Shown piece after piece: positions 1 to 64,000 of a DNA stretch of 64,000 bases. Positions within the stretch are counted from its first letter, which is position 1. The number at the start of each line of letters is the position of its first letter. The notes under the pieces were generated by a model. It had not been told where the DNA came from and searched no databases. It saw nothing but the letters and a program-made list of their open reading frames with translations. Source of the DNA: Streptomyces sp. PCS3-D2 (GTDB lineage: Bacteria > Actinomycetota > Actinomycetes > Streptomycetales > Streptomycetaceae); contig NZ_CP097800.1 in NCBI RefSeq assembly GCF_000612545.2, positions 2,601,001 to 2,665,000 on the forward strand. The letters run 5' to 3'. Both the position numbers and the translations under genes were made by a program.

Positions 1-372
1 GTTGCGTGCGATCACTCCGAGTACCCGGCCCTCGCGGCGGACGGGGATCGACTCGACGCGGACCGGCACCTCCTCGCGCCACTCCGGGTCACCCTCGCGC
101 ACGATGCGGCCCTCGTCGAGCGCGGCGTCCAGCAGTGGGCGGCGGCCTCGCGGCACCAGGTGGCCGACCATGTCGTCCTGGTAGGAGGTCGGGCCGGTGT
201 TCGGGCGCATCTGGGCGACCGAGACGTACCGGGTGCCGTCGAGGGTGGGCACCCACAGCACGAGGTCGGCGAAGGACAGGTCGGAGAGCAGCTGCCACTC
301 CGAGACCAGCAGGTGGAGCCACTCCAGGTCGGTTTCTCCGAGAGCGGTGTGCTGGCGTACGAGGTCGTTCAT
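1..372 (-). CDS. pdtaS: Sensor histidine kinase, PdtaS type (N-terminal part only)
   Basis: The reverse strand is open from an ATG at 372 to the window edge, giving the first 124 residues. The product begins MNDLVRQHTALGETDLEWL and contains SEWQLLSDLSFADLVLWVP, which closely resembles the N-terminal sensory (GAF-like) domain of mycobacterial PdtaS and its actinobacterial orthologs. Those proteins are soluble histidine kinases that phosphorylate the RNA-binding ANTAR response regulator PdtaR. The kinase domain lies outside the window, so function is inferred from the N-terminus alone. A DasR-operator-like site sits about 150 bp upstream, which is unusual for this gene. Confidence 0.85.
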   Translation of the reverse strand, partial: MNDLVRQHTALGETDLEWLHLLVSEWQLLSDLSFADLVLWVPTLDGTRYVSVAQMRPNTGPTSYQDDMVGHLVPRGRRPLLDAALDEGRIVREGDPEWREEVPVRVESIPVRREGRVLGVIARN

Positions 373-728
373 GGAGGGCACGGTGCGAGCGTACCCCGGG
401 TACGCACGATGACTTTCCCCACGCCGGTACTCAGGAGTATCCAGGAGGGGCACGGGCCGCGTACTGTTGGAGGAAGTGACGGGTTTCGAGCTACCGTCAT
501 TGGATGGACAGAACAGAATGGTCTAGTCCAGAATTGACTCAGAGTCTCCGCCCTCCCCGCACAGGAGGACGGACCGAGGGAGTCGCGCGCTCTGCCCTGA
601 CCGCGCAGACACCTCTCACCGGCCGCCGGGAACCGCACACCTGACGGCCGTAAGTACTCCGGGCTACGGTGCCGGACGGGTTGAGGGTCCCGTCCTGCAC
701 CGTGGCCCAGAGGAATTCCGGGCGCCCG
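373..728. other. Intergenic region between pdtaS and tetR
   Basis: No convincing gene is seen here. Open frames in this stretch lack ribosome-binding sites and recognisable products. It holds the upstream region of the sensor kinase, a short inverted repeat (TGACGG at 477-482 and CCGTCA at 494-499), and a DasR-operator-like palindrome at 519-530. Confidence 0.6.
519..530. promoter_or_regulatory. DasR operator (dre)-like site upstream of pdtaS
   Basis: The sequence TGGTCTAGTCCA matches 11 of 12 positions of the dre core TGGTCTAGACCA recognised by DasR in streptomycetes. It lies 147 bp upstream of the sensor kinase start. That dasR is encoded in the same window makes a functional site plausible, but control of the kinase is inference. 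Confidence 0.6.
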
Positions 729-1319
729 TCAGGGCCAGGCCCGCAGGGCCCGCTCCGCCACCGCCTCCAGTTCCTCCCGGGTCGCCCCGTCGCGCGACTG
801 CTGGGACATTCCCTGGAGCACGGCTCCGGCGTACCGGGCCAGCGCCCGCGCATCCGTGTCCGCGGGCAGCACTCCGGTGGCCACGTCGGCGCGGATCCGG
901 CTCTCGAAGAGCTCCAGGTTGGCGTTGCGCCGCTCGCGAAGCGCCTCGGCCACCTCGTCCGAGGTGGTGTTGACGGCCGCGCTGATCACCATGCAGCCCG
1001 ACGGGTGGGACGGGTCGGTGTAGACCGCGGCCGCCTCCCGCAGGATGCGCTCCACGGCGGCGCGGGCGGTGGGCTCCTCGGCCAGCGCCACGCCGGCGAA
1101 GTCGCCGTACCGGCTCCCGTAGACCGCGACGACCTCGTCGAAGAGCGCGCGCTTGTCGCCGAAGGCCGCATAGAGGCTGGGCGCGCTGATCCCGATCGAG
1201 GCGGTCAGGTCGGAGATCGAGGTCGCCTCGTAGCCGCGTTCCCAGAAGGCCGTCATCGCCTTGTCCAGGGCGGCGTCACGGTCGAAGGAGCGGGGCCTGC
1301 CGCGCTGTCCGGTCACCAT
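729..1319 (-). CDS. TetR family transcriptional regulator
   Basis: The 196-residue protein has a TetR-type N-terminal helix-turn-helix: GRPRSFDRDAALDKAMTAF, then SISDLTASIGISAPSLYAAFGDKRALF. The C-terminal half is a ligand-binding domain of the usual size. The ATG at 1319 was chosen over a GTG at 1325. The gene is divergent from an SDR gene, and the gap holds two copies of a 12-bp palindrome. The simplest reading is a repressor of itself and the SDR, responding to an unknown small molecule. No ligand can be predicted. Confidence 0.9.
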   Translation of the reverse strand: MVTGQRGRPRSFDRDAALDKAMTAFWERGYEATSISDLTASIGISAPSLYAAFGDKRALFDEVVAVYGSRYGDFAGVALAEEPTARAAVERILREAAAVYTDPSHPSGCMVISAAVNTTSDEVAEALRERRNANLELFESRIRADVATGVLPADTDARALARYAGAVLQGMSQQSRDGATREELEAVAERALRAWP

Positions 1320-1331
1320 CCGCACATTCTA

Positions 1332-1380
1332 TAGCGGCCGCTAGGAAATCTGATACGGTCCATTTCTGTAACGACCGCTA
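1332..1380. promoter_or_regulatory. Probable TetR operators (two related palindromes)
   Basis: TAGCGGCCGCTA at 1332-1343 is a perfect 12-bp palindrome. TAACGACCGCTA at 1369-1380 differs from it at two positions. The two lie 37 bp apart in the gap between the divergent tetR and SDR genes, the usual arrangement for autoregulated TetR operators. Binding by the adjacent TetR is inferred from position. Confidence 0.7.
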
Positions 1381-1402
1381 GCGATATGGGAGGGGGCGCG
1401 TC

Positions 1403-2164
1403 ATGGGCGTGCTCGAAGGCAAGACGGCACTGGTCACGGGCGGCAGCCGAGGGATCGGTCGGGCCGTGGCGGAGCGGCTGGCGCGGGACGGGGCGCTGGT
1501 CGCCGTGCACTACGGCCGCAATGCCGAGGCGGCCGAGGAGACCGTGGCGGCGATCGCGAAGGCCGGCGGGCAGGCCTTCGCGATCGGCGCCGAGCTCGGC
1601 GTCCCGGGGGACGCCGAGGCCCTCTGGGCGGCGTACGCGGCCCATCCCGCACACACGGAGGCGGTGGACATCCTGGTCAACAACGCGGGGGCGGCGGCCT
1701 TCGCCGGGATCGCGGACACCGACGAGGAGACGTACGACAGGGCGCACGCACTGAACGCCAAGGCTCCGTTCTTCGTGATCCAGCGCGGCCTGGCGCGACT
1801 GCGGGACGGCGGCCGGATCGTGAACGTGACCGGCACCCCGGACCTCGCCCTGCCGGCGATCCTCGCGACGGTCATGGCCAAGGGCGCCGCGAACGCCATG
1901 ACGCGCTCCCTGGCCGCGGAGCTCGCCCCGCGGGGGATCACCGTGAACTCGGTGGGACCGGGGATCACCGAGACGGACCTGAACGCGGCCCTGCTCTCCG
2001 ATCCCGCGACCCGGACCCACCTGGCCGGCCGCTCGGTCTTCCACCGGGTGGGTACGGCACAGGAGGTCGCGGACGTGGTGGCCTTCCTGGCCTCGCCCGA
2101 CTCACGCTGGGTCACGGGGCAGCACCTGGACGCCACCGGCGGCCTGCAACTGGCACTGATCTGA
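1403..2164 (+). CDS. SDR family oxidoreductase-like protein lacking the catalytic tyrosine
   Basis: This 253-residue protein has the classical short-chain dehydrogenase fold. The cofactor loop is TGGSRGIGR near residues 12-20, followed by LVNNAG at 91-96 and Asn118. The active-site region reads PAILATVMAKGA. Aligned on Lys160, the usual YxxxK tyrosine is Thr156, and the usual serine is Thr143 in NVTGT. Family membership is certain, but ordinary Tyr-dependent carbonyl reduction looks compromised. The protein may bind NAD(P) and a ligand, use other chemistry, or be inactive. It is divergent from a TetR gene, which suggests inducible expression. A ribosome-binding GGAGGG lies at 1389-1394. Confidence 0.9.
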   Translation: MGVLEGKTALVTGGSRGIGRAVAERLARDGALVAVHYGRNAEAAEETVAAIAKAGGQAFAIGAELGVPGDAEALWAAYAAHPAHTEAVDILVNNAGAAAFAGIADTDEETYDRAHALNAKAPFFVIQRGLARLRDGGRIVNVTGTPDLALPAILATVMAKGAANAMTRSLAAELAPRGITVNSVGPGITETDLNAALLSDPATRTHLAGRSVFHRVGTAQEVADVVAFLASPDSRWVTGQHLDATGGLQLALI

Positions 2165-2321
2165 CCGGCGAACACCGCCGGAACCGGCCGGGAGCCCGGA
2201 TGCCCCGCGGGGCGCCGGACTCCCGGCCGTCCGCCTCGGCCGCCATGAGGCCGGGCGCCGGGATCGGCATCACCATGGAAAGCGGCGGGACCCCCGCCAC
2301 ACCCGGCTCCCTCTGCTAGAT

Positions 2322-2333
2322 TGGTCTATACCA
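2322..2333. promoter_or_regulatory. DasR operator (dre) of nagB
   Basis: TGGTCTATACCA lies 31 bp upstream of the nagB GTG start and matches the dre consensus at 11 of 12 positions. nagB is an established DasR target in Streptomyces coelicolor, where glucosamine-6-phosphate releases the repressor. Confidence 0.9.
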
Positions 2334-2363
2334 CACCAGTCACTCCAGATCGGCAGGCCCCGC

Positions 2364-3149
2364 GTGGAAGTTGTCATCGTCCCGGACGCCAAGGCAGGCG
2401 GCGAGCTCATCGCGGAGGCCATGGCGGCCCTGGTGCGCCGCAAGCCCGACGCCCTGCTCGGCGTGGCGACCGGCTCTACCCCACTGCCCGTCTACGAAGC
2501 CCTCACCCGCAAGGTCACGGCCGGCGAGGTCGACGCCTCCAGGGCCCGGATATGCCAGCTCGACGAGTACGTCGGCCTGCCGGCCGGGCATCCCGAGTCC
2601 TACCGTGCCGTCGTCCTGCGCGAGGTCGTCGAGCCCCTCGGCCTGCCGGAGGGCTCCTTCATGGGCCCTGACGGTTCGGCCGAGGACCTCGTCGCCGCGT
2701 GCGAGGCCTACGACCGGGCGCTGGCCGAGGCCGGCGGCGTCGACCTCCAGCTGCTGGGGATCGGCACGGACGGGCACATCGGCTTCAACGAGCCCTGTTC
2801 GTCCCTGGCCTCGCGCACCCGCATCAAGACGCTCACCGAGCAGACCCGCGTGGACAACGCCCGCTTCTTCGAGGACGACCTGGAGCAGGTCCCCCACCAC
2901 GTCATCACCCAGGGCATCGGCACCATCCTCGACGCCCGCCACCTGGTGCTGCTGGCCACCGGCGAGGGCAAGGCCGAGGCCGTGGCGCAGACCGTCGAGG
3001 GCCCGCTGTCGGCTCTCGTCCCCGCGTCCGCCCTGCAGTTGCACCGGCACGCGACCGTGGTCGTGGACGAGGCCGCCGCCTCGAAGCTGAAGCTGGCCGA
3101 CTACTTCCGCCACACCTACGCCAACAAGCCGTCCTGGCAGGGACTGTAG
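2364..3149 (+). CDS. nagB: Glucosamine-6-phosphate deaminase
   Basis: The enzyme converts glucosamine-6-phosphate to fructose-6-phosphate plus ammonia, the last step in using N-acetylglucosamine as carbon and nitrogen source. The 261-residue product shows the phosphate-binding GVATGSTPLPVYEAL, the catalytic CQLDEYVGL (Asp in LDEY) and GIGTDGHIGFNEP, which supplies the other active-site Asp, His and Glu. Length is normal for the family. The GTG at 2364 is the first start after the dre site, and the leader is very short. It converges on dasD and ends at a strong hairpin. Confidence 0.97.
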   Translation: MEVVIVPDAKAGGELIAEAMAALVRRKPDALLGVATGSTPLPVYEALTRKVTAGEVDASRARICQLDEYVGLPAGHPESYRAVVLREVVEPLGLPEGSFMGPDGSAEDLVAACEAYDRALAEAGGVDLQLLGIGTDGHIGFNEPCSSLASRTRIKTLTEQTRVDNARFFEDDLEQVPHHVITQGIGTILDARHLVLLATGEGKAEAVAQTVEGPLSALVPASALQLHRHATVVVDEAAASKLKLADYFRHTYANKPSWQGL

Positions 3150-3165
3150 GCCCCGAGCACGGGCG

Positions 3166-3194
3166 AAGGGCCGGGCCCCAGGGGCCCGGCCCTT
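3166..3194. terminator. Terminator after nagB
   Basis: A 14-bp perfect inverted repeat (3166-3179 and 3181-3194) directly follows nagB and lies between convergent genes, so it can act in both directions. Confidence 0.85.
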
Positions 3195-3228
3195 CCGCAT
3201 ACCCGCCCGGTCCTTCCGCGTACGCGGC

Positions 3229-3267
3229 GGAGCCGGGCACCACCCCTGTGACAAGGTGCCCGGCTCC
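3229..3267. terminator. Terminator after dasD
   Basis: A 13-bp perfect stem (3229-3241 with 3255-3267) sits just beyond the dasD stop codon on the reverse strand. It is the likely end of the das operon transcript. Confidence 0.75.
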
Positions 3268-3281
3268 GGTTCCGCGGCGCG

Positions 3282-4784
3282 TCACACCCCCGTGACGGCC
3301 CCCGCGACGACTTCGGCAGCGGCGCGACCGCACACGCGCGCAGCACCGTGGGTGGCGATGTGCAGGGCCCCGCGCGGTGCGGCGCGCGGCAGCCCCATCT
3401 CGACCACCACCGTGCCCGGCCGGGCCTCGACCAGGGCGTCCAGCACCTCGGTCATCCACGGGTGGCGGTGCGCGTCGCGGACCACCGCGACGACGGTGCG
3501 CTCCCCCGCCGCCGTCAGGATCTCCCCGGCCGTGGCTCCCTGCGGGTAGAGGTCGGAAGCGGTGCCCGGCAGCAGCTCGGCCAGCTCGGCGGCCAGGCCC
3601 CACGGGGTCTCGTCGCCGACGGCGATGTTCGCCACCGGGGTCAGGGTCGCGACGTACGGGCCGGTCGGCGGGGCCGCCGAACCGGTGACGGTGAGGGCCC
3701 GGCGGGCGGCGGTCAGGCCGATGCCGGACGCGCGGCTCCCCTCCGGCCGCGCGTCCGGCCCGGCCGCCCGGGTCCATGTGGCGAGCGCGCGGACCCGGGC
3801 GGCGGCGTCGGCGAGGCGCTCCTGGGGGAGCGCGCCCTCCCGTACGGCCGCGACGAGCGCGTCGCGCAGCCGCAGGACGGTGGCCTCGTCGGCCAGCCCG
3901 CCGCCGACGCAGATGGCGTCGGCACCCGCCGCGATGGCCAGGACCGAGCCGCGCTCGATCCCGTACGTCCCGGCGATGGCGTTCATCTCCATGCCGTCGG
4001 TGACGATGAGGCCCTCGTAGCCGAGCTCCTTGCGCAGCAGGCCGGTCAGGATCTGCGGGCTGAGCGTGGCCGGGCGGGTCGGGTCGAGGGCGGGCACCAG
4101 GATGTGCGCGCTCATCACGGCCTTCGTCCCGGCCTCGATGGCCGCCCGGAACGGGACGAGTTCGCGTGTGGCGAGGGTGTCGAGGTCCACGTCGATGCGC
4201 GGCAGGGCGTGGTGGGAGTCGACGTTGGTGTCGCCGTGGCCGGGGAAGTGCTTGGTGCAGGCGGCGACGCCGGCGGCCTGGAGGCCCTGGACGTAGGCGG
4301 CGGTGTGCCGGGCGGCGAGGTGGGTGTCGGCGCCGAAGGACCGTACGCCGATGACCGGGTTGTCCGGGTTGGAGTTGACGTCGGCGGAGGGGGCCCAGTT
4401 GAGGTTGACCCCGCACTCGGCGAGGCGGCGGCCCAGCTCGTGGGCGACGTCCCGGGTCAGGCCGGTGTCGTCGACGGCGCCGAGGGCCAGGTTGCCGGGG
4501 AAGGACGAGCCGCCCCGGACCTCCAGGCGGGTGACGTCGCCGCCCTCCTCGTCGATGGCCACCAGGACGTCATCGCGTTCGGCGCGCAGCTGCGCGGTCA
4601 GCGCGGCGAGCTGCTCGGGCGAGGCGATGTTGCGGCCGAACAGGCCCACCGAGGTGAGGCCTTCGCCGATCCTGCGCAGCAGCCAGGCGGGGGCGTCGGT
4701 GCCCTCGAAGCCGGGCTGGAGGACCGCGAGGGCGTCGCGGGTCACCTCGTCGGAGGCGGTGGCGCGGTGCGCAAGGACAGTCAT
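3282..4784 (-). CDS. dasD: GH3 family beta-N-acetylglucosaminidase
   Basis: This 500-residue glycoside hydrolase family 3 protein carries the NagZ-type signature KHFPGHGDTNVDSHHALP, whose His/Asp dyad is the acid/base. The nucleophile region is IVTDGMEMNAI. No signal peptide is apparent, so it should act in the cytoplasm on chitobiose-type sugars imported by DasABC. It follows dasC with a 7-nt gap and lies last in the dasBCD cluster, as in S. coelicolor. The reaction releases N-acetylglucosamine from short chito-oligosaccharides; exact substrate preference is not readable from the sequence. Confidence 0.93.
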   Translation of the reverse strand: MTVLAHRATASDEVTRDALAVLQPGFEGTDAPAWLLRRIGEGLTSVGLFGRNIASPEQLAALTAQLRAERDDVLVAIDEEGGDVTRLEVRGGSSFPGNLALGAVDDTGLTRDVAHELGRRLAECGVNLNWAPSADVNSNPDNPVIGVRSFGADTHLAARHTAAYVQGLQAAGVAACTKHFPGHGDTNVDSHHALPRIDVDLDTLATRELVPFRAAIEAGTKAVMSAHILVPALDPTRPATLSPQILTGLLRKELGYEGLIVTDGMEMNAIAGTYGIERGSVLAIAAGADAICVGGGLADEATVLRLRDALVAAVREGALPQERLADAAARVRALATWTRAAGPDARPEGSRASGIGLTAARRALTVTGSAAPPTGPYVATLTPVANIAVGDETPWGLAAELAELLPGTASDLYPQGATAGEILTAAGERTVVAVVRDAHRHPWMTEVLDALVEARPGTVVVEMGLPRAAPRGALHIATHGAARVCGRAAAEVVAGAVTGV

Positions 4785-4791
4785 GACGGGG

Positions 4792-5664
4792 TCATCCCTT
4801 CACGGCGCCGGCGGTGAGGCCTGCGGCCATCTTGCGCTGGACGATGAGGAAGAGGACCACGATCGGGACGGCCATCATGGTGGAGCCGGCCATCATCGGG
4901 GCGAACTCGGTGCCGTGCTTGGTGGTGAAGTTGCCGAGCCAGACGGTGGCGGTCTGGTTCTGCTGGCTCATCAGCATCAGCGCGTACAGGTATTCGTTCC
5001 ACGCCTGGATGAAGGCGTAGACCGAGGTGGCGACCATGCCCGGCGCGAGCAGTGGGAAGACGACCCGCAGGAAGGCGCCGGTCGGCGTACAGCCGTCGAC
5101 CATTGCCGCTTCCTCCAGCTCCTTGGGGATGTTGACGATGAAGCCGCGCAGCGTCCACACGGTGAAGGGGAGGACGAAAGTCAGGTAGGTGATGATCAAG
5201 CCTGTGAGCTTGTCGTACTGGCCGAGGTCGTTGAGGAGTAGGAAGACCGGGATGATCATCGCGACGAGCGGAACCATCTGGACGGCGAGGATCCCGACGA
5301 TCACGACCTTGCGGCCTCGGAAGGCGAAGCGAGAGATGGCCAGGGCAGCCAGCATGCCGACGGCGATGCCGATGACGACCACGACGAGCGAGACGACCAG
5401 ACTGCGGCCGACCGGGCCCCAGAAGTCGGCGATGTCCAGAGCGCGAGAGAAGTTGGCCAGCGTGAAAGTGTGCGGGAAGAACTGCGGATCGGGGTTGATC
5501 GCTTCCTTGGATGGCTTGAAGGCCGTATTGAGCATCCAATAGACCGGGAAGCCGGCGGTGGCGAAAACCAGCAGACCGAGGAGGTTCCAGCCGGACCTGG
5601 ACTTCCTGCGCTGCGTCACGCCCGCTGCGTGCGGGGGCGTGGTGGGCGCGGTGGTCACGCTCAT
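4792..5664 (-). CDS. dasC: Chitobiose ABC transporter permease
   Basis: This is a six-helix permease of the MalG type, 290 residues. The cytoplasmic EAA loop EEAAMVDGCTPTGAFLRVVF, which docks on the ATPase, is clear. It overlaps dasB by 4 bp (ATGA), so the two are translationally coupled. Together with DasA and DasB it imports N,N'-diacetylchitobiose. No ATPase gene is present here. Streptomycetes use the shared ATPase MsiK, encoded elsewhere. Confidence 0.95.
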   Translation of the reverse strand: MSVTTAPTTPPHAAGVTQRRKSRSGWNLLGLLVFATAGFPVYWMLNTAFKPSKEAINPDPQFFPHTFTLANFSRALDIADFWGPVGRSLVVSLVVVVIGIAVGMLAALAISRFAFRGRKVVIVGILAVQMVPLVAMIIPVFLLLNDLGQYDKLTGLIITYLTFVLPFTVWTLRGFIVNIPKELEEAAMVDGCTPTGAFLRVVFPLLAPGMVATSVYAFIQAWNEYLYALMLMSQQNQTATVWLGNFTTKHGTEFAPMMAGSTMMAVPIVVLFLIVQRKMAAGLTAGAVKG

Positions 5665-6656
5665 TCCACCTCTCCGATCTTGAGCATCTGGCGCATGTAG
5701 ACGGCGACTACCCCAAGCAGCAGCAGGACGGTCACCAGGGCGATCGCGGAGCCGCCCGAGTAGTCGTTGACCACGAAGGCCTGCTGGTACGAGTAAGTGG
5801 TCAACAGCTGGAACTCGGCCTCCGGGTTCCCGTTGCGCATTACGAAGACCTGCGGGAAGACGCCCATGTCCCAGATGACGGAGAGGGTCGTCAGCATGAC
5901 GAGGATCGGCTTCAGGATCGGGAGGGTGACGTGCCTGAACACACCCCAGGCGCCGGCGCCGTCAAGGCGGGCGGCCTCCTCCAGCTCCTTGGGCACCTGG
6001 GTGAGGCCTGCGCTGAGGGTGATAACGACGAATGGAACCGCGCCCCAGACCACCAGCAGCATGATCACCGCGAGGCCCTGGGGGCCGCTAGTGAACCAAT
6101 TGTGGCCGATCATGTCGACGCCGGGGAGCTTGCTTATCAGGTAGTTGAGGACGCCGTAGTCGGCGTCGAAGAGCCACTTGAAGACGGCGGTGGCGACGAT
6201 GATGGGCATGCCCCAGCTGGCCACGAGGGCGACGCTGATGAGTGCCTTGACCCAGCCGGAGACCTTCTGCAGGAGCAACGCGATGAGCATGCCGATCACC
6301 ATCGTCGCGGCGACCGCGCCCACCGCGAAGATCACCGTACGCAGGGCGACGGCCCAGAACTCCCCGTCGCCGAGGATCTTGGCGAAGTTCTCGAAGCCGA
6401 CGAACTCGGGCTCCTTGAAGCCCCAGAGCTCGGACTTGCCGAAGCTCTGGAAGGACAGGGACACCAGCCGGTAGAGCGGGTACCCCATGACGAGGGCGAT
6501 GACCAACAGGCACGGGGCCAGCAGCAGCCAGGGGGTGGCGCCGGGGCCCTTGCGGCCGGGCAGGCCCGGTGCGGCCGGGCTGCCCGGCTCCGCTCCGCTG
6601 GGGGTCTTCTGCTTCGCCGATGGCAGGTCGGCGGTGGTTGTCTGTGCGGCACTCAT
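5661..6656 (-). CDS. dasB: Chitobiose ABC transporter permease
   Basis: This is a MalF-type permease of 331 residues with a proline/glycine-rich N-terminal tail, about six membrane helices and the coupling loop EEAARLDGAGAWGVFRHVTL. It begins 75 bp after dasA, and that gap contains a strong hairpin, so dasBCD probably receives only part of the dasA transcript. It overlaps dasC by 4 bp. Confidence 0.95.
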   Translation of the reverse strand: MSAAQTTTADLPSAKQKTPSGAEPGSPAAPGLPGRKGPGATPWLLLAPCLLVIALVMGYPLYRLVSLSFQSFGKSELWGFKEPEFVGFENFAKILGDGEFWAVALRTVIFAVGAVAATMVIGMLIALLLQKVSGWVKALISVALVASWGMPIIVATAVFKWLFDADYGVLNYLISKLPGVDMIGHNWFTSGPQGLAVIMLLVVWGAVPFVVITLSAGLTQVPKELEEAARLDGAGAWGVFRHVTLPILKPILVMLTTLSVIWDMGVFPQVFVMRNGNPEAEFQLLTTYSYQQAFVVNDYSGGSAIALVTVLLLLGVVAVYMRQMLKIGEVE

Positions 6657-6691
6657 CGCGCGCTCCTCGGTGGTCCCTCTCTTGACGGGCA

Positions 6692-6722
6692 GCAGGGCCC
6701 CGCCGTTGCGGCGGGGCCCTGC
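6692..6722 (-). terminator. Intercistronic terminator/stabiliser between dasA and dasB
   Basis: A 14-bp perfect stem (6692-6705 with 6709-6722, loop TTG) fills the dasA-dasB gap. It probably reduces read-through or protects the dasA 3' end, giving more binding protein than permease. Confidence 0.8.
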
Positions 6723-6731
6723 CCACTCAGG

Positions 6732-8012
6732 TCACTTGGTGTTGATGACCTTGTCGATCTCGGCGTCGGCGGCCTTGGCCGCCTCCTCGACCGACTTGTT
6801 GCCAGTGCCGATGTCGCGCAGCATGGTCTGGAGGAGCTTGGCCTTTTCGATCTGGCCCCAGCCGGACGCCGTCGGGACGAACCAGGAGGACTCGGCGGCG
6901 GTTGCCGCGACCTGCGTCTCCGGATCGGCCTTCAGCGGGCCAAGATCAGTCTTGTTGTTCGGCAGGTTCCCCTTCTCGATCAGACCCTTCTGCCCCTGGG
7001 CGCCGGTGAAGACGTTGATCCACTCAGCGGCGACGTCCTTGGACTTGGACTTGGCCGGGATGGCCAGGTCCGAACCGCCCAGAAAGACGGGGAGGTTCTT
7101 CCCACTCGGACCGGGCTGGACGAAGTTCTCCAGCTTGTCCTTCAGGCCGCCGACCTTGTCGTTCTCCGGGGTGGCGGCGGTAGCCCCCTCCCAGGCGGCG
7201 GCGAAGATCGCTGCGGAATTGCCCTGCCCGAAGACGACTGGACGATCGGACTCGTCCTTCGTCTTGTCTGCGTGCATGTACTTGTCGAGGAGTTCCTTGT
7301 ACTGCTGGAGCCCCTTCAGCGACTCAGGGGAGGACAGGTTGCCCTTCCACTTGCCGCCATCCTTCTTGGCGATGCTGCCGCCCGCCTCATAGACGAAGGA
7401 CATCGCGGCGTACCAGTCCGGGGAGGGCTGGTAGAGGGCGCTGAACTTGTCACCCTTCGCCGCCTGGATCTTGTCCAGAGCAGCGGTGTACTCGGCCCAG
7501 GTCTTCGGGGCGGCGGTTACGCCGGCCTCGGCGGCGATGTCCTTGCGCCAGGTGCCGACGCGGCCACCGGCGTAGTAGGGGACGCCGTAGGTCTTGCCGT
7601 CGTAGGTCACGGAGTCCTTGAGGGCGTCAAGCCAGGCACCGGAGTTCTCGAACTTCGCCGGGTCGACCTCGGCGAAGGCGCCAGTCGACATGTATCCGAT
7701 CATCTCGGAGTTGCCCATCTCGACGACGTCGGGGGCCTTGTCCGTGGCGAGCACGGCATCCAGCTTGGCGTTCTTGTCAGGCCAGCCGTAGTACTCGTGC
7801 TTGATGGTGAGACCCGGGTACTTAGCGACGATCGCATCGTCGGCGGCCTTTACGAGCTCGGGCCAGTTCTTCTGCGCGTCGACCGTCAGCCAGACGGTGA
7901 GCTCCTTGGCGTCGGAGGCCTTGTCGCCGCCCTTACTGTCGGAATCACCGCATGCCGCGAGGCCGATAACCATGCCCGCGACTCCAACCGCCGCGATGAG
8001 CTTGCGCTTCAC
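6732..8012 (-). CDS. dasA: Chitobiose-binding lipoprotein of the ABC transporter
   Basis: This is an extracellular solute-binding protein, about 426 residues. The GTG at 8012 was chosen because GAGGAGGG lies just upstream; the frame stays open to 8066 without a better site. The N-terminus KRKLIAAVGVAGMVIGLAAC ends in a lipobox with Cys for lipid attachment. The rest is a MalE-like sugar-binding fold. In S. coelicolor DasA is the high-affinity chitobiose receptor and also affects development. It is divergent from dasR with two dre-like sites in between. Confidence 0.94.
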   Translation of the reverse strand: MKRKLIAAVGVAGMVIGLAACGDSDSKGGDKASDAKELTVWLTVDAQKNWPELVKAADDAIVAKYPGLTIKHEYYGWPDKNAKLDAVLATDKAPDVVEMGNSEMIGYMSTGAFAEVDPAKFENSGAWLDALKDSVTYDGKTYGVPYYAGGRVGTWRKDIAAEAGVTAAPKTWAEYTAALDKIQAAKGDKFSALYQPSPDWYAAMSFVYEAGGSIAKKDGGKWKGNLSSPESLKGLQQYKELLDKYMHADKTKDESDRPVVFGQGNSAAIFAAAWEGATAATPENDKVGGLKDKLENFVQPGPSGKNLPVFLGGSDLAIPAKSKSKDVAAEWINVFTGAQGQKGLIEKGNLPNNKTDLGPLKADPETQVAATAAESSWFVPTASGWGQIEKAKLLQTMLRDIGTGNKSVEEAAKAADAEIDKVINTK

Positions 8013-8104
8013 GCCACCCTCCTCAGGGATGCCTGCCTGCACTTCCCTTGCCCGCTGCGGTGACATACGCGAAGTACTGCCGTGGGGCTGGGATCTGATC
8101 CATA

Positions 8105-8142
8105 TTGGTGTAGACCAGTAGCTGGAGCTTGGCCTAGACCTT
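8105..8142. promoter_or_regulatory. dre sites in the dasA-dasR intergenic region
   Basis: TTGGTGTAGACCAGT (8105-8119) matches the dre core at 11 of 12 positions. A second, weaker copy, TGGCCTAGACCT at 8130-8141, lies 24 bp away. Both sit between dasA (start 8012) and dasR (start 8263) and should mediate DasR repression of dasA and possibly autoregulation. Confidence 0.85.
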
Positions 8143-8241
8143 TGGGAGTGTCAAGGGTCTAATGAGCAGGCGTCCGGTCCGTTACCGGACCGACACCTGG
8201 GGGAAGAGGAGGCCCATCCCCCCTTACGTGTCACGATGTGA

Positions 8242-9066
<825 letters not shown>

Positions 9067-9081
9067 CGGGTGAAATACTCA

Positions 9082-9115
9082 CGAAAGGGCCGCCGATTAT
9101 TCGGCGGCCCTTTCG
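9082..9115. terminator. Terminator between dasR and the secreted-protein pair
   Basis: A 15-bp perfect stem (9082-9096 with 9101-9115) with a TTAT loop lies between two convergent units and should serve both. Confidence 0.9.
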
Positions 9116-9125
9116 CAAACCAAAA

Positions 9126-9449
9126 TCAATACTGCAGCTCCACATCCACGAAACCAGAGATACCGGCCGCACCATTACCGGAGCAGCTGGCGGTGGACCA
9201 GCCACTTCTGACGTACGGCCCCGTCACATCGAACCTCCGACCCGAGTTGCTGACGCATTCGACCACGACCCGGTAGCCGTTGTACCCGCCCAGATTGATG
9301 CACGAGGCTCGGCCCGTGTACCCACTCACCTTCTCCTTCACGCAACTCGCCGTCGAGGTGCCCGCGAAGGCGGTGCCACTCGCAAGCGGCAGAGACAGCA
9401 GACCTGCGGCCAACACCCCAGCGAGTGCGAGGCTCTTGAACTTCACCAT
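9126..9449 (-). CDS. Small secreted four-cysteine protein (paralog 1)
   Basis: I do not recognise this family. The 107-residue product has a clear signal peptide (basic start, hydrophobic run, AFA before Gly30). The mature part has four cysteines in the pattern C, GRASC, YRVVVEC, STASC, and ends FVDVELQY. The upstream gene encodes a protein with the same layout (YRV-x-x-C, G-x-YV or W-VYV, A-x-C, VDxExQ), so the two are tandem duplicates. GGGAGG lies 7 nt before the ATG, 12 bp after the upstream stop, suggesting an operon. Two disulfides are likely. Role unknown; position beside dasR hints at a cell-surface or chitin-related job, which is only inference. Confidence 0.8.
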   Translation of the reverse strand: MVKFKSLALAGVLAAGLLSLPLASGTAFAGTSTASCVKEKVSGYTGRASCINLGGYNGYRVVVECVSNSGRRFDVTGPYVRSGWSTASCSGNGAAGISGFVDVELQY

Positions 9450-9461
9450 GTCACCGCCTCC

Positions 9462-9785
9462 CTACTTCTGAACTTCGAAATCAACCCGGAGGATGCGAGA
9501 GCCGCACGTCGCCCTCGAGGTCGTCCCCTCTCCGACGTACACCCAGCTGCCATACCGCGTGAACGTGCCAGCATTGTTGCCCATCAAACAGGTCGCCTTG
9601 ACCCGATACCTGGAGTGCACCGCACTCGGGTCGTCATTGGCCATGCAGTGCGCCACGGCCTCGCTGCCGACAATTTCGGTGGTACAGCGGATTCCGGCGG
9701 AGGCCACCGGAGCCGCCACCACGACCACCGCCCCGGCCATAACGCCCGCCGAGGCAAACATGGCTGCCGCCTTGCGAAGAACCAC
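9462..9785 (-). CDS. Small secreted four-cysteine protein (paralog 2)
   Basis: The 107-residue product starts at the GTG at 9785, six bases after AGGGGA. It has a signal peptide ending ASA before Gly-Ile-Arg. The mature domain shares the four-cysteine plan of its downstream neighbour: C-x12-C, YRVKATC, TSRATC, and the C-terminal VDFEVQK. Base composition here is less GC-rich than the neighbours. A dre-like palindrome lies about 80 bp upstream. No enzyme motif is visible. It may be a carbohydrate-binding or inhibitor-type module, but nothing in the sequence proves it. Confidence 0.75.
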   Translation of the reverse strand: MVLRKAAAMFASAGVMAGAVVVVAAPVASAGIRCTTEIVGSEAVAHCMANDDPSAVHSRYRVKATCLMGNNAGTFTRYGSWVYVGEGTTSRATCGSRILRVDFEVQK

Positions 9786-9863
9786 TCCCACTCCCCTATT
9801 CGAACACCCGCAGGGGTTTCCCTGCAGCGAGGCCAACATAGCAACGCCCAGAGGAGCAGGCGA

Positions 9864-9875
9864 TGGTATAGACCT
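9864..9875. promoter_or_regulatory. dre-like site upstream of the secreted pair
   Basis: On the reverse strand the sequence is AGGTCTATACCA. Its ten-base core GGTCTATACC is identical to that of the nagB operator in this window. It lies 79 bp before the first gene of the secreted pair, a sensible place for repression by DasR. Confidence 0.65.
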
Positions 9876-10183
9876 TTATTGAGGAAAAATTGAGGTTTGA
9901 CAAAAAGAAGGAACCTCGAATTCCGGAACAATGAAATCTGCCCAATTCCAGCCAAGCGGTGGCGGATTCAAGTCACCCGAACGCCGCAGTCGAAGCGTCG
10001 ACGCCGGAGAACCGAGCCCGAGGCACGGACGCGGCACCACAACCGCAGCCCACCCCGGCTACCCGCCAACCCCGTTCGAGCGAACGGACGTTGCCGTACC
10101 GATATGCGGACAGGGGTGACGCGGGGCGCGGTACTCACCTACATTCCTTGCCCATCACAGGTGATCAGCAAGGGGGTAATTCC
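9876..10183. other. AT-rich intergenic region upstream of cstA
   Basis: About 300 bp without a supported gene. The first 80 bp are strikingly A/T-rich for this genome and include an inverted repeat GAGGTT (9892-9897)/AACCTC (9912-9917). Nearer cstA a near-palindrome CGTTCGAGCGAACG lies at 10073-10086. The region probably holds the cstA promoter and the upstream flank of the secreted-pair promoter. Confidence 0.5.
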
Positions 10184-12382
10184 ATGCCGGAGCCGTCCGC
10201 ACCAACCGAATCGGGCCAGAGGAAAGCGACGCCGCAGAACATCGCCGCCTGGGTGGCCGTGGCCCTCGTCGGCGCCATCGGCTGGGGCGTGCTGGCGCTC
10301 TCGCGCGGCGAGGAGGTCTCCGCGGCCTGGCTGCTGGCCGCCGCGCTGGGCTCGTACGCCATCGCCTACCGCTTCTACGCCCGCTTCATCGCGCACCGCG
10401 TACTGAAGGTCGACGCGACCCGGGCCACCCCGGCCGAACGCCTCGACAACGGTGTCGACTTCCACCCCACCGACCGACGGGTGCTCTTCGGCCACCACTT
10501 CGCCGCCGTCGCCGGCGCCGGCCCGCTCGTCGGTCCCGTGCTCGCCGCGCAGATGGGCTACCTGCCCGGGACCATCTGGATCGTCGCCGGCGTGATCTTC
10601 GCCGGTGCCGTCCAGGACATGGTGACGCTGTTCTTCTCGACCCGCCGCAACGGCCGTTCGCTCGGCCAGATGGCGCGGGACGAGATCGGCCCCGTGGGCG
10701 GGGCCGCCGCCCTCGTCGCGGTGTTCGCCATCATGATCATCCTGCTGGCGGTGCTGGCCCTGGTCATCGTCAACGCCCTGGCGCACTCGCCCTGGGGCGT
10801 CTTCTCCATCGGCATGACCATCCCGATCGCCGTCTTCATGGGCTTCTACCTGCGTGTCCTGCGGCCGGGCCGGGTCACCGAGGTGTCCCTCATCGGGGTG
10901 GCCCTGCTGCTGCTCGCCATCGTCGCGGGCGGCTGGGTCGCCGAGTCCTCCTTCGCCGGGACCTTCACCCTGGAGAAGGAGACGCTCGTCATCTGGATGG
11001 TGGTGTACGGCTTCCTGGCCTCGGTGCTGCCGGTGTGGATGCTGCTCGCGCCCCGCGACTACCTCTCCACCTTCATGAAGGTCGGCACCATCGCACTCCT
11101 CGCGATCGGCGTGGTCATCGCGATGCCGACGCTGAAGATGCCCTCGATCACCGACTTCGCGGCCCGCGGCGACGGCCCGGTCTTCGCCGGGTCGATGTTC
11201 CCGTTCGTCTTCATCACCATCGCGTGCGGTGCCCTGTCGGGCTTCCACGCCCTGGTCTCCTCGGGCACCACGCCGAAGATGATCCAGAAGGAGACCCAGG
11301 TCCGCATGATCGGCTACGGCGCCATGCTGACCGAGTCGTTCGTCGCGGTCATGGCGATCATCACGGCCTGCATCATCGAGCCGGGCCTGTTCTTCGCGGT
11401 CAACTCCCCCGGCGGAATCATCGGCACCACCGTCGAGTCGGCCTCGCAGGCGGTGACGGACTTCGGATTCGCCATCTCGCCCGAAGCGCTCACCCAGGCC
11501 GCCAAGGACGTCGAGGAAGCCAGCCTGCTGTCGCGGACGGGAGGCGCACCGACCTTCGCACTCGGAATGTCGGAGATCTTCTCCTCCGTCTTCGGCGGCG
11601 CCGGGATGAAGGCCTTCTGGTACCACTTCGCGATCATGTTCGAGGCCCTCTTCATCCTGACGACGCTCGACGCGGGCACCCGCGTGGGCCGGTTCATGCT
11701 CCAGGACACCCTCGGCAACGTCCACAAGTCCTTCAGGGACGTCAGCTGGAAGCCCGGAGTGTGGTTCGCGAGCGCGATCGTGGTCGGCGCGTGGGGCTAC
11801 TTCCTCTGGGTCGGCATCAAGGACCCGCTGGGCGGCATCAACCAGCTCTTCCCCCTCTTCGGCATCGCCAACCAGCTGCTCGCCGCGGTCGCGCTGGCCG
11901 TCTGCACCACGCTGCTGGTCAAGTCCGGGCGGTTGAAGTGGGCCTGGGTGACGGGCGTACCGCTGGTCTGGGACGCCACGGTGACCCTCACCGCCAGCTA
12001 CCAGAAGGTGTTCTCCGAGGACGTGAAGGTCGGCTTCTTCGCCCAGCGCGACAAGTACCAGGCGGGCATCGACGCCGACAAGGTGCTGGCCCCGGCGAAG
12101 AACATGGACGACATGCACACGATCGTCACCAACGCCACGGTCGACGGCGTGCTGTGCGCACTCTTCGCGGCCCTGATCGTCGTGGTCCTCGCGGACGCGC
12201 TGCGGACCTGCGTCAGGGCCGTCCGCGACCCGGGATCGGTGACGCTCTCCGAGGTCCCGTGGACCGAGTCGAGGATCGTCGCCCCGGCCGGCCTGATCGC
12301 CACCGCCGAGGAGCGGGCCCAGCTCGCCGCCGCGGCGGACCGCGACGCGGGCGGCGGGCAGGTCAAGGAGCCGGTGGCGTGA
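10184..12382 (+). CDS. cstA: Carbon starvation protein A (peptide/pyruvate transporter family)
   Basis: This integral membrane protein of 732 residues belongs to the CstA family, with many hydrophobic helices and the family core AVAGAGPLVGPVLAAQMGYL and GMKAFWYHFAIMFEALFILT. In other bacteria CstA-type proteins import pyruvate or peptides when carbon runs low. The ATG at 10184 was chosen because AAGGGGG lies just upstream; the frame stays open further upstream without support. It overlaps the next small gene by 4 bp, a pairing typical of cstA. Confidence 0.93.
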   Translation: MPEPSAPTESGQRKATPQNIAAWVAVALVGAIGWGVLALSRGEEVSAAWLLAAALGSYAIAYRFYARFIAHRVLKVDATRATPAERLDNGVDFHPTDRRVLFGHHFAAVAGAGPLVGPVLAAQMGYLPGTIWIVAGVIFAGAVQDMVTLFFSTRRNGRSLGQMARDEIGPVGGAAALVAVFAIMIILLAVLALVIVNALAHSPWGVFSIGMTIPIAVFMGFYLRVLRPGRVTEVSLIGVALLLLAIVAGGWVAESSFAGTFTLEKETLVIWMVVYGFLASVLPVWMLLAPRDYLSTFMKVGTIALLAIGVVIAMPTLKMPSITDFAARGDGPVFAGSMFPFVFITIACGALSGFHALVSSGTTPKMIQKETQVRMIGYGAMLTESFVAVMAIITACIIEPGLFFAVNSPGGIIGTTVESASQAVTDFGFAISPEALTQAAKDVEEASLLSRTGGAPTFALGMSEIFSSVFGGAGMKAFWYHFAIMFEALFILTTLDAGTRVGRFMLQDTLGNVHKSFRDVSWKPGVWFASAIVVGAWGYFLWVGIKDPLGGINQLFPLFGIANQLLAAVALAVCTTLLVKSGRLKWAWVTGVPLVWDATVTLTASYQKVFSEDVKVGFFAQRDKYQAGIDADKVLAPAKNMDDMHTIVTNATVDGVLCALFAALIVVVLADALRTCVRAVRDPGSVTLSEVPWTESRIVAPAGLIATAEERAQLAAAADRDAGGGQVKEPVA

Positions 12383-12576
12383 GCGGCGTACGCGGCGTGC
12401 TGGCCAGGGCGCGGTTCTACGTACGGGAGTTCTCCGGGGAGGCCGCCTACGACCGGTACGTGGCCCACGCCCGCTCGCACGATCCGGAGGCGGAGGTCCT
12501 CACCCGCCGCGCCTTCGAACGCGCCCGCACGGACGCCCGCGAGGCGGACCCCCGCGAGGGCTTCCGCTGCTGCTGA
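12379..12576 (+). CDS. YbdD/YjiX family small protein, CstA partner
   Basis: The 65-residue protein MSGVRGVLARARFYVREFSG... belongs to the small YbdD/YjiX (DUF466) family encoded next to cstA in many bacteria. Its start GTGA overlaps the cstA stop, so translation is coupled. It has no membrane helix and ends in a Cys-Cys pair. In E. coli the equivalent protein is needed for transport by the CstA paralog, so a regulatory or assembly subunit is likely. Confidence 0.85.
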   Translation: MSGVRGVLARARFYVREFSGEAAYDRYVAHARSHDPEAEVLTRRAFERARTDAREADPREGFRCC

Positions 12577-12583
12577 CACAGGT

Positions 12584-12615
12584 GGAGGGCCCCGTCGCGT
12601 CCGGCGGGGCCTTCC
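12584..12615. terminator. Terminator after the cstA operon
   Basis: An 11-bp stem (12584-12594 with 12605-12615, one G-T pair) lies between the convergent cstA unit and the Uma2 gene. Confidence 0.7.
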
Positions 12616-12623
12616 GGCGTTCC

Positions 12624-13208
12624 TCAGCGCACCCAGTCCTTGAGGACCTCGGTCCGGAGGGTGACGTCGACCGGATCGGGGAGTTCAACGTCGTTCCCGA
12701 ACTCCACCGTACGGGTGTTCGCATACCTGCGGCCGTCCGGTTCACTGAACACGGTCACGTCGCACGCGTCCCGGTCGATGAGCAGGTATACGGGGATGCC
12801 CGTCTGGGCGTAGGCGAGGGGCTTCTCGACGCGGTCACGCCGGTCCGTGTCGGTGTCGTACGAGGTGACCTCTACGACCATCAGGACCGGAGCGGGGTCG
12901 GCCCACTCACCCTGGCCGACAAACGCGTCATCGACCGCGAGAGCGACATCGGGACGGGCGCGACCCGGGCGGTAGTCCCCCACAGCCAACCCCCGCTCCA
13001 CGTGAAGCCACAGCTCGGGCCGGTGCTGCATGCAGATGCGTGCGAGCCACAGAACGATGCGGTCGTGATCTCCGTCCGGCGCTGCCTTGCTCCTGATGAC
13101 CCCGTCGATGAACTCCAGCCGCAGACCTTCCACCTCTCTGGCGGCTATGTGCGCGACAGCCTCGAAGTCCTCGGTCGGCATGTGGGGCCTGTCGGTCATC
13201 ACGGGCAT
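12624..13208 (-). CDS. Uma2 family protein (DUF820, restriction-endonuclease fold)
   Basis: The protein of about 194 residues has the Uma2 family layout: LRLEFIDGVI, ARPDVALAVDD and VLMVVEVTSYDTDTDRRDRV, followed by KPLAYAQTGIPVYLLID. This is the PD-(D/E)xK-like core. The family is greatly expanded in streptomycetes and its cellular role is not known; nuclease activity is predicted from fold only. Starts at 13208 or 13199 are both possible; AAGGTGA seven bases before 13208 favours the first. Confidence 0.85.
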   Translation of the reverse strand: MPVMTDRPHMPTEDFEAVAHIAAREVEGLRLEFIDGVIRSKAAPDGDHDRIVLWLARICMQHRPELWLHVERGLAVGDYRPGRARPDVALAVDDAFVGQGEWADPAPVLMVVEVTSYDTDTDRRDRVEKPLAYAQTGIPVYLLIDRDACDVTVFSEPDGRRYANTRTVEFGNDVELPDPVDVTLRTEVLKDWVR

Positions 13209-13285
13209 GCCTCGCTCACCTTCCTCGAAGGTGCCGCCTCCGACGATAGCGCCGCCCGCCGGAGGCGTCCTGCACACTCGACCGC

Positions 13286-13783
13286 ATGGACATGGTGATC
13301 AGAACGGCGGTGCCCGCCGACTACGAGACGCTGGGCGAGATCACGGCGCAGGCCTACCTCGCCGACGGGCACCTGGACTTCAACGAGGACGACCCGTACC
13401 TGCACGTGCTGCGCGACGTGGCCGGGCGGGCCGCCCGGGCCGAGGTGCTCGTCGCCGAGCACGACGGGCGGGTGCTCGGCGGGGTGACCTTCGCCGCACC
13501 CGGCAGCCCGCTCGCCGATATCGCCGGCCCCGACGAGGCCGAGTTCCGGATGCTCGCGGTGGCCCACGCGGCCCGCGGCCGGGGCGTCGGCGAGGCCCTG
13601 GTGCGGGCTTGCGTCGAGCGGGCGCGGGCGATCGAGGGCGTCACGGGCCTCGTGCTCTCCACCCAGCACAGCATGGCCGGGGCGCACCGGATCTACGTAC
13701 GACTGGGCTTCGAGCGCACTCCGGAGCGGGACTGGGCGCCCATCGAGGGCCTGAAACTCCTGACGTACCGACTCAAGCTGTAG
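13286..13783 (+). CDS. GNAT family N-acetyltransferase
   Basis: The 165-residue protein has the GNAT acetyl-CoA site FRMLAVAHAARGRGVGEALV (R/Q-x-x-G-x-G/A type) and the later AHRIYVRLGFERTPERDW block. The substrate cannot be told. It stands alone between a divergent Uma2 gene and the nrd riboswitch. Confidence 0.9.
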   Translation: MDMVIRTAVPADYETLGEITAQAYLADGHLDFNEDDPYLHVLRDVAGRAARAEVLVAEHDGRVLGGVTFAAPGSPLADIAGPDEAEFRMLAVAHAARGRGVGEALVRACVERARAIEGVTGLVLSTQHSMAGAHRIYVRLGFERTPERDWAPIEGLKLLTYRLKL

Positions 13784-13791
13784 CCACGCCG

Positions 13792-13836
13792 ACACTACAT
13801 GTTGGGGGTGCCACACAAGGGCGCCCCCACATGTAT
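13792..13836. promoter_or_regulatory. Pair of NrdR-box-like sites upstream of nrdABS
   Basis: ACACTACATGTTGGGG (13792-13807) fits the NrdR box consensus acaCwAtATaTwGtgt at nearly all core positions. A second core, CCACATGTAT (13827-13836), shares the central ACATGT and lies 32 bp away, about three helical turns, as expected for paired NrdR boxes. NrdR is the ATP/dATP-sensing repressor of ribonucleotide reductase genes and is encoded outside this window. Confidence 0.65.
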
Positions 13837-13939
13837 GCTCATGCCTGCTGTCGCCGCAGGGGAATCCGGTGGGAATCCGGAACTGTCCCGCAACGGTATG
13901 AAGTGTCCGACATCCGGACGCCAAGTCCGATGACCTGCC
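13803..13939 (+). promoter_or_regulatory. Cobalamin riboswitch controlling nrdABS
   Basis: The conserved cobalamin aptamer core is present: GGGGAATCCGGTGGGAATCC (13859-13878), then ACTGTCCCGCAACGGT, and the B12 box AAGTCCGATGACCTGCC (13923-13939). The 5' limit is approximate. About 150 nt of expression platform separates it from nrdA, and the nrdA ribosome-binding site GGGAG (14077-14081) can pair with CTCCC (14084-14088). In S. coelicolor a B12 riboswitch represses the class Ia nrdABS genes so that the B12-dependent class II enzyme is used instead. Confidence 0.93.
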
Positions 13940-14091
13940 GTCAGCGCGCCCGGATCGACCGACCCGGGTGCCGACACGTCCGGGCCTCGCGGTTGGGCCG
14001 GTGGACGCCATGCGGTGTGCCCTCCTGCCACGCCCGCATGCGCCCGCGCCCGCCCGCCGACGACCGGGCCGAGCGAGGGAGAGCTCCCGCC

Positions 14092-16479
14092 GTGACCATC
14101 GCGCCTTCCGCACCGCGCGCCGAGTCCGTTTCTGGCGACAACACCGAGGGCCCGGGGGCCACGCTGCTGCGTACCCTCACCGAACTTACGGCGGACCTTC
14201 CCGACACCGACCCCGGCCGCGTCGCGGCCGCAGCGCTCCGCGGCCGCAGCTCCGCCGCCGACGAGGCCGAACTGCGCGCTCTGGCCACCGAGTCCGCGGC
14301 CGGCCTCATCTCCGAGGACCCCGCCTACTCCAGGCTCGCCGCCCGCCTGCTGACGCTGGCCGTGCGCGAGGAGGCCGCGAGCCAGGGCTCCACCTCCTTC
14401 TCCGCCTCGGTCGAGGTCGGCCACCGCGAGGGCCTCATCGCCGACCGCACCGCCGAGTTCGTGCGCACGCACGCGAGCCGCCTCGACGCGCTGGTCGAGC
14501 ACACGCTCGCCGAGGGCGCCGACGACCGCTTCGGCTTCTTCGGCCTGCGCACTCTGCACAGCCGCTACCTGCTGCGCCACCCGATCACCCGTCAGGTCAT
14601 CGAGACCCCGCAGTACTTCATGCTGCGCGTGGCGTGCGGTCTCGCCGCGGACGAGAGCGTCCAGGCCGTCGAGGAAGTGGCCTCGCTGTACCGGCTGATG
14701 AGCCGTCTCGACTACCTGCCCTCCTCCCCCACGCTCTTCAACTCCGGTACCCGGCACCCGCAGATGTCCTCCTGCTACCTGCTGGACTCGCCGCTGGACG
14801 AGCTCGACTCGATCTACGACCGCTACCACCAGGTCGCGCGCCTGTCGAAGCACGCGGGCGGCATCGGCCTGTCGTACTCCCGCATCCGCGCGCGCGGTTC
14901 GCTGATCCGCGGCACCAACGGCCACTCCAACGGCATCGTGCCGTTCCTGAAGACCCTCGACGCCTCCGTCGCCGCCGTGAACCAGGGCGGCCGCCGCAAG
15001 GGTGCCGCCGCGGTCTACCTGGAGACCTGGCACGCGGACATCGAGGAGTTCCTGGAGCTCCGCGACAACACCGGTGAGGACCAGCGCCGCACCCACAACC
15101 TCAACCTCGCGCACTGGGTGCCGGACGAGTTCATGCGCCGCGTGAACGCCGACGCCGAGTGGTCGCTGTTCTCCCCGGCCGACGTGCCCGAGCTGGTCGA
15201 CCTGTGGGGCGACGAGTTCGACGCCGCCTACCGCAAGGCCGAGGCCGACGGCCTGGCCCGCAAGACCATGCCCGCCCGCGACCTGTACGGCCGGATGATG
15301 CGCACCCTCGCGCAGACCGGCCAGGGCTGGATGACCTTCAAGGACGCCTCCAACCGCACGGCGAACCAGACCGCCGAACCGGGCACGGTCGTGCACTCCT
15401 CGAACCTTTGCACCGAGATCATCGAGGTCACCAACGACGGCGAGACGGCCGTCTGCAACCTCGGCTCGGTCAACCTGGGCGCCTTCGTGCTCCCGGAGAC
15501 GGGCGAGATCGACTGGGAGCGCCTGGACGAGACCGTCCGCACCGCGGTGACCTTCCTCGACCGCGTGGTGGACATCAACTTCTACCCGACCGAGCAGGCC
15601 GGCCGCTCCAACGCCCGCTGGCGCCCGGTGGGCCTGGGCGCGATGGGCCTCCAGGACGTCTTCTTCAAGCTGAAGCTGCCCTTCGACTCCCCCGAGGCGA
15701 AGGCCCTGTCGACCAAGCTCTCCGAGCGCATCATGCTGGCCGCGTACGAGGCCTCCAGTGACCTCGCCGAGCGCAGCGGCCCGCTGCCGGCCTGGGAGCA
15801 GACCCGCACCGCCCGCGGTGTCCTGCACCCGGACCACTACGACGTCGAGCTGAACTGGCCGGAGCGCTGGGACGCGCTGCGCGCCCGCGTCGCCACGACG
15901 GGCCTGCGCAACTCCCTGCTCCTGGCGATCGCCCCGACGGCCACGATCGCCTCGATCGCCGGCGTGTACGAGTGCATCGAGCCGCAGGTCTCCAACCTGT
16001 TCAAGCGCGAGACCCTGTCGGGCGAGTTCCTCCAGGTGAACGGCTACCTGGTGGAGGAACTGAAGAAGCTCGGCGTGTGGGACTCCCAGACCCGCGAGGC
16101 GCTGCGCGAATCCTCCGGCTCGGTCCAGGGCTTCGGCTGGATCCCGGCCGAGGTGCGCGAGCTGTACCGCACGGCGTGGGAGATCCCGCAGCGCGGCCTG
16201 ATCGACATGGCGGCGGCCCGTACGCCGTTCCTGGACCAGTCGCAGTCGCTGAACCTGTTCCTGGAGACGCCCACCATCGGCAAGCTCAGCTCGATGTACG
16301 CGTACGCCTGGAAGCAGGGCCTGAAGACCACGTACTACCTGCGTTCGCGCCCGGCGACGAAGATCGCCCGCGCCGCGCAGGCCGCCACCGCCGCCCCGGT
16401 GGCCCTCCCGCAGGCCGTCGACGCCGACGCCCTGGCCTGCTCCCTTGAGAACCCCGAGTCCTGCGAGGCCTGCCAGTAA
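14092..16479 (+). CDS. nrdA: Class Ia ribonucleoside-diphosphate reductase, alpha subunit
   Basis: This is the catalytic subunit that makes deoxyribonucleotides, 795 residues. Active-site residues are in place: Cys228 (SSCYLLDS) and its partner Cys455 (AVCNLGS), the radical Cys440 within NLCTEI with Asn438 and Glu442, and a C-terminal redox pair Cys791/Cys794 (CEACQ). The GTG at 14092 follows AGGGAG by about 10 nt. nrdB starts inside its stop codon (TAATG). Expression should respond to B12 (riboswitch) and nucleotide status (NrdR-like boxes). Confidence 0.97.
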   Translation: MTIAPSAPRAESVSGDNTEGPGATLLRTLTELTADLPDTDPGRVAAAALRGRSSAADEAELRALATESAAGLISEDPAYSRLAARLLTLAVREEAASQGSTSFSASVEVGHREGLIADRTAEFVRTHASRLDALVEHTLAEGADDRFGFFGLRTLHSRYLLRHPITRQVIETPQYFMLRVACGLAADESVQAVEEVASLYRLMSRLDYLPSSPTLFNSGTRHPQMSSCYLLDSPLDELDSIYDRYHQVARLSKHAGGIGLSYSRIRARGSLIRGTNGHSNGIVPFLKTLDASVAAVNQGGRRKGAAAVYLETWHADIEEFLELRDNTGEDQRRTHNLNLAHWVPDEFMRRVNADAEWSLFSPADVPELVDLWGDEFDAAYRKAEADGLARKTMPARDLYGRMMRTLAQTGQGWMTFKDASNRTANQTAEPGTVVHSSNLCTEIIEVTNDGETAVCNLGSVNLGAFVLPETGEIDWERLDETVRTAVTFLDRVVDINFYPTEQAGRSNARWRPVGLGAMGLQDVFFKLKLPFDSPEAKALSTKLSERIMLAAYEASSDLAERSGPLPAWEQTRTARGVLHPDHYDVELNWPERWDALRARVATTGLRNSLLLAIAPTATIASIAGVYECIEPQVSNLFKRETLSGEFLQVNGYLVEELKKLGVWDSQTREALRESSGSVQGFGWIPAEVRELYRTAWEIPQRGLIDMAAARTPFLDQSQSLNLFLETPTIGKLSSMYAYAWKQGLKTTYYLRSRPATKIARAAQAATAAPVALPQAVDADALACSLENPESCEACQ

Positions 16480-17495
16480 TGAGCTCCACCGACCACAAGA
16501 ACCTCCTGGACCCGGGCTTCGAGCTCACGCTGCGCCCGATGCGCTACCCGGACTTCTACGAGCGCTACCGGGACGCGATCAAGAACACCTGGACGGTGGA
16601 GGAGGTCGACCTCCACTCGGACGTGGCGGACCTCGCCAAGCTGACGCCCGCCGAGCAGCACATGATCGGCCGTCTGGTCGCGTTCTTCGCGACGGGCGAC
16701 TCGATCGTCGCGAACAACCTCGTGCTGACGCTGTACAAGCACATCAACTCCCCGGAGGCGCGCCTGTACCTGTCGCGCCAGCTGTTCGAGGAGGCCGTGC
16801 ACGTCCAGTTCTATCTGACGCTGCTCGACACCTACCTGCCCGACCCGGAGGACCGCGCGGCGGCCTTCGACGCGGTGGAGAACATCCCGTCCATCCGTGA
16901 GAAGGCCCAGTTCTGCTTCCGGTGGATGGACTCGGTCGAGAAGATCGACCGGCTGGAGACGCAGGCCGACCGCCGCCGCTTCCTGCTGAACCTGATCTGC
17001 TTCGCGGCGTGCATCGAGGGCCTGTTCTTCTACGGCGCCTTCGCGTACGTGTACTGGTTCCGCTCGCGCGGCCTGCTGCACGGCCTGGCCACCGGCACCA
17101 ACTGGGTGTTCCGTGACGAGACCATGCACATGAACTTCGCCTTCGAGGTCGTGGACACGGTCCGCAAGGAGGAGCCCGAGCTCTTCGACGACGCGCTCCA
17201 GCAGCAGGTCACCGACATGCTGAAGGAGGCCGTGGAGGCGGAGCTGCAGTTCGGCCGCGACCTGTGCGGCGACGGCCTGCCGGGCATGAACACCGAGTCG
17301 ATGCGCGAGTACCTGGAGTGCGTCGCGGACCAGCGCCTGGTCCGGCTCGGCTTCCCGCCGGTGTACGGCTCGCAGAACCCGTTCTCCTTCATGGAGCTGC
17401 AGGGCGTCCAGGAGCTGACGAACTTCTTCGAGCGCCGCCCGTCGGCCTACCAGGTCGCAGTCGAGGGCACGGTGGACCTGGACGAGGACTTCTAG
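16479..17495 (+). CDS. nrdB: Class Ia ribonucleoside-diphosphate reductase, beta subunit
   Basis: The 338-residue radical-generating subunit holds the dinuclear iron site. Visible ligands are Asp74, Glu105 and His108 (EAVHVQFY), Glu180, Glu214 and His217 (RDETMH). Tyr112 is in the position of the tyrosyl radical of the E. coli protein. It overlaps nrdA by one base. A hairpin follows, so the downstream regulator nrdS may be only partly cotranscribed. Confidence 0.97.
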   Translation: MSSTDHKNLLDPGFELTLRPMRYPDFYERYRDAIKNTWTVEEVDLHSDVADLAKLTPAEQHMIGRLVAFFATGDSIVANNLVLTLYKHINSPEARLYLSRQLFEEAVHVQFYLTLLDTYLPDPEDRAAAFDAVENIPSIREKAQFCFRWMDSVEKIDRLETQADRRRFLLNLICFAACIEGLFFYGAFAYVYWFRSRGLLHGLATGTNWVFRDETMHMNFAFEVVDTVRKEEPELFDDALQQQVTDMLKEAVEAELQFGRDLCGDGLPGMNTESMREYLECVADQRLVRLGFPPVYGSQNPFSFMELQGVQELTNFFERRPSAYQVAVEGTVDLDEDF

Positions 17496-17566
17496 GGTCC
17501 GGGAGTTCGACGCCCACAGGGCTCGTGGGGCTGCTGGGACTCCAGGGCCCCGGGACCGCCGGGGAG

Positions 17567-17593
17567 CCGGGATGCGGAGGATCCGTGTCCCGG
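17567..17593 (+). terminator. Hairpin terminator after nrdB
   Basis: A 12-position stem (17567-17578 with 17582-17593, two G-T pairs) and a GGA loop lies about 70 bp after the nrdB stop. Confidence 0.6.
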
Positions 17594-17610
17594 CTTCTCG
17601 CGTTCCCCGG

Positions 17611-17823
17611 TCAGTGGATCACCGGGCCCAGGTGCCAGCCGCCGGAACGACGCGGGTTGGGCGGCAGCCCGCCCGACCGCTGGCGGGGCAGCCACACCAG
17701 CCGGGTCGCGGCGGCCCGCAGCTGCCGGTCCGTGCGCCGGTCGCGATGGTTCAGGTACAGGGCGGGCCCGATCAGCAGAGTGGCGAGGGCGAGGACGACG
17801 AGGAAGTTCACGAAAGTTGTCAT
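17611..17823 (-). CDS. Small single-helix membrane protein
   Basis: This 70-residue reverse-strand frame encodes MTTFVNFLVVLALATLLIGP followed by ALYLNHRDRRTDRQLRAAATRL and a basic tail, so one membrane helix and a positively charged cytoplasmic end. GGAGG precedes the ATG by only one base, which is too close. The GTG five codons in is a possible true start. I do not recognise a function. It is convergent with nrdB and divergent from nrdS. Confidence 0.5.
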   Translation of the reverse strand: MTTFVNFLVVLALATLLIGPALYLNHRDRRTDRQLRAAATRLVWLPRQRSGGLPPNPRRSGGWHLGPVIH

Positions 17824-17858
17824 ACCTCCACTGTCCGCCCGGTCGCCCTTGATCGACA

Positions 17859-17895
17859 GTGGCAGGACTGTCATGGAAGGCCGAATTACTGCCAC
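17859..17895. promoter_or_regulatory. Inverted repeat between the small membrane gene and nrdS
   Basis: GTGGCAG (17859-17865) and CTGCCAC (17889-17895) form an inverted repeat with 23 bp between the arms, immediately upstream of nrdS. It could be an AraC-type operator used for autoregulation; there is no direct proof. Confidence 0.35.
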
Positions 17896-17904
17896 ACTGT
17901 GGTC

Positions 17905-18870
17905 ATGCTGACCAACGTGGCCGTGGCCCTCGTCGACGGAGTCGCCCCCTTCGAGCTGGGGATCTTCTGCGAGGTGTTCGGAATCGATCGCAGTGACATG
18001 GGGCTTCCGGTGTACGACTTCGCCGTGTGCGCGGTGGAGGAGGGGCCGTTGACCGTGGGAGGGGGCGCCTTCGCGATCACCCCCGCCCACGGGCCGGAGC
18101 GACTGGAGGAGGCCGACCTGATCTGCCTGCCCGCCGCCAAGGACGCCGACCGGCGCATCTACCCCGAGCCGCTGCTCGCGGCCCTGCGCCGCGCGGTGGA
18201 CCGCGGCGCGCGCGTGCTGAGCGTGTGCAGTGGGGCGTACATCGCCGGTGCGGCCGGGCTGCTGGACGGCCGCCGGTGCACCACCCACTGGATGCACTCC
18301 GCGGCCCTGGCCCGCCGCTTCCCCCGGGCGGTCGTCGACCCGGACGTGCTCTACGTGGACGAGGGGTCGGTGATCACCGCCGCCGGCACCGCCTCGGGCA
18401 TCGACGCCTGCCTGCACGTGATCCGCCAGGAGCACGGGGCCGAGGTGGCCAACGTCATCGCACGGCGGATGGTCGTACCGCCCCACCGGGACGGCGGACA
18501 GGCGCAGTACATCCAGCGGCCGCTGCCGCGCACGGCCTGCGACACGGTGGGCGAGGTGATCGAGTGGATGGGCCGCCACCTGGAGGAGGAGATCACCGTC
18601 GAGCAGCTGGCGGAACGCGCGCACATGTCCCCGCGGACCTTCGCCCGCCGCTTCCTCCAGGAGACCGGCACCACGCCGTACCAGTGGGTGCTGCGCCAGC
18701 GGGTCCTGCTGGCGCAGGAGCTGCTGGAGTCCACCGGCGACACGGTCGACTCGATCGCCGGCCGCTGCGGCTTCGGCAACGCGGCGGCCCTGCGCCACCA
18801 CTTCCTGCGGACCCTGGGCACCACGCCGAACGCCTTCAGGCGTACCTTCCGGGGCCCGCAGGCGGCCTAG
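17905..18870 (+). CDS. nrdS: AraC/GlxA-family regulator NrdS
   Basis: The 321-residue regulator combines an N-terminal DJ-1/PfpI-like domain (LVDGVAPFELGIFCEVFG, VLSVCSGAYIAGAAGLLDG) with a C-terminal AraC helix-turn-helix pair (ERAHMSPRTFARRFLQETG, IAGRCGFGNAAALRHHFL). S. coelicolor carries an AraC-like gene named nrdS directly after nrdAB, so the symbol follows gene order; its role in reductase control is poorly defined. The gap from nrdB is 409 bp and contains a hairpin and a reverse-strand ORF, so nrdS may have its own promoter. No good ribosome-binding site precedes the ATG. Confidence 0.85.
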   Translation: MLTNVAVALVDGVAPFELGIFCEVFGIDRSDMGLPVYDFAVCAVEEGPLTVGGGAFAITPAHGPERLEEADLICLPAAKDADRRIYPEPLLAALRRAVDRGARVLSVCSGAYIAGAAGLLDGRRCTTHWMHSAALARRFPRAVVDPDVLYVDEGSVITAAGTASGIDACLHVIRQEHGAEVANVIARRMVVPPHRDGGQAQYIQRPLPRTACDTVGEVIEWMGRHLEEEITVEQLAERAHMSPRTFARRFLQETGTTPYQWVLRQRVLLAQELLESTGDTVDSIAGRCGFGNAAALRHHFLRTLGTTPNAFRRTFRGPQAA

Positions 18871-18881
18871 TACCGCGCCGG

Positions 18882-19526
18882 CTAGGCGTTGGGGACGGTC
18901 TCGTAGCGCGGGGTGCCCTCCGCCATCTGGCGCAGGGCGTCCTTGCGGTCCCGCTTCGAGAGCCGGTCGATGTACAGGTAGCCGTACAGGTGGTCGGTCT
19001 CGTGCTGCAGGCAGCGGGCGAAGTAGCCGGTGCCGCGGACCCTGATCGGGTTGCCCTGGGCGTCCTGCCCCTCGACCTCGGCGTAGTCGGGGCGGGCCAG
19101 CGAGGCGTACGCCGTCGGGACGGACAGGCAGCCCTCGTTCGAGTCGTCCAGCACCCGCGAGCCGGCGGGGAGCTCCACGAGCTTCGGGTTGACCACGACA
19201 CCGGTGTGCCGCACACCCTCGTCGTCCGGGCAGTCGTAGACGAAGACCTTGGCGTCCACGCCGATCTGGTTCGCGGCCAGGCCCACGCCCTCGGCCGCCT
19301 TCTGACTGGCGAACATGTCGTCGATCAGCTTGGCCAGCTCGTCGCCGAACTCGGCGACGTCCTTGCACTCGCGGTGCAGAACCGGGTTGCCGACGACCGT
19401 GATCGGGCGGGCGGTGCCCCGCTCCCGGTGGGCCAGCTCGCGCGCCTCACAGTCCTCGGTGTCCACGACGTACCCGTCGTTCACGACCTCGCCACCATCG
19501 ACAACCTGGTTCTCCTGCTGCGCCAT
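18882..19526 (-). CDS. def: Peptide deformylase
   Basis: The enzyme removes the formyl group from nascent proteins. All three family motifs are present: [17 protein letters not shown] (metal Cys) and QHETDHLYG (metal histidines plus catalytic Glu). The 214-residue chain has an N-terminal extension of about 35 residues beyond the usual enzyme. Streptomycetes encode several deformylases and this is one copy. It converges on nrdS with an 11-bp gap. Confidence 0.95.
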
Positions 19527-19609
19527 GTCCGCCGTACGCCTTCCGTAAGTCCCGGTCACCGGTGGTCGCCTGTGGCCACCGATGTGCCCGTACAGCCTAC
19601 GGCCCCGGA

Positions 19610-20602
19610 TCAGCAGACTTCTTCGAGATCCCGCCACTCGCGGCTGTCGGGGCTGTCCGCCACCCATCCGTCGAGGAGTCCGCGCACGAGTCCGGCAGGT
19701 GCCGCGATACCGCACTCGCGCTCGGGCATCCACAAGGAACCGGAGCCGGCCGTGCGGTGCCCCAGCGGGCCCGGGTGTCCCGGTTCGCTGTGGTCGTGCG
19801 GATCCAGGTGCTCGCCGTCGCCCTCGTCGCTCGGCATCTCGCTCTCCGAGCAGGTCCGGCACAGCAGCCGCACCGACGAGGACCAGTCCTCCGCGGCGAA
19901 GCCCGCGTCCGAGGCCAGCTGCTCCAGCGCGTCGCGGTCCGCCTCGGTGGCCGCCTCCAGCAGCACCACCCAGGTCGGCACCGGCGACGGCGCCCACAGC
20001 TCGATCTCGTCGAACACCGGGTACGAAGGTCCCGCCGCGGTCACCCGCTCACCGTGCGGGACCCCGTCGTGGAGCACGACCTCGCCCCAGCGCCGCCCCG
20101 AGGAGGGCAGCGGGATCGACAGGACCTCCAGCCGGGCCGGATCCAGCCTGCGGCCCCAGACCACCTCGGCCTCGCCCTCCGGCGAGAGCCGCACGGCGGC
20201 GCTGCCGAGCTCCATGCCGACCGGTTCGCCGCTGCCGCCGCCGTGCGGGTCGCCGGGCACCTTCAGGCCGTACGCCTGCCAGGCCCGCCGGGCCAGCGGC
20301 CAGTCCTGGAGCGCGGTCGCGGCGATGCCGACGTTCCACCAGTCCGGGGCTCCGGTCTCGCGGTCCAGCAGGGCCACGGCACGCAGGCCTGCGGCCCGCG
20401 CCTGCTCCCAGTCGTGCCGGAACTTGTGCAGCAGAGCCAGGTTGAACCAGGACTCGGAGAGCCAGGGCTCCAGGTCCGCGGCTCTGGTCAGCAGCGCGCC
20501 GGCGTCCTCGTACCGGCCGTCGCCGATCAGCGTGAACGCGCGGTCGGTGGCCTGCCGCCACGAGGCGGAGGGCCGATGCCGTACCTTCCCGAAGATCCTC
20601 AC
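19610..20602 (-). CDS. Tetratricopeptide repeat protein
   Basis: The 330-residue cytoplasmic protein begins with about 100 residues of TPR-like helices ([60 protein letters not shown]). The C-terminal domain has no recognised motif apart from a CRTC pair near residue 250. The start is a GTG. It is conserved in streptomycetes as far as I recall, but no function is known. The next gene upstream (deformylase side) is not obviously linked. Confidence 0.8.
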
Positions 20603-20721
20603 GATTCCCGCCTGCCTGGGGGCACCTCCCAGCGGTGGCTGGGGGACTACGGTGCAGCCTTGCGGACACTCTTACTGGCATCCAACCATGCCCACTCGGA
20701 CGGCCGCTCATTACCCATGGG

Positions 20722-21981
20722 TTACCCCGGTGGGATGGGGACCACTCTGCCACGTCCGCCCCTGGCCAGAACCCTCGCCAGGCATTCCACGACCTCCGGC
20801 TGGTAATCGTGGCCGGTGCCCAGCCGGAGCTGCTCCAGGGCGGCCAGTGCGCCGCCCGGGTGACGGTTCGCGCCGACGAGGTCGTCGTAGGCGTTGGCCG
20901 CGCGCACGATCCGGGCGAGCGGGGGCTGCTCGCGGTACGGGTCCGCCTGCCGCTCCACCACCACGGCGACCTCGTCCGGGACCCCGGTCTGCCGGGCCAC
21001 CTCCGCGCCCAGCCCGGCGATCCTGCGGGCCTCGGCGCCGGGCAGCCCGGCCGTGGCCCCGGCCGGCACCGGATCGACCAGGGAGAGCTGGCCGATGTCG
21101 TGCATCAGGGCGGCGTACTCCAACACCGTGAGCTCCCGCTCCGACAGGCCCAGCTCCCGGCCCACGGCACAGCTGAGGGCCGCCACCCGGCGGGAGTGGC
21201 CCGGCGGGGTGTATCCGGCGATCTCGGTGGCCCGGGCCAGGGAGGTGATGGTCTGGCGGTAGGTGGTGCGGATCGCGGTGATCCGGTGGAAGGACAGCTG
21301 GGTCACCAGGAGCGGCACGCTGAAGACGGGCACGGCCCACAGGCCCGCGACGGCCACCCCGAGCGCGATGACGGCGCCGGTGGCGCAGACCGCCGAGCCG
21401 ATGCCGAGCTGGGCGCGGAGCGCCTCGCGCAGCCGGGGCCCGTACGGTCGTTCCGTGCGGGCCCCGGCGAGTGCTGCGGCGATCACGGCGTCGCACAGGG
21501 CGGCCAGGCCCAACAGGAGCAGCAGGAAGGGCACGAGGTACGGGCCCTCGCCGGCCAGTTCGGTCAGCCGGCCCGAGGTGTGGAGCGGGCGGAAGCAGGC
21601 GGCCGCGAAGGCGACGGTGAGCACCCGGCGGGCCAGTTGGTCCGCGGCGGGCCCGCAGCCGCGGGCGATGTGCGGGACGGTCCCGGCGAGGACGGCCGCG
21701 GCCACGACGGCGACGGTCTCCGGTACGCCGTGGCGGGTCGGCCCGCCGGAGTTCTGGCCGAGCAGTGCGTAGGCGAGCGCCCCGGCGGAGCCGAGCGGCG
21801 CGCCCCGGTAGCCGGGGGCGCCGGGCCCGTCCCTGCGGGCGAGTTCACCGAAGGCGACCAGGATGCCGAAGGCCAGGGCGGCCCCGGGCTCCGCCAGGCC
21901 GTTCCACAGGGTGTGGGCGAGGGCGGCCACGGCGAGCACCCCGGCCGCGCCGCGCACGGCCCGGGCGGCGGTCGCGCTCAC
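20722..21981 (-). CDS. Membrane protein with degenerate HD-GYP domain
   Basis: The 419-residue protein has an N-terminal half rich in membrane helices and a C-terminal HD-type domain. HxxxHD elements survive (PGHSRRV, LMHDIGQL), but the usual HDxGK is HDIGQ and the HHExxDGxGYP block is absent. Catalysis is therefore doubtful. It starts at a GTGA overlapping the stop of the intact HD-GYP gene, so the two are cotranslated and may form a complex, with this one sensing or regulating. Confidence 0.85.
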   Translation of the reverse strand: MSATAARAVRGAAGVLAVAALAHTLWNGLAEPGAALAFGILVAFGELARRDGPGAPGYRGAPLGSAGALAYALLGQNSGGPTRHGVPETVAVVAAAVLAGTVPHIARGCGPAADQLARRVLTVAFAAACFRPLHTSGRLTELAGEGPYLVPFLLLLLGLAALCDAVIAAALAGARTERPYGPRLREALRAQLGIGSAVCATGAVIALGVAVAGLWAVPVFSVPLLVTQLSFHRITAIRTTYRQTITSLARATEIAGYTPPGHSRRVAALSCAVGRELGLSERELTVLEYAALMHDIGQLSLVDPVPAGATAGLPGAEARRIAGLGAEVARQTGVPDEVAVVVERQADPYREQPPLARIVRAANAYDDLVGANRHPGGALAALEQLRLGTGHDYQPEVVECLARVLARGGRGRVVPIPPG

Positions 21982-23537
21982 CGCGCGCCCCGGGCGGGCG
22001 GCGAGGGGTCCTCGGCTGCGTTCTTCCCCGTGCCGGCCCGGCGGCCCGCCGGGACACCCGAAGCGGAACCGGAACCGGAACCGGGAGCAGAACCGGGAGC
22101 AGAGAAGGGATCCGGCGGGGAGCCACGGCCGCGTGGCGCGGAAGGCTCCGCGGCCGCGGCCGTCGCGGCCGCCGCGGAAGCCCCGGCCGAGGACCCGGTC
22201 GCCGACGAACCGATCACCTGGAGGTCGTCGTCCGAGGTGACCACCGGATGCCAGCCGTGCCGGCCGATCGCCGCCGTGAGGGCCCGCACCATCGCCGGGT
22301 CGAACTGGGCCCCCGCACACCGCTCCAGCTCGGCGAGGGCGGTGGGCACCGGCCGGGCCCGGCTGTACGAGCGGGTGGAGGTCATGGCGTCGAAGGCATC
22401 GGCCACGGCCACCACCCGGGCGAGCTCCGGGATCTGTTCACCGGTCAGCCCATAGGGGTAGCCGGTGCCGTCGACGCGTTCGTGGTGGTGCAGGATCGCG
22501 GACCTGGCCTCCCCCAGGAAGCCGATGCCGCGCACCATCTCGTGCCCGTACTCGGGGTGCAGTTCGATGATCCGGCGTTCCTGCGGGGTGAGCGGCCCGT
22601 CCTTGCGCAGCAGCCGGGTCGGAACGCCGAGCTTGCCGACGTCGTGCAGGATGCCGGCGATGCGCACCACTTCCAGCCGGTCCCCGACCATCCCCAGCTC
22701 GCGGGCGATCATCGTGGCGGCCTGGCCGACCCGTTCGCTGTGGCCGCGCGTGTAGCGGTCCTTGATGTCGACGGCCCGGACCAGGGCGCGGATGGTGGAC
22801 TGGTGGGCGGAGCGCTCGCGGTGGTACTGGGCGGACACCCAGCAGGACACGTACATCGGCAGCAGGACGAGCAGCGCGGCCGGGACCCCGTACGGGCTGC
22901 GCCACATGACGGCCATCATCAGTCCGGCCAGGCCGTGCACGCCGTACGGGGCGAGGGAACCGGCGACCAGGCCGTGCAGGGAGGTGGCGGCGGGGGGCCT
23001 GCGCTCGGCGGCGGCCAGGATGGCCCCGTCGAGCACGGTGACCACCAGGCAGAGGGCGGTGGCGGACGCCGTCGCCGGGAGCAGCGCAGAGGGCAGGTCG
23101 GCCGGCCACCCGGGCTGCCCGGACGCGGCGGAGGGCGCTGCGCCGAGGGCGGCCGGGCCGCCGAGCAGGCCGAACACCTGACCCGCCGCCCACGCACCGA
23201 TGGACTGCTGGGCTCCGTGCCACACCCGGCGCACCGCGACGGGCCGCTGGACGACGGTTGCGGCGAGGCCTCCGGGCAGTGCCACGAGCGCGGCGACGGC
23301 GGGTGGCAGCAGGAAGACGGCGGCGAGCACCCCGGGCAGGAAGGAGCCGATGGCCTCGGGCACCCGCCCGCCCGGCAGCGGGCAGAGCCTGACGAGTTCG
23401 CAGCCCAGGCAGAGCGTGGCGAGGAGGGCCGCGGCGGGCCACGGGGCGGAATCCGTCAGGGCCGGAACGGTGCAGGCGAGTGCCGCCAGGACGGCGCAGA
23501 TGACCAATCCGCGCGCGGCCGCCGGAAGATCCCGCAT
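21978..23537 (-). CDS. Membrane-anchored HD-GYP phosphodiesterase
   Basis: The 519-residue protein has about six to seven N-terminal membrane helices and then an HD-GYP domain. The domain has all signatures: RGHSERV, GILHDVGKLGVP, HHHERVDGTGYPYGLTG and VADAFDAMTSTRSY. HD-GYP proteins hydrolyse cyclic di-GMP. In streptomycetes this nucleotide controls the BldD-dependent switch to sporulation. The last 80 residues are low-complexity Ala/Ser/Gly/Pro. GGAGGAG lies upstream of the ATG. It precedes the degenerate HD-GYP gene and follows rsrA at a distance of about 200 bp. Confidence 0.92.
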   Translation of the reverse strand: MRDLPAAARGLVICAVLAALACTVPALTDSAPWPAAALLATLCLGCELVRLCPLPGGRVPEAIGSFLPGVLAAVFLLPPAVAALVALPGGLAATVVQRPVAVRRVWHGAQQSIGAWAAGQVFGLLGGPAALGAAPSAASGQPGWPADLPSALLPATASATALCLVVTVLDGAILAAAERRPPAATSLHGLVAGSLAPYGVHGLAGLMMAVMWRSPYGVPAALLVLLPMYVSCWVSAQYHRERSAHQSTIRALVRAVDIKDRYTRGHSERVGQAATMIARELGMVGDRLEVVRIAGILHDVGKLGVPTRLLRKDGPLTPQERRIIELHPEYGHEMVRGIGFLGEARSAILHHHERVDGTGYPYGLTGEQIPELARVVAVADAFDAMTSTRSYSRARPVPTALAELERCAGAQFDPAMVRALTAAIGRHGWHPVVTSDDDLQVIGSSATGSSAGASAAAATAAAAEPSAPRGRGSPPDPFSAPGSAPGSGSGSASGVPAGRRAGTGKNAAEDPSPPARGAR

Positions 23538-23734
23538 GGCGTTCTCCTCCCCTGGGCCGTGCACGCCGGGTGCCGCATCGAAGCGGTACCGATTGGGGAG
23601 AATAGGTGGGACCCCGAGCGGGGCGGGCCACAATTTCGCATTGCGCCATGCGGACGCCCCCGGATTAGCGCATTCGGGTGAATGCACTGATCTTGCGGGG
23701 GCGTTTGTTCAGCAGTTCACCGCCGGCGGAGCGG

Positions 23735-24040
23735 TCAGCCGGAGGCGGGGTTGTCGGCGGTCACGTCGTGGTCGGGCACCGCCTGCCCCGATCGGATCAG
23801 CTCGATCCGGCCCATCACCTTCGAGCGCAGGTCGGTCGGCACGTCGTCCGACCCGCAACAGCGCTTGACCAGCTTCTTCACGGCCTGCTCCAGGCCGTAC
23901 TTCTCCAGACAGGGATTGCACTCGCCGAAGTGGGTCTCGAACTTCGTGCAATCACTGTCGGGCATCTCACGGTCGAGGAACTCGTACAGGTGGTCCAGGA
24001 CCTCAGAGCACTCCGTCTCGTGCGGCTCTCCGCAACTCAT
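23735..24040 (-). CDS. rsrA: Redox-sensing zinc anti-sigma factor
   Basis: The 101-residue protein has the zinc anti-sigma motif HFGECNPC (HxxxCxxC) plus further cysteines (MSCGE, TECSE, SDCTK, KRCCG), matching RsrA. Under reducing conditions RsrA binds Zn and holds SigR; disulfide stress forms a disulfide, ejects Zn and frees SigR. It overlaps the sigR stop by 4 bp, so the pair is made in step. Confidence 0.97.
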
Positions 24041-24846
24041 GACCCCGAGCCTTTCCGGTCGTTCGCCTCGCCCGCGCCCGCGGGAACCAGCCCGCGCTCG
24101 CGGGCGTAGTCCTCCAGCATTCCGCGGAGTTGACGGCGGCCACGGTGCAGTCGCGACATGACCGTTCCGATGGGTGTACCCATGATGTCCGCGATCTCCT
24201 TGTACGCAAAGCCCTCTACGTCGGCAAGATAGACCGCGATGCGGAACTCTTCCGGAATGGCCTGCAGCGCTTCCTTCACGTCCGAGTCGGGCAGGTGGTC
24301 CAACGCCTGCGACTCGGCCGAGCGCAGTCCGGTCGACATGTGCGACTCGGCGCGCGCCAGCTGCCAGTCCTCGATCTCCTCCGCGGCACTGCGCTGGGGC
24401 TCGCGCTGCTTCTTGCGGTAGGAGTTGATGAACGTGTTGGTCAGGATGCGGTACAGCCAGGCCTTCAGGTTGGTGCCCTCGCGGAACTGGTGGAAGGACG
24501 CGTATGCCTTCGCGTACGTCTCCTGGACCAGGTCCTCGGCGTCGGCCGGGTTGCGCGTCATGCGCAGCGCGGCCGAGTACATCTGGTCGAGGTAGCCGAG
24601 GGCGTCCCGTTCGAAGCGCGCGTTGCGCTCCGGGGTCGTCTCCTCCGCGTGGCCTTCGTCGGTCCCAGCGACAGGACCCACCTCCTCCGACTGCGTGGCG
24701 GCTCCGAAGGCGGATCCGCTCGAATCGGAGAATAGTCGACCTTCCCGGGCCCCCGCCGCCCGGAGCGGGCCGCGCTTGGGGGCGGGCAGCACCGTCCAGT
24801 CCAGGTCAGCGGCCTGCGGACGGTTCTGGCTGATGACCTGGGTCAT
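24037..24846 (-). CDS. sigR: Thiol-oxidative-stress sigma factor SigR (with extended SigR' form)
   Basis: This ECF sigma factor has region 2 ([36 protein letters not shown]) and region 4 ([33 protein letters not shown]). In S. coelicolor two forms exist: stable SigR, and SigR' with a 55-residue N-terminal extension. Here the short form would start at the GTG at 24681 (VGPVAGTD). An ATG exactly 55 codons upstream, at 24846 ([10 protein letters not shown]), gives the long form. The open frame continues to 24891, but that lies at the -10 element of the SigR promoter. SigR drives thioredoxin, mycothiol and protein-quality genes. Confidence 0.95.
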
Positions 24847-24891
24847 GCGCTCCCTCTCCTCCGACGTTCCGTATGTACCGACATCCGGCAC

Positions 24892-24917
24892 AACAGAGAG
24901 GCGGGGCCGCGCATTCC
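24892..24917 (-). promoter_or_regulatory. SigR-dependent promoter of sigR (sigRp2)
   Basis: On the reverse strand GGAAT (24917-24913) is followed after exactly 18 bp by GTT (24894-24892), the full SigR consensus. It lies about 45 bp upstream of the long-form start, so activation should raise SigR' synthesis. Confidence 0.92.
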
Positions 24918-24975
24918 CCGGTGCGCCACGGCTCTTCAGGCCTTCCCCGGGCCGGGACCAGGGCCGTGGCCCAGG

Positions 24976-25626
24976 TCACCCGGGGAGCCGCTCCAGCCAC
25001 TCCCCGACCGCGTCGGTGATCGTCCGCAGGGCCTCCTCCTGGGTGGTGGAGGCCTTCTTCGGCACCGCGAAGCCGTGATCGCCGTGGGCCACCTCCACGA
25101 GCTCGTACGGGTGCATCCCGCCGGGCGTCGGGAACTCCTCGGGGCGGCCGAAGGGGTCCCGGGTGCCCTGCACCACGAGGACGGGCCGGCCCGCCCCGGT
25201 GAGCTCCCCGGCGCGGGACTTCTCGGGCCGGCCCGGCGGGTGCAGCGGGAACGCCAGGGCCAGCACGCCGGCGGCGCCCAGTTCATCGGCCGTGCGGCAG
25301 GCCACGCGGGCCCCGGCGCTGCGCCCGCCCGCGACCACCGCCGCTCCGGGCCGCGTGAGGGCCGGCCACAGCCCGCGCCAGCCCTCGTCCAGCACCTTGG
25401 GGGCTGCGGCGACCTTCTTCCCGGCGACCCGCCAGGGCTGCTCGACGAGGGCCACCGTGATCCCGCGGGCGGGCAGGGCGGCGGCCAGCGCCCGGAGGTC
25501 CCGGGCCTCGATGCCGCCGCCGGCGCCGTGGCTCACGGCGAGGACGAGCCGGGCCCCGGGGGCGGTGTGCCAGGTGATGCGGGCCTCACCCGCCGGGGTG
25601 TCGACACTCTCGGTACGCGTGGTCAT
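24976..25626 (-). CDS. Alpha/beta hydrolase, KANL3/Tex30-like family
   Basis: The 216-residue protein has an alpha/beta-hydrolase layout: SHGAGGGIEARDL (oxyanion region), GGRSAGARVACRTA (nucleophile elbow with Ser), VQGTRDPFG (Asp) and VAHGDHGF (His). This resembles the KANL3/Tex30 dienelactone-hydrolase-like family. The substrate is unknown. It sits upstream of sigR on the same strand, separated by the SigR promoter. Confidence 0.85.
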   Translation of the reverse strand: MTTRTESVDTPAGEARITWHTAPGARLVLAVSHGAGGGIEARDLRALAAALPARGITVALVEQPWRVAGKKVAAAPKVLDEGWRGLWPALTRPGAAVVAGGRSAGARVACRTADELGAAGVLALAFPLHPPGRPEKSRAGELTGAGRPVLVVQGTRDPFGRPEEFPTPGGMHPYELVEVAHGDHGFAVPKKASTTQEEALRTITDAVGEWLERLPG

Positions 25627-25684
25627 GTCCCCATCGTGCCGTCCCGGCCGGTCGGGCACCCGCCCGCCTCCGGTCGGGCGGGCC

Positions 25685-26503
25685 CTAGAAGAGAGTGCCC
25701 TCCTCCGGTGCGGCCAGCTCCGCCAGCAGTTCCGGCCCGTTGTTGCGCACGCTGCTCACGGCGGTGGACACCGGGTAGGCGCGCATCAGCCCGCCGGGCG
25801 GCGGCGCGAGCAGCTCCCGCAGGGAGCCCTCGGTGTCGGTGTTCGCAGGGTCGAGCCAGGCGTCCCAGCGGTCGGGGGTGAGCATCAGCGGCATCCGCGG
25901 GTGGATCTCGGACAGCGAGCGCGGCCCCTCGACGGGGGCGACGCCCAGCGGTCCGGTCTCGGCCTCGGTGGTGATCACCGAGCAGGTCGCCCACCAGGCG
26001 AGGGGGTGTTCGTCGGGCAGGGTCCGGTCGCGCCAGAACTCGTATATGCCGGCCATGGCGAACAGGGAGCCGTCGGAGGGGAGCACGAAGTAGGGCTGCT
26101 TGCGGGCCCGTTTCCGCCGGCCCTCCACCTCCAGCTGCCGCTCGTCGTGGGCGGTGACCCACTCGTAGTACCCGTCGGCGGGGATGATGCAGCGGCGCTG
26201 CGCGAACGCGCGCCGGAAGGACGGCTTCTCGTGCAGGGTCTCCGACCGGGCGTTGATCATCCGGGCGGCGCCGTCGGGGTTCTTGGCCCAGGAGGGCACG
26301 AGTCCCCATTTCAGGACGCGCAGCTGGCGAACCGGACGCGGGTGCGAAGCGTCCTTCAGAGGACGGTCGAGGACGACGTGGACCTCCTTCGTCGGCGCCA
26401 CGTTGAAGTCGGGGGCCAGGGACTCCTCCGGCTCCCACTTCTCGATGCCGAAGGCCTCCACGAGGTCCTGCGGTCCACGACTCGCTGCATACCGTCCGCA
26501 CAT
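25685..26503 (-). CDS. SRAP domain protein (abasic-site processing, YedK/HMCES type)
   Basis: Starting at the ATG at 26503 the protein begins MCGRYA, so Cys2 becomes the catalytic N-terminal residue that forms a thiazolidine crosslink with abasic sites in single-stranded DNA. Other conserved blocks are WGLVPSWAK, NARSETLHEKPSFR, RRCIIPADGYYEW (active Glu) and HPRMPLML (active His). Length 272 is normal. An upstream in-frame GTG would bury the Cys and is rejected. Expression during DNA damage is typical for the family. Confidence 0.96.
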   Translation of the reverse strand: MCGRYAASRGPQDLVEAFGIEKWEPEESLAPDFNVAPTKEVHVVLDRPLKDASHPRPVRQLRVLKWGLVPSWAKNPDGAARMINARSETLHEKPSFRRAFAQRRCIIPADGYYEWVTAHDERQLEVEGRRKRARKQPYFVLPSDGSLFAMAGIYEFWRDRTLPDEHPLAWWATCSVITTEAETGPLGVAPVEGPRSLSEIHPRMPLMLTPDRWDAWLDPANTDTEGSLRELLAPPPGGLMRAYPVSTAVSSVRNNGPELLAELAAPEEGTLF

Positions 26504-26556
26504 GGCTGCCACACTGCCATGTCCACCGCACACCACCGCAAGGAGTCCGCCACCCT

Positions 26557-27270
26557 ATGGACAGCAGCACGACGGCCGGCCTGTGGGACCGGCTCACGGG
26601 CGTACAGACCGCACCCGAGCAATGGCTGGTGATCGCGACCGGCGTGGTCGCACTGGCCGCAGTGGGGCCCCGCCCGCTGTGGCGGCTGTCGCGCAACGCC
26701 ATCACCATCGCCCACGAGGGCGGGCACGGCCTGCTGGCACTGCTCACCGGGCGGCGGCTGAGCGGCATACGCCTGCACTCCGACACCAGCGGGGTCACCG
26801 TCAGCCGGGGCAAGCCGACGGGCCTGGGGATGATCCTGACCGCTGCCGGCGGCTACACCGCGCCCTCGCTGCTCGGCCTCGGCGGAGCGGCGCTGCTCTC
26901 GGCGCACCGGATCACCCTGCTGCTGTGGGCGGCCACGGCCCTGCTGGCGGCCATGCTCATGATGATCCGCAACGCGTACGGGGCACTGACGGTGGTACTG
27001 ACCGGCGGAACCTTCCTGCTGGTGTCCTGGCTGGCCCCGGCCGAGGTGCAGGCCGGCTTCGCCTACCTCGTCGTGTGGTTCCTGCTGCTGGGCGGGGTCC
27101 GGCCGGTCTTCGAACTGGGCGCCAAGCGGCGGGGCGGCGGGGCACCCGATTCCGACGCCGACCAGCTGGGGCGCCTCACCCACGTACACCCGGTGGTGTG
27201 GCTTCTCTTCTTCCACGTCGTCGCGCTGTGCTCGCTGCTCGGCGGCGGCCGCTGGCTGCTCGGCCTGTGA
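26557..27270 (+). CDS. M50B-like membrane protein/protease
   Basis: The 237-residue membrane protein has HEGGH (HExxH metal motif) within [20 protein letters not shown], a following glycine-rich [11 protein letters not shown] helix and several further hydrophobic segments, as in the M50B-like family (PF13398). The third metal ligand is not obvious, so proteolytic activity is probable rather than certain. It is divergent from the SRAP gene with a 53-bp gap. Confidence 0.88.
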
Positions 27271-27334
27271 CCACCCTCTGAGACCGGAAGGCGATCAAGA
27301 TCCGGGCCCGGAGGAAGCCACTAAAGTGGGGGCC

Positions 27335-28693
27335 ATGACCGAGACCCCCGCCCCTGCCCTCTGGCCCGCTCCGCTCGCCGATGGGACCGTCCACGCCACC
27401 GTCACGGTGCCGGGGTCCAAATCGGTCACCAACCGCGCCCTCGTGCTCGCCGCGCTCGCGTCCGAGCCGGGCTGGGTGCGCCGCCCGCTGCGCTCGCGCG
27501 ACTCCCAGCTGATGTCGGACGCGCTGCGCGCGATGGGCGTGGGCATCGAGGAGACCGTCTCCTCCAGCTCCGCCGGCGCCGACGCGAGCGGCGAGGCCTG
27601 GCGGGTCATCCCGGCGGCCCTGCACGGCCCGACGACGGTGGACGTCGGCAACGCCGGAACGGTCATGCGCTTCCTGCCTCCCGTCGCCACCCTCGCCGAC
27701 GGCGACATCCGCTTCGACGGCGACCCGCGCTCCTACGAACGGCCCCTCGGCCAGGTCATCGCCGCCCTGCGCACGCTCGGCGCCCGGATCGACGACGACG
27801 GCCGCGGCGCGCTGCCCATGACCGTCCAGGGCGGCGGGGCGCTGGAGGGCGGCACCGTCGAGATCGACGCCAGCAACTCCTCCCAGTTCGTCTCCGCCCT
27901 GCTGCTGTCCGCGCCGCGGTTCAACCAGGGCGTCGAGGTCCGGCACGTGGGCGGAAACCTGCCGTCGATGCCGCACATCCGGATGACCGTGGAGATGCTG
28001 CGCGCAGCGGGCGCCCAGGTGGACACCCCCGAGGCCGGCGGCGAGAAGGACGTGTGGCGGGTCTCCCCCGGCGCCCTGCTGGGCCGCGACATGGTCGTGG
28101 AGCCGGACCTGTCCAACGCACAGCCCTTCCTGGCCGCGGCCCTGATCACGGGCGGCACGGTGACCGTTCCCGACTGGCCGCGCCGCACCACGCAGCCGGG
28201 TGACGCGCTGCGCCGGATCTTCACGGAGATGGGCGGGTCCTGCGAACTGACCGACGCCGGCCTGGTCTTCACCGGCACGGGCAAGATCCACGGCATCGAC
28301 GTGGACCTGAGCGAGGTCGGCGAGCTCACCCCGGGCATCGCCGCGGTGGCGTCCCTGGCCGATTCCGAGTCGGTGCTGCGCGGCGTCGCCCACCTGCGGC
28401 TGCACGAGACGGACCGGCTGGCCGCGCTGACCAAGGAGATCAACGCGCTCGGCGGCGACGTCACCGAGACCGAGGACGGCCTGCGCATCCGGCCGCGCCG
28501 GATGCACGGCGGGGTGTTCCACACGTACGAGGACCACCGGATGGCGACCGCGGGCGCGGTGATCGGCCTGGCCGTGGAGGGCGTGCGGATCGAGAACGTG
28601 GCCACGACCGCCAAGACCCTGCCGGACTTCCCGGCGATGTGGACGGACATGCTGGCCGGGGACTCGGGACCCGGAGCGGGTGCGGGAGCGTAG
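27335..28693 (+). CDS. aroA: 3-phosphoshikimate 1-carboxyvinyltransferase (EPSP synthase)
   Basis: The enzyme makes EPSP from shikimate-3-phosphate and phosphoenolpyruvate in aromatic amino acid synthesis. The 452-residue product shows [64 protein letters not shown] and [13 protein letters not shown], all family landmarks. The ATG at 27335 is preferred to an in-frame GTG nine bases earlier. rsgA follows after 8 bp, as in mycobacteria. Confidence 0.97.
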
Positions 28694-28701
28694 GGCACGT
28701 C

Positions 28702-29712
28702 ATGCGCAGGTACGGCAAGCACACCGACGAGGACGACATCCGCCAGCGCCCGAACCCCAAGGGCAACCGGCCCCGGACGAACATCCGGCCCAAGCACGAG
28801 GACGCCTCCGAAGGCTTCGTCCTGACCGTCGACCGCGGCCGGCTGACCTGCCTGGTCGACGGGCGCACGATCACCGCGATGAAGTCCCGGGAGCTGGGCC
28901 GCAAGGCCGCGGTCGTGGGCGACCGGGTGTGGATCGTCGGTGACCTGTCCGGCAGGAAGGACACCCTGGCCCGCATCGTGCGGATCGAGGAGCGCAAGTC
29001 CGTCCTGCGGCGCACCGCGGACGACGACGACCCCTACGAGCGGGTGGTGGTCGCCAACGCCGACCAGCTGGCGATCGTCACGGCCCTGGCCGATCCGGAG
29101 CCGCGGCCCCGGATGATCGACCGCTGCCTGGTGGCGGCGTACGACGCCGGCCTGGAGCCCCTGCTGGTGCTGACCAAGTCCGACCTGACCTCGGCGGACA
29201 AGATCCTGGAGATCTACTCGACGTTCGGCCTGGACTACGTGGTCACCAACCGCGAGGAGCTGACCTCCGGCAGCGCGGCCGAGCGGGTCCGGGAGCGTCT
29301 GACCGGCCGGATCACGGCCTTCGTGGGGCACTCCGGCGTCGGAAAGACCACCCTGGTGAACGCGCTGGTCGCCGAGGGCCGCCAGCGCGCCACCGGGCAC
29401 GTGAACGCGGTCACCGGCCGGGGCCGGCACACGACCACCTCCGCGCTGGCGCTCCCGCTGCCCTCGGGCGACGGCTGGGTCATCGACACCCCGGGCGTGC
29501 GCTCCTTCGGCCTGCACCACGTGGACCCGTCCCGGGTGATCCTCGCCTTCCCGGACCTGGTGCCGGGTACGGAGGAGTGCCCGCGCGCGTGCAGCCACGA
29601 CGAGCAGGATTGCGCGCTCGACACGTGGGTGGAGGAGGGCCACGCGGATCCGGCACGGCTCTACTCACTGCGGCGGCTGCTGCGGACACGGGAGCGCCGC
29701 GAGGGCGACTGA
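28702..29712 (+). CDS. rsgA: Ribosome small-subunit-dependent GTPase A
   Basis: This circularly permuted GTPase of 336 residues helps mature the 30S subunit. Motif order is G4 (LTKSDL), G1 (GHSGVGKTTLVNAL), a switch region (GRGRHTTTSALALPLPSG) and G3 (DTPGVRSFGL). It is followed by the zinc-binding segment ECPRACSHDEQDCAL. The OB-fold lies at residues about 35-100. The ATG at 28702 gives the usual MRRYGKHTDEDD start and overlaps nothing upstream. Confidence 0.96.
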   Translation: MRRYGKHTDEDDIRQRPNPKGNRPRTNIRPKHEDASEGFVLTVDRGRLTCLVDGRTITAMKSRELGRKAAVVGDRVWIVGDLSGRKDTLARIVRIEERKSVLRRTADDDDPYERVVVANADQLAIVTALADPEPRPRMIDRCLVAAYDAGLEPLLVLTKSDLTSADKILEIYSTFGLDYVVTNREELTSGSAAERVRERLTGRITAFVGHSGVGKTTLVNALVAEGRQRATGHVNAVTGRGRHTTTSALALPLPSGDGWVIDTPGVRSFGLHHVDPSRVILAFPDLVPGTEECPRACSHDEQDCALDTWVEEGHADPARLYSLRRLLRTRERREGD

Positions 29713-29813
29713 CCGACCCGGCGGGTATGCCGTGTTTGTCGGAGGACCTGCCTGGATAAGTGCATAATCGCACCAAGTGACGCGATGTCACATGACGCGG
29801 GGAGGCATTCGCC

Positions 29814-30137
29814 ATGGCGTGGCTGCTGGTCGTCGTCGCCGGACTCCTGGAGACGGGTTTCGCGGTCTGCCTGAAGCTCTCCCACGGATTCACCCGGCTC
29901 TGGCCGACGGTGGCCTTCGCCTGCTTCGCCCTCGGCAGCTTCGGCCTGCTGACCCTGGCCCTCAAGAAGCTGGACGTGGGGCCGGCCTATGCGGTCTGGA
30001 CGGGCATCGGTGCGGCCGGTACGGCGATCTACGGGATGGTCTTCCTCGGCGACCTGGTCTCCACCCTCAAACTCGTCTCGATCACGCTGGTCATCCTGGG
30101 GGTCATCGGGCTCCAGCTGTCCGGATCGGCGCACTGA
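29814..30137 (+). CDS. SMR family small multidrug/guanidinium-type exporter
   Basis: The 107-residue protein has four membrane helices and the essential glutamate Glu13 in GLLETGFAVCLK, with the later Trp-containing AYAVWTGIGAAGTAIYG signature. It is of SugE/QacE type; the spectrum of exported cations cannot be read from sequence. The gene overlaps the convergent TetR gene by 35 bp at the 3' ends, so the two are probably a regulated pair. GGGGAGG precedes the ATG. Confidence 0.93.
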   Translation: MAWLLVVVAGLLETGFAVCLKLSHGFTRLWPTVAFACFALGSFGLLTLALKKLDVGPAYAVWTGIGAAGTAIYGMVFLGDLVSTLKLVSITLVILGVIGLQLSGSAH

Positions 30138-30645
30138 GCAGTCCGATCAGCTCCCCCGGCCCGGGCTCCTCGCCCGGGGCGATCACGTACGAGAGGGCGA
30201 GCCGCACCGCCAGTTCGCACCGCTGCGGCCCCTCCGCCGGAGTGAGCGCCGCGGCCGCCCGGTCCCGGACGGTGCGGGCGAGCTCCCCGGGTCCTGGTTC
30301 ACGCCGGCCCGCCGCGGGCAGGCCCGGCCCCCAGCCGCCGGTCAGCAGGGCCCGCAGGAGGGGGTGCTCGCGGGCCGCCCGCACCGTCCACTCCGCAACG
30401 GCGGCGAGCCGCTCCGGGGCCCGCTCCCGGGTGGACAGGGCCTCGTCCACCCCTTCCAGGTACCGGTCGGCAGCGCGCCGGACCAGGGCGCGGCCCAGCC
30501 CCGCCTTGCCGCCGAACTCGTTGTAGAGGGTCTGCCGCGACACCCCGGCCGCGGCGGCGACCTCGACCATCCGGACGTCCGGCCAGGGGCGCGCCGCGAG
30601 CGCCGCTGCCGCCGCGTCCAGCAAGGTGTCCCGGGCTGCCGGCAT
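30103..30645 (-). CDS. TetR family transcriptional regulator
   Basis: The 180-residue protein has an N-terminal TetR domain (TLLDAAAAALAARPWPDVRM, VAAAAGVSRQTLYNEFGGKAGL) and a diverged C-terminal ligand domain. It is convergent with the SMR exporter, overlapping its last 35 bp, and is a candidate repressor of that exporter. A possible operator near the SMR gene is GTGAC-N5-GTCAC at 29777-29791. Confidence 0.88.
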   Translation of the reverse strand: MPAARDTLLDAAAAALAARPWPDVRMVEVAAAAGVSRQTLYNEFGGKAGLGRALVRRAADRYLEGVDEALSTRERAPERLAAVAEWTVRAAREHPLLRALLTGGWGPGLPAAGRREPGPGELARTVRDRAAAALTPAEGPQRCELAVRLALSYVIAPGEEPGPGELIGLLSAPIRTAGAR

Positions 30646-30788
30646 CCGTGCCTCCCCGCTCGGTTCTCCGGCCCAGAGTTGACGGGGCGCCAGACCCTGT
30701 CAAGGGCGCGCCCGCCGTCAAGAGGGCACGTCCGGCCGCGTTCCGGACGCCGTTGGCCGGGGTCCGGGAGTCTCGCTACTGTTCGGGC

Positions 30789-31592
30789 ATGCCCGAGTAT
30801 GAGAATGACCTGCGCCTCGCCCTCGAACTCGCCGACGCGGCGGACGTCACCACGATGGAACGGTTCCGCGCCCTCGACCTCAAGGTCGAGACGAAGCCGG
30901 ACATGACCCCGGTGAGCGAGGCGGACAAGGCAGCGGAGGAGGTCGTGCGGGCCGGCATCACGGCGGCCCGGCCGGACGACGCCATCCTGGGCGAGGAGTA
31001 CGGGCTCATGGGCAGCGGCCCGCGCCGCTGGGTCGTGGACCCGATCGACGGCACGAAGAACTACGTGCGCGGGGTCCCCGTCTGGGCGACCCTGATCTCC
31101 TTGATGACGGAGGGGGAGGACGGCGTCTTCCGCCCGGTGGTCGGCGTGGTGTCCGCCCCGGCGCTGGGCCGGCGCTGGTGGGCGGCGCAGGGCTCCGGCG
31201 CGTACTCGGGCGGTGCGCTCGGGGAGCGCACCGCGATCGGCGTGTCCCGGGTGGGCGGACTGGGCGACGCCTCGTTCGCGTACTCCTCGCTGAGCGGCTG
31301 GGAGGAGCAGGGGCGGCTGCCCGGCTTCCTGGACCTCACGCGGGCGTGCTGGCGCACCCGGGGGTACGGCGACTTCTGGCCGTACATGATGGTCGCGGAG
31401 GGCTCCCTGGACCTGTGTGCCGAGCCGGAGCTGAACCTGTGGGACATGGCGGCCGTCGCGGTGGTCGTGCAGGAGGCGGGCGGCCGCTTCAGCAGCCTGG
31501 ACGGGGTCGACGGCGTGCACGGCGGGAACGCGGCGGCGTCGAACGGACTGCTCCACGAGGAGATGCTCGACCTGCTCCGCCCGCGCGCCTGA
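30789..31592 (+). CDS. hisN: Histidinol-phosphatase, inositol-monophosphatase type
   Basis: The 267-residue enzyme has the metal-dependent phosphatase signatures EADKAAEEVV, GEEYG, WVVDPIDGTKNYVRGVPVWA and, near the end, LNLWDMAAVAVVVQEAGG. Actinobacteria use this family (HisN) for the dephosphorylation of histidinol phosphate in histidine synthesis. The ATG at 30789 is the first start of the conserved chain; the frame runs open upstream without support. Confidence 0.9.
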   Translation: MPEYENDLRLALELADAADVTTMERFRALDLKVETKPDMTPVSEADKAAEEVVRAGITAARPDDAILGEEYGLMGSGPRRWVVDPIDGTKNYVRGVPVWATLISLMTEGEDGVFRPVVGVVSAPALGRRWWAAQGSGAYSGGALGERTAIGVSRVGGLGDASFAYSSLSGWEEQGRLPGFLDLTRACWRTRGYGDFWPYMMVAEGSLDLCAEPELNLWDMAAVAVVVQEAGGRFSSLDGVDGVHGGNAAASNGLLHEEMLDLLRPRA

Positions 31593-31764
31593 CCCACCCG
31601 CGCGCCGGCCGCGCTCCCTGTGCACGCCTCCTTGCTGGCCCTCCCGGTCCGTGGGAATCTGAGACTCCCCACGCTTGTGCGCTTGTGAAACGTTTCTCTT
31701 GAGGCGTTCCACCGGTCGCACCCACCCCGGCGCGGGGGCTCACCCCCAGGAGGTGGCTCTCTTC

Positions 31765-32157
31765 ATGCTCGTCCGCGACGCCATGAGCACCGTGATCCTC
31801 ACCCTCGGACCCGCACACACCCTCCGACAGGCGGCTTGCCTGATGTCCGGCCGGCGCGTCGGCGCGGCCGTCGTCCTCGACCCCGACCACAGCGGAATCG
31901 GCATCCTGACCGAACGCGACGTCCTCAACTCGATCGGCGCGGGCCACGACCCCGACCGGGAGTCGGTGGCCGCGCACACCACCAACAACGTCGTCTTCTG
32001 CACCCCGGACGCGACGCTGCAGGAAGCCGCCGAGGCGATGGCCCACGGCGGCTTCCGACACCTGATCGTGCTGGAGCACGGCGGACCGGTGGGCATCGTG
32101 TCCGTGCGCGACGTCATCCGCTGCTGGGTCCCGGCCCGGCGCGCGGTCTCCGCCTGA
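31765..32157 (+). CDS. Two-CBS-domain protein
   Basis: The 130-residue protein consists of two CBS repeats: VRDAMSTVILTLGPAHTLRQ through GILTERDVLNSIGAG, and a second through HLIVLEHGGPVGIVSVRDVI. Such pairs bind adenosine nucleotides. Stand-alone CBS proteins are common in streptomycetes and their partners are mostly unknown. AGGAGGT eight bases before the ATG fixes the start. Confidence 0.9.
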   Translation: MLVRDAMSTVILTLGPAHTLRQAACLMSGRRVGAAVVLDPDHSGIGILTERDVLNSIGAGHDPDRESVAAHTTNNVVFCTPDATLQEAAEAMAHGGFRHLIVLEHGGPVGIVSVRDVIRCWVPARRAVSA

Positions 32158-32165
32158 AACGACGG

Positions 32166-32199
32166 CGGGCCGCGACCCTCCGAAGAGGGCCGCGGCCCG
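32166..32199. terminator. Terminator between the CBS gene and katA
   Basis: Stem arms 32166-32174 and 32191-32199, extended by an inner CCCTC/GAGGG pairing, lie between convergent genes. Confidence 0.8.
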
Positions 32200-32226
32200 G
32201 CGTCCTGCTACGGCAAGCGGTCCCGA

Positions 32227-33678
32227 TCAGGCGCGGAGGGCCTGGACCGCGGCCTCCAGGCGCTTGCCGAAGTCGCCGTCCGCCCGGCGGAAGTTGTCGA
32301 TCGCACGCTCGACGATGTCGTCGCGGGAGACCCTGGCGATGAAACCGGAGAGGTTTTCCACCAGGCGGCTCTTCTCCTCCTCGGAGTACAGCCGGTAGAG
32401 GTTGCCCGCCTGGACGAAGTCGTCGTCCTCGCTGTGCACGGGGGTGGCGTGGTTGCCGGTGCCACCGGTGACCGCGAACGGCTGCCACAGCGGACGACCG
32501 GTCTCGTGCGGGCCTCCGAAGCTGTTCGGCTCGTAGTTCTTCGCACCCTTGTGGCGGCCGTCGTACAGGTAGCCGTCTCGGGAGTTGGTGCGCGCCTCGG
32601 TGGCGTGCGGCCGGTTCACCGGCAGGTGATCGGCGTTGATGCCGACGCGGTAGCGGTGGGCGTCGCCGTAGCCGAAGAGGCGGCCCTGGAGCATCTTGTC
32701 CGGGGACGGGCCGATGCCGGGGACGAAGTGCGCCGGGCTGAAGATGGACTGCTCGACCTCGGCGAAGACGTTCTCCGGGTTGCGGTTGAGCTCCAGCGTG
32801 CCGATCTCGATCGGCGGGTAGTCCGCATGCGGCCACACCTTGGTGAGGTCGAAGGGGTTGAAGCGGTAGGTCGCCGCGTCGGCCGCCGGCATGATCTGCA
32901 CCTGCACGGTCCAGGTCGGGAAGTCACCGCGCTCGATGGCCTCGCGCAGGTCGCGCTGGTGGCTGTCGGGGTCCTCGCCGGCGAGGACGTTGGCCTCGGC
33001 CTGGGTGAGGTTCTTGATGCCCTGGTCGGTCTTGAAGTGGTACTTGACCCAGAAGACCTCGCCGGCCTCGTTGTTCCACTGGAACGTGTGCGAGCCGTAG
33101 CCGTTCATGTGGCGGTAGGACGCCGGGATGCCCCGGTCACCGAACAACCAGGTCACCTGGTGGGTGGACTCCGGCGACAGACCCCAGAAGTCCCAGACGT
33201 TGTCCGCCTCCTGCGAGCCGGTGTACGGGTCGCGCTTCTGGGTGTGGATGAAGTCGGGGAACTTGATGGCGTCCTTGATGAAGAACACCGGGGTGTTGTT
33301 GCCGACGAGGTCGTAGTTGCCCTCCTCGGTGTAGAACTTCAGCGCCCAGCCCCGGGGGTCGCGCACCGCGTCGGCGCTGCCCAGGTTGCCCGCGACGGTG
33401 GAGAAGCGCAGGAAGGTCTCGGTCTGCTTGCCGACCTCGGACAGGAACGCGGCCCGCGTCCACTGCGAGACGTCGCGGGTCAGCGTGAAGGTGCCGTACG
33501 CGCCGGCGCCGCGGGCGTGCACCACTCGCTCCGGGATGCGCTCGCGGTTGAAGTGCGCGAGCTTCTCCAGCAGGAGCTGGTCCTGGACCAGAACGGGACC
33601 GCCGATGCCGGCCGTCTCACTGTTCTGGTTGTCGGCCACCGGCGCCCCGGCCTCGGTGGTGAGCGGTCCCTGCGTCAC
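32227..33678 (-). CDS. katA: Monofunctional heme catalase
   Basis: The 483-residue small-subunit catalase has the catalytic His in [12 protein letters not shown], the Asn region [17 protein letters not shown], and the heme-ligand Tyr in [14 protein letters not shown]. It degrades hydrogen peroxide. The GTG at 33678 follows AGGAGG by five bases and gives the usual [11 protein letters not shown] start; upstream ATGs at 33696 and 33693 lack a comparable site. It is divergent from a Fur-family regulator with an inverted repeat between them, the arrangement of catA and catR in S. coelicolor. Confidence 0.95.
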
Positions 33679-33737
33679 GTGCGCCTCCTGCATCATCGCT
33701 GCCTGTCCTGTCCTCGGCGTCAGCCGTACTCGATCCT

Positions 33738-33754
33738 ACAATGGACATTGTCCA
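33738..33754. promoter_or_regulatory. Probable CatR/PerR operator between catalase and regulator genes
   Basis: Two overlapping inverted repeats are visible: ACAATG-GA-CATTGT (33738-33751) and TGGACA-T-TGTCCA (33742-33754). They lie 60 bp from the katA start and 73 bp from the regulator start, as expected for a peroxide-responsive Fur-family box. Confidence 0.75.
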
Positions 33755-33826
33755 AGTCAAGTAAGGATCCAAGTCCGCACTGGTTCGGGAGTTACACCGA
33801 ATCCCCTCACTGTTAGGCTGGTGTCC

Positions 33827-34243
33827 ATGAGTGACCTGCTGGAACGACTTCGCGGACGCGGCTGGCGCATGACGGCACAGCGGCGTGTCGTGGCCGAGGT
33901 GCTCGACGGTGACCACGTGCACCTGACGGCCGACGAGGTGCACGCACGCGCCGTGGCCAAGCTGCCGGAGATCTCGCGGGCGACCGTGTACAACACGCTG
34001 GGCGAGCTGGTCTCCCTCGGCGAGGTGCTGGAAGTCGCCACGGACCGGCGCGCCAAGCGGTACGACCCGAACGCCTACCGGCCGCACCAGCACCTGGTCT
34101 GCGCGCAGTGCGGCGCCATCCGCGACGTCCACCCCGCGGGCAATCCGCTGGCCGACCTGCCCGACTCGGAGCGCTTCGGCTTCGTGGTGTCGGCGGTCGA
34201 GGTCACCTACCGCGGCCTCTGCCCGAACTGCGCGGGCGCCTGA
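33827..34243 (+). CDS. catR: Fur-family peroxide-responsive repressor (CatR/PerR-like)
   Basis: The 138-residue protein has the Fur winged helix (MTAQRRVVAEVLDGDHVHLT, SRATVYNTLGELVSLGEV), the regulatory metal motif YRPHQHLVCAQCG, and a second Zn pair LCPNC. Position beside a catalase points to a peroxide sensor that is inactivated by metal-catalysed oxidation, as described for CatR and PerR. The symbol is by analogy; iron-type Fur or other subfamilies are less likely. Confidence 0.88.
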   Translation: MSDLLERLRGRGWRMTAQRRVVAEVLDGDHVHLTADEVHARAVAKLPEISRATVYNTLGELVSLGEVLEVATDRRAKRYDPNAYRPHQHLVCAQCGAIRDVHPAGNPLADLPDSERFGFVVSAVEVTYRGLCPNCAGA

Positions 34244-34246
34244 TCC

Positions 34247-34300
34247 CGGAAGCCGTGAAGGCCCCGACCCCCATGGGGGTCGGGGCCTTCACGGCTTCCG
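34247..34300. terminator. Very long hairpin after catR
   Basis: A perfect 26-bp stem (34247-34272 with 34275-34300) starts just after the catR stop codon. It is one of the longest perfect hairpins in the window and should end transcription in both directions. Confidence 0.9.
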
Positions 34301-34341
34301 CGACCTCCGGGAATTCCCGGGCGCTTCGCGCGCGGAAACAA

Positions 34342-34376
34342 CTCAGGGCCCGGATCCAATGGATCCGGGCCCTGAG
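34342..34376 (-). terminator. Terminator of the first initiator tRNA gene
   Basis: A 16-bp perfect stem (34342-34357 with 34361-34376) with an AAT loop lies directly downstream of the tRNA gene on the reverse strand. Confidence 0.88.
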
Positions 34377-34465
34377 TCTTCAGTAGCGGGGACAGGATTT
34401 GAACCTGCGACCTCTGGGTTATGAGCCCAGCGAGCTACCGAGCTGCTCCACCCCGCGTCGGTGAA
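34376..34465. repeat. 90-bp direct repeat carrying tRNA-fMet, copy 1
   Basis: These 90 bases are identical to 36602-36691. The repeat covers the whole tRNA plus a few flanking bases. The copies lie 2.2 kb apart in the same orientation, on either side of the TPR/Sel1 gene. Confidence 0.9.
34384..34457 (-). tRNA. Initiator tRNA-Met (CAT), copy 1
   Basis: Reverse-strand cloverleaf of 74 nt. It starts CGCGGGGTGGAGCAG, has anticodon CAT in GGGCTCATAACCC, and GGTTCAAATCC as T-loop. The three G-C pairs of the anticodon stem and the C1-U72 mismatch at the acceptor end mark it as initiator. CCA is not encoded. Confidence 0.97.
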
Positions 34466-34560
34466 CCCAACGTTACGTGAAGGCCCCCGGCACATGCAAA
34501 TCGGTTAACCGGGGACCGGTCCGGGGTCCGTCCGGGGGCCGGGCCCCGGCCTGGCGGGGG

Positions 34561-36417
34561 TCACGCCGAGAGCTCCTCCGCCAGGGCCTCGCGCAGCCGG
34601 GCCGCCCGCTCCGAGACCTCCGCGGGCCCCAGTTCCATGGCGCGGGCGCACCACTTCTGCCCCTCCGCGAGATCGCCGTGGCGGGCGGCCAGCAGGCCCA
34701 GTCGCAGGGCGGCGCGGCCGTGGCCGGCCACCGCCGCCCGGGTCCACCACAGCGCCGCCTCCGGCTCGCTGCCCTCTCGCGCCAGCAGCAGACCCAGGTT
34801 GAACGCGCCGTTGCGGGACCCGGCCTCGGCCGCCTCCCGGTACCAGCGGGCGGCGGACTCCATGTCGCCGCGGGCTGCCGCCAACATGCCGACGCGCACC
34901 TGGGCCCGGCGGTGCCCCAGCTCCGCGGCGCGCTCGTACCACTCCTCGCTCTCGGTGCGCGGGGCGCTGCCGACCGGCTCGCCCAGCGCCGGCGGCTCCG
35001 GCGGCGGGGCCAGCGACTCCAGCAGCGCGGCCAGGCGGAAGGCCGCCTCCGCGCTGCCGCCGCCGGCCGCGCAGCGCAGGTGACGCTCGGCCGCCCGCTC
35101 CTCCCCGTCCCGTACCAGCGCGATGCCGACCTGGAGGGCGGCGTCGGTGTGGCCCGCCGAGGCGGCCCGCTCGTACCACTTCAGCGCCGTACGGTCCTCG
35201 TCGCGGCTGGCGAAGAGGATGCCGAGGTTGAAGGCCGCGTCCACGCTGCCCGCCTCCGCGGCCTTCGAGAACCACGGCTCGGCGCCCGCCGCGTCGCCGA
35301 CCTGGAGCAGCATGATGGCCAGCGCGTTGGCCGCCTCGCGGTGGCCGGCATAGGCAGCCCGCCGGTACCACTGCTCGGCCTGCGCGGTCCGGTCCTGTGC
35401 GGCGCACAGCAAAGCAAGGTTGTACGCCCCGTTTTGATCTCCGGCGTCCATGGCGGTCCGGTACCAGCGTTCCGCGGTCTGGGTCTCGCCCCGCGCGGCG
35501 TGCAACGCGCCCAGGGCGTTGGCGGCGTTGCCGTCGCCGTCTTTGGCCGCCCGGTGCCACCACGCGGCCGCGCTCTCCTCGTCGCCGGCGTCACGCAGCA
35601 GGAAGCCGAGCGCACACGCGGCCCGCGCCTCACCCTGCTTGGCGGAGGTCAGGTACCAGCGCCCGGCCTCCTTGAGCTCCCCACGCGCCTCCAGCAGGGC
35701 GCCCAGGTGGAGCGCCGCGCGCCGGTGCCCGCGGGCGGCGGCCTGCCGGTACCACTGCTCGGCCTCGGCGGGGTCGCCCTTGCGCAGGTGCCTGGCCAGC
35801 CGGTAGGCGGCCTCGCGGTGGCCCTGTTCGGCAGCAGCGCGGAACCACTGCTCCACGCCCTTGTCCCCGCGGTGCTCCAGCAGGTCGGCCAGCCCGTACG
35901 CACCCAGCGCGTGGCCGGATTCCGCCGCCTGGCGCAGCCAGTACTCGGCGGCCGGCTCGTCGCCGCGCTCGCGGAAGTGGCGGCCCAGGGCGTGCGCGGC
36001 GGGTGCGGACCCGGCCACGGCGGCGACCCGCCACCAGCCGGCGGCCTCGTCGGGGTAGCCCCGCTGGAGCAGCAGGACGCCCAGGTTGTTGGCGGCGGCG
36101 CGGTCCCCCTCGGCGGTGGCCCCGCGCAGGTAGGGCTCGGCGCCGTCCAGGTCTCCGCGGCGCAGCAGCAGCGCGCCGAGCACGCTCATGGCACCGGGGT
36201 CGCCCTTGTCGGCGGCCACCCGGTGCCGGGCCTCCAGCTCGGCGTCACTCGCCGCGTCGGTCTCGGCGAACATCTCCTGCGCGAACTCCGCATCGGTCAG
36301 CGCGGTCTGCGTGTCGGCAACGGGTGCCGACTCGTTGGCTCCTGTGCCCGCTTCGGCCTGCGCCCTCACAAACCGCCCTGTCTCCAGCAGAGTTGACCTG
36401 TCCCCCATAAATCCCAT
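34561..36417 (-). CDS. TPR/Sel1-like repeat protein
   Basis: The 618-residue protein is almost entirely a chain of about 14 repeats of roughly 36 residues, such as AEQWYRRAAYAGHREAANAL and AEPWFSKAAEAGSVDAAFNL, typical of Sel1-like TPR solenoids. The first 60 residues are acidic and non-repetitive. No signal peptide or catalytic domain is seen, so a protein-protein scaffold is likely. The ATG at 36417 follows AGGTGA by seven bases; an ATG at 36408 is possible. It is flanked by the two tRNA copies. Confidence 0.92.
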   Translation of the reverse strand: MGFMGDRSTLLETGRFVRAQAEAGTGANESAPVADTQTALTDAEFAQEMFAETDAASDAELEARHRVAADKGDPGAMSVLGALLLRRGDLDGAEPYLRGATAEGDRAAANNLGVLLLQRGYPDEAAGWWRVAAVAGSAPAAHALGRHFRERGDEPAAEYWLRQAAESGHALGAYGLADLLEHRGDKGVEQWFRAAAEQGHREAAYRLARHLRKGDPAEAEQWYRQAAARGHRRAALHLGALLEARGELKEAGRWYLTSAKQGEARAACALGFLLRDAGDEESAAAWWHRAAKDGDGNAANALGALHAARGETQTAERWYRTAMDAGDQNGAYNLALLCAAQDRTAQAEQWYRRAAYAGHREAANALAIMLLQVGDAAGAEPWFSKAAEAGSVDAAFNLGILFASRDEDRTALKWYERAASAGHTDAALQVGIALVRDGEERAAERHLRCAAGGGSAEAAFRLAALLESLAPPPEPPALGEPVGSAPRTESEEWYERAAELGHRRAQVRVGMLAAARGDMESAARWYREAAEAGSRNGAFNLGLLLAREGSEPEAALWWTRAAVAGHGRAALRLGLLAARHGDLAEGQKWCARAMELGPAEVSERAARLREALAEELSA

Positions 36418-36567
36418 CGTCGCATCACCTGCTACCCGCGTACACCTGGTATGTCGCAGTCAGTGAGGTCACTACAGCGTTTTGTCGACATGCCCACAGT
36501 GGGGTAAGTCAAACACGCTCCTGCCCCAACTCACCCACCCCAGCTACCGCGTGTCCCGTCCGGACAT

Positions 36568-36604
36568 GACGAAGGCCCGGATCCCATGGATCCGGGCCTT
36601 CGTC
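36568..36604 (-). terminator. Terminator of the second initiator tRNA gene
   Basis: A 17-bp perfect stem (36568-36584 with 36588-36604) with a CAT loop lies directly downstream of the second tRNA and is closely related in sequence to the terminator of the first copy. Confidence 0.88.
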
Positions 36605-36691
36605 TTCAGTAGCGGGGACAGGATTTGAACCTGCGACCTCTGGGTTATGAGCCCAGCGAGCTACCGAGCTGCTCCACCCCGCGTCGGTGAA
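36602..36691. repeat. 90-bp direct repeat carrying tRNA-fMet, copy 2
   Basis: Identical to 34376-34465; see that entry. Recombination between the two would remove one tRNA and the intervening TPR/Sel1 gene. Confidence 0.9.
36610..36683 (-). tRNA. Initiator tRNA-Met (CAT), copy 2
   Basis: Identical in all 74 positions to the copy at 34384-34457, on the same strand and with the same initiator features. Confidence 0.97.
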
Positions 36692-36735
36692 ACCACAGTA
36701 TCACGACGCGGGACGGAGCCCTCACCCATTGATCA

Positions 36736-39627
36736 TCAACCGCCCGCGGGAGGGGGCGTGGCCTTCGCCTCCGCCTCGATCGCCCGCTTCAGCGCGGCCT
36801 TGATGTCGTCCTGGGCCTTGCCGAAGGCCGCCCAGTCACCGGCCTGCCGGGCCTTCTCGGCCTCCTCGATCGCCTTCTGGGCGTCGGAGAGGGCCGCCTT
36901 GACCGTCGGGTCCTGGTTGGTCGGCGGCGTGACGGTGCCCTCACCCGGCGGCTGGGCCGGCGGAACCGGTGTGGTCGGGGCCTCGGCCCCGAAGACCACG
37001 TTCAGCGCCTTCTCCAAGGTGTCCTCGAAGGCCGTCTGGCCGCCATAGGTCACGAGGACCTTGCGCAGCAGCGGGTACTTCAGCCCGGAGCTGCGGACGT
37101 ACACCGGCTCCACGTAGAGCATGCCGCCGTCGAGCGGCACCGCGAGCAGGTTGCCGTATTCGATCTCCGAGTCGCCACCGCGCAGCAGGCGGATGGACTC
37201 GGCGATCTTCGGCTCCGACTGGAACTTGCTCTGCACCTGGCCGGGGCCGTCCGGCGGCTTGCTCGTCGGCATCTTCAGAATTCTGATCTTGCCGTAGTCC
37301 TGCGTCGTCGGATCGGCGTTGACCGCCATGAAGGCGCTCAGGTTGGGCCGCTCGTTCGGCGTGAACGTCGTGGTGAGCGAGAAGACCTGGTCCTTCTCCT
37401 TCTGGCCCGGCATCTTCATCGACAGGTAGTACGGCGGAACCGCCGTGCCGGCCTTGGTCGTCGGGTCGTCCGGGACGGCCCAGGCCTCACTGCCACTGAG
37501 GAAGGTCTGCGGGTCGGTGACGTGGTACCGGGTCAGCAGCTCCCGCTGGACCTTGAAGAGGTCCTGCGGGTAGCGGAGGTGCTCCATGAGCGGCTCGTCG
37601 ATCTCGCTCTTGGGCTTGACCGTGCCCGGGAACGCCTTCATCCAGGTCTTCAGGACCGGGTCCTCGGTGTCCCACTGGTACAGGTCCACCGAGCCGTCGT
37701 AAGCGTCGACGGTGACCTTCACCGAGTTGCGGATGTAGTTGACCTGGTTCTCCTGGGCCACGACGGCCCGCTGGCTGTTGGTGAGCGAGTCCGCGGTGCT
37801 CTGCCCCAGCGTGGTGCGCGAGGCGTACGGGTAGCCGTTGGTGGTCGTGTACGCGTCGACGATCCACTTGATCCGGCCCTCGACCACGGCCGGATAGGGT
37901 GCGCCGTCGATGGTCAGCCACGGGGCGACGGCCTCGACGCGCTCCTTGGGCGTGCGGTTGTACAGGATCCGCGAACCCTCGCCGATGGCGCCCGAGTACA
38001 GGATCTGCGGCTCGTTGAAGGTCAGCGCGTAGGCGGCCCGGTTGACGGGGTTGTCGAGGTTGACGCCGGAGCCGCCCGTGTAGCTGGTCTCCTTCTCGCC
38101 GTTGTCGTCGGAGTAGTCGAGCTCCTTCTGCGGTCCGCCGACGATCGAGTACTGCTTCGTCTGCTCGCCGTAGTAGATCCGCTGCTCGAAGTCCGTGCCG
38201 AACATGCCCTTGGAGGGGAGGTCGGACTGGGTGAAGTCGGGGGCGCCCTGGTCGCCGACGGTGGTGCCCTTGGCCGCGACCACGCCGTAGCCGTGCGTGT
38301 ACTTGAAGTGGTCGTTGATCCAGTTGTTCTTCGGGATGCCGCCGATGTTCAGCTCGCGCAGTCCGATGACCGTGTCCTGGCCGCTGTACCGGTCCACGGC
38401 CAGCGTGGACGGGAAGGCGTAGTAGCCCTTGACCTGCTGGAGCTGCTGGAAGGCCGGCGAGACGATGTTCGGGTCGAGGAGCCGGATGCTCGCGGTGGAG
38501 TCGGCCTGCGAACGCAGCTTGGTGCGGTCCGCCGTCTGCGAGACGCCCGGGTAGTCGGTGACCTCGGAGCCGGCGATCCCGTAGGCCTCGCGCGTCGCCT
38601 TGATGTTCTTCTGGACGTACGGGGATTCCTTGGCCTGCTCGTTCGGCTGGACCTGGAACTTCTGCACGATCGCCGGGTAGAGCCCGCCGATCAGGATGGC
38701 CGAGAGCACCATCAGGCCGAAGCCGATCACCGGCAGCTGCCAGGTGCGGCGCCACAGCGTCGCGAAGAACAGCACGGCGCAGATCGCGGCGATGGCCACC
38801 AGGATCGTCTTCGCCGGCAGGTAGGCGTTCGCGTCGACGTACCGCAGACCGGTCCAGTTGTCGGCGGCCTTGAAGTCACTGGACTTCACGGCGAGCCCGT
38901 AGCGGTCGAGCCAGTACGCGACCGCCTTGAGCGTGACGAAGAGGCCCAGCAGCACCGACAGGTGGCCGGTCGCGGCGGCGGTGGCCCGGGCGCCCGGGCT
39001 CGTCACGCGCAGTCCGCCGTACAGGTAGTGCACGACGGTCGCGGCGATCACCGACAGCACGACGGCGGCGAAGCCGAAGCCGAGCAGGAAGCGGTACCAG
39101 GGCAGGTCGAAGGTGTAGAACGACACGTCCATCCGGAACTGGGGGTCCTTCGTGCCGAAGGGCACCCCGTTCACGTACATGAGCCAGGTCTTCCACTGGC
39201 CGGCCGCCGAGGCTCCGGCGATCAGGCCGACGAGCACCGAGATGCCCAGGAGCAGCCACTTCTTGTACGGGGCGATGCTCATCCGGTAGCGGTCGAGGCT
39301 CTGCTGTTCCATCGACATCGCGCTGAGCGGCGGCCGCAGCCGGTGCGCCAGCCAGATGTTCAGCCCGACCGCGCCCGTCATCAGCAGCCCGAAGACGCTG
39401 AAGAGGCCGATCTTGGTCCACAGCGTGGTGGTGAAGACACTGGAGTACTTCACGGAGCGGAACCAGAGCCAGTCCGTCCAGAAGCCGGCGAACATGATGA
39501 AGAGCATTCCCAGGACGGCCAGCACGCCCAAGGTCATGAGAAGAGTGCGAGCACGCCGGGAGGGGCGTCCGACTCTCATCCGTGGCCCGGAAGGGCCTCC
39601 GCCGCGGTCCGGCATCTGGAAAGCCAA
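36736..39627 (-). CDS. UPF0182 family large membrane protein
   Basis: The 963-residue protein has about seven membrane helices in its first 320 residues, including [20 protein letters not shown], followed by a large extracytoplasmic region. The C-terminal 80 residues are helical and charged after a proline-rich stretch. It matches actinobacterial UPF0182 (PF03699), a family without proven function, encoded near a PDZ-Lon protease in mycobacteria too. The TTG at 39627 is favoured because GAGGTG lies six bases upstream. An ATG four codons later is the alternative. Confidence 0.93.
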
Positions 39628-39746
39628 GGTGCGCACCTCGAAAGTCGCTGAGTACTGGTATGGATCGGACCCCCGATCGTAGAGCCCATTCATGCAACTT
39701 ACTGAGGCCCCGGTCAGTTCCCGGTATGGGTCGGAAAGGAGGCAGG

Positions 39747-40343
39747 ATGTTGTCCATGTCCAACGTTTCGCCTTCCCCCACGCCGTCCGACGAGCCGACT
39801 CCGCCGACGGCCCCCATGGCGGCCAGTCCGCTGACCCGCGCCTGTCTCGAGATCGACGAGTACGCCGCCGGCCTCGGCTGGGACAAGCCCGCGCGGCTGT
39901 TCGCGCTGGTCGACACCGCCCGGCTCAAGAAGCAGGAGCCGCGCCTGGCCTCCCAGCTCGGCCTCGACACGGACGACGCCGGCAAGAGCTCCCTCACCCC
40001 GATCGAGCAGGACACCGTCCCGTCCGGAACCCCGCTCGACACGTTCCTGGGCACCATCGCCTGGCCCGACGCCGTCATCGGGTGTGCGCTGACCGTCGAG
40101 CGCCTGATGCTGCCGCCGTCCGCGGAGGCCTCCGTACCGGAGGGCCTGAGCGACAAGCAGCTGGCGAAGTGGGTCGCCGGGCATCCGGAGCGGCAGGAGG
40201 TCCGGATCACCGTGGCCGTCCTGCGCGACGGCTCGCGCGAGACAGCCGTACGACTGCGCGAGAAGGACTCCGCGACGGAGGTCCTCACCGGCGGGGGCCT
40301 GGTGCCGGGACTGGCCGAGGCCCTGGCCGCGACCTTCGCCTAG
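39747..40343 (+). CDS. PPA1309-like conserved protein
   Basis: The 198-residue soluble protein is conserved in actinobacteria under the family name PPA1309. Landmarks are [40 protein letters not shown] and [19 protein letters not shown]. No function is established. AAGGAGG lies four bases before the ATG. It is divergent from UPF0182 and convergent with the PDZ-Lon gene, a linkage seen repeatedly in the phylum. Confidence 0.85.
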
Positions 40344-40389
40344 GGTCCGTCACCGCCGGACGGACCCCGGCCCCGGGGAGGGCGACCGG

Positions 40390-41481
40390 TCAGGGCTTGG
40401 CGCCGCACTGCGGCAGCCCGGCCGTGTCCCCCTTGCCGATCTTCTGCAACGACTTCATGGCGTCGTCGATGGTGGAGACCTTCACCAGCGTCAGCCCGTC
40501 CGGCACGTTGGATGCCGCGGAGGCGCAGTTGTCGGCAGGAGTGAGGAAGTACTCCGCACCGGCCTTGCGGGCGCCGATGGTCTTCATCTGGATGCCGCCG
40601 ATCGGACCGACCTTGCCGGCGTCGTCGATGGTGCCGGTGCCCGCGACGAACTTCCCGCCGGTCAGGTCCTCCGGAGTCAGCTTGTCGACGATGCCCAGCG
40701 CGAACATCAGCCCGGCGCTCGGGCCGCCCACGTCGGCGAGCTTGATGTCGATGGTGAACGGGAAGGTGTGGTCGGAGCCGGCCCGGATGCCGACGATGGC
40801 GCGGCCGTCGCCCTCCGCCTTGCCGGTGGTGATGGTGACCTTGGAGGTGCCTGCGGGCTCGCGGCCGGCCTTCGCGGCCGCGGCGGCGTCGGCGGCGGGC
40901 ACGATGGTGAACTCGACCGGTTCGCCGGGCTTGCGCTTCGTGACGAGCTTGGCCACGTCCTCGGGGGCGGTGACGGGGGCGCCGTCCACGGCCTTGACCA
41001 CGTCACCGGCGTGCAGCAGGCCCTCGGAGGGGCTGTCCTTGACCACGGAGGCGACGATCACCCGGGCGGTGACCGGGATGTCGAGCTGCCGGAGCGCCGC
41101 GACCTTGGCGCTCTGCTGGGACTGGCTGAACTCCTCGGCGTTCTCCTGGGTGGACTCCGCGTCGGTCTTGCCGTTCGGGTAGAGGTTCTCGTGCGGGACG
41201 ACGATGTTGTCGCCCGCCAGCCACCCGTAGACGGCTTCCACCAGATTCATGTCGTAGTCGGCGCCCGTGACGCGGACCGTCGTCATGTTGAGGTGACCGC
41301 TGGTCGGGTACGTCTTGCGCCCCGAGATGCTGAGGACGGGCTCACCGTGCGAGTCCCCGAGCGTGTTCACGGTCGGGCCGGGGCTCATCTCGGAGTACGG
41401 GACCTTGATGAAGACCCCCGCGCAGAGCAGCGCGAACAGCACCAGGGTGGAGGCGAGCATCGTCGCGGTGCGGCGTGGCAT
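40390..41481 (-). CDS. Membrane-anchored PDZ-Lon (S16) protease, YlbL type
   Basis: The 363-residue protein has one N-terminal membrane helix (TMLASTLVLFALLCAGVFIK), a PDZ domain (ASVVKDSPSEGLLHAGDVVK) and a C-terminal Lon-type proteolytic domain. The serine is in GGPSAGLMFALG and the lysine of the dyad lies in GGIQMKTIGARKAG. The active site faces the outside. Relatives act in cell division and quality control. It is the right length for the family. Confidence 0.93.
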   Translation of the reverse strand: MPRRTATMLASTLVLFALLCAGVFIKVPYSEMSPGPTVNTLGDSHGEPVLSISGRKTYPTSGHLNMTTVRVTGADYDMNLVEAVYGWLAGDNIVVPHENLYPNGKTDAESTQENAEEFSQSQQSAKVAALRQLDIPVTARVIVASVVKDSPSEGLLHAGDVVKAVDGAPVTAPEDVAKLVTKRKPGEPVEFTIVPAADAAAAAKAGREPAGTSKVTITTGKAEGDGRAIVGIRAGSDHTFPFTIDIKLADVGGPSAGLMFALGIVDKLTPEDLTGGKFVAGTGTIDDAGKVGPIGGIQMKTIGARKAGAEYFLTPADNCASAASNVPDGLTLVKVSTIDDAMKSLQKIGKGDTAGLPQCGAKP

Positions 41482-41613
41482 GGATCCGACAGTACGGGAC
41501 GGCCCCGGCGAGCGGCCCTCGGGGCCGGTCCGTACGGGGTTCGTCGGCGAAACTCTCAGCGGAATCTCACGGTGCGGGGTCGGGGTGGACGCCCCGCGCC
41601 GGGTCGGACCGCG

Positions 41614-41829
41614 TCAGACGGTGTCGGAGGCGGAAGCGGCCTCGGCCTTCGCCCTGACCTGATCCGCGCTGCCGTGACCCTGGCCGTTGCCCATGGCTTC
41701 GCGGAACCGCGCGTAGCCCGCGAGCTCGGATATGTCGCCCTGCGTGCGGTCCCGTGCCGCCCAGCTGCCCCATATCGCCGCGCCGATCGCGGCGAACAGC
41801 GGAATCAGCAACCACGCCAGAGATCCCAT
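41614..41829 (-). CDS. Small single-helix membrane protein
   Basis: The 71-residue protein has one helix (MGSLAWLLIPLFAAIGAAIW) and a charged tail that includes DLSELAGY-like DISELAGYARFREAMG. GGGAGG seven bases before the ATG supports translation. I do not recognise a function. It is on the same strand as the PDZ-Lon gene, 132 bp upstream. Confidence 0.75.
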   Translation of the reverse strand: MGSLAWLLIPLFAAIGAAIWGSWAARDRTQGDISELAGYARFREAMGNGQGHGSADQVRAKAEAASASDTV

Positions 41830-41995
41830 GGGCGCGCCTCCCTGCCCCGAAGTGCGTTTCGTTGGTGGCTTCAACGCTCGTGCCCATGGGGGGGTTACGC
41901 AAATCGAGGGCGTGTTGCGCGGCCGATCGGGTGTGAGGGTATCCGCCCGACGATCACGCTCCGCGACCGGGGTCGGCCGACCGGGGCCGACGGCG

Positions 41996-42466
41996 TCAGC
42001 AGGCGCCGACCCACTCCTCCGAGCCGTCCGCGAAGGTCTGGTGCTTCCAGATCGGGACCTCGTGCTTGAGGTCGTCGATCAGCATCCGGCAGGCCTCGAA
42101 GGCCTCGCCGCGGTGCGGGCAGGAGACCGCGACCACCACGGCCAGGTCACCGACGGCCAGGTCGCCCACGCGGTGCACGGCGGCCAGGGCGCGGACCGGG
42201 TACTTGGCCACGACGCGCTCGGCGATCCGGCGCATCTCGGCCTCCGCCGTCGGGTGGCAGGAGTAGCCGAGCGCATCGACGTCGGCCCCGCCGTCGTGGT
42301 TGCGCACCGTGCCGACGAAGAGCGTCGTACCGCCCGTGGCGTCGTCGCCGACGGCCCGGAAGACCTCGTCGATCGAGAGCGGGGTGTCGCGGATCGCGAG
42401 CAGCCGGACGGGGTCCTGGGCGGCCTGCTCGCCGGGGTGGTCGAAGTGCGGTGCCATACCGTCCAT
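41996..42466 (-). CDS. moaE: Molybdopterin synthase catalytic subunit
   Basis: MoaE inserts the dithiolene sulfurs into precursor Z using the thiocarboxylate of MoaD. The 156-residue product has GGTTLFVGTVRNHDGG, YSCHPTAEAEMRRI, AVHRVGDLAVGD and the catalytic-lysine region KHEVPIWKHQTFADG. The start may be ATG 42466 or ATG 42457. No other moa gene is in the window. Confidence 0.95.
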   Translation of the reverse strand: MDGMAPHFDHPGEQAAQDPVRLLAIRDTPLSIDEVFRAVGDDATGGTTLFVGTVRNHDGGADVDALGYSCHPTAEAEMRRIAERVVAKYPVRALAAVHRVGDLAVGDLAVVVAVSCPHRGEAFEACRMLIDDLKHEVPIWKHQTFADGSEEWVGAC

Positions 42467-42535
42467 CGTGCCCCAGCCGCCGACCCGGCGGAATAGCTGA
42501 TTCGCCCGGCCCGCGGTGCCGGCCTTGGGAGCCTC

Positions 42536-43690
42536 CTACAGGACCGCCGCGGCCGCGCCGAGCAGGGCCACCGTCGCGCCCGCCGCACCGGCGGCCGTGG
42601 CGGCGTCCCTGCGGCCCAGCCGGCGGCCGGCGACGGTGTGGCGGCCCGCGACCTCCTGGAGGAGCTCGGCGAGGACCTCCTCGTTGGTCCAGCGCGGCCG
42701 CCAGCCGGCCGCGTGCAGCCCGCTGACGCTGACCACCCAGGGGTGCATCGTGTACGCCAGGTCCCCGGCCGGGGACGGGGTCAGGCCGATGCGGTGCAGG
42801 CGGGCCGCCGCGCCCAGCGCGACCGCCGAGGGCAGCTCCATCCGGCGGATGCCGCTCAGCTCCTCGACCTCCTCCTGCTCCAGCCACCCCTCGCAGCCCA
42901 CGGCCAGCTCGCCCTCGACCTTCTCCAGGGCCGCGTACTCCAGGGCACTGACCAGGTCCTCCACGTGGCAGAACTGCCAGGTGGGCCGGGATCCCGCGAC
43001 GACGAGCAGGCGCGGGGACTCGAAGTACCGGGTCAGGGCGGTGTCGGTACCGCCGACGAGCACCGCGGGGCGGACCACGGTGACGTTGAGCCCGGGGTGG
43101 GCGCGGGGGGCCCGTCGGCCGAGCCGTTCGATCTCCAGCAGGTCGCCGACACCGGTCGCCTCGGCGGTGGCCCGCAGCTCGGAGTCCTCCGACAGCGGGA
43201 TGTCGTTGTCGGGCAGGGCCCCGTAGACCATGGCGGAGGTGCACAGCACCACCCGGTGCACGCCGGCCGCGGCGGCGGCCGTGAGGACGGTCTGGGTCCC
43301 GCGCACGTTGTATGCCGTACGGGCCGCCGGGTCCGTCTCCAGGTCGAGGTCGAGGGCGAGGTGGACGACGACGTCCGCGCCGCGCAGCTTCTCGGCGATC
43401 GCGGGGTCCCGTACGTCGAGTACGTGCCACTGCGCGTCCGCGCAGTCGCCTCGCCGCTCGTCGATGGCCACGACCTGCCTGACCTCGTCGGAGGCGGCGA
43501 GGCGGGTCACGAGGGCTGCACCGACGCCCGAGGCGGCGCCGGTCACGGCGATCACGGGGCTGGGCCGACGGGGGCCTTCCGGGTTTCGCGGCTGGCGAAC
43601 GCCGGGGGCGCCGTCGCCGTGCTCGGGGCGGTCGTCGTCCTGCGTCGCGCGGCTGCGCTTATCCGAAACGTGCGGATCTGGGGAACTCAC
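42536..43690 (-). CDS. NAD-dependent epimerase/dehydratase-like protein
   Basis: The 384-residue extended SDR has the nucleotide motif VTGAASGVGAALVTRLA after a 50-residue charged N-terminal tail. Then come VVVHLALDLD, TSAMVYGALPDND and GLNVTVVRPAVLVGGTD. The active-site segment has SAMVYG, but I do not see a clean YxxxK, so the reaction is uncertain. The C-terminal Ala/Gly-rich stretch looks membrane-associating. The GTG at 43690 follows GGAGA. It lies 69 bp upstream of moaE on the same strand. Confidence 0.85.
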   Translation of the reverse strand: MSSPDPHVSDKRSRATQDDDRPEHGDGAPGVRQPRNPEGPRRPSPVIAVTGAASGVGAALVTRLAASDEVRQVVAIDERRGDCADAQWHVLDVRDPAIAEKLRGADVVVHLALDLDLETDPAARTAYNVRGTQTVLTAAAAAGVHRVVLCTSAMVYGALPDNDIPLSEDSELRATAEATGVGDLLEIERLGRRAPRAHPGLNVTVVRPAVLVGGTDTALTRYFESPRLLVVAGSRPTWQFCHVEDLVSALEYAALEKVEGELAVGCEGWLEQEEVEELSGIRRMELPSAVALGAAARLHRIGLTPSPAGDLAYTMHPWVVSVSGLHAAGWRPRWTNEEVLAELLQEVAGRHTVAGRRLGRRDAATAAGAAGATVALLGAAAAVL

Positions 43691-43884
43691 CGGGCGTCTC
43701 CAGCGGTTGTCTTCAGTAGGGACGCGCCGTGACGCGGACCCACCAGGTGATGTCCATCCTGCCGCAGCCCAGGAGTCGGCGGAGCACCGAGCCCGGATGC
43801 GGGCTCCGGTGTCTACGCTGGGTGGTGTTGTCGGACCATTGCCCGTCGGCACCCGCCGACGGCCCTACGAGCCGAGGAAACCCC

Positions 43885-45303
43885 GTGAGCGACACCCCAT
43901 TCGGATTCGGCCTTCCGCCGGAGGAGCCGGACAACGGCGACGAAGGCAAGAAGAAGGGCAACCAGGGCGGTCAGGGCGGCCCTGCGAATCCCTTCGGGTT
44001 CCCCGGCATGGGGCTGCCGGGCGCCGGTGCCCCCGGCGGCGCGGACAACCCGTTCGCCGCGATGTTCGGTTCCATGAACCCGAACGACCTCGGTGCGGCC
44101 TTCCAGCAGCTCGGCCAGATGCTCAGCTACGAGGGCGGTCCCGTGAACTGGGACATGGCCAAGGACATCGCCCGCCGGACCGTCGCGCAGGGCACGGCGG
44201 ACGGCGTGAAGGACACCAGCGTCGGCATCGCCGAGAAGTCGGCCGTCGAGGAGGCCGTGCGCCTGGCCGACCACTGGCTGGACGGCGTGACCTCGCTGCC
44301 CTCCGGTGCCACCACGGCAGTGGCGTGGAGCCGCGCCGAGTGGGTCGAGGCCACCCTCCCGGTGTGGAAGGAGCTCGTGGACCCGGTCGCCGAGCGCGTC
44401 GGCGCGGCCATGGGCAGCGTGCTGCCCGAAGAGATGCAGGCCATGGCGGGCCCGCTGCTGGGCATGATGCGCTCCATGGGCGGGGCCATGTTCGGCCAGC
44501 AGATCGGCCAGGCCGTCGGCGTCCTCGCCGGCGAGGTCGTCGGCTCCACCGACATCGGGCTGCCCCTGGGCCCGGCGGGCAAGGCCGCGCTGCTCCCGCT
44601 GAACATCGAGGGCTTCGGCCGGGATCTGGGCGTGCCCTCGGACGAGGTGCGGCTGTACCTGGCGCTGCGCGAGGCGGCCCACGCCAGGCTCTTCGCGCAC
44701 GTCCCGTGGCTGCGCTCGCACCTGTTCGGAGCCGTCGAGGGCTACGCGCGCGGGATCAAGGTGGACACCTCGAAGCTGGAGGACGTGGTCGGGCAGCTGG
44801 ACCCGTCCAACCCGGAGCAGCTGCAGGAAGTCCTGCAGGGCGGCATGTTCCAGCCGCAGGACACTCCCGAGCAGAAGGCCGCCCTGGCCCGCCTGGAGAC
44901 GGCGCTCGCGCTGGTCGAGGGCTGGGTCGACGCGGTGGTGCACGAGGCCGCCAAGCCCCGGCTGGCCTCGGCGGACGCGATGCGCGAGACCATGCGCCGG
45001 CGCCGCGCCTCGGGTGGCCCGGCGGAGCAGACCTTCGCGACGCTGATCGGCCTGGAGCTGCGCCCGCGCCGCCTGCGCGACGCCTCGCGCCTGTGGGCCT
45101 CGCTGACCGACGCGCGCGGGGTGGACGGCCGCGACGGCCTGTGGGAGCACCCGGACATGCTGCCGACGGCCTCCGACCTCGACGATCCGGACGGCTTCGT
45201 GCACCGCGAGCAGCTGGACTTCTCCGAGATCGACAAGATGCTCGGCGAGGCGGCCGAGAAGCGCGGTCAGCAGGGCGACGGCGAGGGCGAAGAGAACAAG
45301 TGA
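43885..45303 (+). CDS. DUF2342 zinc-dependent metalloprotease-like protein
   Basis: The 472-residue protein matches the actinobacterial DUF2342 family (zincin-like, sometimes labelled F420 biosynthesis-associated). The likely metal region is LREAAHARLFAHVPWLRSHL, with VDAVVHEAAKPRL further on. The first 70 residues are Gly/Pro/Asn-rich and disordered. GAGGAAA precedes the GTG at 43885. The Nudix gene overlaps its stop by 4 bp. Mycobacteria have the ortholog close to the PDZ-Lon gene. Confidence 0.9.
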   Translation: MSDTPFGFGLPPEEPDNGDEGKKKGNQGGQGGPANPFGFPGMGLPGAGAPGGADNPFAAMFGSMNPNDLGAAFQQLGQMLSYEGGPVNWDMAKDIARRTVAQGTADGVKDTSVGIAEKSAVEEAVRLADHWLDGVTSLPSGATTAVAWSRAEWVEATLPVWKELVDPVAERVGAAMGSVLPEEMQAMAGPLLGMMRSMGGAMFGQQIGQAVGVLAGEVVGSTDIGLPLGPAGKAALLPLNIEGFGRDLGVPSDEVRLYLALREAAHARLFAHVPWLRSHLFGAVEGYARGIKVDTSKLEDVVGQLDPSNPEQLQEVLQGGMFQPQDTPEQKAALARLETALALVEGWVDAVVHEAAKPRLASADAMRETMRRRRASGGPAEQTFATLIGLELRPRRLRDASRLWASLTDARGVDGRDGLWEHPDMLPTASDLDDPDGFVHREQLDFSEIDKMLGEAAEKRGQQGDGEGEENK

Positions 45304-45836
45304 GCCTCCACGACGACGCGGCCCTGGTCCTGAAGGGCTACGAGGACCAGAGCGAGCTGCGCGACCTGTACCTGGCACATCTGGCCGCCCATCCGGACGG
45401 GGTCTACAAGCCCTGCGAGGCGGGGCACGTCACGGGCAGCGCGCTCGTGATCGACCCGGTGGGCGGACGGGTCCTGCTGACCCTGCACAAGAAGCTGGGG
45501 TTGTGGCTGCAGATGGGCGGCCACTGCGAGCCCGGTGACACGACCCTGGCGGACGTGGCCCTGCGCGAGGCCCGCGAGGAGTCCGGCATCGAGCACGGGC
45601 TGACCCTGGTGCCCGGCGGTCCGGTGCGCCTGGACCGGCATCCCATCCCGGCGCCCTGCAACTGGCACCTGGACGTGCAGTACGCGGCACTGGCCCCGGC
45701 CGACGCCGTGGCGGAGATCAGCGAGGAGTCACTGGACCTGCGCTGGTTCCCGTACCAGGAGGTGGCCTCGGTGGCCGACACCTCGGTGGTCCTGCTGCTG
45801 GAGGCGGCCCGTGCGCGGCTCGCCGCGGCGGGCTGA
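45300..45836 (+). CDS. Nudix hydrolase
   Basis: The 178-residue enzyme has a full Nudix box, GGHCEPGDTTLADVALREAR followed by EESGI, which binds Mg and cleaves nucleoside diphosphates linked to another group. The substrate is unknown. The start GTGA overlaps the upstream stop, so the two are coupled. Confidence 0.93.
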   Translation: MSLHDDAALVLKGYEDQSELRDLYLAHLAAHPDGVYKPCEAGHVTGSALVIDPVGGRVLLTLHKKLGLWLQMGGHCEPGDTTLADVALREAREESGIEHGLTLVPGGPVRLDRHPIPAPCNWHLDVQYAALAPADAVAEISEESLDLRWFPYQEVASVADTSVVLLLEAARARLAAAG

Positions 45837-45865
45837 GCCCGCGGGCTGCCCAGCGGCATGACGAA

Positions 45866-45899
45866 GGGGCGGTCCCGTGCGGCCGTGCGGGACCGCCCC
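45866..45899. terminator. Bidirectional terminator between the Nudix and AIM24 genes
   Basis: A 12-bp perfect stem (45866-45877 with 45888-45899) lies between convergent units. Confidence 0.85.
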
Positions 45900-45914
45900 C
45901 TCCGCCGTACCGGA

Positions 45915-46670
45915 TCAGTTCCAGCCGTTGCTGTGGTTCTGGGCGTGGACGCCCTGCTGGCCCATCCCGAACTGCGCGGCGAGGCCCTGTCCGACCTGGG
46001 CGTTCTGCGGCGGCAGCGCCTCGCTGGGCTGCACCAGCGCGATGCCCGTGCCGAGGAAGCTGAGCTCCCAGCCCTCGCCGGTGTTGCCGCGGCGCCGCCA
46101 GACACCGCTGGAGTGCGTCTGGGCCTGCATCTGCACCCGCAGCGAAGTGGACCAGGCGACGATGGCGTCCGCGTCGACGTTGACGTACTTGTCGGGCGTG
46201 ACGTGCATCATCAGCGGCTGCCCGGAAGTCATCAGGGCGACCTTGCCGTGGCCGGAGATGTTGAGCTGGTACTTGCCGGATCCGGAGATCCCGTACTGGC
46301 TGTCCACCGCGATGACCTCGGTGTGCAGGGTCGAGTCCAGGGCCAGGACGTAGCTGCTGTCGACCGTCAGGCCCTCCTGCTCGACGTCCACGACGTGGAC
46401 GTGCTGGGCCAGGTTGGCGAGGTAGACCGTGCCCTGCCCGGAGCAGCGCATGAGGTCCAGGCCCTCACCGGTGCGGCGGCGGGCGCCCCGCTGGTTGCTG
46501 CTCTGGTACTCGCCGTCGAAGTCGATCAGCCCCTGGTAGGCGACCATCGCGCCCTTGCGGGCGAGTACGTCGTCGGAGCCCGTCAGGGAGACCCGCAGCA
46601 GTTGCGGGTTCTGGACGGTGTACCGGTCCTGGGACTGCGCCTCGGAGTGGGCGAAAAGTGCGCTCTGCAT
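45915..46670 (-). CDS. AIM24 family protein (third gene of cluster)
   Basis: The 251-residue protein has the AIM24 fold: LLRVSLTGSDDVLARKGAMV, GTVYLANLAQHVHVVDVEQE, SYVLALDSTLHTEV and the terminal GTGIALVQPSEALPPQN. AIM24 was named for a yeast mitochondrial membrane-organising protein; the bacterial role is unknown. It is 17 bp downstream of a second AIM24 gene. Confidence 0.88.
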   Translation of the reverse strand: MQSALFAHSEAQSQDRYTVQNPQLLRVSLTGSDDVLARKGAMVAYQGLIDFDGEYQSSNQRGARRRTGEGLDLMRCSGQGTVYLANLAQHVHVVDVEQEGLTVDSSYVLALDSTLHTEVIAVDSQYGISGSGKYQLNISGHGKVALMTSGQPLMMHVTPDKYVNVDADAIVAWSTSLRVQMQAQTHSSGVWRRRGNTGEGWELSFLGTGIALVQPSEALPPQNAQVGQGLAAQFGMGQQGVHAQNHSNGWN

Positions 46671-46687
46671 GATGTGTACGCTCCCCC

Positions 46688-47377
46688 TCAGCCCCGGACC
46701 CGGAGCCGGTCGGTGCTGTCCTCGCTGGGCTGTACGACGACGATGCCCTGGCCGGAGAAGGCCATCTGGTAGGCCTCTCCACTGCCCCGGCCGATCATGG
46801 ACGAGGCCTTGAAACTGCGCTTGCCCTTGACCTTCAGGTTCGGCGACCAGGCGACGAGCGCGTCGGGGTCGACGTACGTCTCGTCCTCGCCGCGGCCGCA
46901 GTCGACCACGATCGGAGTGCCGCGCGAGGTCAGCGCGACCCAGCCGGTGCCCGCGACCTGGACGTTGAACAGGCCCTGGCCGGCGAACTTGGCCAAACCC
47001 TTGACCCGCTCGACGCCCCACTGGAGGTGCGCGTCAAAGGCGAGGAGGTTCGTGCCGTTGACCGACAGCGCGTCGTTGTCGAGATGGATGACGACGATGT
47101 CGGCGCCGTAGTCGGCGAGGTACAGGAGACCGTCGCCGGTGCACTTCATCAGGGGTGCGCTCTCGCCCGTGACCCACTGCGATGCCATCTGGCGGACGGC
47201 CGGGGGGTTCGGCTCGTACTGCACGAAGCCCTCGTAGGCGACCATCGAGCCGGTGCGGGCGAAGAGGTCCTGGCCGCTCTGCATGGCGACCTTGAGCATC
47301 GACGGCCCGTGGTTTTCCATGCGGGTCGTCACCGGGGTCGGGGCGAAGCCCACGAGCTGCTGGTTCATTGCGTTCAT
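46688..47377 (-). CDS. AIM24 family protein (second gene of cluster)
   Basis: The 229-residue protein is a paralog of its neighbours: MLKVAMQSGQDLFARTGSMV, GLLYLADYGADIVVIHLDND, NLLAFDAHLQWGVERVKG and GIVVVQPSED. GGGAG lies six bases before the ATG. It starts 11 bp after the fusion gene stop, consistent with an operon. Confidence 0.88.
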   Translation of the reverse strand: MNAMNQQLVGFAPTPVTTRMENHGPSMLKVAMQSGQDLFARTGSMVAYEGFVQYEPNPPAVRQMASQWVTGESAPLMKCTGDGLLYLADYGADIVVIHLDNDALSVNGTNLLAFDAHLQWGVERVKGLAKFAGQGLFNVQVAGTGWVALTSRGTPIVVDCGRGEDETYVDPDALVAWSPNLKVKGKRSFKASSMIGRGSGEAYQMAFSGQGIVVVQPSEDSTDRLRVRG

Positions 47378-47388
47378 GCCGGGCTCCC

Positions 47389-49005
47389 TCAGACCTCGTA
47401 CGGCTGGACGACGATGAAGTTTCCGGGAGCGCCGCGGAACTGGAGGTTCACGGTCTCCCCGCTGTGGCCGGGGTAGGCGTTGCGCCGCAGCCGGACCTGG
47501 CTGGACAGGATCACCTGCGAGGCGGCCGACCACGCCACGATGGCGTTGCTGTCCGCGAAGGTGGTCGGGGTGACGGGCAGGACGACCGGGACGCCGTGGG
47601 TCTTGACGACCACCGTGCCGGTGCCCTGGAACTGCAGGGTGAACAGCGCGCCGCCGGGGATGCCATGGCCCTCGATCCGGCGGACCTCGTGCTGGAGGGA
47701 CTCGTCGAAGGCGAGGACATTCTCCGCGGAGACGCAGATGGCGTCGCCCTGGAGCTCGATGGTGTGCAGGTGGGCACCGTTCTCGGCGAGGAAGACCTGG
47801 CCGCGGCCGGTGCAGCGCATCAGCTGCATCTCCTGGCCCGTGGCGTTGCCGACGATGCGACCGGCGAATCCGGCGCCCTTGTAGGCGAAGTCGACCTTGC
47901 CCTGGTAGAGGACCATGCTGCCCTGGCGGGCGAGGACGGCCTGGCCGCCCATCGAAAGGTCGACGCGTACGAGCTGCTGGTTCTGCGCGGTCCAGCGGGA
48001 GCCGGTCGGGGCCTCCTTGTACGGCTGGAGCGCCGCGGCGAGGCCGGCCGCCGGGGCGGCGGTCTGCGGGGCGTAGCCGGGCTGCTGGCCCGGGACCTGG
48101 CCGAAGCCCGGCTGCTGACCGTAGGGGGCGGGGGCCGGGGCCGGCGGCGGCACCTGGCCCGGGTACTGGCCGGGGACCTGGCCGTACGAGGGCTGCTGCG
48201 GCAGCTGACCGTAGGGCGCGGGAGCCTGCGGGGCGAGCGGCGCGGCTATGGTCGGCGCGGCATGCACCGGGGCGGGGGCCGCGTGCTGCGGGTACTGCGG
48301 CGGCTGCGGGGCGGACGGTGCGGGGGCGGGCGCGCCGAACGTCGGTGCAGGCGCCGGGGCCGGGACGGGGGCGGGGGCGGGGGCGCCGAAGGACGGCGCG
48401 GGGGCCGGGGCGGCCGCCTGCGGCGGCGGGGCGAAGCCGGGGGCTACGGCCGCCGGGGCCTGCTCCTGCGGCTGCTCCTCGGCGACCTCTCCGCCGAAGT
48501 TCTTCAGGAGGGACTCCAGCCCGCCGTCGAAGCCCTGCCCGACGGCGGCGAAGCGCCACACGTCCTTGCGGTAGAAGTCGCCCAGCATCACGGCCCGCTC
48601 GGTGCTGAACTCCGAGCCGGTGAAGGAGTACCGGACGACCTCTTCGCCACCGGCCACGATCCGGATGTAGCCCGGGCCGATCTGCGACATCTGTCCGGCG
48701 CCGTCGATGCTGGCGGTGAAGGACAGCTTGTGGAGGGACGCCGGAACGCGGTCCAGGGTCACCCGGAAGGATTCCGTGTCACCGGCCTGCGCACCGAGCA
48801 GCTGAATGGACTCTTCCGGCGACGTGGGCTGGTTGAAGAAGACGAAGTAGCGGTCGTCCGAAAGCCGTTCGTCGGCGTCCAGACCGAAACAGCTGATGTC
48901 GAGGGTGAGTCCGGGCCCGGCGATCTGGACGCCCACGTACAGATCGGTGCCCGCTGTGAGATCACTGACCTTGGCCTTGTGGCCGCGCTGGAATTCCCTT
49001 GCCAT
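47389..49005 (-). CDS. TerD domain-AIM24 domain fusion protein
   Basis: The 538-residue protein has an N-terminal TerD domain (residues about 1-175; LYVGVQIAGPGLTLDISCFG, ADERLSDDRYFVFFNQ, AVMLGDFYRKDVWRFAAVGQ). A proline/alanine/glutamine-rich linker of about 170 residues follows. The C-terminal AIM24 domain (VRVDLSMGGQAVLARQGSMV, NVLAFDESLQHEVRRIEGHG) ends the chain. TerD domains bind calcium and occur in tellurite-resistance and stress systems. With two further AIM24 genes downstream it looks like a membrane-surface complex, but its function is unknown. Confidence 0.92.
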   Translation of the reverse strand: MAREFQRGHKAKVSDLTAGTDLYVGVQIAGPGLTLDISCFGLDADERLSDDRYFVFFNQPTSPEESIQLLGAQAGDTESFRVTLDRVPASLHKLSFTASIDGAGQMSQIGPGYIRIVAGGEEVVRYSFTGSEFSTERAVMLGDFYRKDVWRFAAVGQGFDGGLESLLKNFGGEVAEEQPQEQAPAAVAPGFAPPPQAAAPAPAPSFGAPAPAPVPAPAPAPTFGAPAPAPSAPQPPQYPQHAAPAPVHAAPTIAAPLAPQAPAPYGQLPQQPSYGQVPGQYPGQVPPPAPAPAPYGQQPGFGQVPGQQPGYAPQTAAPAAGLAAALQPYKEAPTGSRWTAQNQQLVRVDLSMGGQAVLARQGSMVLYQGKVDFAYKGAGFAGRIVGNATGQEMQLMRCTGRGQVFLAENGAHLHTIELQGDAICVSAENVLAFDESLQHEVRRIEGHGIPGGALFTLQFQGTGTVVVKTHGVPVVLPVTPTTFADSNAIVAWSAASQVILSSQVRLRRNAYPGHSGETVNLQFRGAPGNFIVVQPYEV

Positions 49006-49178
49006 GCGTAACGACGTCCCCCATCCCGACTGAGCATTCGTGCCGCTCAGGCTAACGGCATACGGCGGCATCCGACCAAGCCGGTACCAACCCGGTACAG
49101 ATCACGGAGTGCGACACCACGGGTGGTCCGGGGTGGGGCCGCGGCCCGGTCCCGGACGGGCCGCTCCGGTGGGCCGGG

Positions 49179-49718
49179 TCACTCCTCGCGGGCGGCGGGC
49201 ACCTGCGGCAGGCGCTCGGCCGCGACCACGCCCTCCAGGTAGCCCCGGGCCCGCTCGGTGCGCGGGTACGCCTCCAGCAGCTGCCAGAAGCGGGGGCCGT
49301 GGCCGGGCACGAGGAGGTGGGCCAGCTCGTGCAGGAGCACGTAGTCGACGACGTACTCCGGCATGCCCTGGAGGCGGTGCGAGAGCCGGATGCTGCCTTC
49401 GGCCGGGGTGCACGAGCCCCAGCGGGTGTTCTGGTTGGTGACCCAGCGGACCGAGCGGGGGCGGGCGCGGCCGTCGAAGTACTGCTCGGACAAACGCTCG
49501 GCGCGTTCGGTGAGTTCCGCGTCCCCGAGGGTGCGCTTGCTCTCCTGGGCGGCCAGCTTGTCGAGCATGACGCCCACCCAGCGCTGCTCCTCGGCCTCGG
49601 ACATCCGGGCAGGGATCAGGACGACCGTACGATCACCCTCGCGATAGGCGGATACGGTCCTGCGGCGGCGCGCGCTCCGGCGGACTTCGACGGCGCGCGG
49701 CGGTGGGTCGGCGGACAC
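49179..49718 (-). CDS. YgjP-like metal-dependent hydrolase (DUF45, SprT-like)
   Basis: The 179-residue protein has VLLHELAHLLVPGHGPRFWQ (HExxH plus the third His) after the typical NQNTRWGSCTPAEGSIRLSH block. This matches YgjP/DUF45 zincins. The substrate is unknown. The start is a GTG. Confidence 0.92.
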   Translation of the reverse strand: MSADPPPRAVEVRRSARRRRTVSAYREGDRTVVLIPARMSEAEEQRWVGVMLDKLAAQESKRTLGDAELTERAERLSEQYFDGRARPRSVRWVTNQNTRWGSCTPAEGSIRLSHRLQGMPEYVVDYVLLHELAHLLVPGHGPRFWQLLEAYPRTERARGYLEGVVAAERLPQVPAAREE

Positions 49719-49938
49719 GCCACGACGTTACCCGGTGTCGGCGGCGGAAGTCCCGCGCGTCCGGGGTTCGAACACGGGCGGTTCGTCGTCGGACCCGAAA
49801 GGCATTCCTCTTCATCCCATATGCCGAACACCTCGTACCTGTGGACAACTTTCTGCGCGGTATCCGACGGACGGGCATTGTTGCCGGGGAGCGAGAAATG
49901 GGACCGAGCTCGTTCGCACGGATATCGAGGGGGCGTTC

Positions 49939-51093
49939 ATGTTTCCGAGGGTGAAGCCCGCGCTGGCGCGGGCCTGGCGCGATCTGCAGACGGTGCAGTT
50001 CGGGGTGACTCCGGCACACGCGGTGGTGCTCGGGCCCGTGGACACGGCTACGGGTGCGCTCATCGACCGGATCGACGGGACGCGGGGGATGGGTCTGCTG
50101 CGGGCCGAGGCCACCCGGATGGGGCTGCCGGAGGGGCTGGCCGACGCACTGGTCCGACGGCTGGCGGGGGCCGGTCTGCTCGACGACGCCACCGCGGGCG
50201 GGCCGCGGGCGCAGGCCCTGCGCAGCCATCCGGAGGCGCTGGAGCGACTGGGCCCGGACCTGGGTTCCCTCTCCCTGGTCCACCGCGAGCCCGGCGGGGA
50301 CCTGCGGGGGGTCGCGGCGCGCCGGGCGATACGGGTCCGGGTGCGCGGGAGCGGCCGGGTGGGTTCGGTGATCGCGGCCGTCCTGGCGGGAGCCGGTGTG
50401 GGGCGGGTCGACGTGCTCGACGGGGGGCGGGTGGAGCCGGCCGACGTGGCGCCCGGCGGCCTGGGGCCCGCGAGCGTGGGCCGGATGCGGGCCGGGGCCG
50501 CGGCCTCGGTGGTCCGCTCCGCGGCACCCGGTCCGGGTCCGCGGGCCGGAGCGGAGGAGGGTCCGGAACCCGGGCTGGCCCTGGTCGTGGTCGCGCCGAG
50601 GGACGGGCTGCATGCCTGGGCGCCGGATCCGGACACCGCGGCCGACTGGGTCGCCTCCGGGATTCCGCACCTGTACGCGGGGGTGTTGGAGGGGACGGGG
50701 CTGGTGGGGCCGCTGGTGCTGCCGGGCACGACGGCGTGCGCCGGGTGCATGGAGCGCGACCGGGTGGACCGGGACGCGGCCTGGCCGAGGATGCTCGTGC
50801 AGTGGCGCTCGTCGCACCGCCGCCGCGGGAGCGCCGCCTGCGACCTGGGCCTGTCCACGGCGGTGGCCGGGCTGGCAGCAGCCCATGCGCTCGCCTTCCT
50901 CGACGGGCAGCTGCCCGCCTCCGCGGGCTCCCGCTGGGAGGCCGCCCTGCCCGGCCTTCACTGGGAGCCGACGGCGGTCCGCCCCCACCCCGACTGCCCC
51001 TGCGGGGCGGCCCCGGAGCCCGCAGGGCGAGCCCGGTCGGCCGGGCGGACCGCGGGAAGAGGATCGGGAGCGGACCCGCCCGGAGGGCCGTGA
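49939..51093 (+). CDS. ThiF/E1-like Rossmann protein
   Basis: The 384-residue protein has a central dinucleotide-type loop RVRGSGRVGSVIAAVLAGAG followed by VGRVDVLDGGRVEPADVAPG, which is E1/ThiF-like. Zinc-type cysteine pairs occur as CAGCMERD and CPCG. The family is sometimes labelled TOMM leader-binding, but no ribosomal-peptide genes are nearby. It lies between a YgjP gene and an AarF-type kinase, as a comparable gene does in mycobacteria. The catalytic adenylation residues are not clear, so it may be non-enzymatic. AGGGGGCG precedes the ATG. Confidence 0.8.
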   Translation: MFPRVKPALARAWRDLQTVQFGVTPAHAVVLGPVDTATGALIDRIDGTRGMGLLRAEATRMGLPEGLADALVRRLAGAGLLDDATAGGPRAQALRSHPEALERLGPDLGSLSLVHREPGGDLRGVAARRAIRVRVRGSGRVGSVIAAVLAGAGVGRVDVLDGGRVEPADVAPGGLGPASVGRMRAGAAASVVRSAAPGPGPRAGAEEGPEPGLALVVVAPRDGLHAWAPDPDTAADWVASGIPHLYAGVLEGTGLVGPLVLPGTTACAGCMERDRVDRDAAWPRMLVQWRSSHRRRGSAACDLGLSTAVAGLAAAHALAFLDGQLPASAGSRWEAALPGLHWEPTAVRPHPDCPCGAAPEPAGRARSAGRTAGRGSGADPPGGP

Positions 51094-51167
51094 CAGGATG
51101 CTCCGGACCGGAGGGCTTCTGCCGAACCGCCGCTTGCGGCTCAGCTGCCCGGGAAATGGAGGGGCGC

Positions 51168-52496
51168 ATGTCTGATCTTCCCCGGAAGGCGGTCACCCGC
51201 ACCGTCAAGCTGGCCGCGTTGCCGATCGGCATCGCGGGACGGGTCACCTGGGGGCTGGGCAAGCGGATCGGTGGCAAGTCCGCCGAGATCGTGGCGCGCG
51301 AGCTCCAGCAGCGCACAGCCGAACAGTTGTTCCGCACGCTCGGGGAACTGAAGGGCGGCGCGATGAAGTTCGGGCAGGCACTTTCGGTCTTCGAGTCGGC
51401 GCTGCCCGAGGAGGTCGCGGGCCCCTACCGGGCGGCGCTGACCAAGCTCCAGGAGGCGGCCCCGCCGCTGCCCGCGGCGACGGTGCACCAGGTACTGACG
51501 GACCGTCTGGGGGCGGACTGGCAGGACCTTTTCGAGGAGTTCGAGGACGAGCCGGCGGCGGCCGCCTCGATCGGGCAGGTGCACCGGGCGGTGTGGCACG
51601 ACGGCCGTCAGGTGGCGGTCAAGGTCCAGTACCCGGGGGCCGGTGAGGCGCTGCTGTCGGACCTGAAGCAGCTGGGCCGGTTCGCGGGGCTGCTGGGCCC
51701 GCTGGTTCCCGGCATGGAGATCAAGCCGCTGATCAAGGAGTTGCGCGACCGGGTGGCGGAGGAGCTCGACTACGAGCTGGAGGCCGAGGCCCAGCGGACA
51801 CACGCCGACGCCTTCGTGGACGACCCCGATGTGATCGTCCCGGACGTGGTGCACCAGGGCGACCAGGTGCTCGTGACCGAATGGCTGGACGGGACCCCGC
51901 TGTCGGAGGTGATCGCCGACGGCACCGAGCAGGAGCGCGACCGCGCGGGGCAGCTGCTGGCCCGGTTCCTCTTCTCCGGTCCCGCGCGCACGGGCCTGCT
52001 GCACGCCGATCCGCATCCGGGCAACTTCCGGCTGATACCGGGGGCGGACGGCCGGATGCGGCTGGGCGTCCTGGACTTCGGCACGGTCGACCGGCTGCCC
52101 GGGGGCTGGCCCAGGCCGATCGGCAGGTCCCTGCGGATGACGCTGGACGGCGACGCCGAGGGGGTTTACGGCCACCTGCGCGCCGAGGGGTTCGTGAAGG
52201 ACACCGTCGCCCTGGAACCGGACGCCGTCCTGGACTATCTGAAGCCGATCATCGAGCCGGCCGAGGCCGAGGAGTTCACCTTCACCCGGCCGTGGCTGCG
52301 CGGCCAGGCGGCACGGATCGCCGATCCGCGCTCCCCCGCTCACCAGTTGGGCCGACAGATCAACCTGCCGCCCTCGTACCTGCTGATCCACCGGGTGACG
52401 CTGAGCACCATCGGCGTGCTGTGCCAGCTGGGCGCTACCGTGCGACTGCGCGACGAACTGGACACCTGGCTGCCCGGGTTCGCGGCGGCCGAATGA
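51168..52496 (+). CDS. AarF/ABC1/UbiB-type atypical kinase
   Basis: The 442-residue protein has the UbiB family signatures: LGELKGGAMKFGQALSVF (KxGQ), AAAASIGQVHRAVWHDGRQV, VAVKVQYPG, the ExD-like EELDYELEA, LLHADPHPGNF and VLDFGTVDRL. These proteins bind ATP and act in quinone or lipid metabolism. A mycobacterial homolog lies next to whiB7 and has been linked to macrolide response. GGAGGGG lies just upstream of the ATG. Confidence 0.93.
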   Translation: MSDLPRKAVTRTVKLAALPIGIAGRVTWGLGKRIGGKSAEIVARELQQRTAEQLFRTLGELKGGAMKFGQALSVFESALPEEVAGPYRAALTKLQEAAPPLPAATVHQVLTDRLGADWQDLFEEFEDEPAAAASIGQVHRAVWHDGRQVAVKVQYPGAGEALLSDLKQLGRFAGLLGPLVPGMEIKPLIKELRDRVAEELDYELEAEAQRTHADAFVDDPDVIVPDVVHQGDQVLVTEWLDGTPLSEVIADGTEQERDRAGQLLARFLFSGPARTGLLHADPHPGNFRLIPGADGRMRLGVLDFGTVDRLPGGWPRPIGRSLRMTLDGDAEGVYGHLRAEGFVKDTVALEPDAVLDYLKPIIEPAEAEEFTFTRPWLRGQAARIADPRSPAHQLGRQINLPPSYLLIHRVTLSTIGVLCQLGATVRLRDELDTWLPGFAAAE

Positions 52497-52508
52497 CGGC
52501 TTCGGCCG

Positions 52509-52733
52509 TCACCACCAGGAGGAGTCGAGCCTTCCCTCGATGGCCCTGAGGTTGGCGCGGGCGCACTCGACGCAGAAGTACTCCCTGGTCCCGTTCTCCA
52601 CCGAACAGGTCCAGGTGGGCGGGGCTCCGCCGGGGGACCGTCTGCCGCAGCGCGCGCAGACGACGACGGGCTGGGCCTCGGATCCCGACGGGTCGGGTTG
52701 GGGAGTCGGCGTGTCCACCTCCGGACGATACAT
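52509..52733 (-). CDS. Small four-cysteine zinc-ribbon protein
   Basis: The protein of about 74 residues has CARCGRRS and, after 17 residues, CSVENGTREYFCVECARANL. The four or five cysteines should bind one zinc. The N-terminal third is proline-rich and disordered. The start is uncertain: ATG 52733 is used here. The gene is convergent with the AarF kinase, 12 bp from its stop. Function unknown. Confidence 0.75.
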   Translation of the reverse strand: MYRPEVDTPTPQPDPSGSEAQPVVVCARCGRRSPGGAPPTWTCSVENGTREYFCVECARANLRAIEGRLDSSWW

Positions 52734-52762
52734 CCGCCGGGGGTGGCCGGGCCCGCGCAACG

Positions 52763-52802
52763 CCCCGGGGGGACCGGTCCGTTCGGACCGGTCCCCCCGG
52801 GG
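52763..52802. terminator. Terminator of the wblC unit
   Basis: A perfect 19-bp stem (52763-52781 with 52784-52802) lies between the zinc-ribbon gene and the small gene following wblC, so it should end the wblC transcript. Confidence 0.9.
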
Positions 52803-52818
52803 GAGTGGCTTTCAGCTC

Positions 52819-53148
52819 TCAGTGCATGACGGCCATGGCCAGTGCGCGCCGGGCGCGCATCGAGACGCGCTCGGCCCGCCGCTGCATGCGGCGCGCGGCG
52901 ACCAGGCGGACGGCGTGACGCTCGGCGTCCGCCTCACGCATGCGGTCGTCCATATGGGCGCGAGCCAGGGCTTCTGGGATGAGTTGCATTTCTCGGGTCC
53001 TGTTCTGACGCGAGGTGATCGCGCCGGTGGTGATGAAGTCTGCGTGGGCGGCGCCGTGGGGCTGCTCGCTCGTGGTGTGGGCGGTCATGAGGGCCTGCTT
53101 CAGGGGGTCGTGCGTGAGGGGGCGGTCGATGGTTCCGATGGCGGTCAT
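52819..53148 (-). CDS. Small basic protein cotranslated with wblC
   Basis: The 109-residue frame begins at an ATG overlapping the wblC stop (ATGA). The C-terminal 56 residues, from MQLIPEALARAHMDDRMREA onward, are rich in Arg/Ala and predicted helical. The first half is Thr/His-rich and may be poorly conserved. An internal ATG at 52989 is an alternative start. I do not recognise a function; coupling to wblC suggests antibiotic-inducible expression. Confidence 0.7.
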   Translation of the reverse strand: MTAIGTIDRPLTHDPLKQALMTAHTTSEQPHGAAHADFITTGAITSRQNRTREMQLIPEALARAHMDDRMREADAERHAVRLVAARRMQRRAERVSMRARRALAMAVMH

Positions 53149-53516
53149 GCCGAGACAACCGGGTTCTTGCGCGGACGGCCACGGGGGCGCTTCCGGGCTA
53201 CGACGACACCCTGGACGAAGAGCTCGCCACCCCACACACCCCAGGGCTCGCGGCGCTCGACCGCTCCGGCGAGGCAGGCCTCGACCAGCGGGCAGGTACG
53301 GCAGAGGGACTTGGCGTACTCGACGTCGGCCGGGGACTCGGCGAAGAAGACCTCGGGGTCGAAGGTGCGGCAGGGAACCGGGACGCCGAGGTTCTCGATG
53401 GCGTCGTCGAGCGCGGTGAGCGCGGTGAGCGGGGTCAAGGCGTGGTCCTCCGGGACTGCGGGCGGGGAGATCGTTTGGGTCTGCGGTACGGACGGGGCGT
53501 GCGCTTCGAGTTGCAC
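53145..53516 (-). CDS. wblC: WhiB7-type antibiotic-response regulator WblC
   Basis: The 123-residue protein has the WhiB iron-sulfur cysteines (VPCRTF, then SLCRTCPLVEAC), the WhiB turn EPWGVWGGE and a C-terminal AT-hook RPRGRPRKNP. The AT-hook identifies the WhiB7/WblC subgroup. It partners the principal sigma factor to activate intrinsic resistance genes when ribosome-targeting antibiotics are present. The GTG start follows AGGAAG by eight bases. A 620-nt leader with ORF and terminator precedes it. Confidence 0.97.
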   Translation of the reverse strand: MQLEAHAPSVPQTQTISPPAVPEDHALTPLTALTALDDAIENLGVPVPCRTFDPEVFFAESPADVEYAKSLCRTCPLVEACLAGAVERREPWGVWGGELFVQGVVVARKRPRGRPRKNPVVSA

Positions 53517-53640
53517 GGTGGTTTCTTCCTCGTCTTGTGCGGCTAGGCGTTCCGGCCGGTCGGCCGGGTTCGGCTGGTACCTGGTTCTGCCAGTCCCGAG
53601 GCCCCTTCTCTGCTGTAGCCCCCGGTCGGGGACAAACAGA

Positions 53641-53675
53641 AGGGCCGCGGATCCCGGGTGGGGTTCCGCGGCCCT
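53641..53675 (-). terminator. Intrinsic terminator (attenuator) in the wblC leader
   Basis: An 11-bp GC-rich stem (53641-53651 with 53665-53675) is followed on the reverse strand by TCTGTTTGT. It lies between the leader ORF stop and wblC, so wblC transcription must read through it. A second smaller hairpin (CCCCGACCGGGG) follows at about 53620-53632. Confidence 0.88.
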
Positions 53676-53685
53676 GAAGGCGCCG

Positions 53686-53705
53686 GCCTGATCATGCGAT
53701 CAGGC
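53686..53705 (-). promoter_or_regulatory. Hairpin over the leader-ORF stop codon
   Basis: GCCTGATC (53686-53693) and GATCAGGC (53698-53705) form a perfect 8-bp stem that contains the stop codon of the leader ORF, 11 bp before the terminator. A ribosome at the stop codon would melt it, so it can couple translation to termination. Confidence 0.65.
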
Positions 53706-54023
53706 TGGATCACTCCAGGGTTCGAGCCCGCGGAAGGCCCACATCAGGTGGTACTGCTGCTTCGTCTGCTTCGTCAGGGATCCGGCACCGGCCGCGGCGG
53801 CGAATCCGTAGGCGCCATGCGCCTGGGCTTCTGCTGCCAGTACTGCCACCGGTGCCTGGGTCGGTCGCTCGTTGCGCTCACTGATCGCAAGGGTCGCGAG
53901 CAGGGCGGGGCGGCCGGCGGAAATCGCGGACGCACCGGTGCCCAGAGCGGAGACGGAACCGAGCAGGCAGGAGGCATCAACCGAGCGATCGGTCATTTTG
54001 GTGAAGGTCATGAAGCTGGTCAC
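53700..54023 (-). CDS. Leader ORF upstream of wblC
   Basis: The 107-codon frame starts at a GTG eight bases after AGGAGG, a strong ribosome-binding site, and ends inside a hairpin just before the terminator. The product has no recognised domain; it is Ala/Ser/Thr-rich and ends LTKQTKQQYHLMWAFRGLEP plus five residues. whiB7/wblC genes in actinobacteria are known to be controlled by an upstream ORF and conditional termination. This frame fits that role, although it is longer than I would expect for a simple leader peptide. It could also be a small functional gene. Confidence 0.7.
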   Translation of the reverse strand: MTSFMTFTKMTDRSVDASCLLGSVSALGTGASAISAGRPALLATLAISERNERPTQAPVAVLAAEAQAHGAYGFAAAAGAGSLTKQTKQQYHLMWAFRGLEPWSDPA

Positions 54024-54140
54024 TGGTCTCGCCTCCTCTCGGCGTCTCGGGGACCCGGCCCGAGGGCCTGTCCCATGCGTATTCGGATAAGTACAGCACG
54101 GATCCGGGGCTTCGGAGAAGCCACCGTTTCCGTTGCTAAG

Positions 54141-54179
54141 AACCTATGGGTCTTCGCTGGGCATGTGCAAACTATTTTT
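54141..54179 (-). promoter_or_regulatory. wblC promoter with AT-rich WhiB7-type element
   Basis: On the reverse strand an AT-rich AAAAATAGT lies directly before the -35 TTGCAC (54170-54165). It is followed after 18 bp by a -10 TAGGTT (54146-54141). An AT-rich run against the -35 is the recognised mark of WhiB7-activated promoters, so autoregulation is likely. Confidence 0.8.
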
Positions 54180-54190
54180 CCGACGATTTT

Positions 54191-56356
54191 CTACGCGCCG
54201 TCAGGATCCCCCTCCTCAGGCTCCTGACCTGCACAGATGGCCAGAACATCGGCTCCGTACCGGTCAAGCTTGCGACCGCCCACCCCGGAGATCATCGCCA
54301 GCTCCCCCGCTTCGGAGGGCGCGGCCTCCGCGATCGCCATCAGTGTCTTGTCCGTGAAGACGCAGTAGGCGGGCAGGCCCTGCCGCTTCGACTGGACGGC
54401 GCGCCAGTCCCGCAGCCGCTCGTAGAGGCCTTCGTCCATGTCGGACGGGCAGTCCTCGCAGCGCATCAGCTTCAGCTCGCCGGCCTCGGTCAGCGTCCTG
54501 CCGCAGACCCGGCACAGCACCGGTGCGCGGCGGCCGCGCCCGGGGGCCGCCCGCTCGCCCGCGGAGCCCGTCCGGCTGCCCGGGGCCGCCGAGCCCGGCC
54601 GCAGACCGCTCAGGAAACGGCTGGGGCGCCGGGAGGCCCGCCCCCCGGGGGTGCGCGAGAGCGCCCAGGACAGGCTCAAGTGCAGCCGGGCCCGGGTGAC
54701 GCCGACGTAGAGCAGCCGCCGCTCCTCCTCGACCTGGTCGTCGGTCCTGGCGTAGGTGATCGGGATCATGCCGTCGGTGAGGCCGACGAGGAACACCGCG
54801 TCCCACTCCAGGCCCTTCGCCGCGTGCAGCGAGGCCAGGGTGACGCCCTGGACGGTCGGGGCGTGCTGGGCAGCCCGGCGGTCGTCGAGTTCGACCGTGA
54901 GGTCCGCCAGGGTGGCGCCGGGCCGACTGCGCGCGAAGTCCTCGGCGAGCCGCAGCAGCGCCGCCACCGACTCCCACTGGTCGCGGACTGCGCCGGAACC
55001 GGCGGGCGGCTGGGTGGTCCAGCCGATGGAGCTGAGCACCGCACGGACCTGGGAGCCCAGGTCGACGACGTCGTCGAGCAGCGGGTCGTTCCCGCCCGAA
55101 CGGGCCGCTCCGCGCAGCGCGAGGATGGCCTTCTGGACTTCCTGGCGCTCGAAGAACCGCTCGGCACCGCGCAGCTGGTAGGGCACCCCGGCGTCGGCGA
55201 GGGCCTGCTCGTAGACCTCGGACTGGGCGTTGATGCGGAAGAGCACGGCGATCTCGCCCGCCGGCACGCCCGCGGCGATCAGGTCGCGGATCCGGCGGGC
55301 GACGCCCTCGGCCTCGGCGGGCTCGTCCGCGTATTCGGCGTAGACCGGGTCGGGGCCGCTCTCGCGCTGGGAGACGAGTTCGAGGCGGTGCTCGGCCGCC
55401 CGCCCCCTGGCCTGCTTCAGCAGCCCGTTGGCGAGGTGCACCACCTGCGGGGTGGAGCGGTAGTCGCGGACCAGCTTGACCACGGTGGCCTGCGGGTAGC
55501 GCGTGCGGAAGTTCAGCAGGTGGTCGGGGGTGGCGCCGGTGAAGGAGTAGATGGTCTGGCTGGCGTCCCCGACGACGCAGAGGCTGTCGCGCTCGCCGAG
55601 CCACAGGTCGAGCAGCCGCTGCTGGAGCGGGCTGACATCCTGGTACTCGTCGACGACGAAGTGCTGGTACTGGGCACGGATCTGCTCGGCGATGTCGTGG
55701 CGGTCCTGGAGGATGCCGACGGTCAGGAGCAGCACGTCCTCGAAGTCGATCATTCCGCGGTCGCGCTTGAGCTGTTCGTACGTCCCGTAGATCTGGGCGA
55801 TCTCGGCCATGTCCCTGGGGGCCTCCCGGCCCGCCTTGAGGGCGGCCATCGGATAGTCGGCCGGCACCGTCTGGGTGACCTTGGCCCACTCGATCTCGCC
55901 GGTCACGTCGCGCAGCTCGCCCCGGTCGAGGCGGATGCGGCAGCGGGCGCCGGCCTCGGCGACGAGCTGGATCTTGCGCTCCAGCAGCCGGGGCACGTCC
56001 CCTCCGACGGCTTTCGGCCAGAAGTACTGGAGCTGGCGCAGGGCGGCCGAGTGGAAGGTCCGGGCCTGGACCCCGCCCGCGCCGAGCGCGCGCAGGCGGC
56101 CGCGCATCTCGCCGGCGGCCCGGTTGGTGAAGGTGACGGCAAGCACACTGGCCGGCATGAGCTGCCCGGACCGGACGCCGTAGGCGATGCGGTGGGTGAT
56201 CGCCCGGGTCTTGCCCGTACCGGCGCCGGCCAGCACACACACCGGTCCGCGCAGGGTCGTCGCGACCTCGCGCTGCTCCGGGTCGAGGCCCAGGAGCACC
56301 GCGTCGGCCGAGTCCGCGGCGGCGGGGAAGGACGAGGAGTGCGTTGCTGCTGTCAC
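54191..56356 (-). CDS. uvrD2: ATP-dependent DNA helicase UvrD2
   Basis: The 721-residue superfamily 1 helicase has VLAGAGTGKTRAITHRIA (Walker A), FTNRAAGEM, FVVDEYQDVSPLQ (Walker B), VVGDASQTIYSFTGA and LLYVGVTRARLHL (motif VI). The C-terminal part has a tetracysteine element (CRVCG, CEDC) and an HRDC domain, the layout of mycobacterial UvrD2. It acts in DNA repair. It is divergent from mycoredoxin. The start is a GTG with a weak ribosome-binding site. Confidence 0.95.
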   Translation of the reverse strand: MTAATHSSSFPAAADSADAVLLGLDPEQREVATTLRGPVCVLAGAGTGKTRAITHRIAYGVRSGQLMPASVLAVTFTNRAAGEMRGRLRALGAGGVQARTFHSAALRQLQYFWPKAVGGDVPRLLERKIQLVAEAGARCRIRLDRGELRDVTGEIEWAKVTQTVPADYPMAALKAGREAPRDMAEIAQIYGTYEQLKRDRGMIDFEDVLLLTVGILQDRHDIAEQIRAQYQHFVVDEYQDVSPLQQRLLDLWLGERDSLCVVGDASQTIYSFTGATPDHLLNFRTRYPQATVVKLVRDYRSTPQVVHLANGLLKQARGRAAEHRLELVSQRESGPDPVYAEYADEPAEAEGVARRIRDLIAAGVPAGEIAVLFRINAQSEVYEQALADAGVPYQLRGAERFFERQEVQKAILALRGAARSGGNDPLLDDVVDLGSQVRAVLSSIGWTTQPPAGSGAVRDQWESVAALLRLAEDFARSRPGATLADLTVELDDRRAAQHAPTVQGVTLASLHAAKGLEWDAVFLVGLTDGMIPITYARTDDQVEEERRLLYVGVTRARLHLSLSWALSRTPGGRASRRPSRFLSGLRPGSAAPGSRTGSAGERAAPGRGRRAPVLCRVCGRTLTEAGELKLMRCEDCPSDMDEGLYERLRDWRAVQSKRQGLPAYCVFTDKTLMAIAEAAPSEAGELAMISGVGGRKLDRYGADVLAICAGQEPEEGDPDGA

Positions 56357-56458
56357 TCCGCCATGCTGCCAGGTCGCGTGAGCCGGACGGGAAATCCGTC
56401 CACAGGAGGTGTGGATTCGTCGTATCGGTCACACCGGCGGTACGGATGCGCACGTACG

Positions 56459-56484
56459 GGAATGGCCGTGCGGTCGCGTACGTT
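56459..56484 (+). promoter_or_regulatory. SigR promoter of the mycoredoxin gene
   Basis: GGAAT at 56459-56463 is followed after exactly 18 bp by GTT at 56482-56484, the full SigR consensus, 43 bp before the mycoredoxin ATG. Confidence 0.92.
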
Positions 56485-56526
56485 CGTGTACTCGGACCAC
56501 AGAGCCTTCACGAAGGAGAGCGCACC

Positions 56527-56787
56527 ATGCAGGACACGGGCACCGTGACGATGTACAGCACGACCTGGTGCGGCTACTGCCGTCGGCTGAAGACCCAGCT
56601 GGACCGGGAAGGCATCGCGTACAACGAGATCAACATCGAGCTCGACCCGGAGTCCGCGGCGTTCGTCGAGAAGGCCAACGGCGGGAACCAGACGGTGCCC
56701 ACCGTGCTGGTGAAGTCCGCCGCCGGCAGCGAGTCCGTCATGACCAACCCGAGCCTGGCCCAGGTAAAGCAGGCCCTCGCCGTCTGA
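56527..56787 (+). CDS. mrx1: Mycoredoxin (glutaredoxin-like, CGYC)
   Basis: The 86-residue thioredoxin-fold protein has the active site WCGYC (Cys15, Cys18) and the cis-proline segment QTVPTVLV. It matches mycoredoxin-1, which removes mycothiol from mixed disulfides. GAAGGAGAG precedes the ATG. The SigR promoter places it in the disulfide-stress response governed by the sigR-rsrA pair elsewhere in the window. Confidence 0.95.
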   Translation: MQDTGTVTMYSTTWCGYCRRLKTQLDREGIAYNEINIELDPESAAFVEKANGGNQTVPTVLVKSAAGSESVMTNPSLAQVKQALAV

Positions 56788-56889
56788 GCGGGCCCTCGGT
56801 CGTCCGCGGCGGGCACCGCCGCCGAGGCGGGGGCCCGCCGCTCGGCGCGGGCACCGGGGCCCGGCCGGGCGCGGGCCCGGGGCGCAACG

Positions 56890-57819
56890 CTACGCCGCGG
56901 CCTTCGGCAGCGGCTCGCCGTACCAGAGCTCGACCAGCCGGGCCGCGATGGAGATGCCGGACGGGGGCAGCACCTCGCCCGACGCGAACGCCGCGCGCAG
57001 CTCGTCGCGGGAGAACCAGCGGGCCTCCTGGATCTCCTCGCCGTCCACGGTGATCTCGGAGCTGGTGGCGCGGGCGTTGAAGCCCAGCATCAGGCTGTAC
57101 GGGAAGGGCCACGGCTGGCTGGCCACGTACTCGACCCGGCCGACCCTGACGCCCGCCTCCTCCCACACCTCGCGGACGACGGACTGCTCTATCGACTCGC
57201 CCGGCTCCACGAACCCGGCGAGGGTCGAGAAGCGGCCCTCCGGCCAGTGCACCTGCCGGCCCAGCAGCGCGCGGTCGTGCTCGTCGGTGACGAGCATGAT
57301 CACGGCCGGGTCGGTGCGCGGGTAGTGCTCGGCGCCGCAGGCGGGGCAGCGCCGGATGTGCCCGGCGGCGGCGACCACCGTACGCTCCCCGCAGCGGGAG
57401 CAGAAGCGGTGCATCCGCTGCCAGTTCTCCAGGGCCACCGCGTTGACCATCAGACCGGCGTCGCGGTCGTTCAGCAGCAACCCGGCCTCGCGCAGCCCGG
57501 CCGGGCGGGCCGACTGGTCCATGCGGCCGGGCAGGGCGTCCTTCTGCAGCGCGAAGTACCGTACGCCGTCCTCGTCCGTACCCAGGAAGTAGCGGTGGGT
57601 CTCGGTGACCGGGGCCTCGAAGGCCGGGGTCATCACGATGCCGGTGCCGCCGTCGGGAGTGTCGTCGATCAGCACCTGGCCGCCGGAGACGACGAAGACG
57701 CGGGTCGTCGGGTGGCTCCAGGCGGCGGCGAGCCAGGCCTCGTCGAGGCGGTGGTGCGCGGCGCGGTCGATCCCGCTGGGCGCGGTGAGCGAGAGAGGTC
57801 GCTCGGTATGGGTGCTCAC
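56890..57819 (-). CDS. nudC: NAD(+)/NADH diphosphatase
   Basis: The 309-residue Nudix enzyme has a zinc ribbon (FCSRCG, RCPACG), the Nudix box GFVEPGESIEQSVVREVWEE and the NudC-specific SQPWPFPYSLMLGF. It hydrolyses NADH and removes NAD caps from RNA in studied bacteria. The GTG at 57819 follows GGAAG. It lies 63 bp after an M20 peptidase gene on the same strand. Confidence 0.95.
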   Translation of the reverse strand: MSTHTERPLSLTAPSGIDRAAHHRLDEAWLAAAWSHPTTRVFVVSGGQVLIDDTPDGGTGIVMTPAFEAPVTETHRYFLGTDEDGVRYFALQKDALPGRMDQSARPAGLREAGLLLNDRDAGLMVNAVALENWQRMHRFCSRCGERTVVAAAGHIRRCPACGAEHYPRTDPAVIMLVTDEHDRALLGRQVHWPEGRFSTLAGFVEPGESIEQSVVREVWEEAGVRVGRVEYVASQPWPFPYSLMLGFNARATSSEITVDGEEIQEARWFSRDELRAAFASGEVLPPSGISIAARLVELWYGEPLPKAAA

Positions 57820-57882
57820 TGGTACTTCCAACTCCCCCGGTGGTGGGACAGGCAGGCTCGGTACGACAGGTGTGTGGGCCGG

Positions 57883-59307
57883 TCAGGCGTGTGGGCGGGT
57901 CGTGCGGTGGCCGCGGAGGCCGTCGGCCAGGTCCCCCCAGAGGTACGCGGCCGTCTCGACGCCCTTGAGCAGCAGGTCCAACTCGACCTTCTCGTTCGGC
58001 GCGTGCCAGCCGTCGGACGGCACGGAGATGCCGAGGAAGAGGACGGGCGCGCCCAGGACGTCCTGGAGGTCGGCCGCGGGTCCGGAGCCGCCCTCGCGGG
58101 TGAAGCGGATCTTCTGGCCGAAGGCCCGGCCCATGGACCGTACGACGGACTGCAGGGCCGGGTGGTCCAGCGGGGTCAGGCAGGGGCGGGTCGGTGCCCC
58201 GAAGGTGATGGAGTGCCGGATCCCGTCCGGGATCCGGCTGGTGACCCACTCCCTGACCGCCGCCTCGACCTCGTACGGGTCCTGTCCCGACACCAGTCGG
58301 AACGACAGCTTCACGTGGGCGGAGGCGGGGACGATGGTCTTCCCGCCCGGCCCCTGGTAGCCGCCGCCGATGCCGTTGACCTCGGCCGTCGGGCGGGCCC
58401 AGACGCGCTCCAGGGTGGAGTAGCCGGCCTCGCCGGCGGCCGCGTGGGACTTGGCCGTGCGCAGCCACTCGGACTCGTCGAAGGGCAGCTCGGCGATGAG
58501 CGCGCGCTCCGCGTCGGTGAGCTCGGCGATGCCGTCGTAGAAGCCGGGGACCGTGACCCTGCCGTCGGCGTCGTGCAGGGCGGCGACCAGGCGGGCGGCG
58601 GCGGTGGCCGGGTTGGGCACGGCTCCGCCGAAGGCTCCGGAGTGGATGTCCTGGTCGGGACCGTGGAGGTCGATCTCGCAGTCGGCGACGCCGCGCATGC
58701 CGGTGCAGACGGTGGGAGTGGTCTCGGACCACATGCCGGTGTCGGAGACGATCACGACGTCGGCGGCGAGCTCGGCCGCGCGGGTCTCCACGAGCTCGCG
58801 GAAGTGGGCCGAACCGGACTCCTCCTCGCCCTCCACGATCAGCTTGAGGTGCACGGCGGGGGCGGCGGCGCCGGTGGCCGCGAGGTGCGCCCGTACGCCC
58901 AGCGTGTGGAAGAACACCTGGCCCTTGTCGTCGGCGGCGCCGCGTGCGTACATGCGGCCGCCCCGGATCACCGGCTCGAACGGGTCGGTGTGCCAGCCGT
59001 CCTCGACGGCGGCGGGCTGCACGTCGTGGTGGCCGTACACGAGGACGGTCGGGGCCTGCGGATCCTCGCTCGGCCAGTGCGCGTAGACGGCGGGGGCGCC
59101 GTCGGTCTCCCAGACCTCGGCGACCGGGAAGCCGGTCTCCTTGAGCTTCGCCGCGAGCCATTCCGCGCTGCGCCGCACGTCGTCAGCGTGCTCGGGCTGG
59201 GCCGAGACGGAGGGGATGCGCAGCCACTCGGCCAGGTCGTCGAGGAACGTGGCGCGGTGGGTGTCGATGTACGTGCGGACGGCGCTGTCCGGCTGGGTGT
59301 CGCTCAT
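57883..59307 (-). CDS. M20 family dipeptidase
   Basis: The 474-residue metallopeptidase has TVLVYGHHDVQPA (metal His and catalytic Asp), ARGAADDKGQ (bridging Asp), IVEGEEESGS (catalytic Glu and metal Glu) and the late SDGWHAPNE histidine. It should be cytoplasmic and hydrolyse dipeptides, like the CNDP/PepV group. It starts 9 bp after the adnB stop, so it is probably in that operon. Confidence 0.93.
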   Translation of the reverse strand: MSDTQPDSAVRTYIDTHRATFLDDLAEWLRIPSVSAQPEHADDVRRSAEWLAAKLKETGFPVAEVWETDGAPAVYAHWPSEDPQAPTVLVYGHHDVQPAAVEDGWHTDPFEPVIRGGRMYARGAADDKGQVFFHTLGVRAHLAATGAAAPAVHLKLIVEGEEESGSAHFRELVETRAAELAADVVIVSDTGMWSETTPTVCTGMRGVADCEIDLHGPDQDIHSGAFGGAVPNPATAAARLVAALHDADGRVTVPGFYDGIAELTDAERALIAELPFDESEWLRTAKSHAAAGEAGYSTLERVWARPTAEVNGIGGGYQGPGGKTIVPASAHVKLSFRLVSGQDPYEVEAAVREWVTSRIPDGIRHSITFGAPTRPCLTPLDHPALQSVVRSMGRAFGQKIRFTREGGSGPAADLQDVLGAPVLFLGISVPSDGWHAPNEKVELDLLLKGVETAAYLWGDLADGLRGHRTTRPHA

Positions 59308-59316
59308 GCCCCGAGC

Positions 59317-62300
59317 CTAGCCGTCCGCCCGGTGGTCACCGCCGGTACCCGATTCGCCTTGGAGGATCCGCTCAAGGCGGGCCCTGCCGGGGAGGTCCCG
59401 CGGGCGGATCACACGGCCGCTGCGGACGTGCAGGAAGGCCGCGGTGACCCGGTCGAGCGGGGTGTTGGTGGCTTCGGCCCAGGCGAGGCGGTAGACGGCG
59501 AGCTGGAGTGGATCGGCCTCGGTGCTCCGGCCGGTCTTCCAGTCGACGATCTCGTAGCTGTCGATGCCGTCCTCGTCGGTGGTCCGGTAGACGGCGTCGA
59601 TCCGGCCCCGGACGACTCGGCCGGCGAGGGTGAGCTGGACCGGTGCCTCCATGCGGTGGGGCGGGCGGTCCGCGTACGGGCTGCGCTCAAAGGCGGCCTT
59701 GAGGGCGTCGAGCTCGGCCTCGTCGGCGATGTCCTGCCCGGAGTCTGCGCCGGGGAGGTCGGCGACGGGGTCGAGGACGTCCAGGAAGGGCAGCGGGAGT
59801 TCGTCGAAGCGGGACTCGACCCAGGCGTGGAAGCGGGTGCCCTGACGGGCCGCGGGCTGTGGGGGCTTGGGCATGGGGCGGGCGAGGTCGCGGACGAAGC
59901 CCTGCTCGTCGGCGGCGAGCCGGAGCAGCTGGCTGGCGGAGAGCGCAGGGGGGAGCTGCACCTCGCGGACGGCCGCGCGGGCACGGCGCAGCTCGCCCTC
60001 CAGGGCGTCGAGGTCCCGATCCCAGGAGGCGATGGCCCGCGCCTCCTCGGGCGTGGGCCGCGCCTCCTCCGGGAGGGCGGGCAGCACGGGCCGCGGCACG
60101 GAGCGCGACCGCGCCGCGGAGTCGGCCGCCCAGGCCTCGTCGGCCCAGGCGTCCCCCTCCCAGGCGTCCCCCTCCCAGGCGTCCCCCTCCCAGGCGTCGT
60201 CTGCCCGGGCGTCGCGCGGCTGGGGCACGGCAGGCGGGCTCTGGCCCGCGGCGCGGTCGGCGTCGCCCCGGGCGTCGGCGGCGGGCGGTGTGTGCGGCCA
60301 CGGGGTGGCGGCGGGGGCGCCCGGGAGGACGGCGCCGTCCCGGACCTCGGCCGGGCCCGGGTCGGGCTGCGACCACGGGTCGTCGGGCCAGGGCTCGTCG
60401 TCGTAGGCGGGATCCTCGCAGTCCGGGGGCCAGAGGTAGGCGTCCTGCGGTTCCGGCGGGGGCGGAGCCGCCAGGTAGGACTCGACCAGGGCGGCCGCCG
60501 CTCGGCGCAGGGCGAGGGAGTGCGGGTCGAGTGGCAGCGGCCAGGAGTGCTCGGCCGCGGACCCGCTCGCGAGGGCCGGGTTCTCCGCGGTCGGCTCGGG
60601 CTCGTCCGCCCATGCCTCGATCTCGCCGTGGCCGGCGGCGCAGTGCTCGTACAGCGCGGTGAGGAACCCCGACGGGCCGCGGCGCTTCTTCTGGGTCGGA
60701 CCCCACCAGTGGCCCGACGCCAGCAGCAGGGACCGGGGCCGGGTGAAGGTCACGTAGCCGAGGCGGAGCTCCTCCACCGACTTGTGGTGCTTGAGGGCGG
60801 CCTTGAAGGACTTCAGTCCGGCCGAGGTCCACGCCGGGTCCGCGGGCAGGGTGGGGGCGTCGCCGCGCAGCGCGTAGGGCAGGACCTTCGCGTACGAGGT
60901 CCAGGCCTCCGGCGCCTTCTCCTTGGGGAAGGACCCCGCGCACAGGTCCGGGACCACCACCACGTCCCACTCCAGCCCCTTGGACTTGTGGGCGGTCAGG
61001 ACCTTCACGGTGTTCTCGCCGCCCGGCAGGGCGTGGTCGAGGCCCTTCTCGTACTGGACGGCCGTACGCAGGAACGCCAGGAAGGCCAGCAACGTGGCCT
61101 CGCCGTCGAGCGCGGCGAAGCCGGCCGCGACGTCCATGAAGTTCGAGAGGGTCTCGCGCCGGCGGGCCGCCAGCGCGTGCGGAGAGGCGGACAGCTCCAC
61201 GTCGAGGCCGGTAGCGGACAGCACCCGGTGCAGGACGTCCATCAGCGGGTCCGCGAGGGACCGGCGCAGGTCGCGGAGCTCCTGTGCGAGGTGCGCGAAG
61301 CGGACTCGGGCCTCCGCCGAGAAGGGCAGGTCGTCCGGTGCCTGTTCGGCGCCGTCGAGGAAGGTCTCCAGGGCGTCGGCCAGGGACACGATCTCGGCCG
61401 GGTCCACGCCTTCCACGGCCGCCGCCAGCCGTTCGTCGGGGTCGGCCCCGGCCGGCGCCCGGCCCACCAGGAGCCGCGCCCGCCGGCCCAGCAGGGCCAG
61501 GTCGCGGGCGCCGATCCGCCAGCGCGGGCCGATGAGGAGCCGGACGAGGGAGGCGTTGGCGCCCGGGTCCTGGAGGACCTCGCAAACGGCCACGAGGTCG
61601 GCGACCTCGGGAAGGTGCAGCAGCCCGGACAGGCCGACGACCTCCACCGGGACGTCCCGGTCCACGAGCACGGCCTGGATCCGCGCGAAGTCACCGGCGG
61701 ACCGGCACAGCACGGCGATCTCGCGCGGCTCCGTGCCGGTGCGGACCAGGTGGGCGACGGAGTCGGCGACCCAGTCGAGCTCCTGGGCGTGGGTCTCCAG
61801 CAGGGCGCAGCGGACCTGTCCGGCGCTCTCCGCGCCGGGCGCGGGGCGCAGTGCCTCCACGCCCTCGTGCAGGGCCCGCAGCGGGGCGGCGAGACCGTTG
61901 GCGAGGTCCAGGAGGCGGCCGCCACTGCGCCGGTTCTCGCTGAGCGAGAGCCGGGTGGCGGGGGTGCCGTCGGCGTGCGGGAAGTGCTCGGGGAAGTCGT
62001 CGAGGTTGGCCACGGAGGCCCCGCGCCAGCCGTAGATCGCCTGACAGGGGTCGCCGACGGCGGTGACCGCGTGGCCGGTGCCGGCTCCGAAGAGGCCGGA
62101 CAGCAGCAGCCGCTGCGCGACCGAGGTGTCCTGGTACTCGTCGAGGAGAACCACCCGGAATTCCTCCCGCAGCAGCGCGCCGACCTCGGGCCGGGTCGTG
62201 GCGAGCTGCGCGGAGAGGGCTATCTGGTCGCTGAAGTCGAACAGGTCGCGCGAGCGCTTGGCGGCCCGGTAGCGGCCGACGAGCTCCAGCAGTTCGAGGC

Positions 62301-62967
62301 GGCCGCGCACGGCCTCGGGCACCTTGCGCAGGTCCTCGTTGGTCAGCCGGGTACCGGCGAGAACGTCCAGCAGCGCGGTGTCGTACCGGCGCAGATGCTC
62401 GGGGTCGACCAGGTGCTCGGAGAGTTCCGCGTCGAGGGCGAGGAGGTCGCCGACGAGGTCGGGGACGGACTTGGTGAGCGCGGGGTACGGGCCAGGGGCG
62501 TCGCGCAGCACCTTCGCGGCGAGCTGGAACCGGGTGGCGTCGGCGAGGAGGCGGGAGCTGGGCTCCAGGCCGATGCGCAGGCCGTGGTCCTTGAGGAGCT
62601 GGCCGGCGAAGGAGTGGTAGGTGGAGATGCGCGGCTCGCCGCCGGCCGCCTCGGCATCGGCCGGGGAGGGGTCCGGGTCGGTGATGCCGGCCCGCGCCAG
62701 GGCGGTGCGTACGCGCTCGGACAGTTCGCCGGCCGCCTTGTTGGTGAAGGTGAGGCCGAGGACCTGCTCGGGCGCGACCGCGCCGGTGCCGACGAGCCAG
62801 ACGACGCGGGCGGCCATGACGGTGGTCTTGCCGGATCCGGCGCCGGCGACGACGACTTGGGGGGCGGGCGGGGCGGTGATGCAGGCCATCTGTTCGGGCG
62901 TGAAGGGGATCCCGAGGAGCTCTTTGAGCTGCTCGGGATCGCTCAGTACGGACGCACGCGCGGACAC
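59317..62967 (-). CDS. adnB: Helicase-nuclease AdnB
   Basis: The 1216-residue protein is a UvrD-like helicase (VVVAGAGSGKTTVMAARVVW, LTFTNKAAGELSERV, LLDEYQDTSVAQRLLL, VGDPCQAIYGWRGASV) with a C-terminal RecB-family nuclease domain (YEIVDWKTGRSTEADPLQLA). AdnAB resects double-strand breaks in actinobacteria in place of RecBCD. A long acidic, Pro/Ala-rich linker with five-residue EGDAW repeats separates the domains. The GTG start lacks a clear ribosome-binding site. It follows adnA by 123 bp. Confidence 0.93.
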   Translation of the reverse strand: MSARASVLSDPEQLKELLGIPFTPEQMACITAPPAPQVVVAGAGSGKTTVMAARVVWLVGTGAVAPEQVLGLTFTNKAAGELSERVRTALARAGITDPDPSPADAEAAGGEPRISTYHSFAGQLLKDHGLRIGLEPSSRLLADATRFQLAAKVLRDAPGPYPALTKSVPDLVGDLLALDAELSEHLVDPEHLRRYDTALLDVLAGTRLTNEDLRKVPEAVRGRLELLELVGRYRAAKRSRDLFDFSDQIALSAQLATTRPEVGALLREEFRVVLLDEYQDTSVAQRLLLSGLFGAGTGHAVTAVGDPCQAIYGWRGASVANLDDFPEHFPHADGTPATRLSLSENRRSGGRLLDLANGLAAPLRALHEGVEALRPAPGAESAGQVRCALLETHAQELDWVADSVAHLVRTGTEPREIAVLCRSAGDFARIQAVLVDRDVPVEVVGLSGLLHLPEVADLVAVCEVLQDPGANASLVRLLIGPRWRIGARDLALLGRRARLLVGRAPAGADPDERLAAAVEGVDPAEIVSLADALETFLDGAEQAPDDLPFSAEARVRFAHLAQELRDLRRSLADPLMDVLHRVLSATGLDVELSASPHALAARRRETLSNFMDVAAGFAALDGEATLLAFLAFLRTAVQYEKGLDHALPGGENTVKVLTAHKSKGLEWDVVVVPDLCAGSFPKEKAPEAWTSYAKVLPYALRGDAPTLPADPAWTSAGLKSFKAALKHHKSVEELRLGYVTFTRPRSLLLASGHWWGPTQKKRRGPSGFLTALYEHCAAGHGEIEAWADEPEPTAENPALASGSAAEHSWPLPLDPHSLALRRAAAALVESYLAAPPPPEPQDAYLWPPDCEDPAYDDEPWPDDPWSQPDPGPAEVRDGAVLPGAPAATPWPHTPPAADARGDADRAAGQSPPAVPQPRDARADDAWEGDAWEGDAWEGDAWADEAWAADSAARSRSVPRPVLPALPEEARPTPEEARAIASWDRDLDALEGELRRARAAVREVQLPPALSASQLLRLAADEQGFVRDLARPMPKPPQPAARQGTRFHAWVESRFDELPLPFLDVLDPVADLPGADSGQDIADEAELDALKAAFERSPYADRPPHRMEAPVQLTLAGRVVRGRIDAVYRTTDEDGIDSYEIVDWKTGRSTEADPLQLAVYRLAWAEATNTPLDRVTAAFLHVRSGRVIRPRDLPGRARLERILQGESGTGGDHRADG
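60131..60205. repeat. 15-bp tandem repeat inside adnB
   Basis: Five head-to-tail 15-bp units, the middle three (60146-60190) identical, encode EGDAW repeats in the linker between helicase and nuclease domains. Copy number could vary without frameshift. Confidence 0.88.
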
Positions 62968-63090
62968 GTGAAAAGGCTAGCCGTCCCCACCGACAGCCCC
63001 GGACCGCCGAAGCGGCCACCGGGCGGGTCCGGGCACCGTCCGGAGCCGGCCGCCGGGCTGCCGGGCCGCCGGGCCGCCGGGCCGCCGGGC

Positions 63091-64000
63091 TCACTCGACG
63101 GTCTGGCGGCCCTCGGGGCGGGCACTGCACGAGCTGCGGAAGGAGCAGTGGTCGCAGTGGCGGCCCGTGGCGGGCGTGAAGCGTTCGTCCAGGACGCGGC
63201 TGGCGGCGGTGGCGAGCAGGTCGCCCACCCACTCCCCGTCGAGGGGCTCCTGGGCCTGGACCTTGGGGACCGTGCCGCCGCCGTCGCGCTGCGCGGCGCC
63301 CTGGCGGAGCTGGACGAGCTCGGCGCCGCCGGGGGCGGGACGCCGGCCGTCGAAGGCCTCGTCGACGGCGCCCTCGCGGACGGCGAGCTGGTAGACGGCG
63401 AGCTGGGGGTGGCGGGCGACCTCGTCCCTGCTGGGCGCGGACTTGCCGGTCTTGAAGTCGACGACGTACGCACGCCCCTGCGGATCCGCCTCGACGCGGT
63501 CCATGGAGCCGCGGACACGGACGGCGACGTCACCGGCTTCGAGCGTGACGTCGAACTCGTGCTCGGTCGCCACGGCCGTCCGGCCTCCGCGGTCGGTGGT
63601 GTGCCAGCGCAGGAAGCGTTCGAGGGCGGCGCGGGCGTTCTCCTTCTCCTGGGCCGACTTCCAGGGCGCGTCGAAGGCGAGGGCGTCCCACACCGAGTCG
63701 AGCCGTTCCATGAGGACGGCCAGGTCGGCGGGGGTACGGCCGGAGGCGACCTCGTCGGCGAGGACGTGGACGACGTTGCCGAAGCCCTGGGCCGCGGTGG
63801 ACGGGGCGTCGGCCTTGACCTCGCGGCCGAGGAACCACTGGAGGGAGCAGGTGTGCGCGAGCTGGTCCAGGGCGCTGCCGGAGAGGGCGACGGGCCGGTC
63901 CCGGTCGCGCAGCGGAACGCTACTGCGGGTGGGCTCGTACAGGCCCCACCAGCGCTGCGGGTGCGCGGCGGGGACCAGGGGGCGGTCCTCGTCGTCGGTG
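63091..64000 (-). CDS. adnA: Helicase-nuclease AdnA (C-terminal part only)
   Basis: The reverse strand is open from the window edge to a stop at 63091. About 302 C-terminal residues are seen. They form a RecB-type nuclease domain with SMDRVEADPQGRAYVVDFKT as catalytic core. The cysteines flanking it (HTCSLQWFL upstream, CDHCSFRSSC at the end) should hold an iron-sulfur cluster, as in AddB/AdnA. The helicase part lies outside. Order adnA-adnB matches mycobacteria. Confidence 0.9.
   Translation of the reverse strand, partial: TDDEDRPLVPAAHPQRWWGLYEPTRSSVPLRDRDRPVALSGSALDQLAHTCSLQWFLGREVKADAPSTAAQGFGNVVHVLADEVASGRTPADLAVLMERLDSVWDALAFDAPWKSAQEKENARAALERFLRWHTTDRGGRTAVATEHEFDVTLEAGDVAVRVRGSMDRVEADPQGRAYVVDFKTGKSAPSRDEVARHPQLAVYQLAVREGAVDEAFDGRRPAPGGAELVQLRQGAAQRDGGGTVPKVQAQEPLDGEWVGDLLATAASRVLDERFTPATGRHCDHCSFRSSCSARPEGRQTVE

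Follow-up and report, generated by a model that had tools for sequence, protein, structure and literature searches.

The wblC leader of Streptomyces sp. PCS3-D2 as a probable ribosome-controlled transcription attenuator with an antiterminator drawn from leader-ORF codons

How can translation of a leader ORF decide whether transcription continues into wblC, and which part of that ORF makes the decision? The locus that raises this question lies on the minus strand (54200-53145) of a 64,000-nucleotide stretch of the Streptomyces sp. PCS3-D2 genome (contig NZ_CP097800.1, positions 2,601,001 to 2,665,000; hereafter the window), where a promoter, a Shine-Dalgarno sequence, a leader ORF (uORF), a stop-codon hairpin, a terminator and wblC follow one another in that order. 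Attenuation of whiB7/wblC by a uORF with an antiterminator is established (PMC11550727, PMC9618640, PMC13393426, PMC12421871, PMC7157823, PMC4128351, PMC13236596). The attenuator responds to translation stress, and upstream-ORF control of these genes is published, just as the original prediction for this leader had said (both PMC11550727, PMC9618640, PMC13393426). The attenuation of wblC by a uORF is an already known system, of which the present locus is mainly a well-resolved member. Antiterminators of wblC/whiB7 were reportedly found by Lee, Lee and Roe in 2022 to be conserved in sub-clades and were tested in Streptomyces and Mycobacterium. We put the probability that this locus is a ribosome-controlled transcription attenuator of wblC at about 0.93. 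Its parts, their conservation and covariation, the mutual exclusivity of its folds and, by a simple scan of folds, a codon boundary were computed here.

The original prediction had placed a WhiB7-type promoter, a 107-codon GTG ORF with an AGGAGG, a hairpin across the ORF stop codon and a strong U-tailed terminator in front of wblC, and every one of these elements is present with coordinates exact to one base on the minus strand (Table 1). A pattern search recovered the same promoter layout, an AT-rich box followed by -35 and -10 hexamers with a spacer of 16-19, in 143 of 145 Streptomyces leaders. The AAAAAT box agrees at five of six letters with GAAAWY, the motif that sits 3 nt 5' of the -35 in WblC-type promoters (PMC7157823). 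A generic consensus scan listed no promoters and gave no terminator on the minus strand, a blindness that probably stems from the A.A mismatch and the atypical hexamers of this leader. The wblC product is a Whib protein by Pfam and matched no NCBIfam model; its nearest solved structures are those of WhiB7 (E 1e-28, the next paralogue following at 2e-8). The stop codon of a helicase gene on the same strand directly precedes the promoter, an arrangement that would suit a reading in which the hairpin is merely the terminator of that gene and the ORF is unrelated; with a conserved promoter pattern lying in between in all but two of the 145 leaders, and with a terminator arm that pairs with the leader ORF, such a reading is hardly credible. 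Antisense to wblC runs a 383-codon open frame (window 52540-53691, plus strand) that is without a match in Pfam and appears to be a by-product of high GC content.

Table 1. Features of the wblC locus in the window
Feature	Position	Strand	Details and basis
UvrD-type helicase gene	54191-56356	minus	UvrD N/C domains and HRDC; upstream of the promoter
Promoter of the WblC-responsive type	54179-54141	minus	layout of AAAAAT box, -35 and -10
Promoter box AAAAAT	54179-54174	minus	3 nt before the -35
-35 TTGCAC	54170-54165	minus	18-nt spacer to the -10
-10 TAGGTT	54146-54141	minus	
Shine-Dalgarno AGGAGG of the leader ORF	54037-54032	minus	part of a block that is conserved across 141 aligned Streptomyces leaders
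Leader ORF (uORF)	54023-53700	minus	GTG start, 107 codons, TGA 53702-53700; orthologous ORFs in relatives
Approximate listening zone (predicted)	54023-53739	minus	codons 1 to ~94-95; scan of the last 45 codons, earlier codons extrapolated
Antiterminator 5' strand, helix P1	53735-53728	minus	UUCCGCGG; codons Phe-Arg-Gly; fold and covariation
Antiterminator 5' strand, helix P2	53720-53713	minus	CCCUGGAG; codons Pro-Trp-Ser; fold and covariation
Stop-codon hairpin, tip P3	53705-53686	minus	GCCUGAUC-gcau-GAUCAGGC (DNA GCCTGATC-gcat-GATCAGGC)
Antiterminator 3' strand	53679-53664	minus	CUUCAGGGCCGCGGAA; overlaps the terminator 5' arm; fold and covariation
Intrinsic terminator hairpin with A.A mismatch	53675-53641	minus	fold and covariation
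U-rich terminator tail	53641-53633	minus	TTCTGTTTG; sequence
wblC (whiB7 orthologue)	53516-53145	minus	GTG start, 123 aa; Whib match and structural relatives

Of 150 Streptomyces genomes, 148 contain a wblC-like gene (E <= 1e-49), and 103 of the 118 genomes of a class sample contain a WhiB7 relative (E <= 1e-15). We examined 238 loci; 225 passed a terminator rule, and removal of 17 duplicates left 208 distinct leaders. Of the 13 that failed the rule (L033, L168, L174, L175, L177, L178, L179, L181, L194, L199, L215, L218 and L233), six (L168, L174, L175, L199, L218 and L233) plainly carry the same terminator and fail a filter only, and most of the others probably suffered from a misassigned gene anchor or from a sequence that was too short. 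A mechanical rule that demands a good Shine-Dalgarno sequence found a leader ORF ending before the terminator, as in the window, in 206 of the 208 distinct leaders (145 from Streptomyces and 61 from outside the family), the exceptions being L172 and L208. It replaced a first regex search, which had reported such ORFs at 143 of the 148 Streptomyces loci, some of them wrong. Part of the set from outside the family (L217-L246) came from a search for the terminator pattern and was thus picked for having a terminator. From other genera of the Streptomycetaceae, 40 of 51 genomes were taken; the hairpin was present at all 40 loci and an ORF with the expected end at 39, L286 being left out because its called ORF was wrong. 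These 39 bring the total to 245 leaders. Median ORF length is 108 codons in Streptomyces, 120 in the other Streptomycetaceae and 78 outside the family. The Shine-Dalgarno sequence of the window ORF sits within a strongly conserved GACGCC-GAGAGGA-GGCGA block (window 54060-54010, minus strand) that could form a small hairpin, and the local fold of this block is no better than that of shuffles (z 0.05).

The terminator consists of 11 pairs, an A.A mismatch, three further pairs and a loop of five, followed by TCTGTTTG. Covariation across 53 sequences of the class supports it as an intrinsic terminator in front of the gene: 96.8% of cells are paired, six pairs show two-sided changes and none of 500 shuffles equalled it. 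Seven of its 14 pairs are invariant in the same set, and within the Streptomycetaceae alone a wider automatic alignment held no two-sided changes in it. The letters of the 5' arm are presumably fixed by the double demand of pairing with the terminator 3' arm and with a coding strand. The exact arms CCGCGGAACCC and GGGATCCGCGG, separated by 1-9 bases, occur in 72 of 296 class genomes, whereas a control with reversed arms was absent among the matches listed. Of 30 exact-arm loci that we inspected, 28 lie before whiB7; the remaining two are chance matches and were rejected. The A.A mismatch in the stem (window 53675-53641, minus strand) is kept in many relatives, with letters nearly unchanged across the class. 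Compared with dinucleotide shuffles, the whole module folds with a z of -3.1, and the module cut at the terminator 5' arm with a z of -4.1.

What the original prediction, which described the attenuator as complete, had overlooked is its central antiterminator. When the RNA ends at the terminator 5' arm, it folds into an antiterminator (-51.2 kcal/mol) in which UUCCGCGG and CCCUGGAG, both within the leader ORF, pair with CUUCAGGGCCGCGGAA; when the RNA extends through the terminator 3' arm, it takes the terminator fold. The antiterminator 3' strand comprises most of the terminator 5' arm plus the four preceding bases, and the two folds are therefore mutually exclusive. The listed parts of the attenuator thus stand, and its completeness does not, given this alternative fold and its covariation. 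The predicted hairpin across the stop codon is real and covaries, with two-sided changes at all eight of its pairs in the 53-sequence alignment, but it is nested as the tip (P3) of the antiterminator, whose outer helices P1 and P2 are supported as well. Its earlier role as a separate decision element accordingly fell away.

For the covariation analysis we hand-picked 27 (Streptomycetaceae) and 53 (class) of the 245 leaders for spread. In the 27 Streptomycetaceae, 92.8% of antiterminator cells are paired as against 33-47% with slid partners, with six two-sided pairs, and in the 53 class sequences 77.2% are paired as against 34-49%, with 17 two-sided pairs in 85 cells; the structure was derived from one of the aligned sequences and therefore holds an advantage over its slid versions. 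In both sets, none of 500 shuffles equalled the structure in percentage of paired cells, in two-sided changes or in covariation score; for further pair types, 43 of 500 did so in the 27-sequence set. A wider automatic alignment of 73 Streptomycetaceae gave 93.9% paired and five two-sided pairs in 41 cells, with one slid control showing more such pairs in fewer cells (six in 16). Across 81 rows of the class, 64.6% of antiterminator cells were paired, with 20 two-sided pairs in 140 cells as against 15-17 pairs in 57-81 cells for slid controls. In a consensus fold of the Streptomyces leader, the stable helices fell mostly within the module; covariation terms were near zero or unfavourable in all windows, those of the module too, owing to the close similarity of the sequences.

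Pairing between the ORF tail and the terminator arm also depends on the codons that are used. Synonymous resampling of the tail reduced this pairing from 0.71 to 0.54 outside the family (60 of the 61 leaders) and from 0.83 to 0.69 in Streptomyces (60 of the 145), where it had no effect on folding energy (p 0.52). When tails and terminators were swapped between leaders, native combinations outside the family beat swapped ones in 41 of 61 leaders for each of two segments. In Streptomyces, native combinations were better in 116 of 145 leaders for the base segment; for the 14-nt arm, whose sequences are nearly identical, the figure was only 38 of 145.

Where must a ribosome be for the antiterminator to form? 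We folded only the RNA ahead of a modelled ribosome, with the P site at each of the last 45 codons, in subsets taken at even steps (37 of the 145 Streptomyces leaders, 20 of the 39 from other Streptomycetaceae and 31 of the 61 from outside the family). The antiterminator was lost when the P site came to about 13 codons from the stop, with medians of 13 in Streptomyces, 13 in the family and 12 outside it. In the window leader, antiterminator probability falls to 0.44-0.57 where 36-39 codons remain to the stop, and then recovers. A ribosome upstream of the last ~13 codons, or no ribosome at all, is thus predicted to leave the antiterminator free, the prediction being an extrapolation for positions beyond the last 45 codons. 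Because the point of loss is at ~12-13 codons in all groups, the off zone is nearly constant while ORF length varies. The original prediction had a ribosome that reaches or misses the stop codon set termination. Attenuation controlled by leader translation survives this analysis; the stop codon as sole decider gives way to the last ~13 codons. That the stop-codon hairpin acts independently and the stop codon alone decides is therefore very improbable: the hairpin is genuine and covarying, but it belongs to a larger supported structure, and the modelled loss of antitermination begins well before the stop. A ribosome on the stop codon leaves the UUCCGCGG strand behind it, and re-pairing might occur there.

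We propose that the switch would work as follows. RNA polymerase would start at the WblC-type promoter and make a leader of about 620 nt, counted from the presumed start. When translation is fast, the ribosome would be on or past the antiterminator strands, within the last ~13 codons, as the terminator 5' arm emerges; the terminator would then fold and transcription would end near 53634. Slower elongation or initiation, caused by an antibiotic or a shortage of charged tRNA, would leave the ribosome further upstream or absent; leader-ORF codons would then pair with the terminator 5' arm, and the terminator would not form in time. With the terminator blocked, wblC would be transcribed and WblC would boost its own promoter. 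The direction of the response and the autoregulation are taken from the literature, and the switch presumably operates in this way in the present species too. At equilibrium, the complete module adopts the terminator and not the antiterminator, and antitermination (the ON state) therefore relies on the antiterminator forming first, that is, on folding order and speed. To this scheme we would add that codon choice in the ORF body may be selected so that RNA bared by a stalled ribosome avoids mispairing with the switch.

The leader peptide itself might instead be the active element, as an arrest peptide that senses drugs or as a product that functions in trans. Its amino acids are strongly conserved over the 145 Streptomyces leaders, most visibly in the tail W-A-F-R-G-x-E-P-W-S-D-P, but the residues of that tail are encoded by the antiterminator pairing strands and their codons are largely fixed to the pairing ones. 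Outside the family, the peptides have little in common apart from short motifs in the tail, W-S-P-P for example, and the window peptide matched no family in Pfam or NCBIfam. We consider a peptide-based mechanism improbable. The window ORF also lacks, at the decision point, a run of codons for one amino acid of the kind used in trp-type attenuators; alanine is moderately raised in the 145 Streptomyces peptides (17.3%, against 12.4% in a uvrD2 fragment).

A codon-conservation test of the leader ORF across Streptomyces, which the original prediction had put forward as a check, was run on 141 aligned leaders and revealed frozen codons, rare A/T-ending ones included. Of 66 columns with a conserved residue, 15 are fixed at >=80% on A/T-ending codons, the corresponding counts being 1 of 75 for the uvrD2 (helicase) fragment and 4 of 61 for wblC; 11 of the 15 belong to the body and four to the final ORF codons. 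The share of columns in which one codon reaches >=90% is equally high in the ORF (46 of 66) and in wblC (42 of 61), and it is therefore the A/T-ending columns that stand out. The uvrD2 codon baseline was framed by tblastn and has a GC3 of 0.90; an earlier version (GC3 0.81) was dropped, its frames being taken as wrong given the lower GC3.

At the sequence level, we permuted body codons among sites for the same residue in 48 Streptomyces leaders. Predicted pairing of the body with the switch rose from 0.083 to 0.157 and antiterminator probability fell from 0.72 to 0.54; two further runs gave comparable results. Resampling the body to helicase codon usage gave a pairing of 0.178, and a body taken from another species gave 0.103, slightly above native (p 2.5e-3). 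When a helicase fragment served as the body, native and permuted versions did not differ (0.194 and 0.181, p 0.64). Permutation raised pairing from 0.095 to 0.131 in the 39 leaders of other Streptomycetaceae and, as a weak effect, from 0.140 to 0.164 outside the family (59 of the 61 leaders, p 5e-3), with p-values that overstate the evidence throughout, since the leaders, being related, do not count as independent observations. In the Streptomyces ORF body, consensus folding revealed no covariation, and the local stability of the body is mixed: two of ten 90-nt positions have a mean z of about -0.9 and both end windows about +0.7 to +1.2. In the folding model, the permutation effect may reflect RNA insulation of the switch from the ORF body.

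The main rival to insulation keeps the same attenuator but takes the frozen rare codons (AAA, GAT, AAT, CGA-CCG, GCA, GTA, TAT and TTT) to be programmed slow sites that set the pace of the ribosome relative to RNA polymerase. Such timing would account for the excess of A/T-ending fixed columns, for the use of CGA for 143 of 144 arginines at one column and for the presence of CGA-CCG in at least 22 of 36 first Arg-Pro motifs among the 39 leaders of other Streptomycetaceae. The frozen blocks are, on the contrary, contiguous nucleotide runs rather than single codons, the window ORF has AAC, TAC and TTC in place of AAT, TAT and TTT, and same-residue permutation raises pairing with the switch while it keeps overall codon rarity. 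We therefore regard programmed slow codons as rather unlikely, if still worth weighing. Insulation leads to a tentative picture, to which we give somewhat less than even odds, of a two-part sensor set by codon choice: a nearly constant off zone of ~10-14 codons, which holds the switch strands, and a listening zone of variable length whose codons, conserved rare ones among them, would be selected to keep off the switch, so that stalls almost anywhere report equally.

Is the module particular to wblC? A covariance model built from the 53 class sequences found one sense copy in the PCS3-D2 genome (E 1e-22), together with a weak antisense match of the palindromic terminator, and no module before other genes of this genome beyond the wblC locus. 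Among 108 class genomes, 83 had a match at E <= 0.01 and 25 had none at that threshold. Of 72 class matches at E <= 1e-4, 71 are at or within 700 nt upstream of whiB7, one is antisense at a whiB7 locus and none lies before another gene; some of the matched leaders are also in the model, so that this count shows placement rather than independent discovery. Rfam 15 gave no match at its gathering score for the wblC leader. The element thus goes without an Rfam match in the window, and yet the covariance model locates copies of it at whiB7 in many genera. Elsewhere in the window, Rfam matched the Streptomyces small RNA scr5239 (545-701, plus strand; RF02605, 117 bits) and a cobalamin riboswitch (13835-13956, plus strand; RF00174, 40 bits), and two tRNA-Met (cat) genes with equal Rfam scores lie ~2.2 kb apart (34383-34457 and 36609-36683, minus strand).

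In gene, promoter logic, uORF, intrinsic terminator and antiterminator, the locus resembles the wblC/whiB7 uORF attenuator of Lee et al. (2022), and we saw no difference in core mechanism. In the trp attenuator, the position of the ribosome sets the choice between terminator and antiterminator. Ribosome position likewise makes this selection in ilvB-type attenuators (PMC11550727), but the wblC leader differs from the trp/ilv type in having no regulatory codon run, with alanine raised only moderately. The uORF attenuators of are5sc and tiaA (Streptomyces ARE-ABCF) sense antibiotics, with attenuation proposed to be drug-controlled, and also combine a uORF, a terminator and an antiterminator in the 5' leader; their uORFs are 3 and 9 residues long, with stalling on the start codon in response to particular drugs (all PMC12421871), whereas the wblC leader has ~95 codons in which a stall is predicted to count.

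The present analysis apparently adds, for this locus, the antiterminator and the codon boundary, covariation across the class, the position of the module at whiB7 and, in the ORF body, frozen codons and a codon choice that may insulate the switch. Freezing of ORF-body codons and the possible insulation by codon choice appear to be new; titles and abstract openings of open-licence papers made no mention of codon freezing or insulation for the whiB7 uORF. Stalling of ribosomes by antibiotics within this uORF is described as untested in a 2025 eLife paper (PMC12121999), and the codon boundary tells where to look for it. Insulation predicts that the switch would be weakened if the ORF body were recoded synonymously. 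The gene under this control, whiB7/wblC, governs natural antibiotic tolerance, and the two-part sensor, if true, would explain both the length of the leader ORF and the response to many unrelated inhibitors.
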